From Ruminococcus flavefaciens (GTDB taxonomy: Bacteria > Bacillota > Clostridia > Oscillospirales > Ruminococcaceae): 64,000 bases of DNA. The notes beneath the pieces are model-generated. The model worked only from the letters and a program-made list of their open reading frames with translations. It was not told where the DNA came from and did no database searches. Positions 1 through 64,000 of this stretch are shown one piece after another. The translations under genes and the position numbers were made by a program. The stretch spans positions 1 to 64,000 of the forward strand of contig JAMPAU010000005.1 in assembly GCA_023667045.1 (NCBI GenBank), written 5' to 3'. Numbering within the stretch: position 1 is the stretch's first letter; every line of letters begins with the position of its first letter.

Positions 1-28
1 TTTTTACCGATATATAGCCAAAAATATG

Positions 29-57
29 GGTGACGGATAATTTTTCAATCCGTCACC
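29..57. repeat. GGTGACGGAT hairpin repeat, copy 1
   Basis: Perfect inverted repeat: arm GGTGACGGAT at 29-38, nine-base loop, arm ATCCGTCACC at 48-57. The surrounding sequence (about 8-57) matches the reverse complement of 48476-48527 with only a few differences. Members of the same family lie at 48476, 48554, 48710 and 48927. Function unknown. There is no U-tract on either side, so it does not look like a simple terminator. Confidence 0.8.
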
Positions 58-96
58 ATTTCAGACACTCAGAATAATTCATAAATATCTTACAGA

Positions 97-116
97 TATA
101 TATATATATATATATT
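97..116. repeat. TA dinucleotide run
   Basis: About ten uninterrupted TA units in AT-rich intergenic DNA. This is simple low-complexity sequence that could vary in length between strains. No function is implied. Confidence 0.7.
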
Positions 117-340
117 CTCAGAAATTAATTCTTAATTATTAATTGCAACCGCTCTTTTTTCGGGTGACAGATTTTTATTATACGTAACCTTTTATATGGT
201 CATGCTGTCAAGCTGTGACGACAATATACCGACGTGCTTATTTTAGGCTACACACAGCCAAAAGTAACAGTAGCCGATATATTCAGAATTTTTATTATCA
301 TAGATTAATGTCGTCAATATCGACGGTTTATATGTGATGT

Positions 341-595
341 TCAATCTGTGACAGCAACAATAATTATTGCAGTGCATAGTATTATACTTGGCAGATATAT
401 AAAGATAAAGTACAGAAGTTCTCTCCGTGAAATACGGCATTCAGATTTTCTGAGAGGGTGAATAATACGGTAAAGTATTTTCGGAACTCTTAAATATCTG
501 TCGTCTGAAGACATATCTGCAATACGGCTCATATAGGCACAACTTAACCATATCATCAACAGACTAAATATAATCAATAATATTTTTTCAGCCAT
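341..595 (-). CDS. Small two-segment membrane protein, unknown function
   Basis: 84 residues. A hydrophobic N-terminus (about residues 4-22) and a hydrophobic C-terminus (about 62-82) flank a basic, soluble middle, so a two-pass membrane protein is likely. The start is supported by an AGAGGT Shine-Dalgarno six bases before the ATG. That site lies just past the pnp terminator, so expression may depend on read-through from pnp or on an unseen promoter. I do not recognise the family. It could also be a marginal gene, since no homology can be tested here. Confidence 0.55.
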   Translation of the reverse strand: MAEKILLIIFSLLMIWLSCAYMSRIADMSSDDRYLRVPKILYRIIHPLRKSECRISRRELLYFIFIYLPSIILCTAIIIVAVTD

Positions 596-606
596 AAGTA
601 CCTCTT

Positions 607-637
607 AAAAAAAGCCACTCCTTTGCGGAATGGCTTT
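607..637 (-). terminator. Rho-independent terminator after pnp
   Basis: Read on the minus strand, a nine-pair stem (AGCCATTCC with GGAGTGGCT, one G-U pair) around a five-base loop is followed by seven T. It lies directly after the pnp stop codon at 645. The ribosome binding site of the small downstream membrane protein begins immediately after the T-tract. Confidence 0.85.
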
Positions 638-644
638 TGATATA

Positions 645-2762
645 TTACTTTTTGTTTTTCTTAGCTTCTATTTCAGCGAGAGCGTCCTTGCGTGAGAGGT
701 TGATTCTGCCCTGTCTGTCGATTTCGAGAACCTTAACAACTATCTCGTCGCCGACTGATACAATATCCTCTACCTTTTCTACTCTGTGCTTGTCAAGTTT
801 GGAGATATGCACAAGACCGTCCTTACCGGGAGCGATTTCAACGAATGCACCGAAATCCATAATTCTTACGACTTTGCCCTTGTAGATAGCACCTACTTCT
901 GGGTCGTTAGCAATAGTATTGACAATCTGTAAAGCCTTGTTGGTCATATCGCCGTCGATACCGCTGATAAATACGTTGCCGTCGTCGCTTATGTCGATTT
1001 TAACGTTGCAGTCAGCAGAAATCTTCTGAATAACCTTACCGCCCTGTCCGATAACCTCACGGATTTTGTCAACCGGAATCTTAGTCTGAAGCATTTTGGG
1101 AGCGTACTTGTTAACTGATTTTCTCGATTCGGGGATAGCTTTAAGCATGATTTCGTCTAGGATATACAGACGGGCTTTTCTTGTCTTCTCGAAAGCCTCT
1201 TTGATGATAGCAGGAGTGAGACCGTCAACCTTAATATCCACCTGTATAGCAGTGATACCCTTATGAGTACCGCCCACCTTGAAATCCATATCGCCGAAGA
1301 AATCCTCAAGACCTTGAATATCAACCATAGTCATGAAGTCGTCGCTGTCGGGGAGGGTGATAAGTCCGCATGAGATACCGGCTACAGGGGCTTTAATCGG
1401 CACGCCAGCGTCCATGAGTGCGAGAGTAGAACCGCATATAGAACCCTGTGAGGTAGAGCCGTTTGAGGAAAGAACCTCTGAAACAAGTCTGAATGCATAC
1501 GGGAACTCCTCAACAGGCGGAATTACAGGAGCTAAAGCCCTTTCAGCTAAAGCACCGTGACCGATTTCACGTCTTCCGGGTCCACGGCTTGGCTTTGTTT
1601 CGCCTACCGAGTATGACGGGAAATTATACTGGTGCATATATCTCTTTGATTCTTCTTCATCAAGACCGTCAATTTTCTGTGAATCGCTTACAGGACCTAA
1701 AGTAGCAATGGTAAGCACCTGTGTCTGACCTCTTGTGAAAAGTCCAGAACCGTGTACTCTCGGCAATAAACCTACTTCAGCAGCGAGTGGTCTGATTTCG
1801 TCTATGCCTCTGCCGTCCACGCGCTTGCCGTTGTAGAGCCATTCACGGACGATTTTCTTCTGTAGCTTATATATGCATTCGTCAATCATCGGAATCTGTT
1901 CCGGATATACTTCATCGAATTTAGCATGAATATCATCAATGATAGGAGCAAGTCTTGCGTCACGGATATTCTTATCATTAGTATCAAGGGCAGATTTAAC
2001 ACGCTCAGAGGCAAATTCCTCAATAGCGTCAAACATATCGTGGTCTACTTCCTGTGATTCAAAAGTAAACTTAGGCTTGCCGATTTCTTCTCTTATACCG
2101 GAGATAAAGGCTACCATTTTCTTGATTTCCTCGTGACCTTTGAGGATAGCTTCAAGCATAGTATCTTCCGGAACTTCATTAGCACCGGCTTCAATCATAA
2201 CGATTTTTTCGGCAGTACCGGCAACTGTAAGAGTAAGGTCTGTCTTTGCTCTCTGTTCAAGAGTAGGATTAAGGACTATTTCGCCGTCCACGAGACCAAC
2301 GTTTATGCCGGCTATCGGACCATTCCATGGAATATCAGAAATCGAAATAGCAATAGAAGTAGCAATCATTCCGGCGATTTCGGGGGAGTTGTCGGGTTCT
2401 ACAGCGAGTACTGTCATAACAACAGAAACGTCGTTACGCATATCCTTAGGGAAAAGCGGTCTGATAGGTCTGTCAACGCAACGGGAAGTAAGGATAGCCT
2501 TTTCAGAGGGCTTGCCCTCTCTCTTTGTGAAAGAACCGGGTATTTTGCCGACAGAGTAAAGTCTTTCCTCATAGTCTACAGAGAGCGGGAAAAAGTCGAT
2601 ACCCTCACGTTGCTTTGCACTGGCTGTTACGTTAGCCATAACTACTGTTTCGCCGTATCTCACCCAGCATGAGCCGTTGGAGAGACCACAGGTTTTGCCT
2701 GTTTCAACAACAAGCGGTCTGCCGGCGTATGTTGTTTCAAATTTTCTGTAATTTTCAAACAT
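645..2762 (-). CDS. pnp: Polyribonucleotide nucleotidyltransferase (PNPase)
   Basis: 705 residues, the normal family length. PNPase degrades RNA 3' to 5' by phosphorolysis and also adds nucleotides. Two RNase PH-like cores are visible, the second with GSGLFTRGQTQ and FFGDMDFKVGGT, followed by a KH domain (VIGQGGKVIQKI) and a C-terminal S1 domain (GKVVRIMDFGAFVEI) ending in a lysine-rich tail. A longer frame begins at 2777, but that ATG is part of the GGAGG ribosome binding site, so translation should start at the ATG at 2762. It lies downstream of rpsO in the usual order, but separated from it by an unrelated gene and a repeat element. Confidence 0.97.
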   Translation of the reverse strand: MFENYRKFETTYAGRPLVVETGKTCGLSNGSCWVRYGETVVMANVTASAKQREGIDFFPLSVDYEERLYSVGKIPGSFTKREGKPSEKAILTSRCVDRPIRPLFPKDMRNDVSVVMTVLAVEPDNSPEIAGMIATSIAISISDIPWNGPIAGINVGLVDGEIVLNPTLEQRAKTDLTLTVAGTAEKIVMIEAGANEVPEDTMLEAILKGHEEIKKMVAFISGIREEIGKPKFTFESQEVDHDMFDAIEEFASERVKSALDTNDKNIRDARLAPIIDDIHAKFDEVYPEQIPMIDECIYKLQKKIVREWLYNGKRVDGRGIDEIRPLAAEVGLLPRVHGSGLFTRGQTQVLTIATLGPVSDSQKIDGLDEEESKRYMHQYNFPSYSVGETKPSRGPGRREIGHGALAERALAPVIPPVEEFPYAFRLVSEVLSSNGSTSQGSICGSTLALMDAGVPIKAPVAGISCGLITLPDSDDFMTMVDIQGLEDFFGDMDFKVGGTHKGITAIQVDIKVDGLTPAIIKEAFEKTRKARLYILDEIMLKAIPESRKSVNKYAPKMLQTKIPVDKIREVIGQGGKVIQKISADCNVKIDISDDGNVFISGIDGDMTNKALQIVNTIANDPEVGAIYKGKVVRIMDFGAFVEIAPGKDGLVHISKLDKHRVEKVEDIVSVGDEIVVKVLEIDRQGRINLSRKDALAEIEAKKNKK

Positions 2763-2829
2763 AAAAAATGCCTCCATTAAAAAATATTTCTATCGGCTTT
2801 AGCAATAAACTCTGACACACAGCTATAAA

Positions 2830-3048
2830 TTAAAAATTAAGAATGCATAATTAAGAATTATAAATTATTTGGGCTTGAAATAGCAGGACGCTACACAAGG
2901 GAGAAAAGCAATGGTGCAAAATATATCAAAATTCTTTAACTAATATCTGAACGGACGATTTTGTACTCACCTCGTCCACAAAAGGAATGATTACAATTAA
3001 GAATTAAAAAAATAATTATGAATTACAAATTATGCATTATGAATTTAA
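2830..3048. mobile_element. Candidate MITE-like element between pnp and the 178-residue gene
   Basis: About 219 bases with AT-rich terminal arms that are imperfect inverted repeats of one another. The left arm (2830-2870) contains AGAATGCATAATTAAGAATT. The right arm (2995-3048), read in reverse complement, has the same succession AATGCATAATT, AATTC, ATAATTATTTT. The interior has no open frame but can fold around GGACG (2953-2957) and CGTCC (2973-2977). The same 20-base word recurs exactly at 48764-48783. No transposase is present, so any movement would need one in trans. Apart from this element, the gap 2763-3089 holds nothing recognisable. Confidence 0.5.
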
Positions 3049-3089
3049 CTGAGTATTACAGTTTAATGCTAAAAGCCGTTTGTTACTGA

Positions 3090-3626
3090 TTATTTCAGCT
3101 TAAAGTTGTTAAGCCATTCAGTCATTGAATCTTCATAGTCTTTTCTGTCACGTTCTCTGCACTGTATAACCATGCTGTAAAAAGCATCTTCGCCCTTAAA
3201 AGCACCTTCCATTTTAAATACGTTTTTAGTATCTTTAAAATAACTTGAGGAGTTTGTCTGAATAGTATAATAATAGCCGTCGTTTATGGGCTTTACGTCG
3301 AGGCTTTCGCCGTTTATTGTAAGGTTGCTCATATAGCTTTTTATGTCTATATTCTTTAAATTCTCGTTGACGGAATAGGGAATTTTTGAGACGCTGAATC
3401 CGGCTTTTGAGTTATAATAATACGCTATCTGCTCCTGTCCGTCAGAAGTATAGTAAAGATTTGAACTTGACTTCATGTTTTCCGGAAGTGTGACAGTAAA
3501 TTCAGCAGTTCCGGTTTCAGACCATTCAGAAGCGTTGTTTATTGATTTGTCCATAATGTAATCATAGCCGAAATAGCCGCCTGTTGCAAGTACGGCAATG
3601 ACGATTAATACTATTATTTTTTTCAT
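3090..3626 (-). CDS. Membrane-anchored extracytoplasmic protein, unknown function
   Basis: 178 residues. A lysine pair and one hydrophobic segment (about residues 4-22) are followed by a polar domain rich in Ser, Asn and Tyr, so the protein is probably N-terminally anchored and faces outward. There is no lipobox cysteine. The upstream in-frame TTG at 3629 is rejected because the AAGGA ribosome binding site fits the ATG at 3626 with a seven-base spacer. It sits between rpsO and pnp, which are usually adjacent, so co-transcription is likely. The C-terminal half (EGAFKGEDAFYSMVIQCRER) resembles small lipoprotein-like domains, but I cannot assign a family. Confidence 0.75.
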   Translation of the reverse strand: MKKIIVLIVIAVLATGGYFGYDYIMDKSINNASEWSETGTAEFTVTLPENMKSSSNLYYTSDGQEQIAYYYNSKAGFSVSKIPYSVNENLKNIDIKSYMSNLTINGESLDVKPINDGYYYTIQTNSSSYFKDTKNVFKMEGAFKGEDAFYSMVIQCRERDRKDYEDSMTEWLNNFKLK

Positions 3627-3660
3627 CAAGAAATCCTTTAATTATTAATTTAAAGACGTA

Positions 3661-3692
3661 AAGGCAGAGAGGTACAAAGACCCGTCTGCCTT
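3661..3692 (-). terminator. Weak terminator or processing hairpin after rpsO
   Basis: A seven-pair stem AAGGCAG/CTGCCTT flanks a large loop directly after the rpsO stop. The T-tract on the minus strand is interrupted (TTTACGTCTTT), so termination would be partial. That would allow some transcription into the downstream gene and pnp. A hairpin here could also be an endonuclease processing site, as is known between rpsO and pnp in other bacteria. Confidence 0.4.
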
Positions 3693-3702
3693 AAAAAGCG
3701 GA

Positions 3703-3969
3703 TTACTTACGGAGACCGAGCTTTTCGATTACAGCACGGTATCTGTTGATGTCCTTCTTCTTGAGATAAGCAAGAAGGTTACGTCTGTGACCTACCATTT
3801 TGAGAAGACCTCTTCTTGAGTGGTGGTCGTTCTTGTGTTCTTTGAGGTGAGCAGTAAGGTCGTTGATTCTCTTTGTGAGAATAGCAATCTGTACTTCCGG
3901 TGAACCTGTATCGGTTGCGTGTGTTCTGTTAGCCTCAATAACGGCTGTCTTTTCTTCTTTCAGTAACAT
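3703..3969 (-). CDS. rpsO: 30S ribosomal protein uS15
   Basis: 88 residues, full family length. The typical S15 features are present: [41 protein letters not shown] and [12 protein letters not shown]. It binds the central domain of 16S rRNA early in small-subunit assembly. An in-frame extension to 4047 exists, but GAGGAG stands eight bases before the ATG at 3969, which gives the canonical N-terminus MLLKEEK. A promoter lies at 4058-4086, leaving a leader of about 80 bases in which autogenous control by S15 would be expected. The leader fold was not worked out. Confidence 0.98.
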
Positions 3970-4057
3970 TGAAAAAAACTCCTCTAAAATATATTCCAGT
4001 GTCTGAGATAAGGGTGACATCGAGGACAAGCCCCTATCCAAGAACACGGTGATTATT

Positions 4058-4086
4058 ATTATAGCATATATTTTCTGATTTGTAAA
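4058..4086 (-). promoter_or_regulatory. Sigma-A promoter for rpsO
   Basis: On the minus strand, TTTACA (4086-4081) and TATAAT (4063-4058) are separated by 17 bases. It is divergent from the rpe promoter at 4158. The predicted transcript starts near 4051. Confidence 0.85.
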
Positions 4087-4157
4087 TAGTTTTGCGGAAA
4101 TTTTTTTCAGAAAAAAATATTTTTATTTAGGTAAAAGAAAAAAACAATTCTGGTATA

Positions 4158-4186
4158 TTGACGGCAGACAATAAATATTATATAAT
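4158..4186 (+). promoter_or_regulatory. Sigma-A promoter for rpe and the Rnf-like genes
   Basis: TTGACG (4158-4163) and TATAAT (4181-4186) with an exact 17-base spacer, 40 bases before the rpe start codon. As rpe and the next three genes overlap one another, this promoter probably drives all four. Confidence 0.88.
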
Positions 4187-4225
4187 TAAAAAAGAAATAA
4201 AAAATCTGAAAGAAGTGTATAAGCA

Positions 4226-4894
4226 ATGAGAAATAATTTGGTGTCAGCCTCTATACTGAGTGCTGATATGCTGAACCTTGAAAGAGAAGTAAAGAAACTT
4301 AAGGAATCGGGCATTGATATGCTCCATTTTGATGTTATGGACGGTGTTTTTGTGCCTAATATAACTTTTGGTCTGCCTGTTCTCGAACAGATAAACAGAA
4401 TAAGCGGCAGATACATGGAGCTTGATGTACATCTGATGATTTCCGACCCGCTCAGATATATAAAGGCTTTCGATAAAGCCGGAGCAGATATTATCACTTT
4501 CCACCTTGAAAGCGACAGCGATACGGCAGAGACCTTAGAAGCTATATACGCAACAGAATGCTACGCCGGAATCGCTATAAAGCCGAATACTCCTGCTGAG
4601 GAGGTATTTCCGTACATAGACGAAAGATTAACTATGGTGCTTGTCATGACAGTAGAGCCAGGTTTTGGCGGTCAGGCATTTATGGATATGTCCGAAAAAA
4701 TAAGAAAAATCCGTGAGTATGCCGACAGCATAGGCTGTTACGACCTTGGCATACAGGTTGACGGTGGTATTAACGACAAGACCGCTGAAATCGTAAAAAA
4801 AGCCGGTGCTAATATTCTTGTTTCCGGCAGTTATCTTTTCAAGTCGGAAGATATGAAAAAGTCCGCTGATATGCTTAGGGCGGAAATATGCTGA
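4226..4894 (+). CDS. rpe: Ribulose-phosphate 3-epimerase
   Basis: 222 residues, a complete TIM-barrel epimerase that interconverts D-ribulose 5-phosphate and D-xylulose 5-phosphate in the pentose phosphate pathway. Visible signatures are SASILSADMLNL, FDVMDGVFVPNITFG with the metal and catalytic Asp, DVHLMI, VEPGFGGQ and the phosphate-binding VDGGIN. The start follows a GAAAGAAGTG purine stretch. The 3' end overlaps the RnfD-like gene by seven bases, so the two are translationally coupled even though epimerase and Rnf functions are not normally linked. Confidence 0.96.
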   Translation: MRNNLVSASILSADMLNLEREVKKLKESGIDMLHFDVMDGVFVPNITFGLPVLEQINRISGRYMELDVHLMISDPLRYIKAFDKAGADIITFHLESDSDTAETLEAIYATECYAGIAIKPNTPAEEVFPYIDERLTMVLVMTVEPGFGGQAFMDMSEKIRKIREYADSIGCYDLGIQVDGGINDKTAEIVKKAGANILVSGSYLFKSEDMKKSADMLRAEIC

Positions 4895-5820
4895 AAAAAT
4901 CAAGACCGGAAAAATCTGTACTTCCCGATATAATGCTTACACTGCTTGTCCTCGAACTCATGGCGTATTTCTATTACGGCGTGCGGTCGCTTGTGCTTGC
5001 CGGAGCGTGCGTGGGGAGTTCGCTGATAGCCGAGATAATTTCCGTAAGGCTTATGGGCAGAAGTTTCAGAGTACAGGACTTCAACTGTATTTCCGACGCA
5101 CTTATAATATCGCTCATGATGCCTGCCGTCGCCGACTTTAAGATTGCCGGACTTGCCGGAGTATTTGCGGTAGTGGTAGCTAAGAACGTTTTCGGCGGAC
5201 GTTTCAATATGATTTTTTCACCGCCTGCCGTTGCGTATGTCTTCATGCTGGCTTCATGGAAAAACGACCTTTTGCAGTTTACCGAACCCCACGTTAAGAC
5301 GGGACTTCTTGAAACTCCCGAAAAGCTTGTTGATTCTTTTTCGCACGTCTATAATATTACCGGAAAAGTCAGCAGTACCGACTTTGAAATACTTCTCGGA
5401 AACTTCACAGGGGCTTCCGGAGCAGTCAGCATATTACTGCTTATAGTATCGGCTGTCATACTTATTTTACGCCGTGACATCTCGGCAGGGGCTTTTATCG
5501 GGACGGTTTCCGGTACGGCTGTTTTTGCAGTGATAACTTCAATGTCCGTGAAATATTCCCTTGTCACAAATATGGTATTGTTTTCGGCGGTCTATATAAT
5601 ATCTGACAGGCGTATAGCTCCGGCTAACAGTTTCTATGCATTTTTCTATGGATTCTTTATAGCTATGTTTGCATATATACTTGTTGTCACTACAGCAAAG
5701 GAAAACGCCATAGTCATGGTATCGGTACTTTTCACGCCGGTTGCGGTCGCATTCAGAAACCTTGAACGCAGAATAGAAAAAATAAGCGAGGAGGGCGAGA
5801 GAATTGGACAGCAGGAATAA
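4888..5820 (+). CDS. RnfD/NqrB-like membrane protein
   Basis: 310 residues, strongly hydrophobic, about eight to nine membrane segments. RnfD family features include DALIISLMMPA, AKNVFGGRFNMIFSPPA (family: GGLGxNxFNPA) and LLGNFTGASGAVS (family: GxxGExS). In real RnfD, a Thr in an S/T-G-A-T motif carries covalent FMN. The equivalent position here reads LLETP, keeping a Thr (T143) but not the rest. The start ATG at 4888 lies inside the end of rpe with GGCGG upstream. RnfE-like and RnfA-like genes follow at once, while RnfB, RnfC and RnfG are absent. It could be a remodelled electron carrier, a transporter, or a remnant under slow decay. Confidence 0.8.
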   Translation: MLKKSRPEKSVLPDIMLTLLVLELMAYFYYGVRSLVLAGACVGSSLIAEIISVRLMGRSFRVQDFNCISDALIISLMMPAVADFKIAGLAGVFAVVVAKNVFGGRFNMIFSPPAVAYVFMLASWKNDLLQFTEPHVKTGLLETPEKLVDSFSHVYNITGKVSSTDFEILLGNFTGASGAVSILLLIVSAVILILRRDISAGAFIGTVSGTAVFAVITSMSVKYSLVTNMVLFSAVYIISDRRIAPANSFYAFFYGFFIAMFAYILVVTTAKENAIVMVSVLFTPVAVAFRNLERRIEKISEEGERIGQQE

Positions 5821-6400
5821 CGGCGGTCTTTTCCGTGACAATACTGTGCTTTCGGCATTTATGGTGCTGTCTCCGGTAATAGTATGTACCAACACGCTGA
5901 AAAAATCCCTTGCCTTGATATATGCATTTTCGGTTATTACATTTGTGTCGGTTATTCTGTCATCATTTGTGCCGAAGAAAATCCCGTATGCACTCCGTAT
6001 TATATCGTATGCACTTATATCCTCACTGGTGTACATTCCAGTAAAGATGACCGCAGGTATGCTGTGGCAGGAATCCGTCACGGCGGTCGGGATATATTAT
6101 CCGCTTATCGCTGTGAACTCTCTCATAGTCTTGCAGACAGAGGTGAAATTTTTCCGTCTGAAAAAAACTCAGATGACAGTATCGCTTTTGTCATATATAG
6201 CCGGATTCGATATAGTCATGCTTATAACTGCACTCATACGTGAGGTTATTTCATATGGCACTGTAAACGGCATGATAGCAGAAATTCCATTGATAGTGAG
6301 CGGTTTTGCACAGACTTCCGGCGGTTTTATACTTCTCGGACTGCTGTGCGGAGTTTACCGGAAAATAAGAGGAGGTAAAGAGAATGTTTCTGATAAATGA
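5804..6400 (+). CDS. RnfE/NqrD-like membrane protein lacking both cluster cysteines
   Basis: 198 residues, about six membrane segments. It aligns with RnfE along its length: FRDNTVLSAFMVLSP matches the family WKNNxxLVQLLGLCP, and GIYYPLIAVNSLIV matches GIxIPLIVTNCxIxGRAEAF. In both places the cysteine that binds the intramembrane 2Fe-2S cluster is serine. The start is a TTG at 5804 after GGAGGG, overlapping the previous gene by 17 bases. Its own end overlaps the RnfA-like gene by 17 bases. Tight coupling suggests the three proteins are made in fixed ratio and form one complex. Redox chemistry of the ordinary Rnf type is unlikely. Confidence 0.78.
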   Translation: MDSRNNGGLFRDNTVLSAFMVLSPVIVCTNTLKKSLALIYAFSVITFVSVILSSFVPKKIPYALRIISYALISSLVYIPVKMTAGMLWQESVTAVGIYYPLIAVNSLIVLQTEVKFFRLKKTQMTVSLLSYIAGFDIVMLITALIREVISYGTVNGMIAEIPLIVSGFAQTSGGFILLGLLCGVYRKIRGGKENVSDK

Positions 6401-6938
6401 AATCATGGCATTTCTTGCCTCTAATCTGATACTTACACAGGCACTCGGAATAAGCACGCTCTTTATAGCAGGTGACAGCCGTAAAAAGCTAATCTGCACA
6501 TCGCTTTTCATTACGCTTTTCACTTCGGCTGGCTCTGTGATGACGTATTGTGCAGACAGTTTTCTGCCCGAAAAGTTTTCAGACATGAGACTTTTATTTT
6601 ATGTGCTTGCGGTGGGAGTGTTGTATATCGGTTCGCTTAAAATACTCAGCCTTGCCGGAAAAGAAAGATTTTCCGAATACAAGAAATATATTCACATATC
6701 GGCTTTCAACTGTGCGGTAATGGGAACTCTCCTCGCCACAGGTGAAAAAGCCGATACACTCGGCGAATATCTTTTATCGGGGGTTACTTCCGGACTGGGT
6801 TTTGTCACTGCCTCGCTTATACTTACGGCGGTTTACGGCAGACTTAATTCAGCGAAAGTCCCCGAATCTTTCAGAGGATTTCCGGCAATGCTCATATATC
6901 TGGGCATAATATCAATGGCAGTTTACACACTTAAATAG
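6384..6938 (+). CDS. RnfA/NqrE-like membrane protein with one of two cluster cysteines
   Basis: 184 residues, about six membrane segments. Family landmarks are SNLILTQALGIST (family: NNxVLxxFLGLCPF), HISAFNCAVMG (family: TTNCAVLG) and VPESFRGFPAMLIYLGI (family: VPxxFRGxxIALITAG). The first cluster cysteine is replaced by serine (LGIS), while the second (NCAV) remains. AGGAGGT precedes the ATG. With the RnfE-like neighbour, only one of the four 2Fe-2S ligands of the RnfA/RnfE pair survives. The gene ends 28 bases before a secreted or anchored protein that may belong to the same operon. Confidence 0.78.
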   Translation: MFLINEIMAFLASNLILTQALGISTLFIAGDSRKKLICTSLFITLFTSAGSVMTYCADSFLPEKFSDMRLLFYVLAVGVLYIGSLKILSLAGKERFSEYKKYIHISAFNCAVMGTLLATGEKADTLGEYLLSGVTSGLGFVTASLILTAVYGRLNSAKVPESFRGFPAMLIYLGIISMAVYTLK

Positions 6939-6966
6939 ATAAATAAATTTATAAAGGAAGATTTCA

Positions 6967-8142
6967 ATGAAAATCAAGAACAAGGGAAGGAAAATATACA
7001 AGACAAAAGAAAAAAACTATTACGGCAAAAGTCCGGCAGGGAAGTTTTTTTCTGCACTTCTTACTGTCGTGCTGATAGGTGGTATAGGTTTTATCGGCTA
7101 CAGCGTGGCAGGACCTATGATTAACTATTCAAGGAAACAAGGCGATGAAGACCCCTCTGAATCTGAATCACAGACAGAAGAATCCATTTCAGAAGAAGCT
7201 ACAGCAGAAAACGATGCGTCGCCGGTTATGGAAACTCAGGTTGATACGTATAGGGCGGTTCAGCTCAATGAATATGAAGTGATGAACGCAGAGGCGATAA
7301 AAACCGCTATCGGCAGAATACCGCAGGAGCAGGGCATTGAATACATTGAAGTACCGCTGAAACTCGCTGACGGTCGTCTCATGTATGCCACTGAATATGA
7401 AAATTTTTCGGAGCTGGACTGTGCAGAACTTACCCTCAAAGAAATTACACGCACTATCAAAAAAGAGGGCTATATTCCAACAGCGTATATAAGCGTACTG
7501 GCGGACGGAGTTATTCCGGAATTTTACCCTCAGTACAGCTACATGAATCCGGAAACTGTCTCGGCATGGCGTGACGCTGATTCTGGAACTTGGGGTTCTC
7601 CTTTTTCGGAAAACTACAACAACTACATTAATTTCATAGCTGATGAGATTTCCTCAGCAGGCTTTGAAAAAATAGTATGTGCGGATATAAGTTTTCCGGA
7701 TTTCAGCGACAGAGACCTTACGCTCCTTAATGACAGCCGTCTTGAAAGTTCCGGCAGATATACCGCCCTTACCGATACGGCAGACAGTCTTTACGATACT
7801 ATAACGGCAAACGGTTCTGATATGTTCATTGAGGTGAGTGCCTCAAACGTACTCAGCGGAAAGGTCGAAATACTAAAGCCTCTTTTCCTTAAAGCTGATA
7901 CTGTCGTGCTTGACATAGACCTTGACGACATAAGCAAGGGCGTAAACACCGGCAGTACTGTGTATGAGTTCAGCGGTACTGTCTCAGAAAACATAATCAA
8001 AATGCTTGACCTTGTAAAAGAAACACTTTCGGACTTTAATGTAGTAGTGCGTATATCGGCTGTTTCGCATAATATTCCCGATATGCTCAGAGCTAAGGAC
8101 GATATAGCCGAAATGGGTTATAAATCTTTTATACTTGGATAA
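6967..8142 (+). CDS. Membrane-anchored DUF4015-type putative glycoside hydrolase-like protein
   Basis: 391 residues. A basic N-terminus and one membrane segment (about residues 26-48) are followed by a Ser/Glu-rich linker (about 60-85) and a TIM-barrel-like domain. The segments WRDADSGTWGSPFSENY and DISFPDFSDRD, and the C-terminal AEMGYKSFILG, resemble the DUF4015 family (family pattern: W.dp....WvnPy...v..Yn...a.e....GFdeiq.DyiRFP). Activity is unproven and the usual acidic residues are not obvious. It probably faces the cell exterior. It is transcribed in line with the Rnf-like genes, 28 bases downstream, with AAGGAAG upstream of the ATG. Confidence 0.7.
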   Translation: MKIKNKGRKIYKTKEKNYYGKSPAGKFFSALLTVVLIGGIGFIGYSVAGPMINYSRKQGDEDPSESESQTEESISEEATAENDASPVMETQVDTYRAVQLNEYEVMNAEAIKTAIGRIPQEQGIEYIEVPLKLADGRLMYATEYENFSELDCAELTLKEITRTIKKEGYIPTAYISVLADGVIPEFYPQYSYMNPETVSAWRDADSGTWGSPFSENYNNYINFIADEISSAGFEKIVCADISFPDFSDRDLTLLNDSRLESSGRYTALTDTADSLYDTITANGSDMFIEVSASNVLSGKVEILKPLFLKADTVVLDIDLDDISKGVNTGSTVYEFSGTVSENIIKMLDLVKETLSDFNVVVRISAVSHNIPDMLRAKDDIAEMGYKSFILG

Positions 8143-8185
8143 AAAAATAAAAATCCGGAGTTTTTCCGGAAGAACGGAGAATAAA

Positions 8186-9145
8186 ATGTCTGAAAATTTT
8201 AAAGTGTCACTTCAGAAAGTGATAGACGAATTTAAGCTTGAAACAATCTATATCCACAAGGACGCTAATGAAGTCATGATTGACGAAAACGACGTAAACC
8301 GTCCGGGCTTACAGCTTATGGGATTCTATGAATACTTCAATCCCGAAAGAATACAGATTATCGGTAAAATGGAGTTTGCGTACCTCTCCACTATCGACGA
8401 AAAAACAAGGCGTGAAAGATTGCAGTTACTTTTCGCACAGAGGATTCCCGCACTCATCATAACAAGAGAACTGCCATACTTTGCGGAAATGCTTGAACTC
8501 GCAAAGGAATATGAAGTACCTCTGCTGAGGAGCAAGGAAAGCACCTCTAACTTTATGTCGGGACTTATTGCTTTCCTCAACCTCAACCTTGCACCGAGAA
8601 TAACCCGTCACGGCGTACTCATTGAAATTTACGGCGAGGGTGTTTTCATCACAGGTGAAAGCGGTGTAGGCAAGAGCGAAACTGCTATAGAGCTTGTAAA
8701 ACGTGGACACAGGCTTGTTGCAGACGACGCTGTTGAAATACGTAAAGTCTCAAATATCAGCCTTGTCGGAAGTTCGCCCGACAATATCCGTCACTTCCTT
8801 GAACTAAGAGGTATAGGCATTATAAACGCACGCCGTCTTTTCGGTATTGGTGCGGTAAAGATGACCGAAAAACTCGACCTTGTTGTAGAGCTGGAACAGT
8901 GGAACTCCGAAAAGCTGTATGACAGAATGGGTGTTGATACTGAATACGTTTCACTTTTGGGAGTGAAAGTTCCTGCACTGACTATTCCGGTAAAGCCGGG
9001 TCGTAATCTCGCCGTTATCCTCGAAGTTGCCGCCATGAACAACAGGCAGAAGAAAATGGGCTACAATGCCGCTACTGAACTTCTGCATAAACTCGGCATG
9101 GAGTCTGACGCTAAGGAAGTTGTCCGTGACTATGAAGCCTTTTAA
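8186..9145 (+). CDS. hprK: HPr kinase/phosphorylase
   Basis: 319 residues. It phosphorylates and dephosphorylates Ser46 of HPr and so controls carbon catabolite repression in Firmicutes. The P-loop GESGVGKS is at residues 157-164, the conserved His at 142 (RHGVLIEIYGEG), the Asp pair at 180-181, and the family signature at ELRGIGIINARRLFG. An upstream in-frame start at 8135 exists, but it overlaps the preceding gene. The ATG at 8186 has a well-spaced GGAGA and gives the normal length. It opens a run of cell-envelope and regulatory genes (murB, rapZ, whiA). Confidence 0.96.
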   Translation: MSENFKVSLQKVIDEFKLETIYIHKDANEVMIDENDVNRPGLQLMGFYEYFNPERIQIIGKMEFAYLSTIDEKTRRERLQLLFAQRIPALIITRELPYFAEMLELAKEYEVPLLRSKESTSNFMSGLIAFLNLNLAPRITRHGVLIEIYGEGVFITGESGVGKSETAIELVKRGHRLVADDAVEIRKVSNISLVGSSPDNIRHFLELRGIGIINARRLFGIGAVKMTEKLDLVVELEQWNSEKLYDRMGVDTEYVSLLGVKVPALTIPVKPGRNLAVILEVAAMNNRQKKMGYNAATELLHKLGMESDAKEVVRDYEAF

Positions 9146-9170
9146 ATAAATATAAACTCAGGGGGACAAT

Positions 9171-10076
9171 ATGATAAATATAAATGAACTTACTGACATC
9201 TGCGGAAAACTCGGCTGTCGTATAACTCCCGAATGCTCTCTAAGCGAGTATGTTACATTCCGTATAGGCGGAAAGTGCCGTGCTTTGATAAGTATAAATT
9301 CCGCTGATTCTGCCGTTGAGATTCTCCGCTATCTCAGAAAGGAAAGTATCAAGTATTTCGTTCTGGGCAGAGGTAGCAACATTATAGTTGCCGACGAGGG
9401 CTTTGACGGTGTAGTGCTTCTTTTCGGAAGTGATTTCGCACACATTGAGGTCAACGGAAATACCATGAAATGCGATGCCGGAGCTTTGCTTGCCTCTGCC
9501 TGTGTACACGCACAGCAGTCCGGACTTTCCGGCATGGAAAATCTTTTCGGCATTCCGGGTACTGTCGGCGGTGCTTTGTACATGAACGCCGGAGCATATG
9601 GCAGTGAAATGGCTGACGTTGTAGTTTCCGCTGAATATATCGACGAAAACTGCGAAAAGCGTTTTATTGTCCGTGAAAATATGGACCTCTCCTACAGGCA
9701 CAGTATTTTTTTTGGAAAGTCTCACATTATCACGTCGGTTACTATAAAACTGCCGGACGGAAATGCCGATACTATAAGGGAAAATATGACCGCCTGCATG
9801 AATAAAAGAAGCTCAAAACAGCCTTTGGAGTTTCCCAGTGCCGGAAGTACTTTCAAGAGACCGGAGGGCAGTTATGCCTCTCTCCTTATCGAACAGTGCG
9901 GACTGAAAGGTTTTTCGTGCGGTGGGGCTATGGTAAGCGAAAAGCACAGCGGTTTTGTGATAAATAAAGGTTACGCCACCTGTGCCGACGTGCTTGAACT
10001 ATGCGGAAAGGTACAGCAGATTGTCAAGGAAAAAACCGGTTATTTCCTTGAACTCGAACCGGTTATATTAAAATAA
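9171..10076 (+). CDS. murB: UDP-N-acetylenolpyruvoylglucosamine reductase
   Basis: 301 residues. A FAD-dependent enzyme that reduces UDP-GlcNAc-enolpyruvate to UDP-MurNAc, the second committed step of peptidoglycan precursor synthesis. The FAD-binding PCMH fold shows FVLGRGSNIIVADEG and GIPGTVGGALYMNAGAYG. SYRHSIF and the catalytic PSAGSTFKRP loop follow. The length fits the short type II class of Gram-positives. The ATG follows AGGGGGAC. It sits between hprK and rapZ in a familiar Firmicutes order. Confidence 0.96.
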   Translation: MININELTDICGKLGCRITPECSLSEYVTFRIGGKCRALISINSADSAVEILRYLRKESIKYFVLGRGSNIIVADEGFDGVVLLFGSDFAHIEVNGNTMKCDAGALLASACVHAQQSGLSGMENLFGIPGTVGGALYMNAGAYGSEMADVVVSAEYIDENCEKRFIVRENMDLSYRHSIFFGKSHIITSVTIKLPDGNADTIRENMTACMNKRSSKQPLEFPSAGSTFKRPEGSYASLLIEQCGLKGFSCGGAMVSEKHSGFVINKGYATCADVLELCGKVQQIVKEKTGYFLELEPVILK

Positions 10077-10109
10077 ACAGATGAAAAAATTTCTTATGGG
10101 AGGTATTTT

Positions 10110-10982
10110 ATGCAACTTTTAATTGTTACGGGAATGTCCGGCTCAGGAAAGTCATGTGTTATGGACGTTATGGAAGATATAGGATATTACTGTATTGATA
10201 ATATCCCGCCTAAGCTTATCTCACGCTTTGTGGATATATGCCGTAAGTCCGACAGCGGTATAAGTAAAATTGCCGTTGCCGTCGATATACGTACAGGCGA
10301 TATGTTTGCGGAGATATTCCGCTCATGGCAGTTGCTGAAAGAAAACGATAATCTTGACATTAAGGTGCTTTTCATAGAGGCAAGCGACGAGGTACTTATA
10401 AAGCGTTACAAGGAAACACGCCGTCGCCACCCTCTCGACGAAAAATTCAGCGGAAATCTTCACGACGCTATCAAGTATGAGCGTATGCAGTTGTCACAGC
10501 TCAGAGAGATTGCCGATTACTATATTGAGACTTCAGAGCTTTCTTCCAGTCAGCTTAAGGAGCAGGTAAAGGAAATTTTTCTGAACAGGAGTTCTGATTC
10601 TCTCAATATAAAGGTAATGTCTTTTGGATTCAAGTACGGCGTATCTACCGAATCAGACCTTGTTTTTGACGTAAGATGTCTGCCGAATCCGTATTACGTG
10701 GAAAGTCTCCGCAGTCATACAGGCTGTGACGAGTGTGTGAGGGATTACGTCATGAGCTTTGAGCAGTCAAGGGAAGTTTTCAACAAGCTGAAAGACCTTA
10801 TTGACTACCTCATACCTCTGTATGTTCATGAGGGAAAGAGCCAGCTTGTCATAGCTTTTGGCTGTACAGGCGGTAAGCACCGTTCTATTACATTCGCCGA
10901 ACTTATGGCACGGCATTTATCGGAAAATAATTATAAGGTTCAGAAGTATCACCGTGACATAACAAAAGATAAAAAACTCTAA
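10110..10982 (+). CDS. rapZ: RNase adapter / nucleotide-binding protein RapZ (YvcJ)
   Basis: 290 residues. The Walker A motif GMSGSGKS is at residues 8-15. The C-terminal domain shows SFGFKYGV, LVFDVRCLPNPYY and IAFGCTGGKHRS, all diagnostic of RapZ/YvcJ. In enterobacteria it links glucosamine-6-phosphate sensing to small-RNA decay. In Firmicutes it binds nucleotides and affects competence and envelope metabolism. GGGAGG precedes the ATG. The usual partner yvcK, normally between rapZ and whiA, is not here. Confidence 0.95.
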   Translation: MQLLIVTGMSGSGKSCVMDVMEDIGYYCIDNIPPKLISRFVDICRKSDSGISKIAVAVDIRTGDMFAEIFRSWQLLKENDNLDIKVLFIEASDEVLIKRYKETRRRHPLDEKFSGNLHDAIKYERMQLSQLREIADYYIETSELSSSQLKEQVKEIFLNRSSDSLNIKVMSFGFKYGVSTESDLVFDVRCLPNPYYVESLRSHTGCDECVRDYVMSFEQSREVFNKLKDLIDYLIPLYVHEGKSQLVIAFGCTGGKHRSITFAELMARHLSENNYKVQKYHRDITKDKKL

Positions 10983-10989
10983 TGCAGAA

Positions 10990-11026
10990 GTCCGTACATA
11001 CCGCATAATATGTTGTGTGTGCGGAC
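10990..11026 (+). other. Strong RNA hairpin between rapZ and whiA
   Basis: Arms GTCCGTACATAC (10990-11001) and GTGTGTGCGGAC (11015-11026) pair over 12 positions, with two G-U pairs, around a 13-base loop. Only AAATTTTC follows, so it is a poor terminator. It could be an attenuation, processing or stability element setting the whiA level relative to rapZ. Confidence 0.6.
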
Positions 11027-11054
11027 AAATTTTCAGAAAAGGACTGGTTTTTTT

Positions 11055-11969
11055 ATGTCTTTCTCAAATGAAGTACGGCGTGAAATCTGCTCGGCGGTAA
11101 GCGACAATGACAAGAGGTTTGCGTGTCTTTACGGAATGTTGCTTTTCTGCCGTACTCTCTCGCCGGAACAGATATGTTTTCAGACGGAAAGCAAGGTCTC
11201 GGCGGATTTCTTCGGGGTGCTTTTCCGGAATGTCTTCCGCTCAAATCCCAAATGCCGTGAAAATGCACGCAAGGACGGCACTATACTTTACAGCTATGAT
11301 ATATGCGACAAAAAGCTCATAGAAGAAGTCTACCGTACGTACAGGTTTATAAACGTGAGGACTATCAATTCTGAGATTATTGTGACAAATAGTATCGGCG
11401 GTTTTACGGCAGGTATTTTTTTAGCCTGTGGCAGTGTCAATGACCCCTCGAAAGAATATCACCTTGAATTTTCAGTACAGGGTGAAGTACTCGCTGAAGA
11501 ACTGACCGTACTCCTCAACGATATAGGCGTTACCGCTAAAACCGCTATCCGTCGTGGACAGCATATTGTATACATTAAGGACAGCGAATCAATAGAAGAT
11601 ACGCTTACTTTTATGGGAGCTCAGAACTGCACCCTTGAACTGATGAACGTAAAGATATACAAAGATGTTCGCAACAAGGCTAACCGTATTGCTAACTGTG
11701 ATTCAGCAAACATAGACAAGGTTGTGAAAGCCTCTATGAAACAGATTGAGAACATAAGGCTTATTGAAAAAACCGACGGTCTGGAGAGCCTTAATGCTGA
11801 ATTGCGTGAAGTTGCCGAAATACGCCTTGAAAATACGGATATGAGTTTGCAGGAGATAGGCGAAAGTCTCGCTGTGCCTATAAGCAGGTCGGGAGTAAAT
11901 CACCGTTTCCGTAAGATTGGCATGATTGCCGACGGCATAAGAAACAGGGGTGACGGCATTGAAAAATGA
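11055..11969 (+). CDS. whiA: WhiA-type DNA-binding protein
   Basis: 304 residues. WhiA combines an N-terminal LAGLIDADG-like homing-endonuclease fold without nuclease activity and a C-terminal helix-turn-helix. Here the N-terminus is MSFSNEVRREICSAV and the C-terminus shows LREVAEIRLENTDMSLQEIG followed by ISRSGVNHRFRKIGMIAD. In Firmicutes it affects cell division and chromosome segregation. The in-frame start at 11010 is rejected because the canonical MSFS start at 11055 is present with AAAGGA upstream. The end overlaps the dnaE frame. Confidence 0.94.
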   Translation: MSFSNEVRREICSAVSDNDKRFACLYGMLLFCRTLSPEQICFQTESKVSADFFGVLFRNVFRSNPKCRENARKDGTILYSYDICDKKLIEEVYRTYRFINVRTINSEIIVTNSIGGFTAGIFLACGSVNDPSKEYHLEFSVQGEVLAEELTVLLNDIGVTAKTAIRRGQHIVYIKDSESIEDTLTFMGAQNCTLELMNVKIYKDVRNKANRIANCDSANIDKVVKASMKQIENIRLIEKTDGLESLNAELREVAEIRLENTDMSLQEIGESLAVPISRSGVNHRFRKIGMIADGIRNRGDGIEK

Positions 11970-14900
11970 TTCTTTCGTTAATCTGCACGTCCACACAGAA
12001 TACAGTCTGCTTGACGGTGCTTGCCGTATAAAGAAACTTATAGAGCGTGTCAAGGAACTCGGACAGCCGGCGGTTGCGATAACAGATCATGGCACTATGT
12101 ATGGTGCTGTGGAGTTCTGGAGCGAGGCGAAAAAAGCCGGAGTAAAAGCGGTTATCGGGTGCGAAGTATACGTTGCTCCCCGAAAACACACCGACAAAGA
12201 GGGCAGAATAGACTTGTCGCCGTATCATCTTGTCTTGCTGTGCGAGAACAACGAGGGCTACCGCAATCTTGTAAAGCTTGTATCCATTGCCAGTATTGAC
12301 GGCTTTTATAACAGACCACGTGTTGACGCTGACCTGCTCAGAAAATACCATGCCGGACTTATATGCCTTTCGGGGTGTCTGTACGGCGAAATCTCACGGC
12401 TGATTGTTTCCGGAAACTACACTGGTGCAAAGTCTAAAGCTCTTGAATACCGTGATATTTTCGGTGAGGGAAACTATTATATTGAAGTGCAGAATCACGG
12501 CACACTCGATGAACTAAGAGTACTGCCCATGCTGTACAGGCTTTCAGAGGAAACAGGCATACCTCTTGTCGCAACCAATGACTGTCACTATGTACGCCGT
12601 GAGGATTCGGAGATGCATAAAGTTCTGTGGTGCATACAGACAAACCAGCGTTTTGACGAAACTGAAAATATCGGCGGTGAATCATATGTCAAGTCGGCTG
12701 ACGAAATGACACAGCTTTTTAAGGGACATGAAGAAGCCGTCACAAATACCGTCCGCATTGCAGAGAGGTGCAATGTTGAATTTGAGTTCGGAAATATAAA
12801 ACTGCCGGAGTTCAGAGCAGACGGAATAACCGACAATAAATCATATCTCCGTGAACTCTGCTACAGCGGACTGAAAAGGCGTTACGGAGACAGTCCGCCG
12901 GAAGAAGTTGCCGACCGCATGGAGTATGAGTTATCCGTGATAATAAAAATGGGATATACTGATTATTTTCTGATAGTATGGGACTTTGTGCGGTATGCCC
13001 GTGAAAATAAAATCCCTGTCGGCGTGGGACGAGGTTCGGGAGCAGGAAGTCTCTGTGCCTACTGCATGGGGATAACCTCTATAGACCCCATAAAATACGG
13101 TCTTCTCTTTGAGCGTTTTCTTAATCCGGAGCGTGTCAGTATGCCGGACTTTGATATAGATTTCTGCATTGAGGGCAGACCTAAAGTAAAGGAATATGTC
13201 TTCAATAAGTATGGCAGGGACAAAGTTTCAGAGATAATAGCCTTTGATACTTTCAAGGCTCGTGGGGCTGTCCGTGATGTCGGGCGTGTACTCGGTATGC
13301 CTAACAAGCTGTGTGATACCGTCGCTAAAAAAATCGACATGGGCAGTACTCTTGGTGAGGCGGTTGAGAACTCCCCCGAACTCAGAACAATGTACAATAC
13401 AGACAGCAATGTGAAAAGAATCATAGACCTTGCCTTTAAAATAGAGGGAATGCCTCGCCATGCCTCAACTCACGCCGCCGGAGTGGTTATTTCGGCTGTA
13501 CCTCTCAGCGACCTTGTGCCTTTGCAGAAAAACGACAATACCATAGTCACACAGTATACAATGACTGTCCTTGAATCTCTCGGACTGCTTAAAATGGACT
13601 TTCTCGGTCTCCGCAACCTCACAATAATCCGTGACACTGTAAACGCCATAAAACGCACTGAACCGGATTTCGATATAGAAAAAATATCAGTTGACGACAA
13701 GGACGTGTATGCGATGCTTTCGGCAGGAGATACCGGAGGGGTATTTCAGTTTGAGAGCGAGGGCATAACAAAGTGTCTTACTGAACTGCAACCGGAGCGT
13801 ATTGAAGACCTTATAGTTATGCTGTCGCTTTACCGTCCCGGACCTATGAAGTCTATTCCGGAATATATCAGAAACAAAAACAATCCCGAAATGGTACGTT
13901 ACAAGCACCCCTTGCTTGAAAGTATACTGTCTGAGACTTACGGCTGTATCATATATCAGGAGCAGGTTATGGAGATATGCCGTAAGCTTGCCGGATATTC
14001 ATATGGTCATGCCGACGTTGTAAGGCGTGCTATGGCTAAGAAAAAACACGACGTTATGCTGAAAGAGCGTGAGAGTTTTGTTGCAGGGGCAGAAAAAAAC
14101 GGAGTTCCGGAAAAGACTGCCAACGAGATATTCGACGAGATGATTAGCTTTGCTTCGTATGCATTCAATAAGTCCCATGCCGGAGCGTATGCCTTTATAT
14201 CGTATCAGACAGCTTATCTTAAATATCATTACAGAGGTATATATATGTCCGCACTGATGTCAAGCGTGACTGCAAACGCCGAAAAACTTTCCGAGTATAT
14301 CGGTATGTGCAGAACTGTAAACATTGAGGTTGTCAGACCGGATATAAATATGAGCATGAAGAAGTTTTCATACCGTGACGGAAAAATATATTTCGGGCTT
14401 ATGGCAGTGAAGAACGTCGGCGAGGGACTGGCTGAAAGAATAGTTGCTGAAAGGACTATGGGTGGCAGTTTCAGAAGTTTACAGGATTTCATTGAAAGAA
14501 TGGACAGGCGTGACCTTATTAAAAAAGCCGTCGAGTACCTTATAATGTCTGGAGCTTTTGACGGTCTCGGTCTCAACCGCCGGCAGATGATTGAAAACTA
14601 TTCAATGATTCTTGAAAAATCCGGCTCGGACAGCGGAGTTATTGAGGGACAGCTTAATTTCCTTGACAGCATGGACACTCATGAAATGAATATTAAAATT
14701 CCGTATATTGCAGAATACCCTCTCCGGAAAATTCTTTCAATGGAAAAAGAATCGGCAGGGATATATTTCAGCGGTAATCCTCTGTCTGAATACTGGTATC
14801 TGCCGGAGCTTCTCCATACGGCAAAAATAAAGGAATGTTCCGGAAAAGATGACGGCTGTAATGTTAATGTTTTCTGCATGGTACAGAGCATAAAGCCTCA

Positions 14901-15345
14901 TGTAACCAAAAAGGGCGACAGAATGTGCTTTATTGAATTCTCAGACGGTACAGGCACTATTGATGGGGTGATTTTTCCGGAACTATATAAAAGTGTCTCC
15001 GGCAGTCTTGACGAGGGCAGTATAATCCTTGTAAACGGCACAGTCTCAGCAAAGGAAAGCGGAGTTTCGCTGATATGCAACGGTTTGACCTGCGAAAGAA
15101 ATTTTTCTGCAATGGCTGAAAAAATGAAACTCTGCATAAAGATAAATTCCGGCGAACTCGGAAAAGACAACGCCTTAGCACACCTGTGCGAAAGATTTTC
15201 CGGAAAAACTCAGATAGTCTTTTATCTTACTGACGTTAAAAAAATGATTTCGCCTAAAAAGAAAATGTTCATGAATATATGCAGTGAGAGCGTTAAGGAA
15301 ATCAGAAAAAACTATGGCGAATCATCTTTAGGACTTATCCGGTAA
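11950..15345 (+). CDS. dnaE: DNA polymerase III alpha subunit, DnaE type
   Basis: 1131 residues. The N-terminal PHP domain starts NLHVHTEYSLLDGACR (His13, His15). The polymerase core shows GVGRGSGAGSLCAYC and MPDFDIDFC with catalytic Asp residues. RRAMAKKKHDVM and KSHAGAYAFISYQTAYLKYH follow, and a C-terminal OB-fold (residues about 965-1060) ends the protein. In Firmicutes that also have PolC, DnaE extends primers mainly on the lagging strand. The frame opens with GTG at 11950. A TTG at 11959 with AGGGGTGA five bases upstream is an equally good start. Both overlap the whiA end, which implies coupling. Confidence 0.96.
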   Translation: MTALKNDSFVNLHVHTEYSLLDGACRIKKLIERVKELGQPAVAITDHGTMYGAVEFWSEAKKAGVKAVIGCEVYVAPRKHTDKEGRIDLSPYHLVLLCENNEGYRNLVKLVSIASIDGFYNRPRVDADLLRKYHAGLICLSGCLYGEISRLIVSGNYTGAKSKALEYRDIFGEGNYYIEVQNHGTLDELRVLPMLYRLSEETGIPLVATNDCHYVRREDSEMHKVLWCIQTNQRFDETENIGGESYVKSADEMTQLFKGHEEAVTNTVRIAERCNVEFEFGNIKLPEFRADGITDNKSYLRELCYSGLKRRYGDSPPEEVADRMEYELSVIIKMGYTDYFLIVWDFVRYARENKIPVGVGRGSGAGSLCAYCMGITSIDPIKYGLLFERFLNPERVSMPDFDIDFCIEGRPKVKEYVFNKYGRDKVSEIIAFDTFKARGAVRDVGRVLGMPNKLCDTVAKKIDMGSTLGEAVENSPELRTMYNTDSNVKRIIDLAFKIEGMPRHASTHAAGVVISAVPLSDLVPLQKNDNTIVTQYTMTVLESLGLLKMDFLGLRNLTIIRDTVNAIKRTEPDFDIEKISVDDKDVYAMLSAGDTGGVFQFESEGITKCLTELQPERIEDLIVMLSLYRPGPMKSIPEYIRNKNNPEMVRYKHPLLESILSETYGCIIYQEQVMEICRKLAGYSYGHADVVRRAMAKKKHDVMLKERESFVAGAEKNGVPEKTANEIFDEMISFASYAFNKSHAGAYAFISYQTAYLKYHYRGIYMSALMSSVTANAEKLSEYIGMCRTVNIEVVRPDINMSMKKFSYRDGKIYFGLMAVKNVGEGLAERIVAERTMGGSFRSLQDFIERMDRRDLIKKAVEYLIMSGAFDGLGLNRRQMIENYSMILEKSGSDSGVIEGQLNFLDSMDTHEMNIKIPYIAEYPLRKILSMEKESAGIYFSGNPLSEYWYLPELLHTAKIKECSGKDDGCNVNVFCMVQSIKPHVTKKGDRMCFIEFSDGTGTIDGVIFPELYKSVSGSLDEGSIILVNGTVSAKESGVSLICNGLTCERNFSAMAEKMKLCIKINSGELGKDNALAHLCERFSGKTQIVFYLTDVKKMISPKKKMFMNICSESVKEIRKNYGESSLGLIR

Positions 15346-15373
15346 AAAAATAATGAAAAAAATTCAGATACTC

Positions 15374-15402
15374 TTGACAATTCCTGTATAAAGTAGTAAA
15401 AT
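15374..15402 (+). promoter_or_regulatory. Sigma-A promoter for pfkA
   Basis: TTGACA (15374-15379) and TAAAAT (15397-15402) with a 17-base spacer, about 55 bases upstream of the pfkA start. It allows pfkA to be transcribed independently of dnaE. Confidence 0.88.
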
Positions 15403-15456
15403 ATAGATGTATGGAATTTATAAAAAAATTGCCAAGTGCAGAAGGAGAAATTTACT

Positions 15457-16419
15457 ATGATTAAAAAAATTGCTGTACTGACCAGTGGCGGTGACGCTCC
15501 CGGCATGAATGCCGCTGTAAGAGCTGTAGTAAGAACCGCTCTCAGCAAGGGTATGGACGTTTATGGTGTACGCAGAGGCTATGTTGGTCTTCTTACAGGC
15601 GACATCTTCCAGATGGACGAAAGAAGCGTTACAGACATTATCCACAGAGGCGGTACTATTCTTTATACCGCAAGATGCCCTGAGTTCAGAACAGAAGAAG
15701 GCGTTGCAAAAGCAAGAGCTAAGTGTGAGGAACTCGGCATAGAGGGTCTCGTTGTTATTGGCGGTGACGGTTCTTTCAGAGGTGCTGCTGACCTCTCCGC
15801 AAAGGGTATGCTCTGTATTGGTATTCCCGGAACTATCGACAATGATATTTCCTGCACCGACTACACTATAGGCTTTGATACTGCTATGAATACAGCTATG
15901 GAACTCGTTGACAAGCTCCGTGATACTTCACAGTCTCACGACAGAATCTCAGTTGTTGAGGTAATGGGCAGAGGTGCTGGTCATATTGCCGTAAATACAG
16001 GTATCGCCTGCGGTGCTACTGATATTATCACACAGGAAGTACCTTACAATCTCGATACTATCGCTAAGGTTATGCTCGAAAAGCAGTCTAAGGGCAAGAA
16101 GAATTTCGTTGTAATCGTTGCTGAGGGTATCGGACATTCACAGGAAATCGCTACTGTTCTTCAGGAAAAAACCGGCATTGAAGCACGTGCTACTATTCTC
16201 GGTCATGTTCAGCGTGGCGGTAATCCTACACTCAGAGACAGAGTAGAGGCTACAAGAATGGGCAACTATGCCGTTGAACTTCTCGCACAGGATATCGGAA
16301 ACCGTGTTGTTGCTCTCAAGGACAACAAGCTCGTTGACTATGATATTCAGGAAGCTCTCTCAATGAAAAAGCCTTACGACGAACAGCTTCACCGCATGGC
16401 TGAAACAATCGCATTCTGA
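15457..16419 (+). CDS. pfkA: ATP-dependent 6-phosphofructokinase
   Basis: 320 residues, normal bacterial PfkA length. It phosphorylates fructose 6-phosphate, the committing step of glycolysis. Motifs: TSGGDAPGMNAAVRAVVR (ATP site), GGDGSFRGA with the Gly typical of ATP rather than PPi use, GIPGTIDNDI with the catalytic Asp, MGRGAGHIA, and GHVQRGGNPTLRD. GAAGGAG precedes the ATG at 15457. An in-frame start 21 bases earlier contains that ribosome binding site and is rejected. Codon choice looks biased toward high expression compared with its neighbours. Confidence 0.97.
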   Translation: MIKKIAVLTSGGDAPGMNAAVRAVVRTALSKGMDVYGVRRGYVGLLTGDIFQMDERSVTDIIHRGGTILYTARCPEFRTEEGVAKARAKCEELGIEGLVVIGGDGSFRGAADLSAKGMLCIGIPGTIDNDISCTDYTIGFDTAMNTAMELVDKLRDTSQSHDRISVVEVMGRGAGHIAVNTGIACGATDIITQEVPYNLDTIAKVMLEKQSKGKKNFVVIVAEGIGHSQEIATVLQEKTGIEARATILGHVQRGGNPTLRDRVEATRMGNYAVELLAQDIGNRVVALKDNKLVDYDIQEALSMKKPYDEQLHRMAETIAF

Positions 16420-16438
16420 AATTTTGGAAAGAATAAGC

Positions 16439-16846
16439 GTGATTTTTACTGTCCCTGCCAATGAAAAGTCTGAACTGAAATACAAGCTCAGAGCAGTTAA
16501 TCCGTACTTTTCCATTTTCAGCAATATTAAACTGAAAATACCGGATAGATACTGGTTTGACGGGGCATACCGTGTTTACGACCCGTACGGCGACGAGGAG
16601 CGTTTTCTGCATACAATGAATAACTTTGCAAGAGTATGCGGAATAGAAAGTTACTTTTTTACCGACGATAAAAGCCGTATATGGCAAATCAGCACGGAAT
16701 CGGAAAGCAGGGTTATTGCTGACGGCATGGAGATAATTGACAGCGAATCAGAGGAAGTAGGGCATATTATGCCTGTTGCTCTCAGCTCTGTTGTCAACGC
16801 CTTTCCCGAACTCAAAGAAATAATTGACATAGGACGTAAAAAGTAA
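16439..16846 (+). CDS. Conserved-looking small protein of unknown function
   Basis: 135 residues from the GTG at 16439, which has GGAAAG seven bases upstream. A TTG at 16424 would add five residues. The protein is acidic, without membrane segments or signal peptide. It reads as a mixed alpha/beta fold (VIFTVPANEKSELKYKLRAV, then RVYDPYGDEERFLHTMNNFA). It begins 19 bases after pfkA and ends at a strong terminator, so it is co-transcribed with pfkA. I do not recognise the family. Confidence 0.7.
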   Translation: MIFTVPANEKSELKYKLRAVNPYFSIFSNIKLKIPDRYWFDGAYRVYDPYGDEERFLHTMNNFARVCGIESYFFTDDKSRIWQISTESESRVIADGMEIIDSESEEVGHIMPVALSSVVNAFPELKEIIDIGRKK

Positions 16847-16859
16847 AATCAATTAAATA

Positions 16860-16893
16860 CTCCCACTGTGTACAGGCAGTGGGAGCTTTTTTT
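16860..16893 (+). terminator. Terminator after the pfkA unit
   Basis: A nine-pair stem CTCCCACTG/CAGTGGGAG (16860-16868 and 16877-16885) with an eight-base loop, followed by C and seven T. It also separates this unit from the convergent S1-domain gene ending at 16895. Confidence 0.95.
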
Positions 16894-16894
16894 G

Positions 16895-17803
16895 TTATGT
16901 GAAGTCTGTTTCTATTTTTTTCGGCGAACTCTCTGTAGAATAGCACCAGTGTTCAATCTTGCCGGAATCTTGATAGTATTTTATTTTTCTGTCTGTTCCG
17001 CAGTCCTCGCAGGTATCAACTATAATCAGCTTGACTTTCATTTTTTCGGGGATAAGTGCCTTGATGTATACGCTTACGTGCTGACCGGCTTGAATGTCGT
17101 CACGAGGTTCTGCCAGTCCGGCGAGGTTAGGTGCAAGCTCCACGAAAATGCCGTAGTCCTCAACGGAGCGTACTATGCCGGAAACTGTCTCGCCAGCCTC
17201 AAACAGAGAGGCGTTTTCCTGCCATGTGCCGAGCAGTTCCTTGTGTGTGAGGAAAATTCTTCCGTTCTCTCTGGACTTCACGACGGCATGAATAAAGTCG
17301 CCGTTCCGGAAACGGTCAGAGGGGTGGGAGATTCTTGAAACGGAAATAGCGTCAATCGGGATAAGCGACGGTATACCGCAACCTATATCAACGAAACACC
17401 CGAACTGTTCAAGGTGAGTTATACGTGCGTCTATGATGTCGCCGGAAGAAAGATTATCTATGTAGTTTGCCATGCATTCTTCCTGTGCGGATTTTCTTGA
17501 AAGTATAAAAGTACCATTATTGTCTTTTCCGGAGACCTTAAAGCAGACTATCTTGTTTACTCTTGATATAAGTGCGATGTCACGGGTTGAGCCGTCTTCA
17601 ATGCCTAAAGCTCCCTCTGTGCGTGGTATTATGGCTTTACCGCACGGCAGGTCGATTATAAGGTTGTGCAAGCTGTCGCATACGGAAACTCTCGCTTCAA
17701 GTATAACTTCTTTTTCCATAGCCTCTGCCAGTCCCTCAGCGGACGAAATATACCTTTGATTTTCGGCTGTCCTAAAAAGGCAACCTTCTGGTTTGTAATT
17801 CAT
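16895..17803 (-). CDS. S1 RNA-binding domain protein (ribosomal protein S1-like)
   Basis: 302 residues with a degenerate N-terminal repeat and two clear S1 domains: GDIIDARITHLEQFGCFVDI (about residues 122-190) and GETVSGIVRSVEDYGIFVEL (about 207-265). The C-terminus contains CEDCG and further Cys and His residues. Firmicutes often carry short S1 homologues with unclear duties in translation or RNA turnover, and this looks like one of those rather than a full six-repeat S1. GGAGG stands before the ATG. It appears monocistronic and converges on the pfkA unit. Confidence 0.85.
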   Translation of the reverse strand: MNYKPEGCLFRTAENQRYISSAEGLAEAMEKEVILEARVSVCDSLHNLIIDLPCGKAIIPRTEGALGIEDGSTRDIALISRVNKIVCFKVSGKDNNGTFILSRKSAQEECMANYIDNLSSGDIIDARITHLEQFGCFVDIGCGIPSLIPIDAISVSRISHPSDRFRNGDFIHAVVKSRENGRIFLTHKELLGTWQENASLFEAGETVSGIVRSVEDYGIFVELAPNLAGLAEPRDDIQAGQHVSVYIKALIPEKMKVKLIIVDTCEDCGTDRKIKYYQDSGKIEHWCYSTESSPKKIETDFT

Positions 17804-17880
17804 GTTTTTACCTCCGTAAATTCGTAGATGAATAATAATATTTATGCCCGTAATTTAAATATTATGACATATAAGATGAT

Positions 17881-17912
17881 AAAAAATGCCCGAAAGTTTA
17901 CCTCACGGGCAT
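17881..17912 (-). terminator. Terminator after the 115-residue gene
   Basis: On the minus strand, ATGCCCG and CGGGCAT pair around a 13-base loop and are followed by six T. It ends the short gene at 17921-18268 and insulates the S1-domain gene. Confidence 0.85.
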
Positions 17913-17920
17913 TGCAACTG

Positions 17921-18268
17921 TCAGCGTGCTTTTATATTGAGACCGCCCATAGAATTGAGAACAGACTTTACATTTTCGGTCTGTTCGTCATTACAGATGA
18001 TATATGCGGTGGTATTGCGACGGCGTTCGGGTTCGGGGATAACGTCTTCCGAAGCCGGAGATTCCATTGAGGCAGTATAATAGTTGTAGCTTGTGACGGC
18101 TGTAGGCAGGAGCGTCCAGACAGTGCCGTTTCTGAGTTTTACCGCCTCATCAGACGATTTATTATATACCATATTCGCCGACCGTACCGGCACACTTTCA
18201 CGTACTCTGTGAATGGCATTCTCGGCGAGTTCGGGCGTTTCAAATTCAGCAGAAATCCTTGTAATCAT
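17921..18268 (-). CDS. Small soluble protein, unknown function
   Basis: 115 residues. The N-terminus MITRISAEFETPELAENAIHRVRES resembles small ferredoxin-fold or general-stress-like modules that begin with a strand and a helix, but no named family is recognised. A longer frame to 18316 is rejected because GAAAGGA lies upstream of the ATG at 18268. The central part is low in conserved features (PASEDVIPEPERRR). It has its own terminator downstream and is divergent from the DUF951/prfA unit. Confidence 0.7.
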   Translation of the reverse strand: MITRISAEFETPELAENAIHRVRESVPVRSANMVYNKSSDEAVKLRNGTVWTLLPTAVTSYNYYTASMESPASEDVIPEPERRRNTTAYIICNDEQTENVKSVLNSMGGLNIKAR

Positions 18269-18341
18269 AATAACATTTTCCTTTCTGTTTGTCAACTTTT
18301 TATTATTTTTACACAAAAAACAAAAAATATTCCTATGGATA

Positions 18342-18370
18342 TTGATTTGGAAAAGATTTTGAGTTATAAT
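18342..18370 (+). promoter_or_regulatory. Sigma-A promoter for the DUF951-prfA unit
   Basis: TTGATT (18342-18347) and TATAAT (18365-18370), 17-base spacer, 40 bases before the DUF951 start codon. It probably serves the whole row through coaE, since the genes are close or overlapping. Confidence 0.85.
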
Positions 18371-18409
18371 AAAAGGTGTACGATTTTTTTAAAAAAGGCG
18401 GTGCGTATT

Positions 18410-18592
18410 ATGGACATAAGAGCAGGAGATATTCTTACTATGAAAAAAAATCACCCGTGCGGTGCTAATGAAATGTACGTCATACGTGCGGGTATGGATT
18501 TTAGGCTTAGATGCGTTAATTGCAACAGGGAATTTATGGTGAAACGCAACAAAATAGAAAAACATATTAAAAGGGTAAGCAGGGAGGAATAG
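18410..18592 (+). CDS. DUF951 family protein
   Basis: 60 residues from the ATG at 18410, matching the DUF951 pattern: [20 protein letters not shown], then [16 protein letters not shown]. The conserved HPCG and CxxC may bind a metal. Members are short, widespread in Firmicutes and without a proven role, often encoded near core translation or chromosome genes. A much longer in-frame reading to 18209 runs through the promoter and is rejected. It ends four bases before prfA. Confidence 0.9.
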
Positions 18593-18596
18593 AAAA

Positions 18597-19667
18597 ATGT
18601 TTGAAAAGCTCGAAGCAATGGAACAAAAATACAACGATATAAGCGAAAGACTTTCACAGCCGGATATTGTAAGCGACAACAAACTCTATACTCAGCTTAT
18701 GAAAGATTTCAAAAATATGACTCCGGTTATTGAAAAATACCGTGAATACAAAAAGGCTCGTGAGGCTTTTGATGAGGCACAGGAATTACTAAGCGAAAAC
18801 GGTCTTGAAAAGGACTTCAGAGATATGGCACAGTTGCAGTATGAGGAAGCTAAAATATCTATTGAAAATATTACGCAGGAACTTAAAGTCTTACTGCTCC
18901 CGAAAGACCCCGACGACGATAAAAATGTTATCATTGAAATTCGTGGCGGTGCAGGCGGTGAGGAAGCATCATTGTTTGCTAACTCCCTCTACAGAATGTA
19001 CACTATGTACGCTGAGACAAAGGGTTGGAAACAGGAAATTTTAAACTCAAATCCTACTGAACTTGGCGGTTACAAGGAAATAAGCTTTTCTATTGAGGGC
19101 GAGGGGGCATATTCTCGTCTCAAATATGAGAGTGGTGTTCATCGTGTGCAGAGAGTGCCGGAAACTGAATCGCAGGGACGTATTCACACAAGTACCGTAA
19201 CTGTCGCCGTACTGGTCGAGGCTGATGAGGTGGAGCTTGAAATAAATCCGACCGACTTGAAAATAGATGTTTTCCGGTCAAGCGGTGCTGGCGGTCAGAA
19301 AGTAAACAAGACTGAATCCGCTGTCCGTATAACCTATCTGCCGACCAACGTAGTAGTAGAATGTCAGGACGAGAGAAGCCAGTACAAAAACAAGGACAAG
19401 GCTATGAAAATTCTCCGCTCAAGAATCTATGAGACTATGCAACAGGAACAGAACAAAAAAATTGCATCTGAAAGAAAAATGCAGGTAGGCACGGGCGACC
19501 GCTCCGAACGTATAAGAACTTACAATTATCCGCAGGGCAGACTTACCGACCACAGAATAAATCTCACAATCTACCGGCTTGAAGATATTCTCAATGGTAA
19601 TCTCGATGAGGTCATTGACGCTCTCGCAACGGCAGACCAAGCCGCAAAACTCGCCGGACAGGAGTAA
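18597..19667 (+). CDS. prfA: Peptide chain release factor 1
   Basis: 356 residues, normal RF1 length. It releases nascent peptide at UAA and UAG codons. GGQ is in [19 protein letters not shown]. The codon-recognition region shows [17 protein letters not shown], the RF1 type rather than the SPF of RF2. GGGAGG precedes the ATG. The methyltransferase gene prmC, which modifies GGQ and often follows prfA, is not here. The next gene is tsaC-like. Confidence 0.97.
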
Positions 19668-19672
19668 TATTT

Positions 19673-20680
19673 ATGGAAACTTTATTGCTTGACGAAAATC
19701 AGCTTGATATTGCCGTACAGTTAATCAGACAAGGAGAGGTTGTAGGCATTCCCACTGAAACAGTATACGGACTGGGTGCTGACGCATCAAATGAAAACGC
19801 TGTCCGGAAAATCTTTTCTGCAAAGGGCAGACCAGCCGATAATCCCCTTATAGTACACCTTGCGGACTTTGCTGACGCTGTAAACTATACTTCATATATT
19901 CCGGAACTCGCATACAGACTGGCAGAAAAATTCTGTCCGGGGGCATTGACTATGGTTATGCCGAAAAATGACAGAATACCGCTTGTTACTTCCGGTGGAC
20001 TTGATACTGTCGGTATAAGAGTACCCTCGCACCCTGTCATGCACAGACTTATAGAGATGTCCGGCAGACCTATTTCAGCACCATCCGCTAATATATCGGG
20101 CTATCCCAGTGCAACTTCTGCACAGCACGTAATGAGAGATATGAGAGGCAGGATTTCTGCGGTACTTGACGGCGGACAGTCTGAATTTGGTGTGGAGTCA
20201 ACTGTTATTTCCTTTGAAGACGAAAACACAGTCAGGATTTTACGACCGGGTTGTATCACTGAAAAGATGTTGCTTACTGTATGCGGTAATGTCATAATCG
20301 ACAAGGCGGTACTCAGCGGACTTGAAAAGGGTGAAAAAGCCTCGTCTCCTGGTATGAAATACAAGCACTATTCCCCGAAAGCCGATATAATAATGGTTGA
20401 ATCCGACCTTGAAAAGTTTACGGCATATGTCGGCGAACATTACGGCGAAGGTGTCTATTCGCTTATTTTTGACGGCGACGAGAAGAATTTTCCGTACAGA
20501 TACATGACATACGGTGCGGACAGTCTCCAGCAGGCACACCAGATTTTTCAGAAACTCAGAGAGATTGACGATATAAATGCTGTAAAGGTATACGTGCGTT
20601 CTCCCGATACTGACGGCGTGGGGCTTGCCGTATACAACAGGCTCATAAGGGCTGCCGGATTTGAGGTGGTAAGGCTATGA
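19673..20680 (+). CDS. L-threonylcarbamoyladenylate synthase, long Sua5 type
   Basis: 335 residues. It makes threonylcarbamoyl-AMP from threonine, bicarbonate and ATP for t6A at position 37 of ANN-decoding tRNAs. The YrdC domain shows GIPTETVYGLGADA, FSAKGRPADNPLIVH and APSANISGYPSATSAQH. After a linker (SSPGMKYKHYSPKA) comes the C-terminal Sua5 domain, which marks the long form rather than the short TsaC. AGGAG precedes the ATG, five bases after prfA. Its 3' end overlaps coaE by four bases. Confidence 0.95.
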   Translation: METLLLDENQLDIAVQLIRQGEVVGIPTETVYGLGADASNENAVRKIFSAKGRPADNPLIVHLADFADAVNYTSYIPELAYRLAEKFCPGALTMVMPKNDRIPLVTSGGLDTVGIRVPSHPVMHRLIEMSGRPISAPSANISGYPSATSAQHVMRDMRGRISAVLDGGQSEFGVESTVISFEDENTVRILRPGCITEKMLLTVCGNVIIDKAVLSGLEKGEKASSPGMKYKHYSPKADIIMVESDLEKFTAYVGEHYGEGVYSLIFDGDEKNFPYRYMTYGADSLQQAHQIFQKLREIDDINAVKVYVRSPDTDGVGLAVYNRLIRAAGFEVVRL

Positions 20681-21294
20681 GTGGTGTTACTGTTGTTGGA
20701 CTTACAGGGCAGACAGGTGCAGGAAAAAGCACTATCTCAAAGGTTTTTCATGCAAACGGCTTTGAGGTTATCAATGCAGATATTGTAGCACGTCAGGTAG
20801 TGGAAAAGGGAAAACCGTGCCTTGCAGAGATAGAGGAAATTTTTGGCAGTGAGGTTATTGACAGCTCCGGCAATCTTGACCGCAGAAAATTAGGCGGTAT
20901 AGTTTTTACTGACAGGACAAAGCTCGAAACTCTCAATACTATAACATATCCGTATATTACACAGGAAATACTCCGGCAGATAAACGCTTTTTCTGATTCC
21001 GGAAAAAATTTTATACTTCTTGACGCTCCCACGCTCTTTGAGAGCAGGGCAGACGATTTCTGTGAAATTATTATTTCCGTGCTTGCCGATTCGGAAATAA
21101 GAAAACAGCGGATTATCAGACGTGACGGTCTCACGCCGGAGCAGGCTCAGAACCGCATAAACTCACAGTTTAATGATGAGTTCTTTGAGACACGTTCTGA
21201 CTATATAATACATAATAACGGCAGTCTGGAAACTGTCAGCGAAATGGCACAGGAAATCGCCGATAAAATCAGATGTTGTTATAAAAATAAATAA
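20677..21294 (+). CDS. coaE: Dephospho-CoA kinase
   Basis: 205 residues. It phosphorylates the ribose 3'-hydroxyl of dephospho-CoA, the last step to coenzyme A. The P-loop GLTGQTGAGKST is at residues 8-19. NADIVARQVVEKG, LLDAPTLFE and the lid segment RIIRRDGLTPEQAQNRI follow. The ATGA overlap with the Sua5-type gene implies translational coupling, with GAGGTGG upstream. Confidence 0.95.
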   Translation: MSGVTVVGLTGQTGAGKSTISKVFHANGFEVINADIVARQVVEKGKPCLAEIEEIFGSEVIDSSGNLDRRKLGGIVFTDRTKLETLNTITYPYITQEILRQINAFSDSGKNFILLDAPTLFESRADDFCEIIISVLADSEIRKQRIIRRDGLTPEQAQNRINSQFNDEFFETRSDYIIHNNGSLETVSEMAQEIADKIRCCYKNK

Positions 21295-21317
21295 TTTTAT
21301 AAAAGGAGTGTTTTTTT

Positions 21318-22709
21318 ATGGAAACATCTAAGGTGCTTAAAGAAAAGCTTTTCATGAAACGCAAGAATGCCGTTCTCAGAATGAGCGAGACAGAAATTGC
21401 AGAGTGTGACAGTTTCTGTGAGGGTTACAAGGATTTCATGGATACCGCAAAAATCGAGCGTGAGGCGGTTGCCTATACTATCGAACTTCTTAAAAACAAT
21501 GGCTATGTTGAGTACAAAACAGGTATGCCTCTTAATGTCGGTGATAAGATTTACCGCAACAACAGAGACAAGGCTGTTATTATGGCTGTAATTGGCTCTG
21601 CTCCCATTGAAGACGGCGTTAGACTTTGTGCCGCTCATATTGATTCGCCGAGACTTGACCTCAAACAAAACCCTCTCTATGAAGACAACGAAATAGCTCT
21701 TTTTAAGACCCACTATTACGGCGGTATAAAAAAATACCAGTGGACTACAATTCCGCTTGCACTTCACGGCGTTATCATAAAAGCTGACGGCGAAAAAGTT
21801 ACCGTAAACATAGGCGAAGACGAAAACGACCCTGTTTTCTGTGTTACCGACCTGCTCCCGCACCTCGCAAACAACCAGATGACACAGACTCTTTCAAAGG
21901 CTATCTCCGGCGAACAGCTTAACCTTATTATCGGTTCTCGTCCTTTCCGTGACGACGAGGCAAGCGAAGCCGTAAAACTCAACATCATGAATATCCTTTT
22001 TGAAAAGTATGGCATTACTGAAGCAGATTTCATTTCTTCCGAACTTGAAGCAGTACCGGCTTTCAAGACTAAGGACGTTGGCTTTGACAGAAGCATGATT
22101 GGTGCATACGGTCACGATGATAAGGTTTGTGCATATACCGCCTTAATGGCAACAGTTGACTGCAACAACCCTGTTCACACTGTTGTTACCGTTCTCACCG
22201 ACAAGGAAGAAACAGGCTCTGACGGCAACACTGGACTGTGCTCTGCTTACTTTGAATACTTTATCGCTGACATCGCTGAAACTCTCGGCTCTGACGGCAG
22301 GACAGTACTCTCAGCCTCTGAGTGCCTTTCCGCTGACGTTAACGCCGCATTCGACCCGACTTTCCCAGAAGTAAACGAACGCAATAACTGTGCTTACATC
22401 AACAAGGGCGTTTGCATTACAAAGTATACCGGAGCAAGAGGAAAATCCGGCACTTCTGACGCATCGGCAGAGTTTACCGGAAGAATCCGCAGACTTATGG
22501 ACAGCCATAATGTTATATGGCAGACCGGAGAACTCGGCAAGGTGGACGAAGGCGGTGGCGGTACTGTAGCCGCATATATAGCTAACCTCAATGTTGATAC
22601 TATTGATATGGGTGTACCGGTACTTTCAATGCACGCACCCTTTGAAATCGTTTCAAAGATTGATACTTATATGGCTTATAAGGCATTTTCAGTTTTCATA
22701 AACGACTAA
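21318..22709 (+). CDS. M18 family zinc aminopeptidase
   Basis: 463 residues. Metal and catalytic positions of M18 peptidases are visible: AAHIDSPRLDLK, YGHDDKVCAYTAL, DKEETGSDGNTG and the C-terminal SMHAPFE. The family forms large tetrahedral cytoplasmic assemblies that remove N-terminal residues, often acidic or hydrophobic ones. Length and motif wording fit the clostridial M18 type 1 enzymes. AAAGGAG precedes the ATG. A bidirectional terminator follows directly. Confidence 0.9.
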   Translation: METSKVLKEKLFMKRKNAVLRMSETEIAECDSFCEGYKDFMDTAKIEREAVAYTIELLKNNGYVEYKTGMPLNVGDKIYRNNRDKAVIMAVIGSAPIEDGVRLCAAHIDSPRLDLKQNPLYEDNEIALFKTHYYGGIKKYQWTTIPLALHGVIIKADGEKVTVNIGEDENDPVFCVTDLLPHLANNQMTQTLSKAISGEQLNLIIGSRPFRDDEASEAVKLNIMNILFEKYGITEADFISSELEAVPAFKTKDVGFDRSMIGAYGHDDKVCAYTALMATVDCNNPVHTVVTVLTDKEETGSDGNTGLCSAYFEYFIADIAETLGSDGRTVLSASECLSADVNAAFDPTFPEVNERNNCAYINKGVCITKYTGARGKSGTSDASAEFTGRIRRLMDSHNVIWQTGELGKVDEGGGGTVAAYIANLNVDTIDMGVPVLSMHAPFEIVSKIDTYMAYKAFSVFIND

Positions 22710-22718
22710 ATAAATACA

Positions 22719-22748
22719 GCCTGAGATTAAAAGGTCTCAGGCTTTTGT
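22719..22748. terminator. Bidirectional terminator between the aminopeptidase and the immunity-like array
   Basis: GCCTGAGA and TCTCAGGC pair over eight positions around an eight-base loop, followed on the plus strand by TTTTGTTTTG. On the minus strand the stem contains the TGA stop codon of the 71-residue gene, so that gene ends inside its own terminator. Confidence 0.85.
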
Positions 22749-22952
22749 TTTGTTAAAATAGTCTGTAAGAAGCTGTTTTATAAATGAGGGAACAACAGGC
22801 ACTTCGCTGTCAAAAAGCGGATATTCAAGATTAATTTTTTTGTCCTCAGACAAAATGTGTATTCTGGGTACTCCGTCAGTATTTTTCTTTACAAACCAGT
22901 AAAAAATTTTTTCTTTGTATTCAAATTTTCTTTTTCCTTTTTTCGATACCAT
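22737..22952 (-). CDS. Small basic protein, last gene of the immunity-like array
   Basis: 71 residues, lysine-rich, soluble. The middle reads as paired strands (EYKEKIFYWFVKKNTDG, then VPRIHILSEDKK). It closes with NKTKA, whose stop lies inside the terminator stem. GGGG precedes the ATG at a normal distance. The family is not recognised. It lies 36 bases downstream of the 114-residue gene and shares its transcription unit. Confidence 0.6.
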   Translation of the reverse strand: MVSKKGKRKFEYKEKIFYWFVKKNTDGVPRIHILSEDKKINLEYPLFDSEVPVVPSFIKQLLTDYFNKTKA

Positions 22953-22988
22953 GTCATTTACCCCGTTTAATAATTTTTCTTGCTGTTA

Positions 22989-23333
22989 TTATTTATTGTC
23001 GGAAAAACTGTCAGTTATCTTTATTTTTCCGGTAATGTGACGGTTAAAGTTTTCGAGTTCCTCCGCCGGAATCCATAACTCCTGATGATGTTTTGCACCT
23101 ACCGTATGCACGACGAAACTTTTAATATATTCGTCGTCAACCTCAAACTCCGTGACATAACCTTTGCGGTCGGCGGTTTTTGTGTTCCATTTTTCAGCGA
23201 TTTCACGGGCGTACTCATGGTTTAGAACAGGATAAAAAATAGGCTGTTCGGGAAGTCTCGGTGGAAATTCTTCATAGTCGCTTCCGGCTATTAGGTCAAG
23301 CTCTGCTGTGCCGACTGGTCTGTATAAAATCAT
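22989..23333 (-). CDS. Small protein of the FPPRLPEQPIFYPV type
   Basis: 114 residues. From memory, proteins starting with this pattern (LYRPVGxxELxLI, then FPPRLPEQPIFYPVLNxEYA) are often labelled ADP-ribosylation/crystallin J1 in databases and appear in immunity-like arrays. The label does not establish a function. KHHQELWIPAEELENFNRHI near the C-terminus is also part of that pattern. The ATG at 23333 is chosen because AAAGGT stands seven bases upstream. Longer in-frame starts up to 23408 overlap the preceding gene. Confidence 0.75.
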   Translation of the reverse strand: MILYRPVGTAELDLIAGSDYEEFPPRLPEQPIFYPVLNHEYAREIAEKWNTKTADRKGYVTEFEVDDEYIKSFVVHTVGAKHHQELWIPAEELENFNRHITGKIKITDSFSDNK

Positions 23334-23383
23334 ATTTTTACCTTTTTTCATGATATTTGTGCAGACATAATAATTGTTTATTT

Positions 23384-24121
23384 TTAAAGTTCCTCCCACT
23401 CTATGCACTCCGGACGGTTAAGTGTATCGCAAAATTCGTCAACGCATTTCAGGGCAGTTTCAATAGTTACGACGGATTCGGGCGGTGCAGTCCATTCCGT
23501 ACCACCGGCAATGAAAGTCACTTCTTTCCCGATACCTTCGGCAGACTGAAACATTTTTCCGTTTTCGTCCTCAAACCAGTGAATACAGGCATATTTTCCG
23601 CTGACAAGTACTACAAGACACGGGTATTTATTTTCACTTATCCATATGTCGTTGTCCGTGCTGTTGAGGATAATTCTTTTAATCTCGCTTTTTCGTTGAC
23701 ATATTTTATCGCCGTTATTTGTGCTGACGGTCATTACAGGTGTCGGACTTATATAATCGTCCCATAGTTCGTGACCGCTGAAATGATAGTCCGCAACCCA
23801 TGCACCGTCACCGGTAACTACATATCCGTCCGACAGTATACCGACCGCACAGGCACAAGCTACAAAAAGATTTTTCCCCATACCACGCAATGCACGGCTG
23901 TCAATATCCCAGAATTTTCCAGTCCATTCATTATCATAGAAAGTTATATGTACTGAATTGTTTTTTATTACAAGAGTATCATAGCCCGAATGATTTACAA
24001 TTTTTATCTTGCTGAAATCAATTTTTCTGTTGACGTTTTTCAGGGTTTTCATGGTGCTGATTATGTCTTCCGTCGTGAAATCCGGATTTTTTTCTGTATG
24101 CACTTGAAAAGAACGGCTCAT
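23384..24121 (-). CDS. Protein with Imm1-like C-terminus
   Basis: 245 residues. The N-terminal part is unassigned. The C-terminal part shows WISENKYPCLVV, GGTEWTAPPESVV, then a helix (ALKCVDEFCDTLNRP) and ECIEWEEL. That strand-then-helix ending with a RPE.IEWEE-type tail resembles Imm1 immunity proteins, as does the shorter gene at 25679. GGAGG stands before the ATG at 24121, and the ATG overlaps the stop of the upstream gene by four bases. An in-frame start at 24181 lies inside that upstream gene and is rejected. Confidence 0.7.
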   Translation of the reverse strand: MSRSFQVHTEKNPDFTTEDIISTMKTLKNVNRKIDFSKIKIVNHSGYDTLVIKNNSVHITFYDNEWTGKFWDIDSRALRGMGKNLFVACACAVGILSDGYVVTGDGAWVADYHFSGHELWDDYISPTPVMTVSTNNGDKICQRKSEIKRIILNSTDNDIWISENKYPCLVVLVSGKYACIHWFEDENGKMFQSAEGIGKEVTFIAGGTEWTAPPESVVTIETALKCVDEFCDTLNRPECIEWEEL

Positions 24122-24594
24122 ATGTTTTCCTCCTTTATCTTCAGAAATCTTCTGTTTAGTAGTTTTCCGCACTTCTGACACGGTATTTTCTTAAAAACCG
24201 GCGGTATTTCGGGGGTTACGTCATGCGGAAGAAAAGTAGGGTCATCTTCATGCATGGGCATGGCGTATACACCGTCAAAAGCGTTCGGCTGACGGCATTC
24301 AAGACATAACCATCCGTTTGTCAGTGCGACGTGATATAGTTTTCCGTCATATCTGTAACAGTATACGAAATACTGCACATTGTCCCTGTATAAAGACACG
24401 ATTGATAGTAATAGCTCCGGAATATCTGAATTTTCAATATATCTTATAAAAGACAGACAATGCTCTTTGACAGGAATATCCGAAACTTCAATATCATGAT
24501 AGATATTTTTATAGTGTTCTGAGGGAACTATGTACGTTTTCACTCCGTTGATTGTGTGTCTTTCGGTACAGTATTTTTCAATCAGTTTTTTCAT
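24118..24594 (-). CDS. Small protein with two CxxC motifs
   Basis: 158 residues, soluble. Cysteine pairs CLEC (about residue 97) and CQKC (about 139) could form a zinc site. The N-terminal part is rich in Tyr and His (ERHTINGVKTYIVPSEHYKN). No family is recognised. It belongs to the array by orientation and by its four-base overlap with the next gene. Confidence 0.65.
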   Translation of the reverse strand: MKKLIEKYCTERHTINGVKTYIVPSEHYKNIYHDIEVSDIPVKEHCLSFIRYIENSDIPELLLSIVSLYRDNVQYFVYCYRYDGKLYHVALTNGWLCLECRQPNAFDGVYAMPMHEDDPTFLPHDVTPEIPPVFKKIPCQKCGKLLNRRFLKIKEENI

Positions 24595-24621
24595 AATTTA
24601 TTTGTTATTCCTTAATATATA

Positions 24622-24910
24622 TTATAAAGATAAATATTTTTCAGTCATTTTTATGGGGATTTCCTCACAGGATTCTATTAATGAATAGTTTTCAAGTATT
24701 ATTGTTCTGAACCTGTCTAAATCCGTTTTGTTGTCTTTCCAGTCGGCGATTTTCAGACGGAGCAACACCTTTAATAAATCTCCCTTAAAAAATGTAACCT
24801 CAATAAGCGGATTTTTTTCAAGTATGGAAACAGCAATGGGCAGAATGTATTTCAGACCTATTTTCTGCCCTGTCAAAAGCCGTATTTCCTCGTGTGAAAA
24901 TTGATTTCAT
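24622..24910 (-). pseudogene. CdiI-like immunity gene with an apparent one-base frameshift at its start
   Basis: The frame from TTG 24876 to 24622 encodes 84 residues with TGQKIGLKYILPIAV, LEKNPLIEVTFFKGDLL and LRLKIADWKD, matching a family of contact-dependent inhibition immunity proteins. The natural start would be the ATG at 24910. It follows the previous stop with no gap and has AGGAGA upstream, but it reads out of frame. Removing one A from ATGAAATC restores a frame starting MNQFSHEEIRLLTGQKIG. A fallback start at TTG 24876 has GAGGA nine bases upstream, so a shorter product may still be made. Sequencing error in the short A-run is also possible. Confidence 0.65.
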
Positions 24911-25330
24911 TTATTCTCCTATGTAAGATTCTGTAATATTAAACTCGTCGTCGATATGCACGAACCGCCGGAAGTCCTCGTCAATGACAAGCAGATATGG
25001 ACTGAAAAAGAAAAAATCGTCGTAATCATGCAGAAAATCACTGAAATTCCCATAAATGTATATGTCGAAAAGTTCCAGACTGCCACAAAGGAAACACAGA
25101 TAACATTTTCCGTGTGCAGTAACGGGATTTTTAGGAAATTTTGAAGGGATTCTTTCCATAAAATTTTCAATTCGTTCTTTTTCGTCGTCGTCAGCAAAAT
25201 GGTATTTTTCCGGAAAATTTTCAACTTCCTGCATAATTCGGGATTTTTCTTCATTTATGCGGATTTCTTTCAGACGGCGTTTGTTTTCGTCAAGTTTTCG
25301 TTTTAATAGTTCTCTGTCCTGTTCGTTCAT
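24911..25330 (-). CDS. Acidic protein with basic coiled-coil N-terminus, unknown function
   Basis: 139 residues. The N-terminus is highly charged and probably helical (ELLKRKLDENKRRLKEIR). The middle holds GKCYLCFLCG, a possible metal or disulfide site. The C-terminal part is rich in aromatic and acidic residues (FSDFLHDYDDFFFFSPYLLV), which suits a strand-rich domain that binds a basic partner. The start codon overlaps the restored stop of the upstream frameshifted gene, and its own stop abuts the next start codon. Confidence 0.65.
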   Translation of the reverse strand: MNEQDRELLKRKLDENKRRLKEIRINEEKSRIMQEVENFPEKYHFADDDEKERIENFMERIPSKFPKNPVTAHGKCYLCFLCGSLELFDIYIYGNFSDFLHDYDDFFFFSPYLLVIDEDFRRFVHIDDEFNITESYIGE

Positions 25331-25676
25331 ACTCTTTCACTTCTTTCTATAGACGCAAACCATTTTTCTGAAAAATCATTCTGTGCGTTGGTGTCGGGGA
25401 AAACCTTTATATCGGAATATTCAAAGATACTGACAATATTTTCTGATGTCCCATATGCACAAGGTAAATTTTATCGCAAGCTCCTAGCATTTCCGGCGGT
25501 ACGGCGTTTAACTGAGAACCTTTGCATTTTATTCCGTAGTTCATATCAAGCAGTTTATCACGTAATTTCTGATATGCGGACAGATAATTATAATCTTCCG
25601 TACAAATTTCATTGTCGTCAATATTTGATTTCAGAATAATTTTAACTTTATATTTTCTAATTTTTTCACCTGTCAT
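25327..25676 (-). pseudogene. Immunity-like small gene broken by a one-base deletion
   Basis: From the ATG at 25676, two bases after the Imm1-like stop, the frame reads MTGEKIRKYKVKIILK through KIYLVHMGHQK and then stops at 25407. Past that point another frame continues with NIVSIFEYSDIKVFPDTN to a TGA at 25329-25327, which overlaps the next ATG exactly. Adding one A to the A-run at 25442-25439 joins both parts into a 116-residue protein. The perfect operon spacing of the restored stop is strong evidence that this was the original frame. The family is not recognised. Confidence 0.7.
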
Positions 25677-25678
25677 TA

Positions 25679-25996
25679 TTAATAGTCGTCGTGCCATGTG
25701 ATAAAGTCGGGGATTCTGTGGTTTTCCTCAAAGTACCGGAGAGCCTTATGTACAATTTCGGCAGGAATAACCCACGACATAGGGTAGCGGTCAACTTGTC
25801 CGTTGCTAAGGGTAAACTCTATTGTTTCGTCGTCCGAACCGCTGTAATCGGGGTTTCGTGAACTCAGTCCGGAGTCGCTTTCTTCACGCAGATACATCAG
25901 CCAGCCGTAACCGCCGTTTATCAGAGCGTACATATACTGTCCGTCTTCCAGTTGTACTGTTATTTCCTTGAAATGCTTATAAGTCCATATATCCAT
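25679..25996 (-). CDS. Imm1 family immunity protein
   Basis: 105 residues. Imm1-type features are GGYGWLMYLREESDSGLSSR, the strand ending NGQVDRYP, then IPAEIVHKALRYFEENHRIP and DFITWHDD. Imm1 proteins are encoded beside polymorphic toxins and protect the cell from its own or a neighbour's toxin. No toxin gene lies in this window. It is the first gene of an eight-gene unit behind its own promoter (26037-26065). Confidence 0.85.
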   Translation of the reverse strand: MDIWTYKHFKEITVQLEDGQYMYALINGGYGWLMYLREESDSGLSSRNPDYSGSDDETIEFTLSNGQVDRYPMSWVIPAEIVHKALRYFEENHRIPDFITWHDDY

Positions 25997-26036
25997 GATA
26001 TAGCCACCAAACTTTCAGATTATAATATTATAAATA

Positions 26037-26065
26037 ATTATACAGTGACAACACAAAAAAGTCAA
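26037..26065 (-). promoter_or_regulatory. Sigma-A promoter of the immunity-like array
   Basis: On the minus strand, TTGACT (26065-26060) and TATAAT (26042-26037) are separated by 17 bases. The -35 box directly follows the T-tract of the upstream terminator, so the array is insulated from the operon before it. The transcript would start near 26030, about 35 bases before the first gene. Confidence 0.88.
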
Positions 26066-26090
26066 GAAAAAAAGCCCGAATCGCTCAGGC
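26066..26090 (-). terminator. Terminator of the MoxR/DUF58/transglutaminase operon
   Basis: On the minus strand, GCCTGA and TCGGGC pair (one T-G pair) around a short loop, followed by eight T. The TGA stop of the 139-residue gene is within the stem, as at 22737. Confidence 0.75.
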
Positions 26091-26504
26091 TTTTGTTATA
26101 TAATATACATCAAAAAGATAATTGCATTCGTCACGTGAATCGTTACCGACTTCATAGACTTTTTCAAGATTTTCGACGGCTGTTGTTATTGTGCCGTGAG
26201 CGTCCCACAGACTTTTTACAGCGGTCTGAACGTCAGTTATCCGGATTTTTACTGGCACGCCCTCGCACAGAAGATAGACAATCATATTATTCCGGAACTT
26301 CATGCAGTCTGTAATCCATTCATAGATATTATCAGAATCTTCAGATATTCTTGAATCCGGCACTTTTTCGCATGAATAATATTCAGCTATACGTATGTTC
26401 AGACCGTCGCATATTTCTATAACTTCAATACCGTCTGTGGATTTAAGCATATTGCGGACACGCTGTAGCTTTTTCTTTTTTTCAAGCAGTTTCCGGTCGT
26501 TCAT
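26085..26504 (-). CDS. Soluble protein of unknown function, coupled to a membrane protein
   Basis: 139 residues. The N-terminus is lysine-rich (KLLEKKKKLQRVRNML), followed by a mixed alpha/beta region (IEVIEICDGLNIRIAEYY). Its ATG overlaps the stop of the upstream membrane protein gene by four bases, so it is translated with it. The style resembles the small genes of the next array, but transcription ends here at a terminator. No family is recognised. Confidence 0.65.
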   Translation of the reverse strand: MNDRKLLEKKKKLQRVRNMLKSTDGIEVIEICDGLNIRIAEYYSCEKVPDSRISEDSDNIYEWITDCMKFRNNMIVYLLCEGVPVKIRITDVQTAVKSLWDAHGTITTAVENLEKVYEVGNDSRDECNYLFDVYYITKA

Positions 26505-27001
26505 ATGTCTATGATAGTGCCGTTGCCACCGCCGGAATTACGGTTTGTCAGACAGTCGTAAGCACCTGCACCAATCATTACAAGACCTGCAATTATACGT
26601 GTTGCATTTCCGGCTTTTACGAGGTGGAAAAGAAGCGTACAGCCCAGTCCGAGAGCTATAACCGCAAGAACGATATTCAGCACACGTGAGCCGACGTTTG
26701 CTATAGCTTTTCCGGCGTAGTCAATACCGTTGAAAGCAAGAATAAGTCCGATAGTAAGCGGAATGATTGTCTGTACGAAATGCGGGAGCGAGGTGACAGC
26801 ACTTCCAGCGATTATCCCAAGAACGTTCGGGAGAACAGACACAGGATTTCCGGCAATAAGCGACTTTATAATATTTATCACACAGAAGATTATTATAGCC
26901 GTGCCTATTAGATAGAAAAGAGACGAGATTATACCCGGAAAAAATGCGACGATTATTCCGGAAACTAACATAATTATTCCTTTTGCTGTAGTAGGTTTCA
27001 T
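26501..27001 (-). CDS. DUF308/HdeD-like membrane protein
   Basis: 166 residues, five to six hydrophobic segments in a repeated pattern (ITAKGIIMLVSGIIVAFFPG-like start, then LTIGLILAFNGIDYAGKAI). Proteins of this build (HdeD/DUF308) are found in envelope and acid-stress contexts, but none of that is shown here. The C-terminus is glycine-rich (RNSGGGNG). The gene starts 15 bases after the transglutaminase gene and is coupled to the following small gene. Confidence 0.65.
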   Translation of the reverse strand: MKPTTAKGIIMLVSGIIVAFFPGIISSLFYLIGTAIIIFCVINIIKSLIAGNPVSVLPNVLGIIAGSAVTSLPHFVQTIIPLTIGLILAFNGIDYAGKAIANVGSRVLNIVLAVIALGLGCTLLFHLVKAGNATRIIAGLVMIGAGAYDCLTNRNSGGGNGTIIDI

Positions 27002-27016
27002 AAAAAATTACCTCCG

Positions 27017-29692
27017 TTATTTTATCAGAACCGTCACGAACTTCATTATAAACCTATGAATAAAGTTGGACTGTTCATAAATTTTAGCTGACATATCATT
27101 AACTAAACCGTTGCAGAAATCCACTTCACTGCTGTCTGGGGTGCTGTTGCTGAAACCTGCCCTCAGTGAAATATCCATGAACTGACTGAAAGAGCCGTTT
27201 TCAAAAATCTTACCGCCGAAATTTTTTTCAGCCGTTTCAGCGAAGTCTTTAAAATTAAGGTCTTCCTGTTTAAGTTTCTGAGTTGCGAGTAATTTTTCAG
27301 CGTAATTGTACATAGCGGTTGTGCGTGCGGAGTTTCCGCCGGTAGTGAATTTTCTTGTACGTGAGTTAAGGATAATTTTTCTTCTTGCCCAGACAATAAA
27401 TACAATCGTTCCTGCTGAGGCAACCACAATCAGTATAGTTTTCAGGACTTTCGGGAAAGTACCGCCTGTGCCGTTACTGCCGTGATTATCCGGAGCTATT
27501 CCTACAGCTTTTGATGTGACTGTTGTAGTTTGTACGGTTGTAGTCTGCTGAACTGTCTGACGGCGTGATGTGGTCGGGCGTTCCTGTGAAGAAGTTGAAG
27601 CTGTAGTTTCGGTATTTGTTTCAGCGGACGTATGCGGAGCGGTTGTTTCCACAGGGAGAGAATTATCTGAATAGCCTGCCGTAAACTCAAAAGGCACCCA
27701 GCCGTAGCCGTCAAGGTATACTTCCGCCCATGCGTGACTTCTGTTGTCCTTGACCGATATTGTGTAAGAGCCGTCAGCATTGTGATTCTGATTGCTGAAA
27801 TCCTCGCCGACTATAACATATCCCGTTGCATATCTTGCCGGTATACCTGCCATTCTCGCAAGCATAACGCCGGAAGTCGCATAGTGTATGCAGTAGCCCT
27901 TGTGATTTTCGAGCAGAAAGTAGTTAATGAAATCACGGTTTGAGGGGGTTTTTCCGGGACTTAGCGAATAGGTATTCTGTTCATCTATTCTTTCACGGAT
28001 AGCCTTTAAAACTTCAATCTTGTCTGAGGCGTAAGTTGTATCATAGCTGAGAATATCCGCATAAGCTTCACGGACTTCCTGCATATTTTCATTGTCGGGG
28101 ACATCAAGATAGTTTTCGTATACAAAGTCCCTGTATCTGCTCTGCAAAAGCTGTGCGATAAGGACGTTGCCGTTTGAGTAGGCATAATTGTCGTTGTAGA
28201 AAGGCATTTCGCTTTCCGTATAGAAAACATCATCATATGCAAAAACGCCGTTTTCGGTGCAGTACTGGACTAATTTTTCTTTTATGTCGTCATTGTACAC
28301 AAGGCTTGCAGAGTAGATATTTTCCATAGGGTCGCCAAGAAAAGACGCTATACTCTCGTTGTCGGGAGATACGAATTTATATGAGAACTCGCTTTCGTTT
28401 TTTCTTTTTGAGGAAACGCTTCTGTCCTCGTCGTAGGTAAGATTTCCGAAATTATCCGTACCGTATGGTGCAAAGCTCTTATCGTCACGGAGTTTTGACT
28501 TTATCCATACTGTATTTGTAGGAATATCGGGAATGATATTTCTTGAAAAGAGCGAGGCGAAGTCTTGCGGATATACGCCGAATTTGTCGAAGTCTGTAAA
28601 AATAGTGTCTTTATACTTGCTGTCACTTAGGTCTGACCATTCATTGTTGGAGTATGAAGAACCGATATAATCCTTTAAATAGATAGTATGATTCTGTGGC
28701 TGGTCGAAAGTAACAATTAGGTCGGTAGTGTTCTTGAATTTAAGCCTGTCGGTAGTGCCGAGCTTGTGGTTTTCGTAATTGAACTCAAAACCGAATGCAC
28801 TTGTCAGCCTTGAAACACTTTCGGCGATATTCTCGAATGAAAAGGAGTTTACAGCGTCACGGATTTCAACACGCTTGCGGTTGAGTTCGTCGCTCCTCTT
28901 GTAGCCGGAAAAATTTATCATACAGGCAGAAACGGCAGTGATTATAAGGATAGTTATAATTATAAACATTCCGCACTTTTCGGTGACTTTCAGTCTCATC
29001 TGCCTTTTCGGGAAAAAGGTATTGTCTTTCCGGACAAAACCGCTGTTACCGCCGTTTATTTCGCCTATGTCTATAGTTGACATGGAAAGCAGTGCGAGCC
29101 AGTAAGCAACGGTCATAACTCCCCAAAAAATCGGGATTTCTATGCCGTTGTACAGACCTGTTTCAAGAATCGGAAAAGTAGCAAGCAGTGGCAGTACTGG
29201 ATTAGGGTGATATATCGTGAAGAAATATATAATCATTGCTAACAGCCACAGGCAGAAAAGAAAGAATACTGTAACCGACTGTTCTTCTGAGAGGGGATTA
29301 AGCGATTTATAGTAGTGTATTTCTGTGTGGTATGAATCGCTGTAAATGATATTGTATATAAATTTGAATCCCTCTGCTATGGTGTTTATTTTCTGGTAAG
29401 CTATGCCGACAAATGCAATCACCGATACAAGCATTACCCACAAGGCACGCTTGCCTATAGCTGAAATAATTATATAGAATATTGACAATGCGACCGCCGT
29501 AAACATAAACATACTATGATTATAGTTGAAATGAAACATTCCAAGAAAAGACATTATAACAGATACAAAACCCATAACGGCAATCAGTATTGCTTCCGGC
29601 TTGCGTATATCGGGGCGTTTTTTCTTGACGGACATTACAATACTATCGCATATTATAACGCCGTTGTTATTTGGTGTAACCTTTTTTTTCAT
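27017..29692 (-). CDS. Membrane transglutaminase-like protein
   Basis: 891 residues. Six or so membrane segments fill about residues 30-260. A large extracytoplasmic part holds the transglutaminase core, with Cys in HKGYCIHYATSGV, His in DNRSHAWAEVYL and the acidic third position nearby. A Thr/Ser-rich linker with TTTVQTTTV repeats, another membrane segment and a cytoplasmic C-terminal domain follow. In MoxR/DUF58/transglutaminase operons such proteins are thought to act in envelope assembly or proteolysis. Two ATG codons are possible: AGGAGG is too close to the one at 29698 and well placed for the one at 29692. Confidence 0.88.
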   Translation of the reverse strand: MKKKVTPNNNGVIICDSIVMSVKKKRPDIRKPEAILIAVMGFVSVIMSFLGMFHFNYNHSMFMFTAVALSIFYIIISAIGKRALWVMLVSVIAFVGIAYQKINTIAEGFKFIYNIIYSDSYHTEIHYYKSLNPLSEEQSVTVFFLFCLWLLAMIIYFFTIYHPNPVLPLLATFPILETGLYNGIEIPIFWGVMTVAYWLALLSMSTIDIGEINGGNSGFVRKDNTFFPKRQMRLKVTEKCGMFIIITILIITAVSACMINFSGYKRSDELNRKRVEIRDAVNSFSFENIAESVSRLTSAFGFEFNYENHKLGTTDRLKFKNTTDLIVTFDQPQNHTIYLKDYIGSSYSNNEWSDLSDSKYKDTIFTDFDKFGVYPQDFASLFSRNIIPDIPTNTVWIKSKLRDDKSFAPYGTDNFGNLTYDEDRSVSSKRKNESEFSYKFVSPDNESIASFLGDPMENIYSASLVYNDDIKEKLVQYCTENGVFAYDDVFYTESEMPFYNDNYAYSNGNVLIAQLLQSRYRDFVYENYLDVPDNENMQEVREAYADILSYDTTYASDKIEVLKAIRERIDEQNTYSLSPGKTPSNRDFINYFLLENHKGYCIHYATSGVMLARMAGIPARYATGYVIVGEDFSNQNHNADGSYTISVKDNRSHAWAEVYLDGYGWVPFEFTAGYSDNSLPVETTAPHTSAETNTETTASTSSQERPTTSRRQTVQQTTTVQTTTVTSKAVGIAPDNHGSNGTGGTFPKVLKTILIVVASAGTIVFIVWARRKIILNSRTRKFTTGGNSARTTAMYNYAEKLLATQKLKQEDLNFKDFAETAEKNFGGKIFENGSFSQFMDISLRAGFSNSTPDSSEVDFCNGLVNDMSAKIYEQSNFIHRFIMKFVTVLIK

Positions 29693-29704
29693 ATTCATGC
29701 CTCC

Positions 29705-30898
29705 TCAGAGTTCTATGTCTCTGACAGACGATGTTATTCTGCCGATAACCACAGGCACTGTATTTAGTTCCGCAAGTCCTGCACAGGCATCAGAGGCACT
29801 TTCCGGAGACTTCACTATCACGATTGCATTTCTTATATCAGCATCAATATTTTCTTCAATATAGTGCAGTACGGGCGTATCCGGCACGGACGTTATAAAG
29901 GTAAAAGAAGAAAGTGAGATATTTGTATTTATCTGAAAATACTTCTCCGGCGGTTCACATCTTAGGCTGTCGCTTATTGAGAGTATCATATTTCTGATAG
30001 TCTCAGCGAGTACTTCCAGACTGGTTATGCTTACCTCACAGAAATCCCTTGCTTTTGCATTGTAATAAACTACCGTATGAATACGTTCATTTTCTATCAG
30101 AAACTGTGACACCGATATGAGCGTTTCAACGAGCGTATCAAAGACCGGAAGCGTATACTCTGAATCTTCATAGCATTTGAGATTCAGAAAAAGCATACAG
30201 GGGACATCAACCGGCATACTGTAGTCCTTGACAATCAAATCGTCTTTTTTTGAACTTAGTTTCCAGTGAATGCGGTTCAGCTTGTCGCCGATAATATAAT
30301 CACGCAGGTCGAATACTTCTGAGGGGTCGTCTCCGGCTGTATTTTCGGAAAATACTGAACTCTCCTCGCTTTCACGGTCGGTATAGCTTATTGAGCCGTT
30401 CACCTCGTGTATTTCGGGCATAACAGCTATTTCGGCGGTTATGTTTTTTCCGGTTCTGAAACGGAAGATTCTTAGGGGGTCGTATATATTGATATAAGCC
30501 GAACGGATTTTCAGTATACCGCAGTATTTTGAACTGAGCTGAAATGTGACACGCTGGGTATTGCGTGCCTGCAAAGGAAAAAGCAGTTCAAATTCGTTAA
30601 TCTGGTTGTTGAATATATTGTAGTACTCGATGTGTGCCTCTGCCTTGCCTATCGGGAATATACTTCTGTTTGTAACACATAGCTGTACCGGAAATGAAGT
30701 ATTTTTAGGGGTAGTCTTTGTCGGTACTGCAAACTCTGCTTTTGTGAGATGTTTTGTTATCAGCGTTGTGACAAACATCACAACCGGCAGTGCTATGAAT
30801 ATTACAAGAAGTATCAGCGAAAAATTCCATACATAGAGTATGTAGAAAAAAACACATACTATTATGAGAATCAGAAAAAGAATTTTTGTCATCAACAT
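29705..30898 (-). CDS. DUF58 domain protein
   Basis: 397 residues. Two hydrophobic segments at the N-terminus (about 4-25 and 27-48) precede a beta-rich region and the DUF58 signature DPSEVFDLRDYIIGDKLNRI followed by HWKLSSKKDDLIVKDYS. DUF58 proteins have a degenerate von Willebrand A-like domain and partner with MoxR AAA+ ATPases. AAGGG precedes the ATG, and the gene starts seven bases after moxR ends. The order moxR-DUF58-transglutaminase is the standard one. Confidence 0.9.
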   Translation of the reverse strand: MLMTKILFLILIIVCVFFYILYVWNFSLILLVIFIALPVVMFVTTLITKHLTKAEFAVPTKTTPKNTSFPVQLCVTNRSIFPIGKAEAHIEYYNIFNNQINEFELLFPLQARNTQRVTFQLSSKYCGILKIRSAYINIYDPLRIFRFRTGKNITAEIAVMPEIHEVNGSISYTDRESEESSVFSENTAGDDPSEVFDLRDYIIGDKLNRIHWKLSSKKDDLIVKDYSMPVDVPCMLFLNLKCYEDSEYTLPVFDTLVETLISVSQFLIENERIHTVVYYNAKARDFCEVSITSLEVLAETIRNMILSISDSLRCEPPEKYFQINTNISLSSFTFITSVPDTPVLHYIEENIDADIRNAIVIVKSPESASDACAGLAELNTVPVVIGRITSSVRDIEL

Positions 30899-30904
30899 AG
30901 CTTT

Positions 30905-31858
30905 TTACCCTTTGGCTATTCTCGGCACAGATACGGACTTTATAATTTCGTTGATTACGTCTCCGGCGGTTACTTCTGAAAGTTTGGCTTTTGAATTAAG
31001 CATAACACGGTGTTCAAAAACGTCTTTGCAGATATATGAAATATCGTCCGGAATAACATAGTCACGACCCATAGCAACGGCTATGCCCCTTGAAATGTTA
31101 GTCAGTGCAAGAGTGCCACGTGGGCTTATGCCGAGTTTCAGCATGGGGTGATTTCTTGTAGCCGAAGAAAGAGATACGATATATTCATATATTCTGTCAT
31201 CAATGTATATGTTTGAGATATATTCCTGAAGTTCAAGTATTGTGTCAGCGTCGGCTACCGGATTGACGTTGGCAAGGGGATTGTCATTGGCTTTTGACTT
31301 TAAAATAGAAACTTCTCCGTCGAAGTCTGGATAGCCCATGCTTAGCTTTATCATGAATCTGTCAAGCTGAGAATCCGGAAGATTATGCGTACCAGCCGAG
31401 CCTATGGGGTTCTGGGTGGCTATTACCGTGTAGGGTTCGGGCAGACGGTATGTTACGCCGTCAACTGTAATGCTTTTTTCTTCCATGAGTTCAAGGAGTG
31501 CGGACTGTGTTTTGCTTGATGTACGGTTTATTTCGTCGGCAAGAAAAAGATTGCAGAAAGCCACGCCCTTGCGGAACTCAAAAGTATTAGTACCCTTGTT
31601 ATATATTGAAAAGCCTGTTACGTCAGACGGTAGAACGTCCGGAGTGAACTGCATACGGTTGTGTTCAAGGGAAAGAGCCTTTGAGAATGCGAGTGCGAGG
31701 GTAGTTTTTCCCACACCGGGAATATCTTCAATAAGTACGTGACCTTTACAGAGAATAGCAAGCAGAACCTTTATAATAATCTGGTCTTTGCCGATTACGG
31801 CTTTTTTGACTTCTCCGAGAATGTTGTTTATCTGTTTTGAATAATAGTTTTTGTCCAT
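30905..31858 (-). CDS. MoxR-family AAA+ ATPase
   Basis: 317 residues. Walker A is IEDIPGVGKTT (residues 43-53), followed by MQFTPDVLPSDVTG, Walker B in FLADEINRTSSKTQSALLE, sensor 1 IATQNPIGSAGT and SPRGTLAL near sensor 2. MoxR ATPases act as chaperones that mature complexes, with DUF58 or VWA proteins as partners. AGGAG precedes the ATG. The gene follows the ftsH terminator with no obvious promoter between, so it may depend on partial read-through. Confidence 0.92.
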   Translation of the reverse strand: MDKNYYSKQINNILGEVKKAVIGKDQIIIKVLLAILCKGHVLIEDIPGVGKTTLALAFSKALSLEHNRMQFTPDVLPSDVTGFSIYNKGTNTFEFRKGVAFCNLFLADEINRTSSKTQSALLELMEEKSITVDGVTYRLPEPYTVIATQNPIGSAGTHNLPDSQLDRFMIKLSMGYPDFDGEVSILKSKANDNPLANVNPVADADTILELQEYISNIYIDDRIYEYIVSLSSATRNHPMLKLGISPRGTLALTNISRGIAVAMGRDYVIPDDISYICKDVFEHRVMLNSKAKLSEVTAGDVINEIIKSVSVPRIAKG

Positions 31859-31884
31859 TTTTATTATCTCCTGTATCTTTATTT

Positions 31885-31920
31885 AAAAAAACGGACTGCC
31901 GGTTATTTTACAGCAGTCCG
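31885..31920 (-). terminator. Terminator after ftsH
   Basis: On the minus strand an eight-pair stem CGGACTGC/GCAGTCCG (31920-31913 and 31899-31892) is followed by seven T. Confidence 0.9.
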
Positions 31921-31927
31921 GAAAATA

Positions 31928-33817
31928 TTATAGAATTATTTCCTTATTATCGTCACTGCCGGAAGTTTCAATGAGAACGTCCTCAGTAATTTCGCCTCTC
32001 ATGAGCTTTTCAAAGTCTTCTCCGTCGATTTTTTCAAATTTAAGGAGATACCTTGCAAGCAGATGTAATTTGTCCATGTTAGCGGTGAGGATTTCTGCAC
32101 AGTCGCTGTAAGCCTTATGAATGATAGAAGAAACCTCGCTGTCTATCTGACCTGCCACAGCTTCGCTGTAGTTTCTTGTGTGACCGTAGTCTTTACCAAG
32201 AAATACCTCGTCATTGTCAGAACCGTATACGACAGTGCCGAGTTTCTTAGAGAAGCCGTATTTTGTTACCATATTTCTTGCGGTATTTGTGGCACGCTCT
32301 ATATCGTTTGAAGCACCTGTGCATATATCGTCAAGTACAAGCTCCTCAGCGACACGACCGCCCAGAAGCATTATAATGCTCTCACGCATCTGATTGCGTG
32401 AAACATGCTGGTCGTCGTTGTCGGGGCGTGTCACTGTGAGACCTGCCGCCATGCCACGCTGAATTATAGTAACCTGATGTACTTTGTCCTGTGTGGGAAG
32501 ATTATATGCGGCTATTGCGTGACCGGATTCATGATAGGCGGTAACACGTCTGTCATGTTCGGAAACTATCCTTGACTTCTTTTCAGGACCTGCTATTACT
32601 TTCATTGTAGCGTCTTCAATGTCCTTTTCAGTTATTGCGAGACGTTCAGCACGTGCAGCGAGAAGTGCGGACTCATTAAGTAGGTTTTCGAGGTCTGCAC
32701 CTGTAAAGCCCTGTGTAGTCTGTGCGATTACTTTTAGGTCAACGTCCGGAGCAAGAGGCTTGTTCTGGGCATGGACTTTTAATATTTCCTCACGACCTTT
32801 TACGTCCGGATAGCCGACAACTATCTGTCTGTCGAAACGTCCGGGGCGGAGCAGTGCAGGGTCAAGAATATCACGTCTGTTTGTGGCAGCTATAACAATA
32901 ACGCTTTCGTTTCCTGTAAAGCCGTCCATTTCAACAAGCAACTGGTTGAGGGTCTGTTCTCTTTCATCGTGACCGCCTCCGAGACCTGCACCTCTGTGGC
33001 GACCTACAGCGTCTATTTCGTCTATGAAGATAATAGCTGGAGCGTGTTTTTTAGCCTGTTCAAAGAGGTCACGCACACGTGAAGCACCCACGCCCACGAA
33101 CATTTCAACGAAATCCGAGCCGGATATGGGGAAGAAAGGACAGCCAGCCTCGCCGGCAACCGCTCTTGCAAGGAGAGTTTTTCCCGTACCGGGAGGTCCT
33201 AAAAGCAGTACGCCTTTCGGAACTTTAGCACCGATTTCACTGTATTTTTTAGGGTTTTTAAGGTAGTCAACGATTTCTTCAAGTTCCTGTTTTTCCTCGT
33301 CAGCACCTGCCACATCAGCGAAAGTCGCTTTTCTTGCACTTGCTTGATTTTTGAGGTTAGCCTTGCCGAAAGACGAGTATTTGCTGCCGCCTCCGCTTTG
33401 TTTCATCATGAAGAAAAGTATAGCCACGCCGAGAATAACAGTGAGAATTACTGGTATAAGCGAGTAGAGCCAAGTTCTGTCAGTGATTTTTATATAGTCC
33501 TGTTTAAGAGGTGTATCAGGATATTTTTCATTGTATTCCTTACGGTAATTTTCTGTATCGTCAAGGAATATGCTCACGTTTGGTACTTCATATTTTTTCT
33601 TTATTTCCTCTCCTCTAAGCTGATAAGTAAGTTCACCCGTACCCAAATCAAGCTCATAATATGAGACCTCATAGTTGTCAAAATGGTTTATTATGCTTGT
33701 GTAGTCGTTTTTATTTGCCGTACTTGTAAGCTTTGAACTCACAAAGTAGAGACAGACAATAGCAATCAGAACGACCAAAAGATAGGTGAAAATGCCTCTG
33801 TTCTTTTTTGGTGTCAA
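31928..33817 (-). CDS. ftsH: ATP-dependent zinc metalloprotease FtsH
   Basis: 629 residues. It degrades membrane and some soluble proteins. The N-terminal membrane segment (about 9-28), an external domain, a second segment (about 115-135), and the AAA+ module with [25 protein letters not shown] and [13 protein letters not shown] are visible. The zinc motif HESGH follows in the protease part. The frame opens with GTG at 33826, but GGA touches that codon. A TTG at 33817 has GGAG eight bases upstream and is preferred. It ends the long rnj-to-ftsH operon. The hpt gene often found between tilS and ftsH is absent. Confidence 0.96.
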
Positions 33818-33836
33818 AATATCCACTCCAATCTTG

Positions 33837-35174
33837 TTATTTGTTTTTTACGGAAATTTTAAGGAATCTCACGGTGTTGCTATCGGGTACAACACGCTCT
33901 GCAATTCCGAGTTTTTCTGCGAAGATAGTTCCAGCATCATCTTCAAGAAAATGAAGTCTTTCACGCTCACCGGACGGAACTTTTTCATTGATGAGTTTTT
34001 TTACCGACGATGTGAAATTCTTTCCGCTTAGTCTGATTCTGTCACCGAAACGGCGGTTACGCAGAATAACCCTTCCTATTATTTTATCATAATCTAACAG
34101 GTAAAATGTTAATTTTTTATGAACATCATAAATTTTCTGTAAATCATCACATAAAATAATTTCGCATGAAAAAATCCTGTCGGGAAAAATCATATTTTCG
34201 CCGGTTTTAAGTTCTGCCGAAATAAGCTCCAGTTCAGAGACAGGGAGAATTTTTTTCAGTTCAGCGTTTTTGCCGTCCGAAACAAAAAAAATATCCCCTG
34301 AAATGTTTATTTTTCCGCCGTTCATAAGAATGCTGTCCATTTCGGAGAGCCTGTCATATGAATAGGGGAGTGAATTATCAGATAAGAGCCTTGCTATGCA
34401 CCTACGGCGTACCACCTCGTGAAATTCATTCAGACCGCATAGTTTATTGCCGTGTCTGCAAACAGAAAGAGCCTTTTCGGTCTGTTCTTCTATCAGAGAG
34501 TTTTCAGAGCGTAAAGCCTCTGATGAGTTTACTGAAGTTTCAATGACTGCCGGATTTATTCCGCACAGGACAGGCAGTACAAGATGACGGATTTTGTTTC
34601 TTGTGTAGTCGTCAGAAAGATTGGTGCTGTCTGTTACATAGTCCTGTCCGATACTGCTGAGGTATTCTTCAATCTCGGCACGGCTTACAGCAAGCAGAGG
34701 GCGTATTATATTGTCTCTTACCGGAGGTATTCCGGCGAGACCTTTTAATGCCGACCCTCTTGTAAGATTAAAAATCATTGTTTCAAGATTGTCGTTTGCA
34801 TTGTGAGCAGTGGCTATTTTTGCACTTTTTGAATTTTCCGCAAATATTCCGTATCTCAGTTTTCTTGCCGATTCTTCAATGGAAAGCTGGTTTTCTTCCG
34901 CAAAGGCTTTTACATTGCACGATACGGCAGTAAAAGGCACATTGATTTTTCTGCACAGTTCACGGCAGAAATTTTCATCACGGTCGCTTTCCTCACCTCT
35001 GATACAGTGGTTTACGTGGAGTGCTTTTACTGTAAAATCAAGTTTACTGCTTATGCTTTGCAGTACAAGAAGAAGGCAGACACTGTCCGCACCGCCCGAA
35101 AGACCGCATATAACAGTATCGCCTTTATTTATCATATTATGTTTTTTAATAAAAGAAAAAATTTTATTTGTCAT
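33837..35174 (-). CDS. tilS: tRNA(Ile)-lysidine synthase
   Basis: 445 residues. It converts C34 to lysidine in the tRNA that reads AUA. The PP-loop ATPase motif SGGADS is at about residues 25-30. [15 protein letters not shown] and [19 protein letters not shown] follow. The C-terminal tRNA-binding part has the usual [20 protein letters not shown]. The start codon lies one base after the dnaB stop with GGAGAG upstream, so the genes are coupled. Confidence 0.95.
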
Positions 35175-35175
35175 A

Positions 35176-36528
35176 TTATCTCTCCGCCGGATTGCTGTAA
35201 TCCGGATTTGAAAATCTTGTGTATCTTCCGTCCCATATCAGCTCGACAGTTCCGGTTTCGCCGTGACGGTTTTTAGCTACAATGCATTCGGAAATATTCT
35301 GTTTGGTGCTTTCCTTGTTGTAGTATGCGTCACGGTAGAGGAAAAGCACTATATCTGCATCTTGTTCTATAGAGCCGGATTCACGCAGGTCTGAGAGCAT
35401 GGGTCTTTTGTCGGTACGGCTTTCAACGCTTCTTGAAAGCTGTGAAAGGAGAATCACCGGTACATTTAGTTCCTTAGCCATTATTTTCAGCTGACGTGTG
35501 ATTTCTGAAACTTCTATCGCTCTGTTGTCGTAGCGTGAAGACGATGTGATAAGCTGTAGATAGTCGATAATTACAAGTCCGAGATTTTTGACACGCCTGA
35601 GCTTTGCCTTTATCTGCTGAACGGATATGCTCGCTGTGTCGTCTATATACATGGGCAGTGTGCTTAAATATCCCGCACCTGTCGCAAGGTTTACCCATTC
35701 TTCACCGCTTATGCGACCGTTACGCAGACGGTTTGAATCAACGCACGATTCAGTAGAGAGCATACGCAGGGCGAGCTGTTCGCTTGACATTTCCAGATTG
35801 AATGTAACCACATCTTTTTCTGTGCGTTTGGCGACGTTTACGGCTATATTCATTGCGAATGCAGTTTTACCCATAGCCGGACGTGCGGCAATTATAATTA
35901 GGTCTGATTTATTAAGACCCGATATAATATTATCAAGCAGTGAATAGCCTGTGCGTGCGCCTATATATTTTTCCTTGTCCGGACCGGATATTTTGCCGAG
36001 ACGGTCATAAGCCTCTGTAACTGCCTCTGAAATAGGAGTAAGCCCCTTTATTTCACGACCTTGACGTATGTCATAAATCTGCTGTTCAGCCGAATCAAGA
36101 AGAACCTGTGAATCATTTTCGCCGGAGCGTATACTTTCAATTATATTTCCGGCGACTTTTGCAAGATTCCGTATAAGGTACTTTTCAGCGACTATCCGGC
36201 AGTAGCTGGAGACATTGGCAGTAGAGGGCAGAGTATTTGCTATTTCCGCAAGATAACGCCGTCCCTCTGCTGATGACTCAAATATATTCAGCTTTTCGAT
36301 TTCATTCAGAATAGTTACAATATCGGGAGGGTGTCCGCCCGTGTACATTCTTATAATCACCGAAAATATCGCCTTGTGTTGTTCGCTGTAAAAGTAATCC
36401 GGCTTTACAGTTTCTATCACTTCCGGAATAACAGACGGATTAGCAATAACAGCACCTATTACCGACTGCTCTGCCTCTATACTGTGCGGAAGGTCACGGG
36501 AGGAGAAAAGCAGGTTGTTTTCGTCCAT
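35176..36528 (-). CDS. dnaB: Replicative DNA helicase DnaB
   Basis: 450 residues, full length. The N-terminal domain begins SIEAEQSVIGAVIANP. The RecA-like domain shows ARPAMGKTAFAMN (Walker A), FNLEMSSEQLALRMLS, and LVIIDYLQLI (Walker B). SQLSRSVESRTDKRPMLSDLR and ESGSIEQDADIV follow. It unwinds DNA at the fork as a hexamer. GGTGAT precedes the ATG. It sits directly after rplI, the classic Firmicutes order. Confidence 0.97.
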   Translation of the reverse strand: MDENNLLFSSRDLPHSIEAEQSVIGAVIANPSVIPEVIETVKPDYFYSEQHKAIFSVIIRMYTGGHPPDIVTILNEIEKLNIFESSAEGRRYLAEIANTLPSTANVSSYCRIVAEKYLIRNLAKVAGNIIESIRSGENDSQVLLDSAEQQIYDIRQGREIKGLTPISEAVTEAYDRLGKISGPDKEKYIGARTGYSLLDNIISGLNKSDLIIIAARPAMGKTAFAMNIAVNVAKRTEKDVVTFNLEMSSEQLALRMLSTESCVDSNRLRNGRISGEEWVNLATGAGYLSTLPMYIDDTASISVQQIKAKLRRVKNLGLVIIDYLQLITSSSRYDNRAIEVSEITRQLKIMAKELNVPVILLSQLSRSVESRTDKRPMLSDLRESGSIEQDADIVLFLYRDAYYNKESTKQNISECIVAKNRHGETGTVELIWDGRYTRFSNPDYSNPAER

Positions 36529-36543
36529 GAAGTATCACCGCTG

Positions 36544-36990
36544 TCAGCCTTCGTCAACTTCAATATCAATTTTTTCGGAAATACCGTTATACAGCTTTAT
36601 TACTGCACTGTAAGAGCCGAAATTCTTAATATCTGTGCTTAATGTTATCTTCTTTTTGTCTACTTCAACGCCGAGCTGTTTTTTTATAGCCTCTGCAACG
36701 TTGCCCGATGTAACAGAGCCGAAAAGTTTACCGTTAGAGCCGGCTTTTGCAGTAACAGTGATTTTCTGTCCTCTGAGTTTTTCTGCTGATTCTTTAGCTG
36801 TCTGTATTTCAACGTCAATCTTGTGCTGTGCAGAGGCTTTCTGTCCTGCGAGTTCGGACATATTCTTTGTGTTTGCCTCAACAGCTAGACCTTTCGGGAT
36901 AAGCATATTTCTTGCATATCCGTCAGCGACGTTTTTCACCTCGCCTTTTTTTCCTGAGCCTTTTACGTCCTGTAAAAAAATAACTTTCAT
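36544..36990 (-). CDS. rplI: 50S ribosomal protein bL9
   Basis: 148 residues. The N-terminal domain [20 protein letters not shown] with [14 protein letters not shown] is diagnostic, joined by a long helix to a C-terminal domain with [24 protein letters not shown] precedes the ATG. It lies between gdpP and dnaB in the same operon. Confidence 0.97.
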
Positions 36991-37042
36991 TAAAAATACC
37001 GCCTTTCGTATGTGAAAAAAATATATACACCGGAAAGAATAT

Positions 37043-39019
37043 TTATGTATTGTTTCCGGAATAATCAGTTTCGTCTATAGCCGACCTAAGTCTTTCCTTA
37101 GCCTCGTCGGCTGAAATATTCTTTATCTGGGTAGCCGCCATAGTCTGATGACCGCCACCCCCGAGTTTTTCCATTATCACCTGAACATTTACCGCTCCGT
37201 ATGAGCGTGCGGAAATATTCATAGTATTGCCTGTTTTGTATATTACAAATGAAGCGTCAACTCCGGCAATGCTGAGGAGTTCGTCTGCTGCTTGAGGAGA
37301 TGCAATTCTTATGTCGTCTGATTCAAAGTCTGCCACAGCTATGGCAAATCTTCCGTATATTTCGGCAGATGAGACAATCTGTGCCTTTCTTTTGTAGAGG
37401 TCTATCGTGCCGGAAAAAAGAAGTTTTACTGCTACTGTATCTGCACCGAGTTTTTTCAGAAATGCCGCCGCCTCAAAGGTTCTTGCACCTGTTCTCATGA
37501 CAAAGTTTTTAGTATCAAGCATTATTCCGGAGAGCAGAGCGTCTGCATGACAGCTCGGAAGTTTTTCATCTGTCGGAAAATTGAAATACTGTATAACTTC
37601 CGTGACCATTTCTGAGGCTGACGAAGCATACGGTTCATGATGAAAAATAACAGCGTCGTCAATAAAGTTGGCACTTTTGCGGTGGTGGTCAATAACCACT
37701 ACTGACTTAGCCTGTGCATATAGTTCCGGAGACTCCAGCACGTCTTTGTTGTGGGTGTCTACTATTATGAGCAGGTCACGGTCAGTTATCAGAGCGAGGG
37801 CATTTTCCGGAGATATAAAAAGTTCATTGTCGGTGCGTTCTTCGGTGAGGTCGATAAGATTAGAGGCGAGATTCTTGTTGCGGTCAACGGCAATGTGAAC
37901 TTCCTTTCCGAGAAGTCTCACTGCCCCTGCCATACCGCATGAAGCCCCCACTGAATCGAGGTCGCCGAACCTGTGACCCATAAGAAATACCTTGTCCGAA
38001 TTTATTATAATATCCTGTAGGGCATTGGCGAGAATACGTGTTTTAGCACGTGATTTTTTTTCCATGCCCTGCGAAACACCGCCGAAAAACTTGTAGCCGT
38101 TTTCTGTTTTTAGTACAGCTTGGTCACCGCCACGTCCGAGAGCCATATCAAGACACTGCTTGGCGATTTTTTCACTTTCGGCGAGAGATTCAGCACCTTG
38201 TCCCACGCCTATTGAAAAGGTAAGGGGGTATTTTCCGGCGATTTTTATATTTCTTGCCGAATCAAGTATGCTGAATTTTCCGGATATTATCTCATCGAGA
38301 TGTCTGTTTTCTATTACCGCATAGAAAGTATTTGAACCGCTTTTACGCACAAATCCGTTAGTACTGCTCATGAAGTTTTCAATCAGCTTTTCCACCTCAA
38401 CAGAAGCCTGCGACTTTTCGCTTTCTTTGGCATTCTGTAGAATTTCATCATAATTGTCAACTGTTATAACTACTACATTCGGGTGTGTTTCGTCAAATTT
38501 TCTTTTAAGTGAGGTATAGTCTGTTTCGTCATGAAAGCAGAGTATATAAAGAGAAACGTCGCTCCCTGCATATTTATCTGACGTTACACGGTATGTACTG
38601 CCGTTGAGTATGCACACACCCATACCGGCTGAAATAATGCTGTCGAGGTTTATGTCTGCCAGACTTCCGGTATCAGTGCCGTAAAGCTTATTGCCGTCGC
38701 TTATTTTTTCAGTAAATGATGTATTGCACCATATAAGCTTTTTTTCGCTGTCTACAACGGCGACAGGCTCTGTCACTGAGTTTACATATTCAGCTACTGA
38801 ATTTTCGAGGTGCTTATTCATCTTTGAGATGTGCCGGACAGTATTTCCGGCAAAGAAAAGCATTTCAGTTATACACAGCAATGCAGTAAGGGCAGAAAGT
38901 ATAAGGCAGACTATTCCCATAGCAGAATCATGACTGCTTAAAAGCAGTGCAGAAACTATCGCATCTGCAACAAGCAGGACAAGCAGAATCAATGAAACTG
39001 CCGGAAATTTCTTTTTCAA
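37043..39019 (-). CDS. gdpP: Cyclic-di-AMP phosphodiesterase GdpP
   Basis: 658 residues. Two membrane segments at the N-terminus, a PAS-like region, a degenerate GGDEF domain, then DHH and DHHA1 domains. The DHH part shows [23 protein letters not shown] and VVIDHHRKS, and the DHHA1 part [12 protein letters not shown]. It hydrolyses c-di-AMP, the messenger controlling potassium, turgor and wall balance. The TTG at 39019 has AAGGAG eight bases upstream. The open frame continues to 39043, but that start would place the ribosome site inside the gene. Confidence 0.95.
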
Positions 39020-39044
39020 AATTACAGCTCCTTTCGGAAACAAA

Positions 39045-40862
39045 TCAGATTTCCATAATAATCGGTAGTATCATGGGACTGCGTTTGGTTTTTTCGTAAA
39101 TGAAGTCTGAAAGATTGTCACGCATTTTATTTTTAAGGAAATTCCATTCTCTCAGCTCTGCATAAGAGCAGTTTTTAAGAGTATTGGTGAGACATTTTTT
39201 AGCTTCTGTCATCAGTTCTTCCGATTCTCTCACATAAACGAATCCCCTTGAAATTATATCCGGTCCTGCGGAAATTTTATTTGTACTGCGTTCAAGACCT
39301 ATTACTACAATAATTATGCCGTCCTGAGCGAGATGTTTTCTGTCACGGAGTACTATAGAGCCTACATCGCCCACGCCGAGACCGTCCACAAGAGTGCGTC
39401 CAGCCGGAACTTGTGATACTATGCTCATTCTGTTGCCGTCCGTCTCGATAACGTTTCCTATGCTTGCTATGAATATATTTTCTTTCGGCACGCCCATCTG
39501 CAAAGCAAGGTCGCTGTGTTTTTTGAGGTGCTTGTATTCGCCGTGTATGGGAATGAAGAACTTCGGCTTTGTGAGTGCAAGCATAAGCTTGAGTTCTTCT
39601 TGACAGGCGTGACCGGAAACGTGTACTTCATACATAGCCTCATATACTACCTCAGCACCGGATTTCATGAGTTCGTTGACTACCTTTGTCACGTATTTTT
39701 CATTGCCTGGAATGGGAGTAGCAGAAATAATAATGAAGTCCATAGGCGTGATAACAACTTTTTTGTGGTCGTTCATAGCCATTCGGGTAAGTGCTGACAT
39801 AGGCTCGCCTTGACTGCCTGTTGTGATAAGAACTATATCCTCGCTGTTGTAATCGTCCATAAGTTCTATATCAATTATTATGCCATTCGGGACATCAAGG
39901 TAGCCAAGTTCTGTGGCAGTGGCTATAACGTTTACCATGCTTCTGCCGAACACCGCCACCTTACGACCGTACTTCACGGCACAGTTTATAATCTGCTGAA
40001 CTCTGTGTATATTAGACGAGAATGTAGCTATTATAATTCTCTTGCCCTCAGCCTTGCGGAAAAGCTTGTCGAAAGATTCGCCGACAGTTTTTTCAGAGTG
40101 CGTATATCCGGGTCTTTCAGCGTTGGTGGATTCCGACATGAGAGCAAGCACGCCCTTGTTGCCGAGTTCGCCGAAACGTGCAAGGTCTATGATTTTTCCG
40201 TCTATTGGGGTGTAGTCTACCTTAAAGTCTCCGGTATGAACTATTACGCCGGCAGGAGTATGAATAGCCATTCCGACAGAATCCGGAATAGAGTGATTAA
40301 CCTTTATGAACTCAACAGCCATACAGCCCATTTTTACGGTCTTGCGTGGCTCTACCACATTCAGCTTTACTTTTCCGTAAAGTCCCTGCTCCTTTAGCTT
40401 TCCCTCTATAAGACCTATTGTAAGGCGTGTAGCATAGACAGGCACGTTTACTTTTTTGAGCAGGTATGCAAGACCGCCGATGTGGTCTTCATGACCGTGA
40501 GTGATAACAACTCCTCTTATCTTGTCTCTGTTTCTTTCAACGTATGCGAAATCCGGAATAACAATATCAACGCCGGGCATATCGGAATCCGGAAACGACA
40601 GACCGCAGTCAAGGATAAACATATCATTGGAGCATTCAAAGACGGTCATATTTTTTCCGATTTCATTGAGACCGCCCAATGGAATAATTTTCACAGCAGC
40701 TCTTTTGTTTTCCTTTGGCTGACTGCTGTAAGTTCTGTGTCTTTTTTCTGCCGGAGTTTCAGAGTATTCCTGTGCCGGAGTTCTTTTTTTGTAGTAGCGT
40801 TTCTGATACGTTCCTTTTGCATACGGCTGTCTTGGCTTTGGTGATTTTTCTTTTTCGTTCAC
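39045..40862 (-). CDS. Ribonuclease J
   Basis: 605 residues. A metallo-beta-lactamase/beta-CASP RNase with 5'-exonuclease and endonuclease activity. The metal motif THGHEDHIGG is at 121-130, preceded by PLGGLNEIGKNM and followed by HTGDFKVDYTPIDG and ATFSSNIHRVQQ. The C-terminal region (RGFVYVRESEEL) is typical. A basic, Tyr-rich N-terminal extension of about 50 residues (QPYAKGTYQKRYYKKRTPAQ) is longer than in Bacillus RNase J1 and may bind RNA or the ribosome. The start is GTG 40862 after GAGG. A frame opening at 41150 runs through the promoter and leader and is rejected. Confidence 0.93.
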   Translation of the reverse strand: MNEKEKSPKPRQPYAKGTYQKRYYKKRTPAQEYSETPAEKRHRTYSSQPKENKRAAVKIIPLGGLNEIGKNMTVFECSNDMFILDCGLSFPDSDMPGVDIVIPDFAYVERNRDKIRGVVITHGHEDHIGGLAYLLKKVNVPVYATRLTIGLIEGKLKEQGLYGKVKLNVVEPRKTVKMGCMAVEFIKVNHSIPDSVGMAIHTPAGVIVHTGDFKVDYTPIDGKIIDLARFGELGNKGVLALMSESTNAERPGYTHSEKTVGESFDKLFRKAEGKRIIIATFSSNIHRVQQIINCAVKYGRKVAVFGRSMVNVIATATELGYLDVPNGIIIDIELMDDYNSEDIVLITTGSQGEPMSALTRMAMNDHKKVVITPMDFIIISATPIPGNEKYVTKVVNELMKSGAEVVYEAMYEVHVSGHACQEELKLMLALTKPKFFIPIHGEYKHLKKHSDLALQMGVPKENIFIASIGNVIETDGNRMSIVSQVPAGRTLVDGLGVGDVGSIVLRDRKHLAQDGIIIVVIGLERSTNKISAGPDIISRGFVYVRESEELMTEAKKCLTNTLKNCSYAELREWNFLKNKMRDNLSDFIYEKTKRSPMILPIIMEI

Positions 40863-41115
40863 TATATTACCTCGCTTTCTGGTAAATGGGGGTTGGGGTG
40901 TATGTTTTCCGGAAAGATGATAAGACGGATACCCGAAAGTATCAGGCAATTTAAAAATTTCATTTAATAAATAGTTCTGAATTTTCAGCAGGTCTGAACG
41001 CTTACAGTGACTTATATTCCGGAATTTAAGATATTTAACGGCATAGAATCTGCCGGTAAAGACGTTAAGTAAAGACTTCCGGCAGACAGCCGGAAGCGGT
41101 ATCAATATACTTATA
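40863..41115 (-). other. Long leader of the RNase J operon
   Basis: About 245 bases lie between the predicted transcript start (near 41109) and the GTG of the RNase J gene. No gene is supported here. The leader opens with a perfect hairpin (41076-41096). The rest is AT-rich with CCGGAA-type words. RNase J and E are known to control their own mRNAs in some bacteria, so a regulatory leader is plausible but unproven. Confidence 0.55.
41076..41096 (-). other. Perfect hairpin at the 5' end of the RNase J leader
   Basis: CTTCCGGC (41076-41083) and GCCGGAAG (41089-41096) form eight perfect pairs around a five-base loop. It begins about 13 bases into the predicted transcript and has no following T-tract, so it is not a terminator. 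A stem near the 5' end would shield the mRNA from 5' exonuclease attack. Confidence 0.7.
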
Positions 41116-41144
41116 ATTATACAAAAATATACGACCCGTGTCAA
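41116..41144 (-). promoter_or_regulatory. Consensus sigma-A promoter of the rnj-gdpP-rplI-dnaB-tilS-ftsH operon
   Basis: On the minus strand, TTGACA (41144-41139) and TATAAT (41121-41116) with exactly 17 bases between. Both boxes match consensus fully, one of the strongest promoters in the window. Confidence 0.92.
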
Positions 41145-41204
41145 TAGCAAACAATAAACTTTTGCAGATTGACTAATATTTTTTCCAGCTGACAGAAAAA
41201 ACTA

Positions 41205-42308
41205 TCATGCGTTGCGGTGAGAGCCTATACGGCGGATTTTTTCGCTCCAGTCTGAACATATTTCAGAGGCAGTTTCAGAGGAATAAGCCTGTGCAAGCAG
41301 AGTTATACGGTTTTTTCCGCTTTGCGAGATTATTATTCTTCCGTCGTTTTCGAGTATGGTTTTTCCGCAGGGAATATTTTCAATGCTGTCTATTGAGATT
41401 TCACGCTTGGCGACGGCGAGGTGTGGCAGTGACTTTACGTTTTTTATAAATTCCTCTCTGTTGTCGGCAAGATGTATGCACATATACAGGGGATCGGTAA
41501 GAAAACGCTGTTTCGGGACTTCTGCCGGAATCTGTCTTTCCGGTGAAAAGCGTATGAGTTTGAGGGGGCTGTCTTTGCCGAGAAAGTCAACTGCATAGTG
41601 GAAGTTTTCGGGCAGATATACAGCCTGTCCCCTTACTGAGAGTTTGAGTGCATATGCAAGCATGAGTTTTTCATAGGAGATAAAGCCAGCCTGTGAGGAA
41701 TAGGCATTCACACGTCTGCCGTCGTCGGAAATCTGAAATACAAGTGAATCGTCCTCTCCGGAAAAAAACTCAAGCCACAGCGAACGTACAGAGCGGTTGC
41801 CACAGCTTATTCCGGCAGGAATGGAAGAACCAGTACCGCTGAAAGTGTCGGCAAGATTATTTATATATATTTCCTTGAAAGACGTTGAAGACGTGATTTT
41901 TCCGCACTTTCCGGAAATCTCCGCTGGCGTGGCTTTCATGATGTCCGTAAGAATATCTGAAGATACTGGAAAACCGTATGCATTGAAAAAGGATATTTTA
42001 ATACAGCCGTCACCGCTTATGAAGATACCGCAGTCCGCCGACAGCAGAGGAAGCCCGAACAGAAAAGAGGGCAGGTCGGTATTTTCGCAGACGTATACAT
42101 CACGACCGCATTCTGAAAGTCCACAGCACATGGCATAGAGAATATGCATATTCCTAAATCCGTCACAGCCTATGCTGAATCTTCTGAAAAAGCGTGAGAC
42201 AGCTCTGCCGAGTTCAGCGGTTTCGGCAGAACCTATGTTTTTATTCGGGAGAGACTCGCAGTAGCCGTCCCGAAAACTGAAATATTTGTTTTCACCTGTA
42301 TAACCCAT
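41205..42308 (-). CDS. Degenerate phosphohexomutase-like protein
   Basis: 367 residues, shorter than the usual 450. The order of phosphohexomutase motifs is kept, but the catalytic ones are altered. FSIGCDGFRN stands for the GRDxR region. GIFISGDGC (94-102) stands for GIMITASHNP, so the catalytic Ser is Asp100. QISDDGRRV (192-200) stands for the metal loop DGDGDR, with only one Asp in register. DGRIIISQSGKNR stands for the domain IV RPSGTEP loop. It may be a binding or regulatory pseudo-enzyme. AAGGAG precedes the ATG. It shares orientation with the AGCS symporter upstream. Confidence 0.6.
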   Translation of the reverse strand: MGYTGENKYFSFRDGYCESLPNKNIGSAETAELGRAVSRFFRRFSIGCDGFRNMHILYAMCCGLSECGRDVYVCENTDLPSFLFGLPLLSADCGIFISGDGCIKISFFNAYGFPVSSDILTDIMKATPAEISGKCGKITSSTSFKEIYINNLADTFSGTGSSIPAGISCGNRSVRSLWLEFFSGEDDSLVFQISDDGRRVNAYSSQAGFISYEKLMLAYALKLSVRGQAVYLPENFHYAVDFLGKDSPLKLIRFSPERQIPAEVPKQRFLTDPLYMCIHLADNREEFIKNVKSLPHLAVAKREISIDSIENIPCGKTILENDGRIIISQSGKNRITLLAQAYSSETASEICSDWSEKIRRIGSHRNA

Positions 42309-42379
42309 AAATATATCACTCCTTTGATTTTTCCTTTAAGTCAAGGGTCAATATTATTTATTGACGTAAAATATCCGGA

Positions 42380-43615
42380 TTATTCTTTTTTTACTTTATT
42401 CATGAGCAGGATAAGCCCGACGAGGTTCGGAAAAGCCATAAGACCGTTGAAAATATCCGATAAAGTCCATACGGTTTTCATGGTCATGACAGCACCCATA
42501 GAGGCAAGAAATGAAAATACTATACAGAATATTCTACAGCCTTTTCCGCCCGAAAGATACCGGAAAGCCGTTTCACCGCAGTAATACCACCCTATAATAG
42601 TACAGAATGCAAACACAGCCATTGACAGTGCAAGAAAAGGCAGTGCGGACTTTCCCATGACGGCAGTAAAAGCAGTCTGCACCGTGAAATCTTCCGTTGC
42701 ACACAGCACAGTAAGGGCGGTAAGCGTACAGCATATTACCGTATCAAAAAAGACCTCCGCCATGCTCCACATACCCTGTATTTCGGGATTGCCGTTTTCT
42801 GCTGAACTGTGCAGTATGGGAGAACTTCCCAGACCTGCTTCATTTGAAAATATCCCACGCCTTATTCCCGTTGATACTGCCCTTGATACAGTATATCCGG
42901 AAATCCCCCCTGCAAACTGTCTTATTCCGAGTGCTTGCCCGAATATTTCGGCGAATGCATGGGGGATATTTTTACGGAAGACAAAAAGTACCACTATACA
43001 ACCTGTCATATACGCCAAAGAAACTGCCGGAAGCAAAAGCTGTGCGGTTTTGCCGATTCTGTCTGCACCACCGCTTGTCACAAGGAAAATCAGCACAAAT
43101 ACACTTACGGCAACCACAAACCTGTTTATATGTCCGCAAGATTCGAGACTTTCAGCGAAAGTATTAACCTGTACCATACCGCCCATACCTATGCAAGCCG
43201 TTATGCAGAATACCGCAAGCACTCCAGCAAGCACCGGACTGCCTAGCCCTTTGGCGAGGTATGCCATAGAGCCTTTTACTTCCTTTGTGCTGTATATCGC
43301 TGAAAGACTGTTTTCGGCATATACAAGAGCCATTCCGAAAAAAGCAGATACCCACATCCAGAATACAGCACCTGCTCCGCCGACCGCCACAGCAGAGGCA
43401 ACCCCTGTTATATTGCCTGTTCCCATAGCCGTGCCGAGCGACATACACACTGTCCGGAACTGTTTTTTATCCGGCGGATTCTTTATGAAAAAAGGAACAA
43501 TCCGGAACTGTATAAATTTCAGCCTTACAGTGTATATAACCCCTGTGGCTGTCAGCAGAAAGATAAGTCCTGCACCCCATACATGAGAGTTGATTTTTTC
43601 AAGAAAATCCGTCAT
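42380..43615 (-). CDS. Sodium:alanine symporter (AGCS family)
   Basis: 411 residues, about ten membrane segments. The family signature GTAMGTGNITGVASAVAVGG and AGAVFWMWVSAFFGMAL is clear, with GIRRGIFSNEAGLGSSP further on. AGCS carriers import alanine or glycine with sodium. GGAGG precedes the ATG at 43615. An in-frame start at 43645 is rejected. The length is slightly under the usual 450 residues owing to a short C-terminus. Confidence 0.93.
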   Translation of the reverse strand: MTDFLEKINSHVWGAGLIFLLTATGVIYTVRLKFIQFRIVPFFIKNPPDKKQFRTVCMSLGTAMGTGNITGVASAVAVGGAGAVFWMWVSAFFGMALVYAENSLSAIYSTKEVKGSMAYLAKGLGSPVLAGVLAVFCITACIGMGGMVQVNTFAESLESCGHINRFVVAVSVFVLIFLVTSGGADRIGKTAQLLLPAVSLAYMTGCIVVLFVFRKNIPHAFAEIFGQALGIRQFAGGISGYTVSRAVSTGIRRGIFSNEAGLGSSPILHSSAENGNPEIQGMWSMAEVFFDTVICCTLTALTVLCATEDFTVQTAFTAVMGKSALPFLALSMAVFAFCTIIGWYYCGETAFRYLSGGKGCRIFCIVFSFLASMGAVMTMKTVWTLSDIFNGLMAFPNLVGLILLMNKVKKE

Positions 43616-43664
43616 AATATTGTACCTCCCGAAAATATTCACCATATAATTTTATAAAAAACGG

Positions 43665-43693
43665 TATACAGTAAAGGATATTTATGGTATAAT
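43665..43693 (+). promoter_or_regulatory. Promoter for the YdbS/YdbT-like pair
   Basis: TATACA (43665-43670) and TATAAT (43688-43693), 17-base spacer. The -35 box matches four of six consensus bases. It faces away from the AGCS gene. Confidence 0.6.
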
Positions 43694-43723
43694 AAAAATA
43701 TAACTTTTTTTAAGGGAGGGTAT

Positions 43724-44182
43724 ATGAAAAATTATTCACCGGACAAAAGCTGTCTGATTACTTTAAGAATACTGATAACCTTAATATCACTGATACTTAT
43801 TCTGGCAGTAAACTATTTCATTACTGTTAAAATACTTATTATACTTATAAGTACCATAATAGGAGCAGGGGCTTTTTTTCTTATGTTTGCGTATTTTCCG
43901 CTGTTCCTTAAATCTATACATTACACTGTAACAGATACCGAAATAATCAAGTCAAGCGGTGTCATAATGAGAATGCACCAGTCCGTGCATTATTCTTCTG
44001 TGCAGTACGTGAACGTCATAACAACGCCCTTTTCACAGTATACCGGACTTAACTTCATAATATTCTTTGTATATGGCGGTCAGCTCAGACTTCTTTTTCT
44101 GAACCACTCCGACGCAAAGGAAATACTCGAAAAGGTAAAAAGGAAAGGAGAATCAGAAAATTGTACCACGAACACCCACTGA
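43724..44182 (+). CDS. Small membrane protein with bacterial PH domain (YdbS-like)
   Basis: 152 residues. Two membrane segments (about 12-34 and 36-58) are followed by a bPH2/DUF304 domain (HYTVTDTEIIKSSGVIMRMHQSV-type run, HYSSVQYVNVITTPFSQYTG). In Bacillus the YdbS/YdbT pair works together in envelope stress resistance. GGGAGGG precedes the ATG. The next gene starts inside its 3' end. Confidence 0.85.
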   Translation: MKNYSPDKSCLITLRILITLISLILILAVNYFITVKILIILISTIIGAGAFFLMFAYFPLFLKSIHYTVTDTEIIKSSGVIMRMHQSVHYSSVQYVNVITTPFSQYTGLNFIIFFVYGGQLRLLFLNHSDAKEILEKVKRKGESENCTTNTH

Positions 44183-45618
44183 GAATTTTAAGATATTCCG
44201 CTAAGAATATATGGCTTCTGATATTTCCGCTCCTGCGTGGCGTATGGACTATCCGTCTCGACGCTGACCGTTTCTATGAGTGGGTGAGGGGTGCATGGTT
44301 TGACATAGCAGTAATCGGAATAATTATTCTTTTCGGATATATAAGGTGGCATTTTTCCGGCATAGAACTGACCGACACTGAGATAGTCCGCTGGGAAGGC
44401 ATTACCGCCAAAGTAAAAACCGCTATACCATATTCGAGTGTAAGTTCAGTGACGGTAGAAAAGCCCTTTTATCTCATGCCGTTGAGGGCGGTAAGGTTAA
44501 GCTGTGATACGAGTGCAGGTATGTATCGCTCGGCTGATATGCAGATTATGGTGACAGGAAAATGCTGTGAGGACTTTCTTTCAAGAGTGCCGGACGTTAA
44601 CCAGAAAAACAAGCTACAGGATATTCCCGAAACAACGCCTTTGTCTGTACTGCTCTTTTCGGTGTTCTTTTCAAGCGGACTGTCCGGCACAGTATATATA
44701 GCGACTTTCTTCATGAAAGGCGGAGACATTGCACGTGATATAATAAATGTCTCTCTTGAGCGAATCACTCAGACCACCGAAAAGCTCACAGACAAACTTC
44801 TCATACACATACCGTCGGTTGCCGTACTGGTGGGAGTGTTTTTTATAGTGGCATGGCTTTTGTCCTTTGTGGTTAATTTTCTGAGGTATGCCGGTTTTGA
44901 GGTGGACGGCGACGAATACTGTCTGAAAATCTTCTGCGGACTTCTTAATCGCCGTGAGTACAGAATCACTCCTGCACATATAAACTATACCGACCTGCGA
45001 CAGAATCTGATTATGAAGTTTGCCGGAGCTGTCGCCGTAAATGTAAGCTGTGCCGGATATGGTTCAGCAAAAAATCATCTTCCTGTGCTTTTTCCGGTAA
45101 AGAGGGAAAAGAGCTTAGGAAACACCCTTGAAAAGATAGGAGTTTTCAGCGGTATAAAGAATGATTTCCGACCAAAGTCAAATGGCTGGTGGCAGTACGT
45201 GTGGCAACCCGTTATAGCTTCACTGCTTATTTTTCCTGCACATATACTTATAAGAAAATTCATTCCGGAGATTTCAGAGCTTACATTCTTTCTTGCCGTC
45301 ATGCTTGAAATACCTCTTTTGTGGCTGACTGCCGTAAAGATTACTGCTTTTTTTACAAGCGGTATATCGGTTTATGATGATAAGATTATGGTGAGATGTT
45401 CACGCATGACCGGATTTCATACTGTGGTTGCAGAACGTTGTAAGCTTGTGAAATTTGAGATTCAGCAGACAGTTTTTCAGAAGATAAGCGGTAAGTGCAG
45501 TGTGGTGCTGTGGTTTGGCGGTGAGGAAAGGTCGCATTTTAAGGTAAAGGCTATGCGTGTTGAGGACGTGAAAAAGATTTCTGCCATGCTCGGTTACAAG
45601 ACGGATATGAGAATTTAA
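44161..45618 (+). CDS. Large membrane protein with repeated bPH2 domains (YdbT-like)
   Basis: 485 residues, at least six membrane segments in pairs, each pair followed by a bPH2-type domain. The first domain shows SGIELTDTEIVRWEGITAKV and YSSVSSVTVEKPF, and the last shows SVYDDKIMVRCSRMTGFHTVV. The start is TTG at 44161 with AAGGAG ten bases upstream, overlapping the YdbS-like gene by 22 bases. The pairing is standard in Firmicutes. The exact role remains unclear. Confidence 0.85.
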   Translation: MYHEHPLRILRYSAKNIWLLIFPLLRGVWTIRLDADRFYEWVRGAWFDIAVIGIIILFGYIRWHFSGIELTDTEIVRWEGITAKVKTAIPYSSVSSVTVEKPFYLMPLRAVRLSCDTSAGMYRSADMQIMVTGKCCEDFLSRVPDVNQKNKLQDIPETTPLSVLLFSVFFSSGLSGTVYIATFFMKGGDIARDIINVSLERITQTTEKLTDKLLIHIPSVAVLVGVFFIVAWLLSFVVNFLRYAGFEVDGDEYCLKIFCGLLNRREYRITPAHINYTDLRQNLIMKFAGAVAVNVSCAGYGSAKNHLPVLFPVKREKSLGNTLEKIGVFSGIKNDFRPKSNGWWQYVWQPVIASLLIFPAHILIRKFIPEISELTFFLAVMLEIPLLWLTAVKITAFFTSGISVYDDKIMVRCSRMTGFHTVVAERCKLVKFEIQQTVFQKISGKCSVVLWFGGEERSHFKVKAMRVEDVKKISAMLGYKTDMRI

Positions 45619-45628
45619 TTATTTTATC

Positions 45629-45657
45629 TTGACTTTTGGTAAATTATGTAATATAAT
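45629..45657 (+). promoter_or_regulatory. Sigma-A promoter for the CapA-like lipoprotein gene
   Basis: TTGACT (45629-45634) and TATAAT (45652-45657) with 17 bases between. The word ATGTAATAT occurs at the -10 region and again 18 bases later, where it forms the palindrome ATGTAATATTTTACAT (45663-45678). That is a possible operator around the transcript start. Confidence 0.85.
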
Positions 45658-45693
45658 CATTTATGTAATATTTTACATATTTCGGGTGATTTT

Positions 45694-46764
45694 ATGAATA
45701 ATTTATCTAAAGCAGTCATGCTTGTGTTTTCAGCCTTTATTTTTTTCGGCTGTACAGACAAAAATGATAATGACAAAAATGAATGGGATTTTCCGGAAAG
45801 ACCGCCCATATTTCTGAAAGCTAAAGAGTTAGAACCCTACAACCCTGTCACTGAAATAAAACTGACTTTTTTAGGCGACTGCACTCTTGCTACTCAGCTT
45901 GGCGATAACTCTGTTGGTACTTTCAACTGGTATGCCGAAAACTATGACAAGGAATATTTCTTTGAAAAAGTTTATCCGTATACTTCAACAGATGACTTTA
46001 CAATTGCCAACTGTGAAAACGTCTTTACTGATTATGCACTTCCGGAGGCATATAAGGGCTATTATCCTGCTTTCTGGTTTCGGTCTCCAGCCAAGAACGC
46101 CGAAATATTTTCTGCCGGAAATATTGAGGTAGTAACGGTCGCAAACAATCATACTTACGATTACAATGAAGAAGGCATGAACGATACTGTCAAGGCTATC
46201 GAAGCAGTGGACGGTCTTGAATGGGGTGGAGCAGACAAGGACGTTATACTTGAAAAAGACGGCGTGAAAATCGGTCTCATATGTGATACGATGTGGGGCG
46301 ACTGGGAAGTTGACAAGATAATCGAAAGAATCGAAAGGCTTGAAGAATCTACCGATATACAGGTGGTTTATTTTCACGGCGGTGAAGAAGCCTATCACAC
46401 TGAAGAATACTGGAAAGTACAGGCTTGTCATGAACTCGCCAAAGCAGGTGCAGACCTTATTGTAGGTGCTCACCCTCATGTATTACAGCCAATGGAAACG
46501 TACAGGGGGGTTCATATTGTTTATTCAATAGGAAATTTCTGTTTCGGCGGTAATACATATCCGGAAAACAGAACTATTGTTTATCAAGAGACTTTTTCAT
46601 TCAATAAGGATACCAAAAGAATTGTAGGCAGACAGGAAAATATTATTCCATTTTATGTCTTTACAGGCAGTACAAATAATTTCCAGCCTGCACCCATTGA
46701 AGATGAGTTCATTTCTAAACAGGTGACTGATTTCATGTACAGAAAATCAAGCTCGCTGTTTTAA
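45694..46764 (+). CDS. CapA-like metallophosphatase-fold lipoprotein
   Basis: 356 residues. The signal peptide ends in a lipobox-like FFGC (Cys20). The domain has the CapA/PgsA layout: LTFLGDCTLATQLGD, ANCENVFTDY, TVANNHTYDYNEEG, VVYFHGGEEAYH, VGAHPHVLQPMETYRG and VYSIGNFCFGG. Members take part in poly-gamma-glutamate or capsule handling, but many are orphans like this one with no capsule genes beside them. GGGTGAT precedes the ATG. A small zinc-ribbon membrane protein gene follows after 19 bases. Confidence 0.85.
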   Translation: MNNLSKAVMLVFSAFIFFGCTDKNDNDKNEWDFPERPPIFLKAKELEPYNPVTEIKLTFLGDCTLATQLGDNSVGTFNWYAENYDKEYFFEKVYPYTSTDDFTIANCENVFTDYALPEAYKGYYPAFWFRSPAKNAEIFSAGNIEVVTVANNHTYDYNEEGMNDTVKAIEAVDGLEWGGADKDVILEKDGVKIGLICDTMWGDWEVDKIIERIERLEESTDIQVVYFHGGEEAYHTEEYWKVQACHELAKAGADLIVGAHPHVLQPMETYRGVHIVYSIGNFCFGGNTYPENRTIVYQETFSFNKDTKRIVGRQENIIPFYVFTGSTNNFQPAPIEDEFISKQVTDFMYRKSSSLF

Positions 46765-46783
46765 AGAAAAATGAGGTGAGTTT

Positions 46784-47137
46784 ATGGTTTGTGAAAAATG
46801 TGGTACTCAGTTGCCCGATACAGCTAAATACTGCACTGAATGCGGTGCAGATGTCAGCAACCAGTATAATATATCTCTGGACGAAAAGAAAAAAAGTTCA
46901 GAAAGTCCGGAAGTAAAAACAAACTATGCCTTTACGTCTGTTATCTTTGCGGTTACAGGAATATTTATGTCCGGCTGTATGATGGGCTGGCTTTTCGGAA
47001 TGCTTGCCATAATGTTTGCGGTGCGTGCCTTGAAATACGACGAACCACACACTAAAAAGCTGTGGGTTGGCTTGGGCTTAGGTACTTTTGAACTGATTGG
47101 TTTTCTTGTCATAATTTTAATTTATGCCTTTATGTAA
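46784..47137 (+). CDS. Zinc-ribbon membrane protein
   Basis: 117 residues. The N-terminal zinc ribbon CEKCG...CTECGAD is at residues 3-25, followed by a charged linker and two membrane segments (about 50-75 and 92-116). Such proteins are common in Clostridia with unknown function, perhaps sensing or scaffolding. GAGGTGAG precedes the ATG. Confidence 0.8.
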   Translation: MVCEKCGTQLPDTAKYCTECGADVSNQYNISLDEKKKSSESPEVKTNYAFTSVIFAVTGIFMSGCMMGWLFGMLAIMFAVRALKYDEPHTKKLWVGLGLGTFELIGFLVIILIYAFM

Positions 47138-47287
47138 AATGAACAGACTAAATGCGTTTTTAACAATACCGTTGTCCGCACCTAGAACACCCACAGTGTT
47201 TGATGTCTATGACTGTTTGGCATGCTGACGGTCTTTGCTGTTGATTTTTTAACAACGCTATTAGCAGTTTTTGTGTAAAATTCCCTC

Positions 47288-47316
47288 TTGACATTGCCGG
47301 AAAAATATGCTACAAT
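47288..47316 (+). promoter_or_regulatory. Sigma-A promoter of the RNase P RNA gene
   Basis: TTGACA (47288-47293) and TACAAT (47311-47316) with a 17-base spacer, a few bases before the predicted RNA 5' end. The stretch from the previous gene (47138-47280) holds nothing else recognisable. Confidence 0.9.
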
Positions 47317-47321
47317 AATAC

Positions 47322-47727
47322 TGTGAGCAGGCTATACAGCAGCGGAAACGTTTTTAGTTTATGAGGAAAGTCCGGGCATCATAGGGCAGGGTAGCTGTTA
47401 ACGACAGCCGGAGGCGACTCCCGAAACAGTGCAACAGAAATAAACTGCCTCTTTTGAGGTGGTACGGTTACTTTCCCCGCATACGTGGGGGTGACCCTAA
47501 ACTGCCTCCCCGTGAGGTGATGGTGGAAAGGTGCGGTAAGAGCGTACCAGAGTGCAGGTGACTGTACTGCTATGCAAACTTTACCCGATGCAACGTCTAT
47601 TTGGAATTTCATGTCTTAACGTCTGCCCGACGGATATGAAATTATGACGGCTTGAGCCTGTCGGCAACGGCAGGTCTAGATAAATTGCTGTACTCGACAG
47701 AACCCGGCTTATCGGTCTGGTCACATT
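47322..47727 (+). ncRNA. rnpB: RNase P RNA, class A
   Basis: About 405 bases. The catalytic RNA that matures tRNA 5' ends. Conserved region I GAGGAAAGTCCGGGC (47362-47376), the ACAGAA word, AGATAAAT in region IV and CGACAGAACCCGGCTTA in region V are present, and the TGTGA at the 5' end pairs with TCACA at the 3' end (helix P1). Layout and length fit class A (ancestral) rather than the class B of Bacillus. Clostridia commonly have class A. The ends are set from P1 and the terminator and may be off by a few bases. Confidence 0.95.
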
Positions 47728-47759
47728 ACTTCTGTAACTTCGGTTACGGAAGTTTTTTT
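47728..47759 (+). terminator. Terminator of rnpB
   Basis: ACTTCTGTAAC and GTTACGGAAGT (one G-U pair) form an 11-pair stem closed by a stable TTCG tetraloop, followed by seven T. Confidence 0.97.
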
Positions 47760-47927
47760 ATTTACAATTAAGAATTTTTAATTAAAAAAACTTCGTTTAC
47801 GGCTATATATAGCCGTAAATCAGCAGTGCAGATGAATATTTTATAGGCACTGAAAAGGAGCGATTGCATGAAAAAATAATTAAGAATTTATAATGCATTG
47901 AATAAATCACTCTTGGCTTCTGATTAA

Positions 47928-48110
47928 GTCGTACAGGGCGGAGAATGTAAGGCGAATCAGCTTTATGCGGTGTACTGCAAGTGGGCGGACGAATGCAACG
48001 AGTATAAGATGCCGTCCCGAAAATTCGGCTTAGAAATAGCCAAACGCTACCAAATAAAAAGAAATAATGGAAGCTGGTATATTGGAATTTCGCTTGTCAT
48101 GAGCAATTAA
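47928..48110 (+). pseudogene. C-terminal fragment resembling a phage/plasmid P4-type primase
   Basis: An open stretch of 60 codons without start codon reads KANQLYAVYCKWADECNEYK, MPSRKFGLEIAKRYQIKR and GSWYIGISLVM. This matches the shape of the last part of P4/D5-type primase-helicases (ANxLYxxYxxWAxExGEYxM, then FGxExxKRFxxxR..G.Y.GI.L). The frame is closed upstream by TAA at 47925. Past the stop at 48108 the same frame continues with RTDKCHFLKPYILFL for 22 codons. It is too short to be functional and marks a former integrated element. Confidence 0.6.
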
Positions 48111-48199
48111 CGGACAGATAAATGCCATTTTTTAAAACCTTATATACTTTTTCTGATTCTACACGAAAGGAATTTATAATAGTAAATTATCTGTCCGTT
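48109..48199. repeat. 13-base perfect inverted repeat flanking about 65 bases
   Basis: AACGGACAGATAA (48109-48121) and TTATCTGTCCGTT (48187-48199) are exact reverse complements. A further TTATCTGTCCGT is at 48268-48279. The build is analogous to the longer GGTGACGGATAT pair at 48554-48661. These could be ends of a small element or arms of structured RNA. Confidence 0.75.
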
Positions 48200-48475
48200 C
48201 AAAAGATTTTTAAACTCGATTTTTGCCGAAATATAGCCAAAAATAATACAGATACATAAAGCTTTATCTGTCCGTAAGAAAGGAGCAATGACATGAAAAA
48301 TAATTAATAATTATGCATTGAATAAATCACTCTGCCGGAATTTCACTTCTGATAAGTATTTGATTTTATTTTTGCAGTGCCGATAAGTGCTTAAAGTGCA
48401 GATAAATATTTTATAGGCACTGAAAGAAGCGGTAAAATCAATTAAGAATTATAAATTATTCTGCCCCTCTGAAAA

Positions 48476-48504
48476 GGTGACAGATTGAAAAATTATCCGT
48501 CACC
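48476..48504. repeat. GGTGACGGAT hairpin repeat, copy 2
   Basis: Arms GGTGACAGAT and ATCCGTCACC (one mismatch), nine-base loop. Together with 26 bases on the right it is a near copy, inverted, of window positions 1-57. Confidence 0.8.
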
Positions 48505-48553
48505 CCATATTTTTGGCTATATATCGGCAAAAACAGAGCTTTTATCAACAAAA

Positions 48554-48661
48554 GGTGACGGATATTTACTATTTTTATAAACCCTTTACAAAAGAATATA
48601 TAATATATATATAAAATAATAAAATAAAAATAGTTTTGGAAAATGCGTCATATCCGTCACC
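48554..48661. repeat. GGTGACGGAT repeat, long-spaced copy 3
   Basis: GGTGACGGATAT (48554-48565) and ATATCCGTCACC (48650-48661) are a perfect 12-base inverted repeat enclosing 84 bases of very AT-rich DNA. One strand of the left part can be read as VTDIYYFYKPF, similar to RTDKCHFLKPY at 48111. Confidence 0.8.
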
Positions 48662-48688
48662 CTAAAGACTGGAAAGTTTGATTTAAGG

Positions 48689-48742
48689 CTGTATTTCAGG
48701 AAAAATCAAGGTGACGGATAAATATAAATCCGTCACCTGAAA
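48689..48742. repeat. 54-base direct repeat with hairpin, copy A
   Basis: It contains the hairpin GGTGACGGAT/ATCCGTCACC (48710-48737) and the outer arms TTTCA/TGAAA. It matches 48906-48959 with three differences in 54 positions. Confidence 0.85.
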
Positions 48743-48763
48743 GAACATTACAATTAATAATTT

Positions 48764-48783
48764 AGAATGCATAATTAAGAATT
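48764..48783. repeat. AT-rich 20-base word shared with the pnp-side element
   Basis: AGAATGCATAATTAAGAATT, identical to 2840-2859 inside the left arm of the candidate MITE. Related words occur near 124, 2995, 47764, 47876, 48301 and 48440. Confidence 0.75.
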
Positions 48784-48905
48784 TTTAATCAGTGCCGATA
48801 AGTGCCACTTTTTTGCTATTTTTCAAACCTTTTCTAAAAAAATATAAAATGTTTTTATAAAACGGCAAAAATCCCCATGTTTTTGGTTGGAAACTTAATT
48901 TTTCA

Positions 48906-48959
48906 CTGTATTTCGGGAAAAATCAAGGCGACGGATAAATATAAATCCGTCACCCGAAA
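48906..48959. repeat. 54-base direct repeat with hairpin, copy B
   Basis: Second copy of the repeat at 48689. The outer arms are TTTCG/CGAAA instead of TTTCA/TGAAA, so two of the three differences keep base pairing. The third (T to C in GGTG) breaks one inner pair. Confidence 0.85.
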
Positions 48960-48971
48960 TAAAATATAAAA

Positions 48972-49226
48972 TCAATTGATAATTATAAATTGCAGAATGA
49001 TAAATCCGACCGCAACCAAAGTCAGCGGAATTACTATTTTTACTGGAAACTTCTTCTTCCTTTGTACTTCCGGCATAAGCTGTGCGATATATTTTTCAGC
49101 CTCAGCCCGTGAGATTTCTGTCGGCAGTTCACGTACTTCCGGACGGAGATAAAAAACTGCCTTTTCAAAGTAAATACTGTCAGTGCGGTTTACCTCTATT
49201 ATTTTTCTGTTTACGCCTTTAATCAT
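48972..49226 (-). CDS. Small C-terminally anchored membrane protein
   Basis: 84 residues. A charged soluble N-terminal part (about 1-58, with RPEVRELPTEISRAEAEKYI) is followed by a lysine cluster and one membrane segment at the C-terminus (about 62-83), so it is probably tail-anchored with the bulk in the cytoplasm. GGGGGAA precedes the ATG. The family is not recognised. Its 3' end touches the repeat region. Confidence 0.7.
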   Translation of the reverse strand: MIKGVNRKIIEVNRTDSIYFEKAVFYLRPEVRELPTEISRAEAEKYIAQLMPEVQRKKKFPVKIVIPLTLVAVGFIILQFIIIN

Positions 49227-49284
49227 TGATATTCCCCCTGTTTAAGTCTTCATGGGATATTATGGGAGAATATCAGCAGTTTAT

Positions 49285-50082
49285 TCATAGATTCCTCATA
49301 TAGTGAAAAAGATACTGCTGTGCTATGCCTTTTTCGGCAAAATCCGGAAAACCCTGCGGATAGTATTCTTCGAGAACTCTTTTTATCCATACGTCTACCG
49401 GAAAGGCTTCCGTCCTGTGCATACCGAAAAGCAGAACGCATTCGCTTACCTTAGCACCCACGCCCTTTATCTGTTGCAGAGCCTTTCTTGCCTCGTCAAG
49501 CGGAAGTGACTTTATTTTTTCGAGGTCTGCCGTGCCGTCGGAAACTTTCTTTACAGCGTCGCATATATACTTTGCACGGAAACCGCTCCTCAGATATTCA
49601 AGGCTCTCCGGAGTTTCAGAAAGGAGCATTTCAGCAGTCGGGAAACTTCCGTAATGTTCGCATAGCCTGTTTATAATGCCCTTTATTCGTGGAATATTGT
49701 TATTCTGTGAAATAATGAAAGATATAAGACATTCCCATGCGTCCTGCTTCAAGAGCCTTATTCCTCCGGCAAACTCACAGGCTTTTCTGAGGGTTTCGTC
49801 TTCTGAAAACTGTCTTTTAAGTTCGGAGTAGTCCGTGCCGAAATCGAAATAGTCATACCATATATCAAGGAAATCCTTTTCAGTGGTGTCATGAAAGATA
49901 AACTCGTTTTTTTCGGTCTGAGATATTTTCAAGTAAGTGTTAAGAAAATATCCCTCATACGTACACGGAAAGTCCGACTGTATTTTTTTCCAGCGGAAAG
50001 CCTGTCCGCAGTCGAGAGTATCGTCAAGTCCGAAATCTTTTTCAGATACGATGATATTATTGTTTTTTACAGAGTAGTCCAT
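49285..50082 (-). CDS. 8-oxoguanine DNA glycosylase (OGG1-like)
   Basis: 265 residues. It removes oxidised guanine from DNA and nicks the abasic site. The N-terminal OGG-N domain shows DDTLDCGQAFRWKK. The helix-hairpin-helix/GVD region shows LQQIKGVGAKVSECVLLFG with the catalytic Lys211 and PVDVWIKR with Asp230. This is the clostridial OGG1-type rather than MutM. AAAGGAG precedes the ATG. Divergent from the alarmone synthetase gene. Confidence 0.92.
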   Translation of the reverse strand: MDYSVKNNNIIVSEKDFGLDDTLDCGQAFRWKKIQSDFPCTYEGYFLNTYLKISQTEKNEFIFHDTTEKDFLDIWYDYFDFGTDYSELKRQFSEDETLRKACEFAGGIRLLKQDAWECLISFIISQNNNIPRIKGIINRLCEHYGSFPTAEMLLSETPESLEYLRSGFRAKYICDAVKKVSDGTADLEKIKSLPLDEARKALQQIKGVGAKVSECVLLFGMHRTEAFPVDVWIKRVLEEYYPQGFPDFAEKGIAQQYLFHYMRNL

Positions 50083-50129
50083 AATATATTCTCCTTTATG
50101 AAATTTATGTGAAAATGTACAGAAAAGGC

Positions 50130-50158
50130 TTGATTTTTCTGTAAGATTATACTAAAAT
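50130..50158 (+). promoter_or_regulatory. Promoter of the small alarmone synthetase gene
   Basis: TTGATT (50130-50135) and TAAAAT (50153-50158), 17-base spacer, about 36 bases before the start codon. Confidence 0.75.
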
Positions 50159-50194
50159 ATTATTATTATATTTGCGAAAGGAAGGATAATAAAT

Positions 50195-50890
50195 ATGAGT
50201 GAAATAGAAATACTCGATGATGTATTTGACAATCTCCCCGTGCTTGCAAAGCAGAATCCCGATTCCATGAAAGAAAAGGTCTCCGAGCTTTTTCTTGATT
50301 TTCTTGAGCTGTCTCACCTTTACGATTCAGCGATAGAGGTTGTAAAGACATATCTGAATATTCTTGACAGCGAGTTCAGCGTAAAATTTCAGCGAAATCC
50401 CATTCACAACATAGAGAGCCGTTTGAAGTCACCGCAGTCCATAATAGGAAAACTTCAGAAAAAAGACCTTCCGCTTACTCCGGATTCTGCACGTAAAAAT
50501 CTGCTTGACATTGCCGGAATAAGAGTTACCTGCTGTTATATCAGTGATATATATGCGATAGTTGAAATGCTGTGCAGACGTGACGACTTCACGATTATAA
50601 AGCAGAAAGACTACATAAAAAGCCCCAAGCCGAGCGGTTACAGGAGCTACCACCTTATAGTCAACGTACCTGTGTACCTTTCTGCCTGCAAAAAATACGC
50701 CCCTGTTGAAATTCAGATAAGAACCATTGCTATGGACTTCTGGGCAAGCCTTGAACATCAGCTTAAATACAAGCCGTCAAGTGCGATAACTCCGGAGATT
50801 TCCGAAGAACTCAGAGAGTGTGCAGAGAGAATAGCCGAAACTGATTTGCAAATGCAGAGAATCTTTCTTGAAATAAACGACCTTGGCTGA
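50195..50890 (+). CDS. Small alarmone synthetase (GTP pyrophosphokinase, RelA/SpoT domain only)
   Basis: 231 residues with a synthetase domain only, no hydrolase or regulatory parts. It makes (p)ppGpp from ATP and GTP or GDP. Motifs: DIAGIRVTCCYISDIYAI, KDYIKSPKPSGYRSYHLIV and VEIQIRTIAMDFWASLEHQ with the catalytic Glu. Build and length are those of RelQ/YjbM rather than RelP. RelQ-type enzymes form tetramers activated by pppGpp. GGAAGGA precedes the ATG. It has its own promoter and terminator. Confidence 0.92.
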   Translation: MSEIEILDDVFDNLPVLAKQNPDSMKEKVSELFLDFLELSHLYDSAIEVVKTYLNILDSEFSVKFQRNPIHNIESRLKSPQSIIGKLQKKDLPLTPDSARKNLLDIAGIRVTCCYISDIYAIVEMLCRRDDFTIIKQKDYIKSPKPSGYRSYHLIVNVPVYLSACKKYAPVEIQIRTIAMDFWASLEHQLKYKPSSAITPEISEELRECAERIAETDLQMQRIFLEINDLG

Positions 50891-50897
50891 TTAAAGA

Positions 50898-50923
50898 AAA
50901 TGACCTTTCGGGGTCATTTTTTT
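50898..50923. terminator. Bidirectional terminator between the alarmone synthetase and the ABC permease
   Basis: AATGACC and GGTCATT pair around a short loop (with TTTCGG). Seven T follow on the plus strand and a T-rich stretch follows on the minus strand. The TGA stop of the permease gene is inside the stem. Confidence 0.9.
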
Positions 50924-51756
50924 GTTCCGGAAAATCCCGATATAATGCTGAACACAAAGAAGACAGCAATATTTGCCGATACTATCGTTGCACCCACAGG
51001 CGTACCGCACAGCAGTGATACTATAAAGCCTGTTCCTGCACAGAATACAGATATTAAAGCCGAACAGATTATAACGCTCTTGAAACTTCTGAAAAGCCTC
51101 ATTGCAGTTATCGACGGAAAAATAATCAGTGCCGATATAAGCAGTGAACCGACAAGGCTCATGGCAAGCACTATTATCATAGCAGTGATTACCGCTATAA
51201 TAAGATTGTAGAGGTCGGAGTTTATGCCAGTAGCCTTTGAAAAACTCTCGTCAAATGTAACGGCGAAAATCTTATTATAGAAAAGCACAAACACACACAG
51301 CACTACCGCCGAAAGTCCTATACACAGCCATACTTCTTTTTTGTCGAGGGTGAGTATTGAAGTTGACCCGAAAAGCGTACTGCATACATCTCCGGCTACA
51401 TTTGCGGACTTTGAAAATAGATTTATCAGCATATATCCTACCGCCAAAGCACCTACCGAAATCATAGCCGTTGACGCATCGCCACGTATCTTGGTGTTTC
51501 TGCCTGTTCTCAGTATAAGCACAGCCGATATTACCGTTAAGGGCAGAATAATAATCATCTGGTTGGTTATTCCGGTAACTGTAGCCACTGCCATTGCTCC
51601 GAATGCCACGTGTGAAAGTCCGTCGCCGATAAACGAGAATCTTTTCAGCACAAGCGTAACCCCCAGCAGTGACGAACACAGCGACACAAGCAGTCCCACT
51701 ATAAATGCGTATCTCACTATAGGGAACTGAAAATAGTATTGTATTTTTTCAATCAT
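50914..51756 (-). CDS. Metal ABC transporter permease (ZnuB-like)
   Basis: 280 residues, seven to eight membrane segments, with RFSFIGDGLSHVAFGAMAVA near the N-terminus and LVGSLLISALIIFPSITAMRL near the C-terminus, both typical of cluster 9 zinc/manganese permeases. Its ATG directly follows the stop of the ATPase gene. It ends at a bidirectional terminator. Confidence 0.93.
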   Translation of the reverse strand: MIEKIQYYFQFPIVRYAFIVGLLVSLCSSLLGVTLVLKRFSFIGDGLSHVAFGAMAVATVTGITNQMIIILPLTVISAVLILRTGRNTKIRGDASTAMISVGALAVGYMLINLFSKSANVAGDVCSTLFGSTSILTLDKKEVWLCIGLSAVVLCVFVLFYNKIFAVTFDESFSKATGINSDLYNLIIAVITAMIIVLAMSLVGSLLISALIIFPSITAMRLFRSFKSVIICSALISVFCAGTGFIVSLLCGTPVGATIVSANIAVFFVFSIISGFSGTKK

Positions 51757-52461
51757 TCATTCGCCCTCCGTTTCAATGAAATCCATTCCGGCTTTACTGC
51801 TGACATAGTTTTGTACAGTGCCGAAAAAGAGTTGTTTTTTGCCTATATGCAGTATATGCGAGGCGTATTTCAGTGCTGATGATATATCATGTGAGACCAT
51901 TATCACAGTTATTCCGGAGCGGTTAAGTTCTGCGATAAGTTCATATAAGTCGTTTTGTGCCTTTGGGTCAAGAGCGGTTACAGGTTCGTCGAGCAGGAGC
52001 ATTTCACTTGTCGCACATAAGGCACGTGCGAGAAGCACTCTCTGTTGCTGACCGCCGGAGAGTTCCCTGTAGCACCGGTCGGCGAGACTGTCAATGCGGA
52101 GCAGTTTCATATTGTCTTCCGCCAGTTTTTTTTCTGCCTTGTTATAGAAAGGTCTTAGACCGCACTTTGCGAGACAGCCGGAAAGTACAATCTCACGTAC
52201 TGATGCCGGAAAGTCTCTCTGCACCGGAGTTTGCTGTGGTAGATAGCCTATTTCACGTGCAGAAAAGCCCTCCCATTTTATTTCACCGCTTATGGCAGGC
52301 TGAAGTCCAAGAAGTGCTTTTATCAGTGTGCTTTTTCCCGAACCGTTTTCACCAAGAATACAGAGATAGTCGCCGGAGTTTACCGTAAAATTGAGGTTTT
52401 CAGTTACTACGCCATCCTCATAGCCGAGAGACGCATTTTTGCATATAATTCTTTTACTCAT
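51757..52461 (-). CDS. Metal ABC transporter ATP-binding protein (ZnuC-like)
   Basis: 234 residues. Walker A GENGSGKST, Q-loop GYLPQQTP, signature LSGGQQQRVLLARAL, Walker B MLLLDEP and the switch His in VSHDIS. The substrate class is set by its partners. The gene overlaps the binding-protein gene by four bases, so all three genes are coupled. Confidence 0.94.
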   Translation of the reverse strand: MSKRIICKNASLGYEDGVVTENLNFTVNSGDYLCILGENGSGKSTLIKALLGLQPAISGEIKWEGFSAREIGYLPQQTPVQRDFPASVREIVLSGCLAKCGLRPFYNKAEKKLAEDNMKLLRIDSLADRCYRELSGGQQQRVLLARALCATSEMLLLDEPVTALDPKAQNDLYELIAELNRSGITVIMVSHDISSALKYASHILHIGKKQLFFGTVQNYVSSKAGMDFIETEGE

Positions 52462-53414
52462 GATAAAGCCTCTTTCAGAATGTCAAGATTTGATTTCATT
52501 ATAGAAAGGTATGTTTTGCCGTCTTTTATCTGCTGGCTTGTCACAGACTGTATCGAATCAAGGCGGACGATTTTCTGATTTTTGCTTTCAGTGCCGGAGA
52601 TAATAGCCTTTGCTATAGAATCGTCCGAACCCTCTATAGTGAAAACAGTATCTGTATTCAGTTCGTTTATTTTGTCGGCAAGGAAAGTTATAGTCTCAAA
52701 ACTTGCTTCAGTTTCGGCACTACAACCGGAGAATACCGCATAGTAGTCAAAACCGTAATCGTCAACGAGATAGCGGAAAGGGAATCTGTCGCCGAAAATA
52801 AGGGTTTTATTTTCCACAGCAGAGAGTGTATCGGCGTATTCGCTGTTGAGACTGTCAAGCTTCCGGCAGTAATCGGACAGGTTTTTGCTGTAAAGGTCTT
52901 TGTTTTCGGGGTCAAGAGAGTATATCTGTTCAGCTATGACATTGCAGAGGATTTCAGCGTTGCCGAGAGATAACCATATATGTTCATCATATTCTGCTTC
53001 ATTTTCGTGGTCATGGTCTTCTTCCTCGCCGGACTGCATACCCTCTTTTATTTCTTCTTCCTTTGCAGAATCGCCGAGACTTTCAAGCAGACTGATTGCT
53101 TTTATGTTTTTGTTCTGAGCCTGTTTCACAGCGTCTTCTGCCCATTTGTCCGACTCACCGCCGATATATATGAATAAATCGCAAGATGATATTTTAAGAA
53201 TGTCGTCCATAGTGGGCTGATAGCTGTGCATATCAGAGCCGTTTGAGAGCAGATAGGTCACTTCAAAGCTTTCAGAGCCGTCAGTGATTTCACGCACCCA
53301 GTCGTATTCTGAAAAGACAGTACATACTATATTTATCTTGTCGTTTTTTTCGGGGACTTCACCGCACCCGCACAGCAGAACCATACAGCACAGTATTGCA
53401 AGAACTTTACGCAT
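52458..53414 (-). CDS. Zinc-type metal-binding lipoprotein (ZnuA-like)
   Basis: 318 residues. The signal peptide ends with the lipobox LLCGC. The cluster A-I fold shows SDMHSYQPTMDDILKISSCD with a metal His, an acidic His-rich loop EEEDHDHENEAEYDEH (typical of zinc carriers), EHIWLSLGNAEILC, and a C-terminal FTIEGSDDSIAKAI. Zinc is the most likely ligand, manganese is possible. AAGGAGG precedes the ATG at 53414. Frames reaching 53480 cross the operator and are rejected. Confidence 0.92.
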   Translation of the reverse strand: MRKVLAILCCMVLLCGCGEVPEKNDKINIVCTVFSEYDWVREITDGSESFEVTYLLSNGSDMHSYQPTMDDILKISSCDLFIYIGGESDKWAEDAVKQAQNKNIKAISLLESLGDSAKEEEIKEGMQSGEEEDHDHENEAEYDEHIWLSLGNAEILCNVIAEQIYSLDPENKDLYSKNLSDYCRKLDSLNSEYADTLSAVENKTLIFGDRFPFRYLVDDYGFDYYAVFSGCSAETEASFETITFLADKINELNTDTVFTIEGSDDSIAKAIISGTESKNQKIVRLDSIQSVTSQQIKDGKTYLSIMKSNLDILKEALS

Positions 53415-53465
53415 AAAAAACCTCCTTATGATAAAAAAAGCACATTGCATGATGTAATCAAAAAT

Positions 53466-53484
53466 GAAAATGAAAATCATTCTC
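53466..53484 (-). promoter_or_regulatory. Fur/Zur-type operator
   Basis: On the plus strand GAAAATGAAAATCATTCTC matches the classic 19-base Fur box GATAATGATAATCATTATC at 16 positions. It lies just downstream of the -10 box of the metal transporter promoter, where a bound repressor would block initiation. Fur-family proteins sensing iron, zinc or manganese use related boxes. The zinc-type transporter behind it points to Zur, but the sequence wording is Fur-like. Confidence 0.75.
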
Positions 53485-53492
53485 AGATTCAG

Positions 53493-53522
53493 ATTATATC
53501 ATATATGCAATGTACTTGTCAA
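53493..53522 (-). promoter_or_regulatory. Promoter of the metal ABC operon
   Basis: On the minus strand, TTGACA (53522-53517) and TATAAT (53498-53493) with an 18-base spacer. The start would be near 53486, right at the Fur-type box. The word ATGCAATGT (53505-53513) in the spacer is mirrored by ACATTGCAT at 53442-53450. Confidence 0.88.
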
Positions 53523-53541
53523 GGGGTTTTGAAAATATTTA

Positions 53542-55119
53542 TTAAACTCCGCTGTCGCCGTAGTTAGAGAGAACTCGTGCAGAGGGGTCATTTACATTAC
53601 AGCCGTCCCATTCCTTGTTGGGCATCCAGAAGTCAACGACCATACCGCTCTGTTCCGGATAGTACTTTTCAAAGATTTCACGGTAGAGTAGCGATTCTTT
53701 CGTAAAGGGCTTTGCATGGGTGTATTTTTCAGAGAGGGCAGAAAATTCCTCGTCTGTATAGAAGTTTTCGGCATATTCCTTGAGGTAGTCAACCATAGAG
53801 TGTCCTACAGCGTCGGAAAATGCGGCTTTTTCACGGTAAAGAATATCATGTGGCAGATAGTCGCCCTCAAAGGCATGACGGAGCAGGTATTTGCCTTTGT
53901 TGTACTTGTTAAGTTTCATTTCGGGGTCAACTGACATTACATACTTTACAAAGTCCAAATCCCCGAAAGGCACACGGGCTTCCAGAGAGTTCACAGAAAT
54001 ACACCTGTCCGCACGGAGTACGTCATACATATGCAACTCTTTTACTCTTTTTACCGATTCTTTCTGAAATTCCTCAGCAGACGGTGCAAAATCGGTATAC
54101 TTATAGCCGAAAAGTTCATCTGATATTTCGCCGGTGAGGAGTACACGAATGTCTGTCTGTTCGTGGATAGCCTTACAGAGCAGATACATACCCATGCTTG
54201 CACGGATAGTCGTAATATCATATGTTGCAAGTATCTTGATTACAGTATCAAGTGAACTGAGAACATCGTCCTTAGTGATGATAACTTCAGTGTGGTCGCT
54301 GTGTATGTAGTCGGCAACCTGTTTTGCATAGCGTAAATCTATAGCGTCAGTGTTCATGCCGATAGCGAAAGTCTTTATAGGCTTATCGGATTTCTGCTGT
54401 GCTATAGCACATACAAGCGACGAATCAAGACCGCCGGAAAGCAGAAAACCTACTTTAGCGTCGGCGGAAAGTCTCTTTTCAACTCCGGCAATTAGTTTAT
54501 CGTGAATGTTACTGCATACTGTTTCGAGGTCGTCACGGACTGTTTTCTTTACTTCCGTGATGTCGCAGTAGCAGACAAACTCGCCGTTTTTATAGTAGTG
54601 ACCTGTCGGGAAAGGCTTTATCTCGTCAACTATTCCCATGAGGTTTTTTGGTTCGCTTGCAAAGACTATGTTTCCGTTGTCGTAGCCGTAGTAAAGCGGA
54701 CGTATTCCGATTGGGTCTCTTGCCACAATGAACTCGTGTGATGTGCTGTCATATATTATGCAGGCAAACTCAGCGTCGAGGGTTGCGAACATATCAACGC
54801 CCATTTCCTTGTATAAAGGCAGGAGTATTTCACAGTCGCTGTCACTCTTGAAAGTATAGCCTTTTTCGATGAGCTTTTCCCTTACCGGCAGAAAACCGTA
54901 TATTTCGCCGTTGCAGACTGCATAGTTTCCGTCGAGTTCAAAGGGTTGCATACCCTCCGGAGTAAGACCCATAATAGAAAGTCTCTGAAATCCCAGTACG
55001 CCGTCTTTCAAATCAATAATACGGCAGTCGTCCGGACCTCTTGAAACGGTAGCTTCAAGACCTTTTGTTACCTTTGCCATGCCGTCTTTCTGACCGCAGT
55101 AACCCATAATTGTACACAT
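53542..55119 (-). CDS. asnB: Asparagine synthetase B, glutamine-hydrolysing
   Basis: 525 residues. The N-terminal class II amidotransferase domain begins with the nucleophile Cys2 (MCTIMGYCG), with SRGPDD, CNGEIYGF and SDCEILLPLY in order. The synthetase domain has the PP-loop FLLSGGLDSSLV, TGEISDELFGY and LEARVPFGD. It turns aspartate, glutamine and ATP into asparagine. GAGGG precedes the ATG. Last gene of the glutamine operon. No clear terminator separates it from the metal operon promoter. Confidence 0.95.
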   Translation of the reverse strand: MCTIMGYCGQKDGMAKVTKGLEATVSRGPDDCRIIDLKDGVLGFQRLSIMGLTPEGMQPFELDGNYAVCNGEIYGFLPVREKLIEKGYTFKSDSDCEILLPLYKEMGVDMFATLDAEFACIIYDSTSHEFIVARDPIGIRPLYYGYDNGNIVFASEPKNLMGIVDEIKPFPTGHYYKNGEFVCYCDITEVKKTVRDDLETVCSNIHDKLIAGVEKRLSADAKVGFLLSGGLDSSLVCAIAQQKSDKPIKTFAIGMNTDAIDLRYAKQVADYIHSDHTEVIITKDDVLSSLDTVIKILATYDITTIRASMGMYLLCKAIHEQTDIRVLLTGEISDELFGYKYTDFAPSAEEFQKESVKRVKELHMYDVLRADRCISVNSLEARVPFGDLDFVKYVMSVDPEMKLNKYNKGKYLLRHAFEGDYLPHDILYREKAAFSDAVGHSMVDYLKEYAENFYTDEEFSALSEKYTHAKPFTKESLLYREIFEKYYPEQSGMVVDFWMPNKEWDGCNVNDPSARVLSNYGDSGV

Positions 55120-55145
55120 AAAATATCCCTCTGTTTCTTTTTATA

Positions 55146-56564
55146 TTATCCATGAATTTTTTCGTCAAATTTATTTTTTCCGCCCGCACCCGAAACGTCA
55201 AGCGGATAGTTTCCGGTAAAACACCCGTGACAGAAATTATCGCTGTCAATCAGTCTGCCGAGTTTTTCAGCCGGAAGATATGCCAGACTGTCAGCACCTA
55301 TGTATTCGGCTATATCGCTGATGTTATCGTATTTACAGGCGATAAGGTTTTCTTCTGAATCAATATCTGTGCCGAAATAACAGCTATGCACGAAAGGCGG
55401 TGAAGATATACGCACGTGTACTTCCTTTGCACCGGCTTCACGCAAAAGATGTACGATTCTTGCACAGGTAGTACCTCTTACTATTGAATCGTCAATCATT
55501 ATCACACGTTTCCCTTGTACTGTCTCACGTATTGCATTGAGCTTTATCCGGACTGCACTTTCACGCTGATTCTGTGACGGCTGAATAAAACTTCTGCCGA
55601 TATACTTGTTTTTTATAAAACCTGTTCCGTAAGGTATACCGCTTCTGCGAGAATATCCCAGAGCTGAATCAAGTCCCGAATCGGGTACGCCTATTACTAT
55701 ATCTGCCTCAACAGGACTGCTTTCAGCGAGAATCTCTCCGGCTCTCATTCTTGCACGGTGTACTGATTTTCCGTCAATCACTGAATCCGGACGTGCAAAA
55801 TATATATACTCAAATATGCATATGTTTTTGGATTTACGGCAGTGCGTGGTTACGGAGCGTATACCGTCCTCACTGATTACTACTATTTCGCCGGCATCTA
55901 TGTCACGCATGAACTTAGCCCCCACAGAATCCAATGCACATGATTCAGATGCTACAACGTAAGCACCGTCGGGAGTTTCGCCTATACACAGCGGTCTGAA
56001 ACCATTAGGGTCACGGAATGCTATCAGCTTTGTGGCGGTCATAAGTATGCACGAGTATGCACCTTTTATATGAGGTATAGCACGTTCTACTGCTTCTTCC
56101 GTCGAACTGCATGAAAGTCTTTCCCTTACTATTGAGTAAGCTATAGCCTCAGTATCGGAAGTGCCATGAAATATAGCACCGGACATTTCAAAGTCACGGC
56201 GTATTTCAGAGGCGTTTATCAGATTGCCGTTGTGTGCAAGTGCGAGATTGCCTTTTACGTGGCGTATTACAAGGGGCTGGATATTGTTGTGATTTTTACC
56301 ACCTGTTGTGGAATACCTCACATGACCTACCGCCATATTGCCCTTGCCGAGCTTGTCGAGTTCTTCACGGGTGAATACTTCCGAAACAAGACCGTCGGCT
56401 TTTTTGTGGCTGAAAACTCCGTCATCGCACACGGCTATACCGCAACTTTCCTGTCCTCTGTGCTGAAGTGAGTAAAGCCCAAAGTAGACAGATGAGGCAA
56501 CGTCTGTTGTTTTCTTTTCATATATTCCAAATACACCGCATTCCTCGTGCATTTCGTCAAACAT
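55146..56564 (-). CDS. purF: Amidophosphoribosyltransferase
   Basis: 472 residues. First step of purine synthesis, transferring glutamine nitrogen to PRPP. A short propeptide (MFDEMHEE) precedes the nucleophile Cys9, as in the Bacillus type that carries a 4Fe-4S cluster. Candidate cluster cysteines are seen in NICIFEYIY and FCHGCFTGNYP. The PRPP loop is VIMIDDSIVRGTTC. The rest of the purine operon is not here. The gene sits instead among glutamine metabolism genes, so it may be the only copy or a dedicated paralogue. Confidence 0.95.
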   Translation of the reverse strand: MFDEMHEECGVFGIYEKKTTDVASSVYFGLYSLQHRGQESCGIAVCDDGVFSHKKADGLVSEVFTREELDKLGKGNMAVGHVRYSTTGGKNHNNIQPLVIRHVKGNLALAHNGNLINASEIRRDFEMSGAIFHGTSDTEAIAYSIVRERLSCSSTEEAVERAIPHIKGAYSCILMTATKLIAFRDPNGFRPLCIGETPDGAYVVASESCALDSVGAKFMRDIDAGEIVVISEDGIRSVTTHCRKSKNICIFEYIYFARPDSVIDGKSVHRARMRAGEILAESSPVEADIVIGVPDSGLDSALGYSRRSGIPYGTGFIKNKYIGRSFIQPSQNQRESAVRIKLNAIRETVQGKRVIMIDDSIVRGTTCARIVHLLREAGAKEVHVRISSPPFVHSCYFGTDIDSEENLIACKYDNISDIAEYIGADSLAYLPAEKLGRLIDSDNFCHGCFTGNYPLDVSGAGGKNKFDEKIHG

Positions 56565-56578
56565 AAATATTACCGCCT

Positions 56579-57160
56579 TTATAGATATTGTTCATTTATT
56601 TTATCAATTATTTCCAATGCAGATATAACTTTCTTTTTTCGCCTGTTCATAGCGTACTGTTCGATATAGACATGAGCCTCATCTTCCGTCATATCACGGT
56701 ACTGCATGAGCATGAATTTAGCCTTGTCTATTGTACGGATTTCGTCTATTCTGCGTTCAAGCCTTACAGTTTCCTCATACAGCTTGTATGAACGGTGCAT
56801 AGCTATGTCGATAATTTTTACTGTCTGATACAGGAAACTCTTATTGAAAGGTCTGCCTATTGTTATGATACCGATTTTTTCGGCACGTTCCCTGAATTTT
56901 TCAGCGTTTTCGGATTTAGCTATTAAAATGCAGTTTGAGGCGGTATTTTCTATGATGTATTCTGCAAGAGATGTGCCGTATTCGTCGGACAGCGGAGAAT
57001 ATATTACAGCGAGGTCGCACGGGGCGTTAGCGTCAAATATGCTTTTTGCCTGCTGTGCAGTTTCAGCGGTTCTGATATTACAGCCGAAAGCTTCACGAAT
57101 AAAATCTGAGAGAGTATCGCCGGCACTTTTATTGCTTGAAATTATAAGAACGTTTTCCAA
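56579..57160 (-). CDS. ANTAR-domain RNA-binding regulator with degenerate receiver
   Basis: 193 residues. The N-terminal half has a response-regulator fold without its phosphorylation residues: the acidic pair is Ser-Asn (LIISSN), the phospho-acceptor Asp is Tyr54 (AVIYSPL) and the Lys is Arg103 (GRPF). The C-terminal ANTAR domain (about 133-187) shows LERRIDEIRTIDKAKFMLMQ and TEDEAHVYIEQYAMNRRKKK. ANTAR proteins bind paired hexaloop hairpins and prevent termination, often in nitrogen genes. It lies 12 bases after the glutamine synthetase gene. Its target would most likely be the gltB leader, outside this window. Confidence 0.88.
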   Translation of the reverse strand: MENVLIISSNKSAGDTLSDFIREAFGCNIRTAETAQQAKSIFDANAPCDLAVIYSPLSDEYGTSLAEYIIENTASNCILIAKSENAEKFRERAEKIGIITIGRPFNKSFLYQTVKIIDIAMHRSYKLYEETVRLERRIDEIRTIDKAKFMLMQYRDMTEDEAHVYIEQYAMNRRKKKVISALEIIDKINEQYL

Positions 57161-57172
57161 AGCAGACCCCCG

Positions 57173-58450
57173 TTACAGACTGTAAAAATATTTCTTATCC
57201 TCAAAAGCCTCTTTGTCGTAAGCAGATGAGTATTCTTTCCACTCGGCACGGCGTTCTGAAAGTATCAGTGAAAGAATATTTTCCGGAATGTATTTTTTCA
57301 GAAAGTCAGATTTTTCAGCCAGTTCGGAAGCCTCTGAAATGTCTGTCGGAAGTTTTTCGCCGGAGCAGGAATTTTCAGCAGGAAGTGAAAGATTATTTTC
57401 TATTCCGTCAAGAGCCGAATAAATCATAAGACCGAAAACATAGTACGGATTGCAGGCACAGTCTGATACACGGAGTACAACAGGCGACTCGCTGTCGTCC
57501 ATGCGTATTAGCTGATTGTTTTCATACCTTGACCATACTATATTTCTTGGTGCGGAAAACTCACCGAGACGGCTGTATGAATTTACAGTTGAATTTGTAA
57601 AGATTGTAAACTCACGTATATATTTCATTATTCCGGCAGAGGCTTTTTCGTGCAGTTCCTTGTTATTCTGCTGAATACCGCTGTCAAATAAATCATTATC
57701 CTTGAATATATTTATGCTTATGTGCATACCGTTTCCGCAGTCATTGCGTACGGGTTTAGGCATAAAGCTTGCGTGTACTCCGTGCTGTTGTGCAACGGAT
57801 TTTACGGCAGACTTGAAACTCAGAAAATTATCTGCTGACTGCAATGCAGATGCTGAATTGAAGTCTATTTCATGCTGACCGTTACCGCTTTCATGGCGTG
57901 AGGAGACAGGGTGTATGCCCATTTGTTCAAGAGTTATGCATACATCACGGCGGATATTTTCGCCCTTGTCGTCCGGTGCTATATCGCAGTAACCTGCATA
58001 GTCGTGGGGATTTTTGGTAGGCTTGCCGTTTTCGTCTGTTCTGAAAAGACAGAACTCGCACGATGTGCCGAACCGGAAACAATAACCCAGTGAGACGGCT
58101 TTTTTCATGGCGGTCTTGAGGAAGTATCTTCCGTCCCCCTCAAAGTGCGTGCCGTCGGCGTATTTTATATAGCAGAACATTCTTATTACACGTCCCTGCT
58201 GTGGTCGCCAAGGAAGTACGGTCATTGTCTGAGGGTCGGGGAAAAGAAACAAGTCCTTACCGCCTGCAACAGAAAAACCCTGTATCTTCTTTGCCGTGAT
58301 TCTTGCACCATGTTCAAAGACGGCTGAGAGTTCAGAAGAAAGAATTGATATATTCTTCATCTGACCGTTTATGTCGCAGAATGTAAGCTTGACGAATTTT
58401 ACATCATTTTCGTCGATATACCGGAGAATTTCATTCTGATTGTAAATCAT
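57173..58450 (-). CDS. Divergent glutamine synthetase-type protein
   Basis: 425 residues, type I layout. Kept features: SSRHESGNGQHEIDF with both metal Glu, MPKPVRNDCGNGMHIS with the His, and NSTVNSYSRL. Altered ones, by alignment from memory: the first Glu of GPExEFF is Ser (GTSCEF), the flap Glu of GYEAP is Ser (EFSAPRN), and the Glu of RVExR is missing (VVLRVSD). It may be a weak, specialised or regulatory member. The ATG at 58450 follows GGGAGG. An in-frame extension to 58492 overlaps gltD and is rejected. Confidence 0.8.
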   Translation of the reverse strand: MIYNQNEILRYIDENDVKFVKLTFCDINGQMKNISILSSELSAVFEHGARITAKKIQGFSVAGGKDLFLFPDPQTMTVLPWRPQQGRVIRMFCYIKYADGTHFEGDGRYFLKTAMKKAVSLGYCFRFGTSCEFCLFRTDENGKPTKNPHDYAGYCDIAPDDKGENIRRDVCITLEQMGIHPVSSRHESGNGQHEIDFNSASALQSADNFLSFKSAVKSVAQQHGVHASFMPKPVRNDCGNGMHISINIFKDNDLFDSGIQQNNKELHEKASAGIMKYIREFTIFTNSTVNSYSRLGEFSAPRNIVWSRYENNQLIRMDDSESPVVLRVSDCACNPYYVFGLMIYSALDGIENNLSLPAENSCSGEKLPTDISEASELAEKSDFLKKYIPENILSLILSERRAEWKEYSSAYDKEAFEDKKYFYSL

Positions 58451-58464
58451 GGCAAATCCTCCCT

Positions 58465-59949
58465 TTAAAGATTGGTATAGCCCATGAGCCACTCATCTAC
58501 CTCTGAGGCAACGTCACGACCCTCACGGATTGCACGCACAACAAGAGACTGTCCTATATGCATATCTCCGGCAGTGAATATCTTTTCGACGTTTGTCATG
58601 TGACTGCCGACTGCTGTCTTTACGTTTGTGCGTTCATTGAGTTCAACGCCGAAAGCTTCAGCGACATAACTCTGACAGCCCAAGAATCCGGCTGCAATAA
58701 GGCAGAGTTCGCACGGTATAATCTGTTCACTGCCTGCTACTTCCTGCATGGAACGTCTTTTAGTTTCGGGGTCGGTTACTGACTTCAGCTTGACTGTCTT
58801 TATAGCGGTAAGCTTATTGTTTTCGCCCTTTATAAATTCCTTTACGGTAGTCTCATATACTCGTGGGTCGTGACCGAAAACGGCTATAGCTTCTTCCTGA
58901 CCGTAGTCTGTCTTGCACACTCTGGGGTATTCGGGCCATGGATTATTTTCAGCACGGCTGTCCGGAAGTTTCGGCATCATTTCGAGCTGTGTCACGGACT
59001 TACAGCCATGTCTTACGGAAGTGCCTACACAGTCGTTTCCGGTATCGCCGCCGCCTATTATAACAACGTTCTTGTCCTTTGCGGAGATGTAATTTCCGTC
59101 TGAAAGTCCGCTGTCGAGGAGACTTTTGGTTGTAGCTTTGAGGAAGTCCACAGCGAAGTAAATTCCGTCAGCGTCACGACCGTCGGCTTTTATGTTTCGG
59201 GGATTTGACGAACCGCACGCCAGCACTACAGCGTCAAAACTTTCAGTAATATCTTTTGCAGGGATATTGTTTCCGACATCGGCGTTTGTCACGAACTGCA
59301 CGCCCTCAGCCTTCATGAGTTCCACACGTCTTTCAATGACATTCTTTTCAAGTTTCATATTCGGAATGCCGTACATCAGCAGACCGCCTATTCTGTCGGA
59401 GCGTTCAAATACAGTTACGAAATGCCCTCTCTTGTTGAGAGTATCGGCAGTAGCAAGTCCGGACGGACCAGAGCCTATTACGGCTATTTTCTTACCGCTC
59501 CGGAGTTTCGGAATCTGAGGCTTTATAAGACCGTCTGCAAAGCCCTTTTCGATTATTGCGTTTTCGTTGTCTCTTACTGAAACGGGGTCGCCGTTGAGAC
59601 CGCACGTACAGGCTTTTTCACAGAGTGCCGGACATACACGTGAGGTAAATTCCGGAAAGTTATTTGTCATAAGCAGACGTTCGAGAGCCTGTTCTTTCTG
59701 TCCGTGATAAAGCATATCATTCCATTCCGGAATCAGATTATTCAGCGGACAGCCCGAAATCATGCCCCTCAGCATTTTTCCATTCTGACAGAAAGGCACA
59801 CCGCAGTCCATACATCTTGCCGACTGTAAACGTCTCTGCTCCTCATTCAGCGGAGTATGAAATTCATTATAGTTTTTTATTCTTTCGAGAGGGGAGACAG
59901 CAGTGCTGTCCACCCTATTGTATTCAAGAAATCCGGTAGGCTTTCCCAT
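58465..59949 (-). CDS. gltD: Glutamate synthase, small subunit
   Basis: 494 residues, full length. N-terminal cysteines for two 4Fe-4S clusters (CMDCGVPFCQ and CPALCEKACTCGLNG), FAD site VIGSGPSGLATADTL and NADPH site VVIIGGGDTGNDC. C-terminal FTAGDMHIGQSLVVRAIREG. It feeds electrons from NADPH to the large subunit. It starts three bases after gltB ends. Confidence 0.97.
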   Translation of the reverse strand: MGKPTGFLEYNRVDSTAVSPLERIKNYNEFHTPLNEEQRRLQSARCMDCGVPFCQNGKMLRGMISGCPLNNLIPEWNDMLYHGQKEQALERLLMTNNFPEFTSRVCPALCEKACTCGLNGDPVSVRDNENAIIEKGFADGLIKPQIPKLRSGKKIAVIGSGPSGLATADTLNKRGHFVTVFERSDRIGGLLMYGIPNMKLEKNVIERRVELMKAEGVQFVTNADVGNNIPAKDITESFDAVVLACGSSNPRNIKADGRDADGIYFAVDFLKATTKSLLDSGLSDGNYISAKDKNVVIIGGGDTGNDCVGTSVRHGCKSVTQLEMMPKLPDSRAENNPWPEYPRVCKTDYGQEEAIAVFGHDPRVYETTVKEFIKGENNKLTAIKTVKLKSVTDPETKRRSMQEVAGSEQIIPCELCLIAAGFLGCQSYVAEAFGVELNERTNVKTAVGSHMTNVEKIFTAGDMHIGQSLVVRAIREGRDVASEVDEWLMGYTNL

Positions 59950-59952
59950 AGC

Positions 59953-62900
59953 TTATGCCTCCTTGTTGGTAATAAGATAGAATGCTTCAATCTCAGCCTG
60001 TTCACTGCTCATGCCCTTTTCTTCAAGAGCGATAGTGGCACTTTTGATTTTAGCGTAATCGTGCGGAATAATCTTTTTGAAACTCGGAATATATTCACTG
60101 AAGTTTTCAAGAATACGCTTTGCCTTTTCAGAGCCGGTAGCCTTGAAATGTTCTTCTATCATGTTTCTGAGTTCAATAATATCGTATTTTTCGGTTACTG
60201 TTTCGAGAGAGACAAGTGACTTGTTGAGTTTCATATATAAATCCCTGTCCTCATCGAGTACATAGGCAATACCGCCCGACATACCAGCACCGAAATTTTT
60301 TCCGGTCTTTCCGAGAATAACAGCCCGACCGCCTGTCATGTATTCACAGCCGTGGTCGCCTACACCCTCGCACACTGCCACAGCTCCGGAGTTACGCACA
60401 CAGAAACGCTCTCCTGCTATGCCGTTTATAAATGCCTTGCCGGAAGTAGCACCATACAGTGCAACGTTTCCTGCTATGATATTTTCCTCTGCCTTAAATC
60501 CTGCTTTTTCGGGTGGACAGAGTATCAGCTTACCGCCGGAAAGACCCTTGCCGAAATAGTCGTTGCTGTCGCCGTGGAGTTCAAGCGTGAGACCTTTCGG
60601 AATGAAAGCACCGAAACTCTGTCCGCCACTGCCGTGACATTTTATTGTGAAAGTATCGTCATCAAGGGCATTGTCGCCGTAACGTCTTGTTATTTCAGCA
60701 CCGAAAAGCGTACCTAATGCACGGTCGGTATTTATTACATCAATGTCAATGGATTTCTTAGTTTTGTTCTTGAGAGCAGAGCCGAGTTTTTTCATGATAA
60801 CTTTCTTGTCTACTGTCTCGTTAAGTTTGAAGTCGTATATATCAGACGGACTGAAAGACTGTTTTTCGCCGTTGTGTACATTGCAGAGAATATTGGAGAA
60901 ATCAATCTTCTGACCGTCGGGAATATCTTTCTGACGGAGCAGGTCGGTGCGTCCCACGAGTTCGTCAACAGTGCGTATGCCGAGTTTAGCCATATACTCA
61001 CGGAGTTCCTGAGCGACAAAGTGCATGAAGTTGACTATATACTCCGGCTTGCCCTGAAAACGCTTTCTGAGTTCGGGATTCTGTGTGGCAATACCCATAG
61101 GGCAGGTATCGAGGTTGCAGACCCTCATCATTACGCAACCCATAGTTACAAGCGGAGCGGTAGCAAAACCAAACTCCTCAGCACCAAGCAGACAGGCAAC
61201 AAGCACGTCACGACCTGTCATAAGCTTGCCATCGGTCTCGATAACTACACGTGAGCGGAGACCATTCATTATTAAAGTCTGGTGAGCCTCTGCTAAACCG
61301 AGTTCCCACGGCAGACCGGCGTTGTAGATTGAGCTTTTCGGAGCTGCACCTGTACCGCCGTCATAACCGGAAATAAGTATTACCTGTGCGCCTGCTTTTG
61401 CAACACCAGCGGCTACAGTTCCCACACCAGCTTCCGAAACAAGCTTTACTGAGATACGGGCATTTTCGTTGGCATTTTTGAGGTCATAAATAAGCTGTGC
61501 GAGGTCTTCAATTGAGTATATATCGTGGTGCGGAGGTGGTGAAATAAGTCCCACGCCTGCGGTAGAATGACGTGTCTTGGCAATCCACGGGTATACCTTG
61601 CCGGACGGCAGATGTCCGCCCTCACCGGGTTTAGCACCCTGTGCCATTTTTATCTGTATTTCCTTTGCTGAAACAAGATACTCGCTTGTTACTCCGAAAC
61701 GTCCGGAAGCCACCTGTTTTATAGCTGAACATCTGTCGGATTTGAGACGTTCCGGACTTTCACCGCCCTCGCCGGAATTTGACTTACCGCCTATGCGGTT
61801 CATAGCCACTGCCATGCATTCGTGAGCTTCCTGTGAGATAGAGCCATACGACATAGCACCGGTCTTGAAACGATGACATATACTCTCAACGCTCTCTACC
61901 TCGTCAATCGGAATACCGCCGTTTTCGTCGAAATTGAAATCAAGCAGACTGCGTAAAGTGAGGTTATTGTCTTCACGGTTTATGCAGTCGGAATATTCCT
62001 TGAAAGTCTGATAGTTTCCTGTGCGTGTAGCCTCTTGGAGCAGGTGGATAGTTTCCGGAGTATAGAGGTGGTCGCTCTTACCGCTGCGGAGCTTGTGACT
62101 GCCGGCACTTTCAAGACTGCTGTTAACAGAAAGTCCGAGCGGGTCGAATGCTTTATTATGGAGCGATTCAGTCTGACTGCTTATATCATCAAGTGTGATA
62201 CCGCCTATACGGCTGACAGTACCCTTGAAATATTTTTCAGTTACCTCATGGGATATGCCGACAGCCTCAAAGAGCTTTGAACCCTGATAGGACTGTATAG
62301 TAGATATGCCCATTTTTGAGGCAATTTTTACTATGCCGTGAAGTACAGCGTTGTTGTAGTCTGTTTCTGCCGCATAGAAGTCCTTGTCAAGCATATTGGT
62401 GTTTATGAGGTCACGGATAGTTTCCTGTGCAAGATAAGGATTGACGGCACAAGCACCATAACCGAGCAGTGTAGCAAAGTGATGTACTTCTCTTGGCTCT
62501 GCACTTTCAAGAATCATAGCCACAGCAGTACGCTTTTTGGTTGATACAAGGTGTTGCTGTAATGCCGATACGGCGAGCAGTGACGGTATAGGAGTGTGAT
62601 ATTCGTCAACGTCTCTGTCCGAAAGAATGAGTATATTAGCGCCGTCACGGTAAGCCTTGTCTGCCTCAATGAAAAGCCTTTCTATAGCACGTTCAAGGGG
62701 AGTACCCATATAGTAAGTAATCGGTATGACTGCTGTCTTCAGACCCTTTACTTTCATGTTTTTGATTTTGAGCATATCAGTGCTTGTGAGTATTGGATTT
62801 TCTATTTTCAGAACGTGGCAGTTTTCGGGTTTTTCTTCGAGAATATTTCCGTCCTCGCCTATATAAACGCTTGTATCGGTTACGATTTCCTCACGGATAG

Positions 62901-64000
62901 CGTCAAAAGGCGGGTTTGTTACCTGTGCGAAAAGCTGTCTGAAATAATTAAAGAGGGGTATGTTTTCGCTGTCAAGAGGCGGTAACGGCACGTCTGAACC
63001 CATAGAGGCGATAGGCTCTGAACCTGTCTCAGCCATAGGCAGAATGCTTGTTCTGATATTCTCGTATGAGTAGCCGAAAGCCTTCTGGAGCTTTATAAGT
63101 TCGTCGTGGGTGTATGTGCGGACGTTCTTGTTAGGTATATGTAAATCGTGAAGACGTACAAGATTTGAATCGAGCCATTCGCCGTAGGGCTGTTTGGAAG
63201 CATAGAAACTCTTTATCTCGTTGTCATCAATAAGTCTGCCCTGTTTTGTGTCGGCGAGGAGCATTTTTCCGGGACGAAGACGGTCTTTCTTTATGATTTT
63301 TTCCGGCGGAATGTCTATACAGCCTGTTTCAGATGAGAGAATAAGGAATCCGTCGTTTGTGATGACATATCTTGACGGACGGAGACCGTTTCTGTCGAGT
63401 ACAGCACCCATAATATCGCCGTCTGAAAAGAGTATAGAGGCAGGACCGTCCCATGGTTCCATCATGGTGGCATAGTACTGGTAAAAATCATACTTTTCCT
63501 TTGAGATAGTGCGGTTGTTTTTCCAAGGCTCTGGAATTGTTATCATCACAGCAAGCGGTAAGGGCATACCGGACATTACCATAAATTCAAGGGCATTGTC
63601 AAGCCTTGCTGAATCCGAACCCTCAATATTGATAGCCGGAAGTATCTTGTGCATATCTTCTCTGAGTGCCTCGCATGACATAGTTTCCTCACGTGCAAGC
63701 ATTTTGTCGGCGTTGCCGGTGATAGTATTTATTTCGCCGTTATGGACGATAAAGCGGTTTGGGTGGGCTTTCTGCCATGACGGATTTGTATTGGTGGAAA
63801 AACGTGAGTGTACCATTGCTATAGCTGATGTGAATTTATCGTCCTGCAAATCACAGTAGAACTTTCTTAACTCGTCAACAAGGAACATACCTTTATATAC
63901 AATAGTACGGCTTGAAAGAGATACTACATACGTATTCTCATTGGACTGCTCAAAGATACGTCTTGCAACAAAAAGTTTCCTGTCAAAGTCAAGACCCTTT
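59953..64000 (-). CDS. gltB: Glutamate synthase, large subunit (5' end outside window)
   Basis: At least 1348 residues lie in the window. The open frame continues to the edge (GLDFDRKLFVARRIFEQSN, then TYVVSLSSRTIVYKGMF), so the true start and the amidotransferase Cys are beyond 64000. Domains in order: rest of the class II amidotransferase, central domain, FMN-binding synthase domain with GEGGESPERL, AKPGEGGHLP and SGYDGGTGAAP, the Fe-S cysteines in CNLDTCPMGIATQ, and the C-terminal GXGXG beta-helix with repeated GG motifs. It makes two glutamate from glutamine and 2-oxoglutarate. An ATG at 63888 is internal. Confidence 0.96.
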   Translation of the reverse strand, partial: KGLDFDRKLFVARRIFEQSNENTYVVSLSSRTIVYKGMFLVDELRKFYCDLQDDKFTSAIAMVHSRFSTNTNPSWQKAHPNRFIVHNGEINTITGNADKMLAREETMSCEALREDMHKILPAINIEGSDSARLDNALEFMVMSGMPLPLAVMITIPEPWKNNRTISKEKYDFYQYYATMMEPWDGPASILFSDGDIMGAVLDRNGLRPSRYVITNDGFLILSSETGCIDIPPEKIIKKDRLRPGKMLLADTKQGRLIDDNEIKSFYASKQPYGEWLDSNLVRLHDLHIPNKNVRTYTHDELIKLQKAFGYSYENIRTSILPMAETGSEPIASMGSDVPLPPLDSENIPLFNYFRQLFAQVTNPPFDAIREEIVTDTSVYIGEDGNILEEKPENCHVLKIENPILTSTDMLKIKNMKVKGLKTAVIPITYYMGTPLERAIERLFIEADKAYRDGANILILSDRDVDEYHTPIPSLLAVSALQQHLVSTKKRTAVAMILESAEPREVHHFATLLGYGACAVNPYLAQETIRDLINTNMLDKDFYAAETDYNNAVLHGIVKIASKMGISTIQSYQGSKLFEAVGISHEVTEKYFKGTVSRIGGITLDDISSQTESLHNKAFDPLGLSVNSSLESAGSHKLRSGKSDHLYTPETIHLLQEATRTGNYQTFKEYSDCINREDNNLTLRSLLDFNFDENGGIPIDEVESVESICHRFKTGAMSYGSISQEAHECMAVAMNRIGGKSNSGEGGESPERLKSDRCSAIKQVASGRFGVTSEYLVSAKEIQIKMAQGAKPGEGGHLPSGKVYPWIAKTRHSTAGVGLISPPPHHDIYSIEDLAQLIYDLKNANENARISVKLVSEAGVGTVAAGVAKAGAQVILISGYDGGTGAAPKSSIYNAGLPWELGLAEAHQTLIMNGLRSRVVIETDGKLMTGRDVLVACLLGAEEFGFATAPLVTMGCVMMRVCNLDTCPMGIATQNPELRKRFQGKPEYIVNFMHFVAQELREYMAKLGIRTVDELVGRTDLLRQKDIPDGQKIDFSNILCNVHNGEKQSFSPSDIYDFKLNETVDKKVIMKKLGSALKNKTKKSIDIDVINTDRALGTLFGAEITRRYGDNALDDDTFTIKCHGSGGQSFGAFIPKGLTLELHGDSNDYFGKGLSGGKLILCPPEKAGFKAEENIIAGNVALYGATSGKAFINGIAGERFCVRNSGAVAVCEGVGDHGCEYMTGGRAVILGKTGKNFGAGMSGGIAYVLDEDRDLYMKLNKSLVSLETVTEKYDIIELRNMIEEHFKATGSEKAKRILENFSEYIPSFKKIIPHDYAKIKSATIALEEKGMSSEQAEIEAFYLITNKEA

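Follow-up and report, generated by a model that had tools for sequence, protein, structure and literature searches.

The window analyzed here is a stretch of 64,000 nucleotides from a Ruminococcus flavefaciens genome (contig JAMPAU010000005.1 of assembly GCA_023667045.1; 3.64 Mb in 112 contigs, 99.99% complete; hereafter G000). On its forward strand a gene that we take to be rpe (4226..4894) is followed by three genes whose reading frames (4888-6938) are all open and each overlap the next. The first of these overlaps rpe by 7 bases and codes for a 310 aa RnfD/NqrB-like protein (D; 4888..5820), which is recovered by the Pfam profile PF03116 with 122 bits. The second, with a TTG start as listed, codes for a 198 aa RnfE-like protein (E; 5804..6400) and the third for a 184 aa RnfA-like protein (A; 6384..6938), which are recovered by PF02508 with 79 and 69 bits respectively. 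Downstream of them, on the same strand, lie the gene for a 391 aa DUF4015 protein (X; 6967..8142; PF13200 profile, where it scores 43.8 bits and the cut-off is 27) and a run of genes that is conserved across the genus, namely hprK-murB-rapZ-whiA-dnaE, whose first member, presumably hprK, spans 8135..9145 (forward strand).

The Pfam cut-offs are exceeded by D, E and A, but their NCBIfam scores all fall far under the subfamily and equivalog cut-offs. The best NCBIfam models are rnfD for D, RsxE and then rnfE for E, and rnfA for A, and both these scores and pairwise alignments place the three proteins nearer to Rnf than to Nqr. Profile E-values and the fold match rule out chance similarity to Rnf, and Pfam, NCBIfam and the fold match led us to reject any other family as a better fit. 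Thus, the initial annotation, which had described an overlapping RnfD-, RnfE- and RnfA-like trio, is borne out by the frames, the Pfam matches and the NCBIfam ranking, and the better match to a different family that would have spoken against it did not emerge from either profiles or fold.

The locus has no genes for RnfC, RnfG or RnfB, and no genes for the partners NqrA, NqrC and NqrF were seen there. D, E and A are homologous to RnfD, RnfE and RnfA of the structurally characterized Rnf complexes of A. woodii, C. tetanomorphum and A. vinelandii, but differ from these in that B, C and G are missing from the locus, three of the four cysteines of the [2Fe-2S] cluster are gone, and the ribityl Asn of RnfD, and apparently its flavinylation Thr, are replaced. 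Similarly, the membrane core of the Na+-NQR (NqrB/D/E) is homologous to the trio, but the cluster cysteines are lost in the latter; the core cofactors of NQR are described as conserved in excerpts of PMC12174285. A precedent for a subunit that has lost its redox cofactors is NqrA, as described in part of PMC11889175. Reduced relatives of Rnf have also been described, namely the two-subunit Nqr/Rnf-like flavinylated systems, in which, according to portions of PMC8238504 and PMC10979944, an RnfD-type domain with a non-conserved RnfD-type flavinylation site is fused to an NAD-binding domain and accompanied by an RnfG-type protein. Unlike these, the trio has no NAD-binding domain (the window D matches PF03116 only in Pfam, with no fusion to PF00175) and retains A and E. 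Urea, Rh and ammonium transporters are structural cousins of RnfD, but D matches them far more weakly than it matches RnfD, and no sequence evidence for a urea or ammonium pore was found in D.

Loss of the cluster cysteines and conservation of the trio

In A. woodii the [2Fe-2S] cluster is bound by RnfA through C25 and C113 and by RnfE through C25 and C108, according to excerpts of PMC11889175. The residues aligned to these are S24 and C110 in A and S23 and S106 in E, so that three of the four cluster cysteines are serines in the window, as had been noted initially. Across the window and 80 named loci, nearly all from Ruminococcus, S106 of E is found in 80/80 and both S24 and C110 of A in 79/79, while S23 of E is found in 79/80, with the one gap corresponding to an N-terminally short E of 169 aa (L125, on the same contig as L033), the only such locus of the 80. 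L140 lacks A and L145 lacks both E and A because their contigs end there. The relatives therefore do not have Cys at the three altered positions, and the Ser/Ser/Ser/Cys configuration is fixed in 79-80 loci. Judged by sequence, the remaining cysteine along with serine might still bind some metal, a point against redox silencing.

Pairwise dN/dS values (for pairs 80-99.5% identical and with dS of 0.05-1.5) have medians of 0.074 for D (44 pairs), 0.085 for E (62) and 0.087 for A (65), with maxima of 0.20-0.22; the window and its closest named relative, L066, were left out as a pair, their dS being saturated (1.3-1.9). Columns at least 97% identical across 79-81 rows number 62/310 in D, 40/198 in E and 46/184 in A. 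Given the fixed substitutions and dN/dS, we reject a local error or pseudogene in the window and in almost every relative, with the short E of L125 standing apart.

A graded series of loci

When the order was searched with PF13200 (295 genomes), 141 gave a match; 60 of these places and 37 earlier stretches made up the 97 that were read. These show that X is a frequent downstream neighbor of Rnf clusters in the order, and they form a series of gene content running from C-D-G-E-A-B-X through C-D-E-A-X and D-E-A-X to X without Rnf genes. The complete cluster is seen in 18 rows, with X in the last position, and adjoins rpe only in L213 and L221. C-D-E-A-X is seen in 8 rows, 6 of them beside rpe. 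Next, D-E-A-X accounts for 42 rows including the window, all beside rpe and 26 from this genus; D-E-A loci beside rpe are what the initial annotation had proposed to look for in relatives. Finally, X without adjoining Rnf genes is seen in 21 rows and directly follows rpe in L205 and L238; two such rows are uninformative (L054 is cut beside A and L217 has only about 0.9 kb upstream).

All four cluster cysteines are present in 16/18 full clusters with X, in the one full cluster that is cut and in 0/1 full clusters without X, i.e. 17/20, versus 0/52 reduced rows with more than one of them. These counts are of rows (L004 and L198 are one locus, as are L052 and L151). The four cysteines are also seen in 30/30 canonical rows, of which only about 3.5 kb each was covered, but these are biased towards retention because they were chosen as the best PF02508 matches; hence, the count rests on the 20 clusters that were chosen via X or read whole. 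The exceptions, which are kept in the count, are the full clusters of L223 and L228 (CG/TT) and L051 (CG/GC). As these have lost cluster cysteines with all subunits retained, cysteine loss does not need the loss of G and B.

RnfC also changes along the series. Its Gly-rich GxGG loop, which we take to be the FMN/NADH-binding loop of the Nuo51 fold, is present in 19/19 full rows versus 0/10 reduced rows; Pfam reports the Nuo51 fold in such proteins. Both 4Fe-4S motifs are kept in 10/10 reduced rows. A strict pattern for a second RnfC motif likewise gives 19/19 versus 0/10, but when aligned this motif is seen to be degraded, not erased, in the reduced rows (e.g. NAIEDEPY), and L050, whose contig is cut after E, retains ECEPY. 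The argument therefore rests on the Gly-rich loop instead. In a tree of D, E and A sequences from 68 rows, if it is rooted among the full clusters, the C-D-E-A loci fall between these and the D-E-A loci, and the D-E-A state is reached at least twice, once in a group with the window's family and once in L220/L224 beside L048 (98%). As the root was set at the midpoint, the branches are long and the main D-E-A group has only 52% support, the deep order of this tree is tentative.

Thus, D, E and A probably constitute a maintained Rnf core that has been silenced for redox activity. It would be a pseudo-Rnf, with the three integral-membrane subunits kept as one unit beside X, and would have been derived from a complete C-D-G-E-A-B-X cluster through stepwise gene loss, in which the RnfC of intermediate clusters would have lost its Gly-rich loop prior to the loss of C itself. 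For electrons to pass through A and E, the cluster must be in place, with RnfB donating and RnfG accepting them, according to excerpts of PMC11889175 and PMC12174285. The trio would be unable to run this relay because it has one of the four [2Fe-2S] cysteines and no RnfG or RnfB in the cluster, and because the RnfC of intermediate clusters lost its loop before C disappeared. We infer that the D, E and A proteins still assemble together and that D may still hold riboflavin. The earlier proposal of a complex in the membrane that descends from Rnf and has abandoned the iron-sulfur path is supported by the cysteine loss, the conservation, the intermediates and the tree. Its accompanying claim, that the genes are maintained rather than decaying, is supported as well, with a qualification: the fixed substitutions, purifying selection, order-wide intermediates and tree speak for it, whereas the trio is missing from two of the four genomes of its own clade (see below) and E is short in L125.

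Selection hence seems to preserve an electron-transfer machine for some other job. These gut bacteria offer a natural experiment, having given up the cluster and the electron donor and acceptor subunits while keeping the membrane core under selection, and a purified D-E-A core would give a direct view of what these subunits do without electrons. The graded loci are an unusually complete record of a respiratory complex being dismantled. In the open-licence literature we recognized neither a D-E-A-only Rnf locus nor a link between Rnf and DUF4015, with the phrase search being swamped by papers on RNF ubiquitin ligases.

Canonical Rnf and apparent loss of the trio in relatives

Genome-wide, G000 yields only the two PF02508 matches of the trio and one RnfD match, along with five RnfC profile matches that are all under the cut-off. 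The profiles for A/E, D and RnfC thus find no canonical Rnf, the initial annotation having proposed to look for a full rnfCDGEAB, and an assembly gap is unlikely in a genome of this completeness. The genome of L066 likewise gave no canonical A/E match. Elsewhere such matches are the rule: a canonical-grade match (E at most 1e-40) to A/E is present in 48/50 carrier genomes tested (of 80), as a single match in two of the 48, and in 20/20 other genomes of the same family with a divergent pair, the locus having been read in 15 of these. However, canonical Rnf is found in 20/24 order-level genomes, and being this common, its co-occurrence with D-E-A alone says little.

In two further genomes, G025 and G026, the locus reads rpe-X-hprK-murB-rapZ, X being the gene next to rpe, and neither genome has a PF02508 or RnfD match anywhere, i.e. 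the trio is gone as a unit while X is retained. A tree of the locus resolves as ((G026, window), (G025, L066)); the clade of all four and the G025/L066 pair each have 100% support, and two separate deletions of D-E-A are its simplest reading; the trio has apparently been lost in this manner. The scattered pseudogenes in sister genomes that would have contradicted the initial annotation were not seen, but two sisters do lack the trio cleanly. The trio is evidently dispensable in these two relatives, a point against a maintained core. None of the four clade members gave a canonical A/E match; in the genome of L066, in G025 (98% complete) and in G026 (90%) an assembly gap may be the cause.

Among the same-genus genomes D-E-A is absent from 0/23 with canonical Rnf versus 2/5 without it (Fisher p 0.026, a value that ignores shared ancestry, both losses being in one clade). 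This set comprises the 28 informative genomes of 36; eight were left out as the locus was missing or cut, namely G001, G002, G008, G013 and G022, in which the adjoining hprK was also not found, and G005, G016 and G020, which are cut at X. Two of the five genomes without canonical Rnf are incomplete (G003, 74%; G021, 64%), and G015 was counted with canonical Rnf on RnfC and RnfD matches only. From the losses in a clade without Rnf one might suspect that cells benefit from the trio chiefly when they also have Rnf.

The DUF4015 protein X

X has a basic N-terminal tail, one predicted TM helix (about 23-42) that would anchor it in the membrane, and a TIM-barrel domain. The latter is like the C-terminal glycan-acting domains of Cwp19 and PgaB, but X differs from these in belonging to PF13200, in its single predicted TM helix and in being only 10-13% identical to them, and any glycan activity is putative. 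Its tail and TM helix hardly differ in the two genomes that lack D-E-A, and nearly all its conserved columns are kept there; hence, X would seem to be independent of the trio. The idea that the core of X was lost only in reduced clusters was rejected, as most core columns are shared. A pattern at the exit of the TM helix, G[YFWL]x3-5P, is found in 0/18 full clusters with X, 0/1 partial, 6/8 C-D-E-A-X, 38/42 D-E-A-X and 4/21 X-only rows. We place no weight on it as a sign of contact between X and D-E-A, since it was picked post hoc, the X sequences share ancestry and the tail and TM helix are almost the same where the trio is gone.

Functional considerations

What a redox-silenced core might do is a more tentative matter, and so is the transporter or scaffold that the initial annotation had suggested. 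Of the jobs considered for it, the likeliest, though we would hold to it only loosely, is redox-free work coupled to ions or solutes via A and E, which would spend the ion gradient made by a normal Rnf elsewhere in that cell and might perhaps concern the envelope or glycans together with X. The more specific version, in which the A/E pair without its cluster would be an ion-driven transporter or conformational motor that is fed by the gradient of the cell's canonical Rnf and acts outward on the envelope with X, is rather doubtful. Portions of PMC11889175 and PMC12174285 show the ion route of Rnf and Nqr to be disputed, both as to whether it lies in RnfD/NqrB or the A/E pair and as to its dependence on the buried cluster. 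With positions mapped by pairwise alignment, the ion-pair residues of the window E (R65 and E113) are kept, and on the E side in general the position of R67 is R/K in 80/80, E115 is found in 75/80, N107 in 80/80 and the RE pair in 79 (with one gap). In A, by contrast, only N112 among these residues is retained (79/79): E88 is Leu in 79/79 and Q85, T110 and T111 are all replaced, which weakens the ion-path reading. An ion-coupled role is hence possible but not strongly indicated by these residues. Other observations on the negative side are that the near constancy of the tail and TM helix of X runs contrary to a required contact with D-E-A, that G000 keeps D-E-A with no canonical Rnf found, and that G041, G065 and G087 (60% complete) carry C-D-E-A-X with no canonical A/E pair found.

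Alternatively, the trio might be a scaffold or regulator, a pseudo-core engaged in neither transport nor redox that would hold X in place or tune the cell's own canonical Rnf, and which may, for example, pair with canonical Rnf subunits or compete for RnfG, RnfC or RnfB. This is conceivable, if on the unlikely side. The canonical-grade matches in carrier genomes, the distribution of absences described above and the adjacency of X to the trio in the window and all 42 D-E-A-X rows (by construction) are consistent with it; against these stand the retention of the trio in G000 and the genome of L066, neither of which has a canonical A/E match, the general prevalence of canonical Rnf and the near constancy of X where D-E-A is gone.

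It is unlikely that D alone provides a residual flavin wire, passing electrons outward through riboflavin, and possibly FMN on a serine, from a donor other than RnfC. D240 of the window D corresponds to the riboflavin Asp (D249 of RnfD), and equivalents of both D249 and K111 of RnfD are kept in 81/81; the ribityl Asn (N123) is S111 in the window and Ser in 80/81. The initial annotation took LLETP for an altered flavin motif of RnfD, a reading that we could not support: pairwise alignment pairs T144 of LLETP with the flavinylated Thr, but these residues are variable among members of the genus, and the conserved motif nearby is S150-x-S152 (S150 in 81/81; S152 in 80/81, with one Thr). Either serine could lie at or near the flavinylation site, the register being uncertain by two residues as the alignments differ, but the Asp preceding the site is not retained. 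ApbE is present in G000, but adjoins its own FMN_bind protein, a 468-aa frame that is the sole FMN_bind match in the genome. Further, RnfC of the C-D-E-A rows retains both 4Fe-4S motifs, and an outward wire of the RnfD type is described for Nqr/Rnf-like systems, to judge from parts of PMC8238504 and PMC10979944; on the other hand, the locus has no C, G or B, and such a wire leaves the retention of E and A unexplained.

That the trio is a dispensable leftover in slow decay, retained for the moment because it shares an operon with genes that the cell requires, is quite improbable: its two apparent deletions among the window's clade members, the stepwise erosion across the order and the single short E among 80 would fit it, but the low dN/dS medians (0.07-0.09 over 44-65 pairs, with maxima near 0.2) and the many near-invariant columns do not, and the clean deletions with X retained indicate that operon position does not force the retention of D-E-A.

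Variant and reduced Rnf loci in other genomes

Two loci (L223, contig C168 of genome G115, and L228, contig C49 of G128) possess all the subunits of an RnfC-D-G-E-A-B cluster together with X, the DUF4015 membrane-anchored protein, and yet have lost cluster cysteines. The positions that hold the [2Fe-2S] cysteines in canonical RnfA and RnfE are occupied in these two loci by Cys/Gly and Thr/Thr, and the glycine-rich loop of their RnfC reads GGSARPL. The second Rnf cluster of genome G053 (L051, contig C9) has lost these cysteines at two of the four sites, and its RnfC, of 623 aa, displays a hydrophobic N-terminal extension. Other reduced sets comprise RnfC-D-B (L150, contig C16 of G051) and RnfC-D alone (L149, contig C18 of G054); no RnfA or RnfE genes were found in the nearby sequence of either locus.

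The same-genus genome G019 carries, in addition to the usual rpe-D-E-A-X copy and a canonical Rnf, an extra rpe-D-E-A-X copy (L056, contig C147) that is far more divergent than the usual one. A Ruminococcus-type locus was also recovered from a record titled Alistipes sp. (L097); in all likelihood this MAG bin either bears the wrong name or mixes sequence from more than one organism.

Neighboring and flavin-related genes

In other genera an opposite-strand gene of ~180-216 aa, which by eye we take to be MecA-like, lies between rpe and the RnfC or RnfD gene (L048, L183-L186, L190, L192, L200, L220, L224 and L232, among others). In the window, a small lipoprotein-like ORF with no firm family (3090-3629, minus strand) is situated between rpsO and pnp, and has a counterpart at the same place in genome G026. 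Elsewhere in the window genome (L148, contig C24, 1064000-1081000; the sequence farther along contains a stretch of N) an ApbE gene adjoins an FMN_bind membrane protein (466-468 aa) and other small genes, which could possibly constitute an extracytosolic flavin system.
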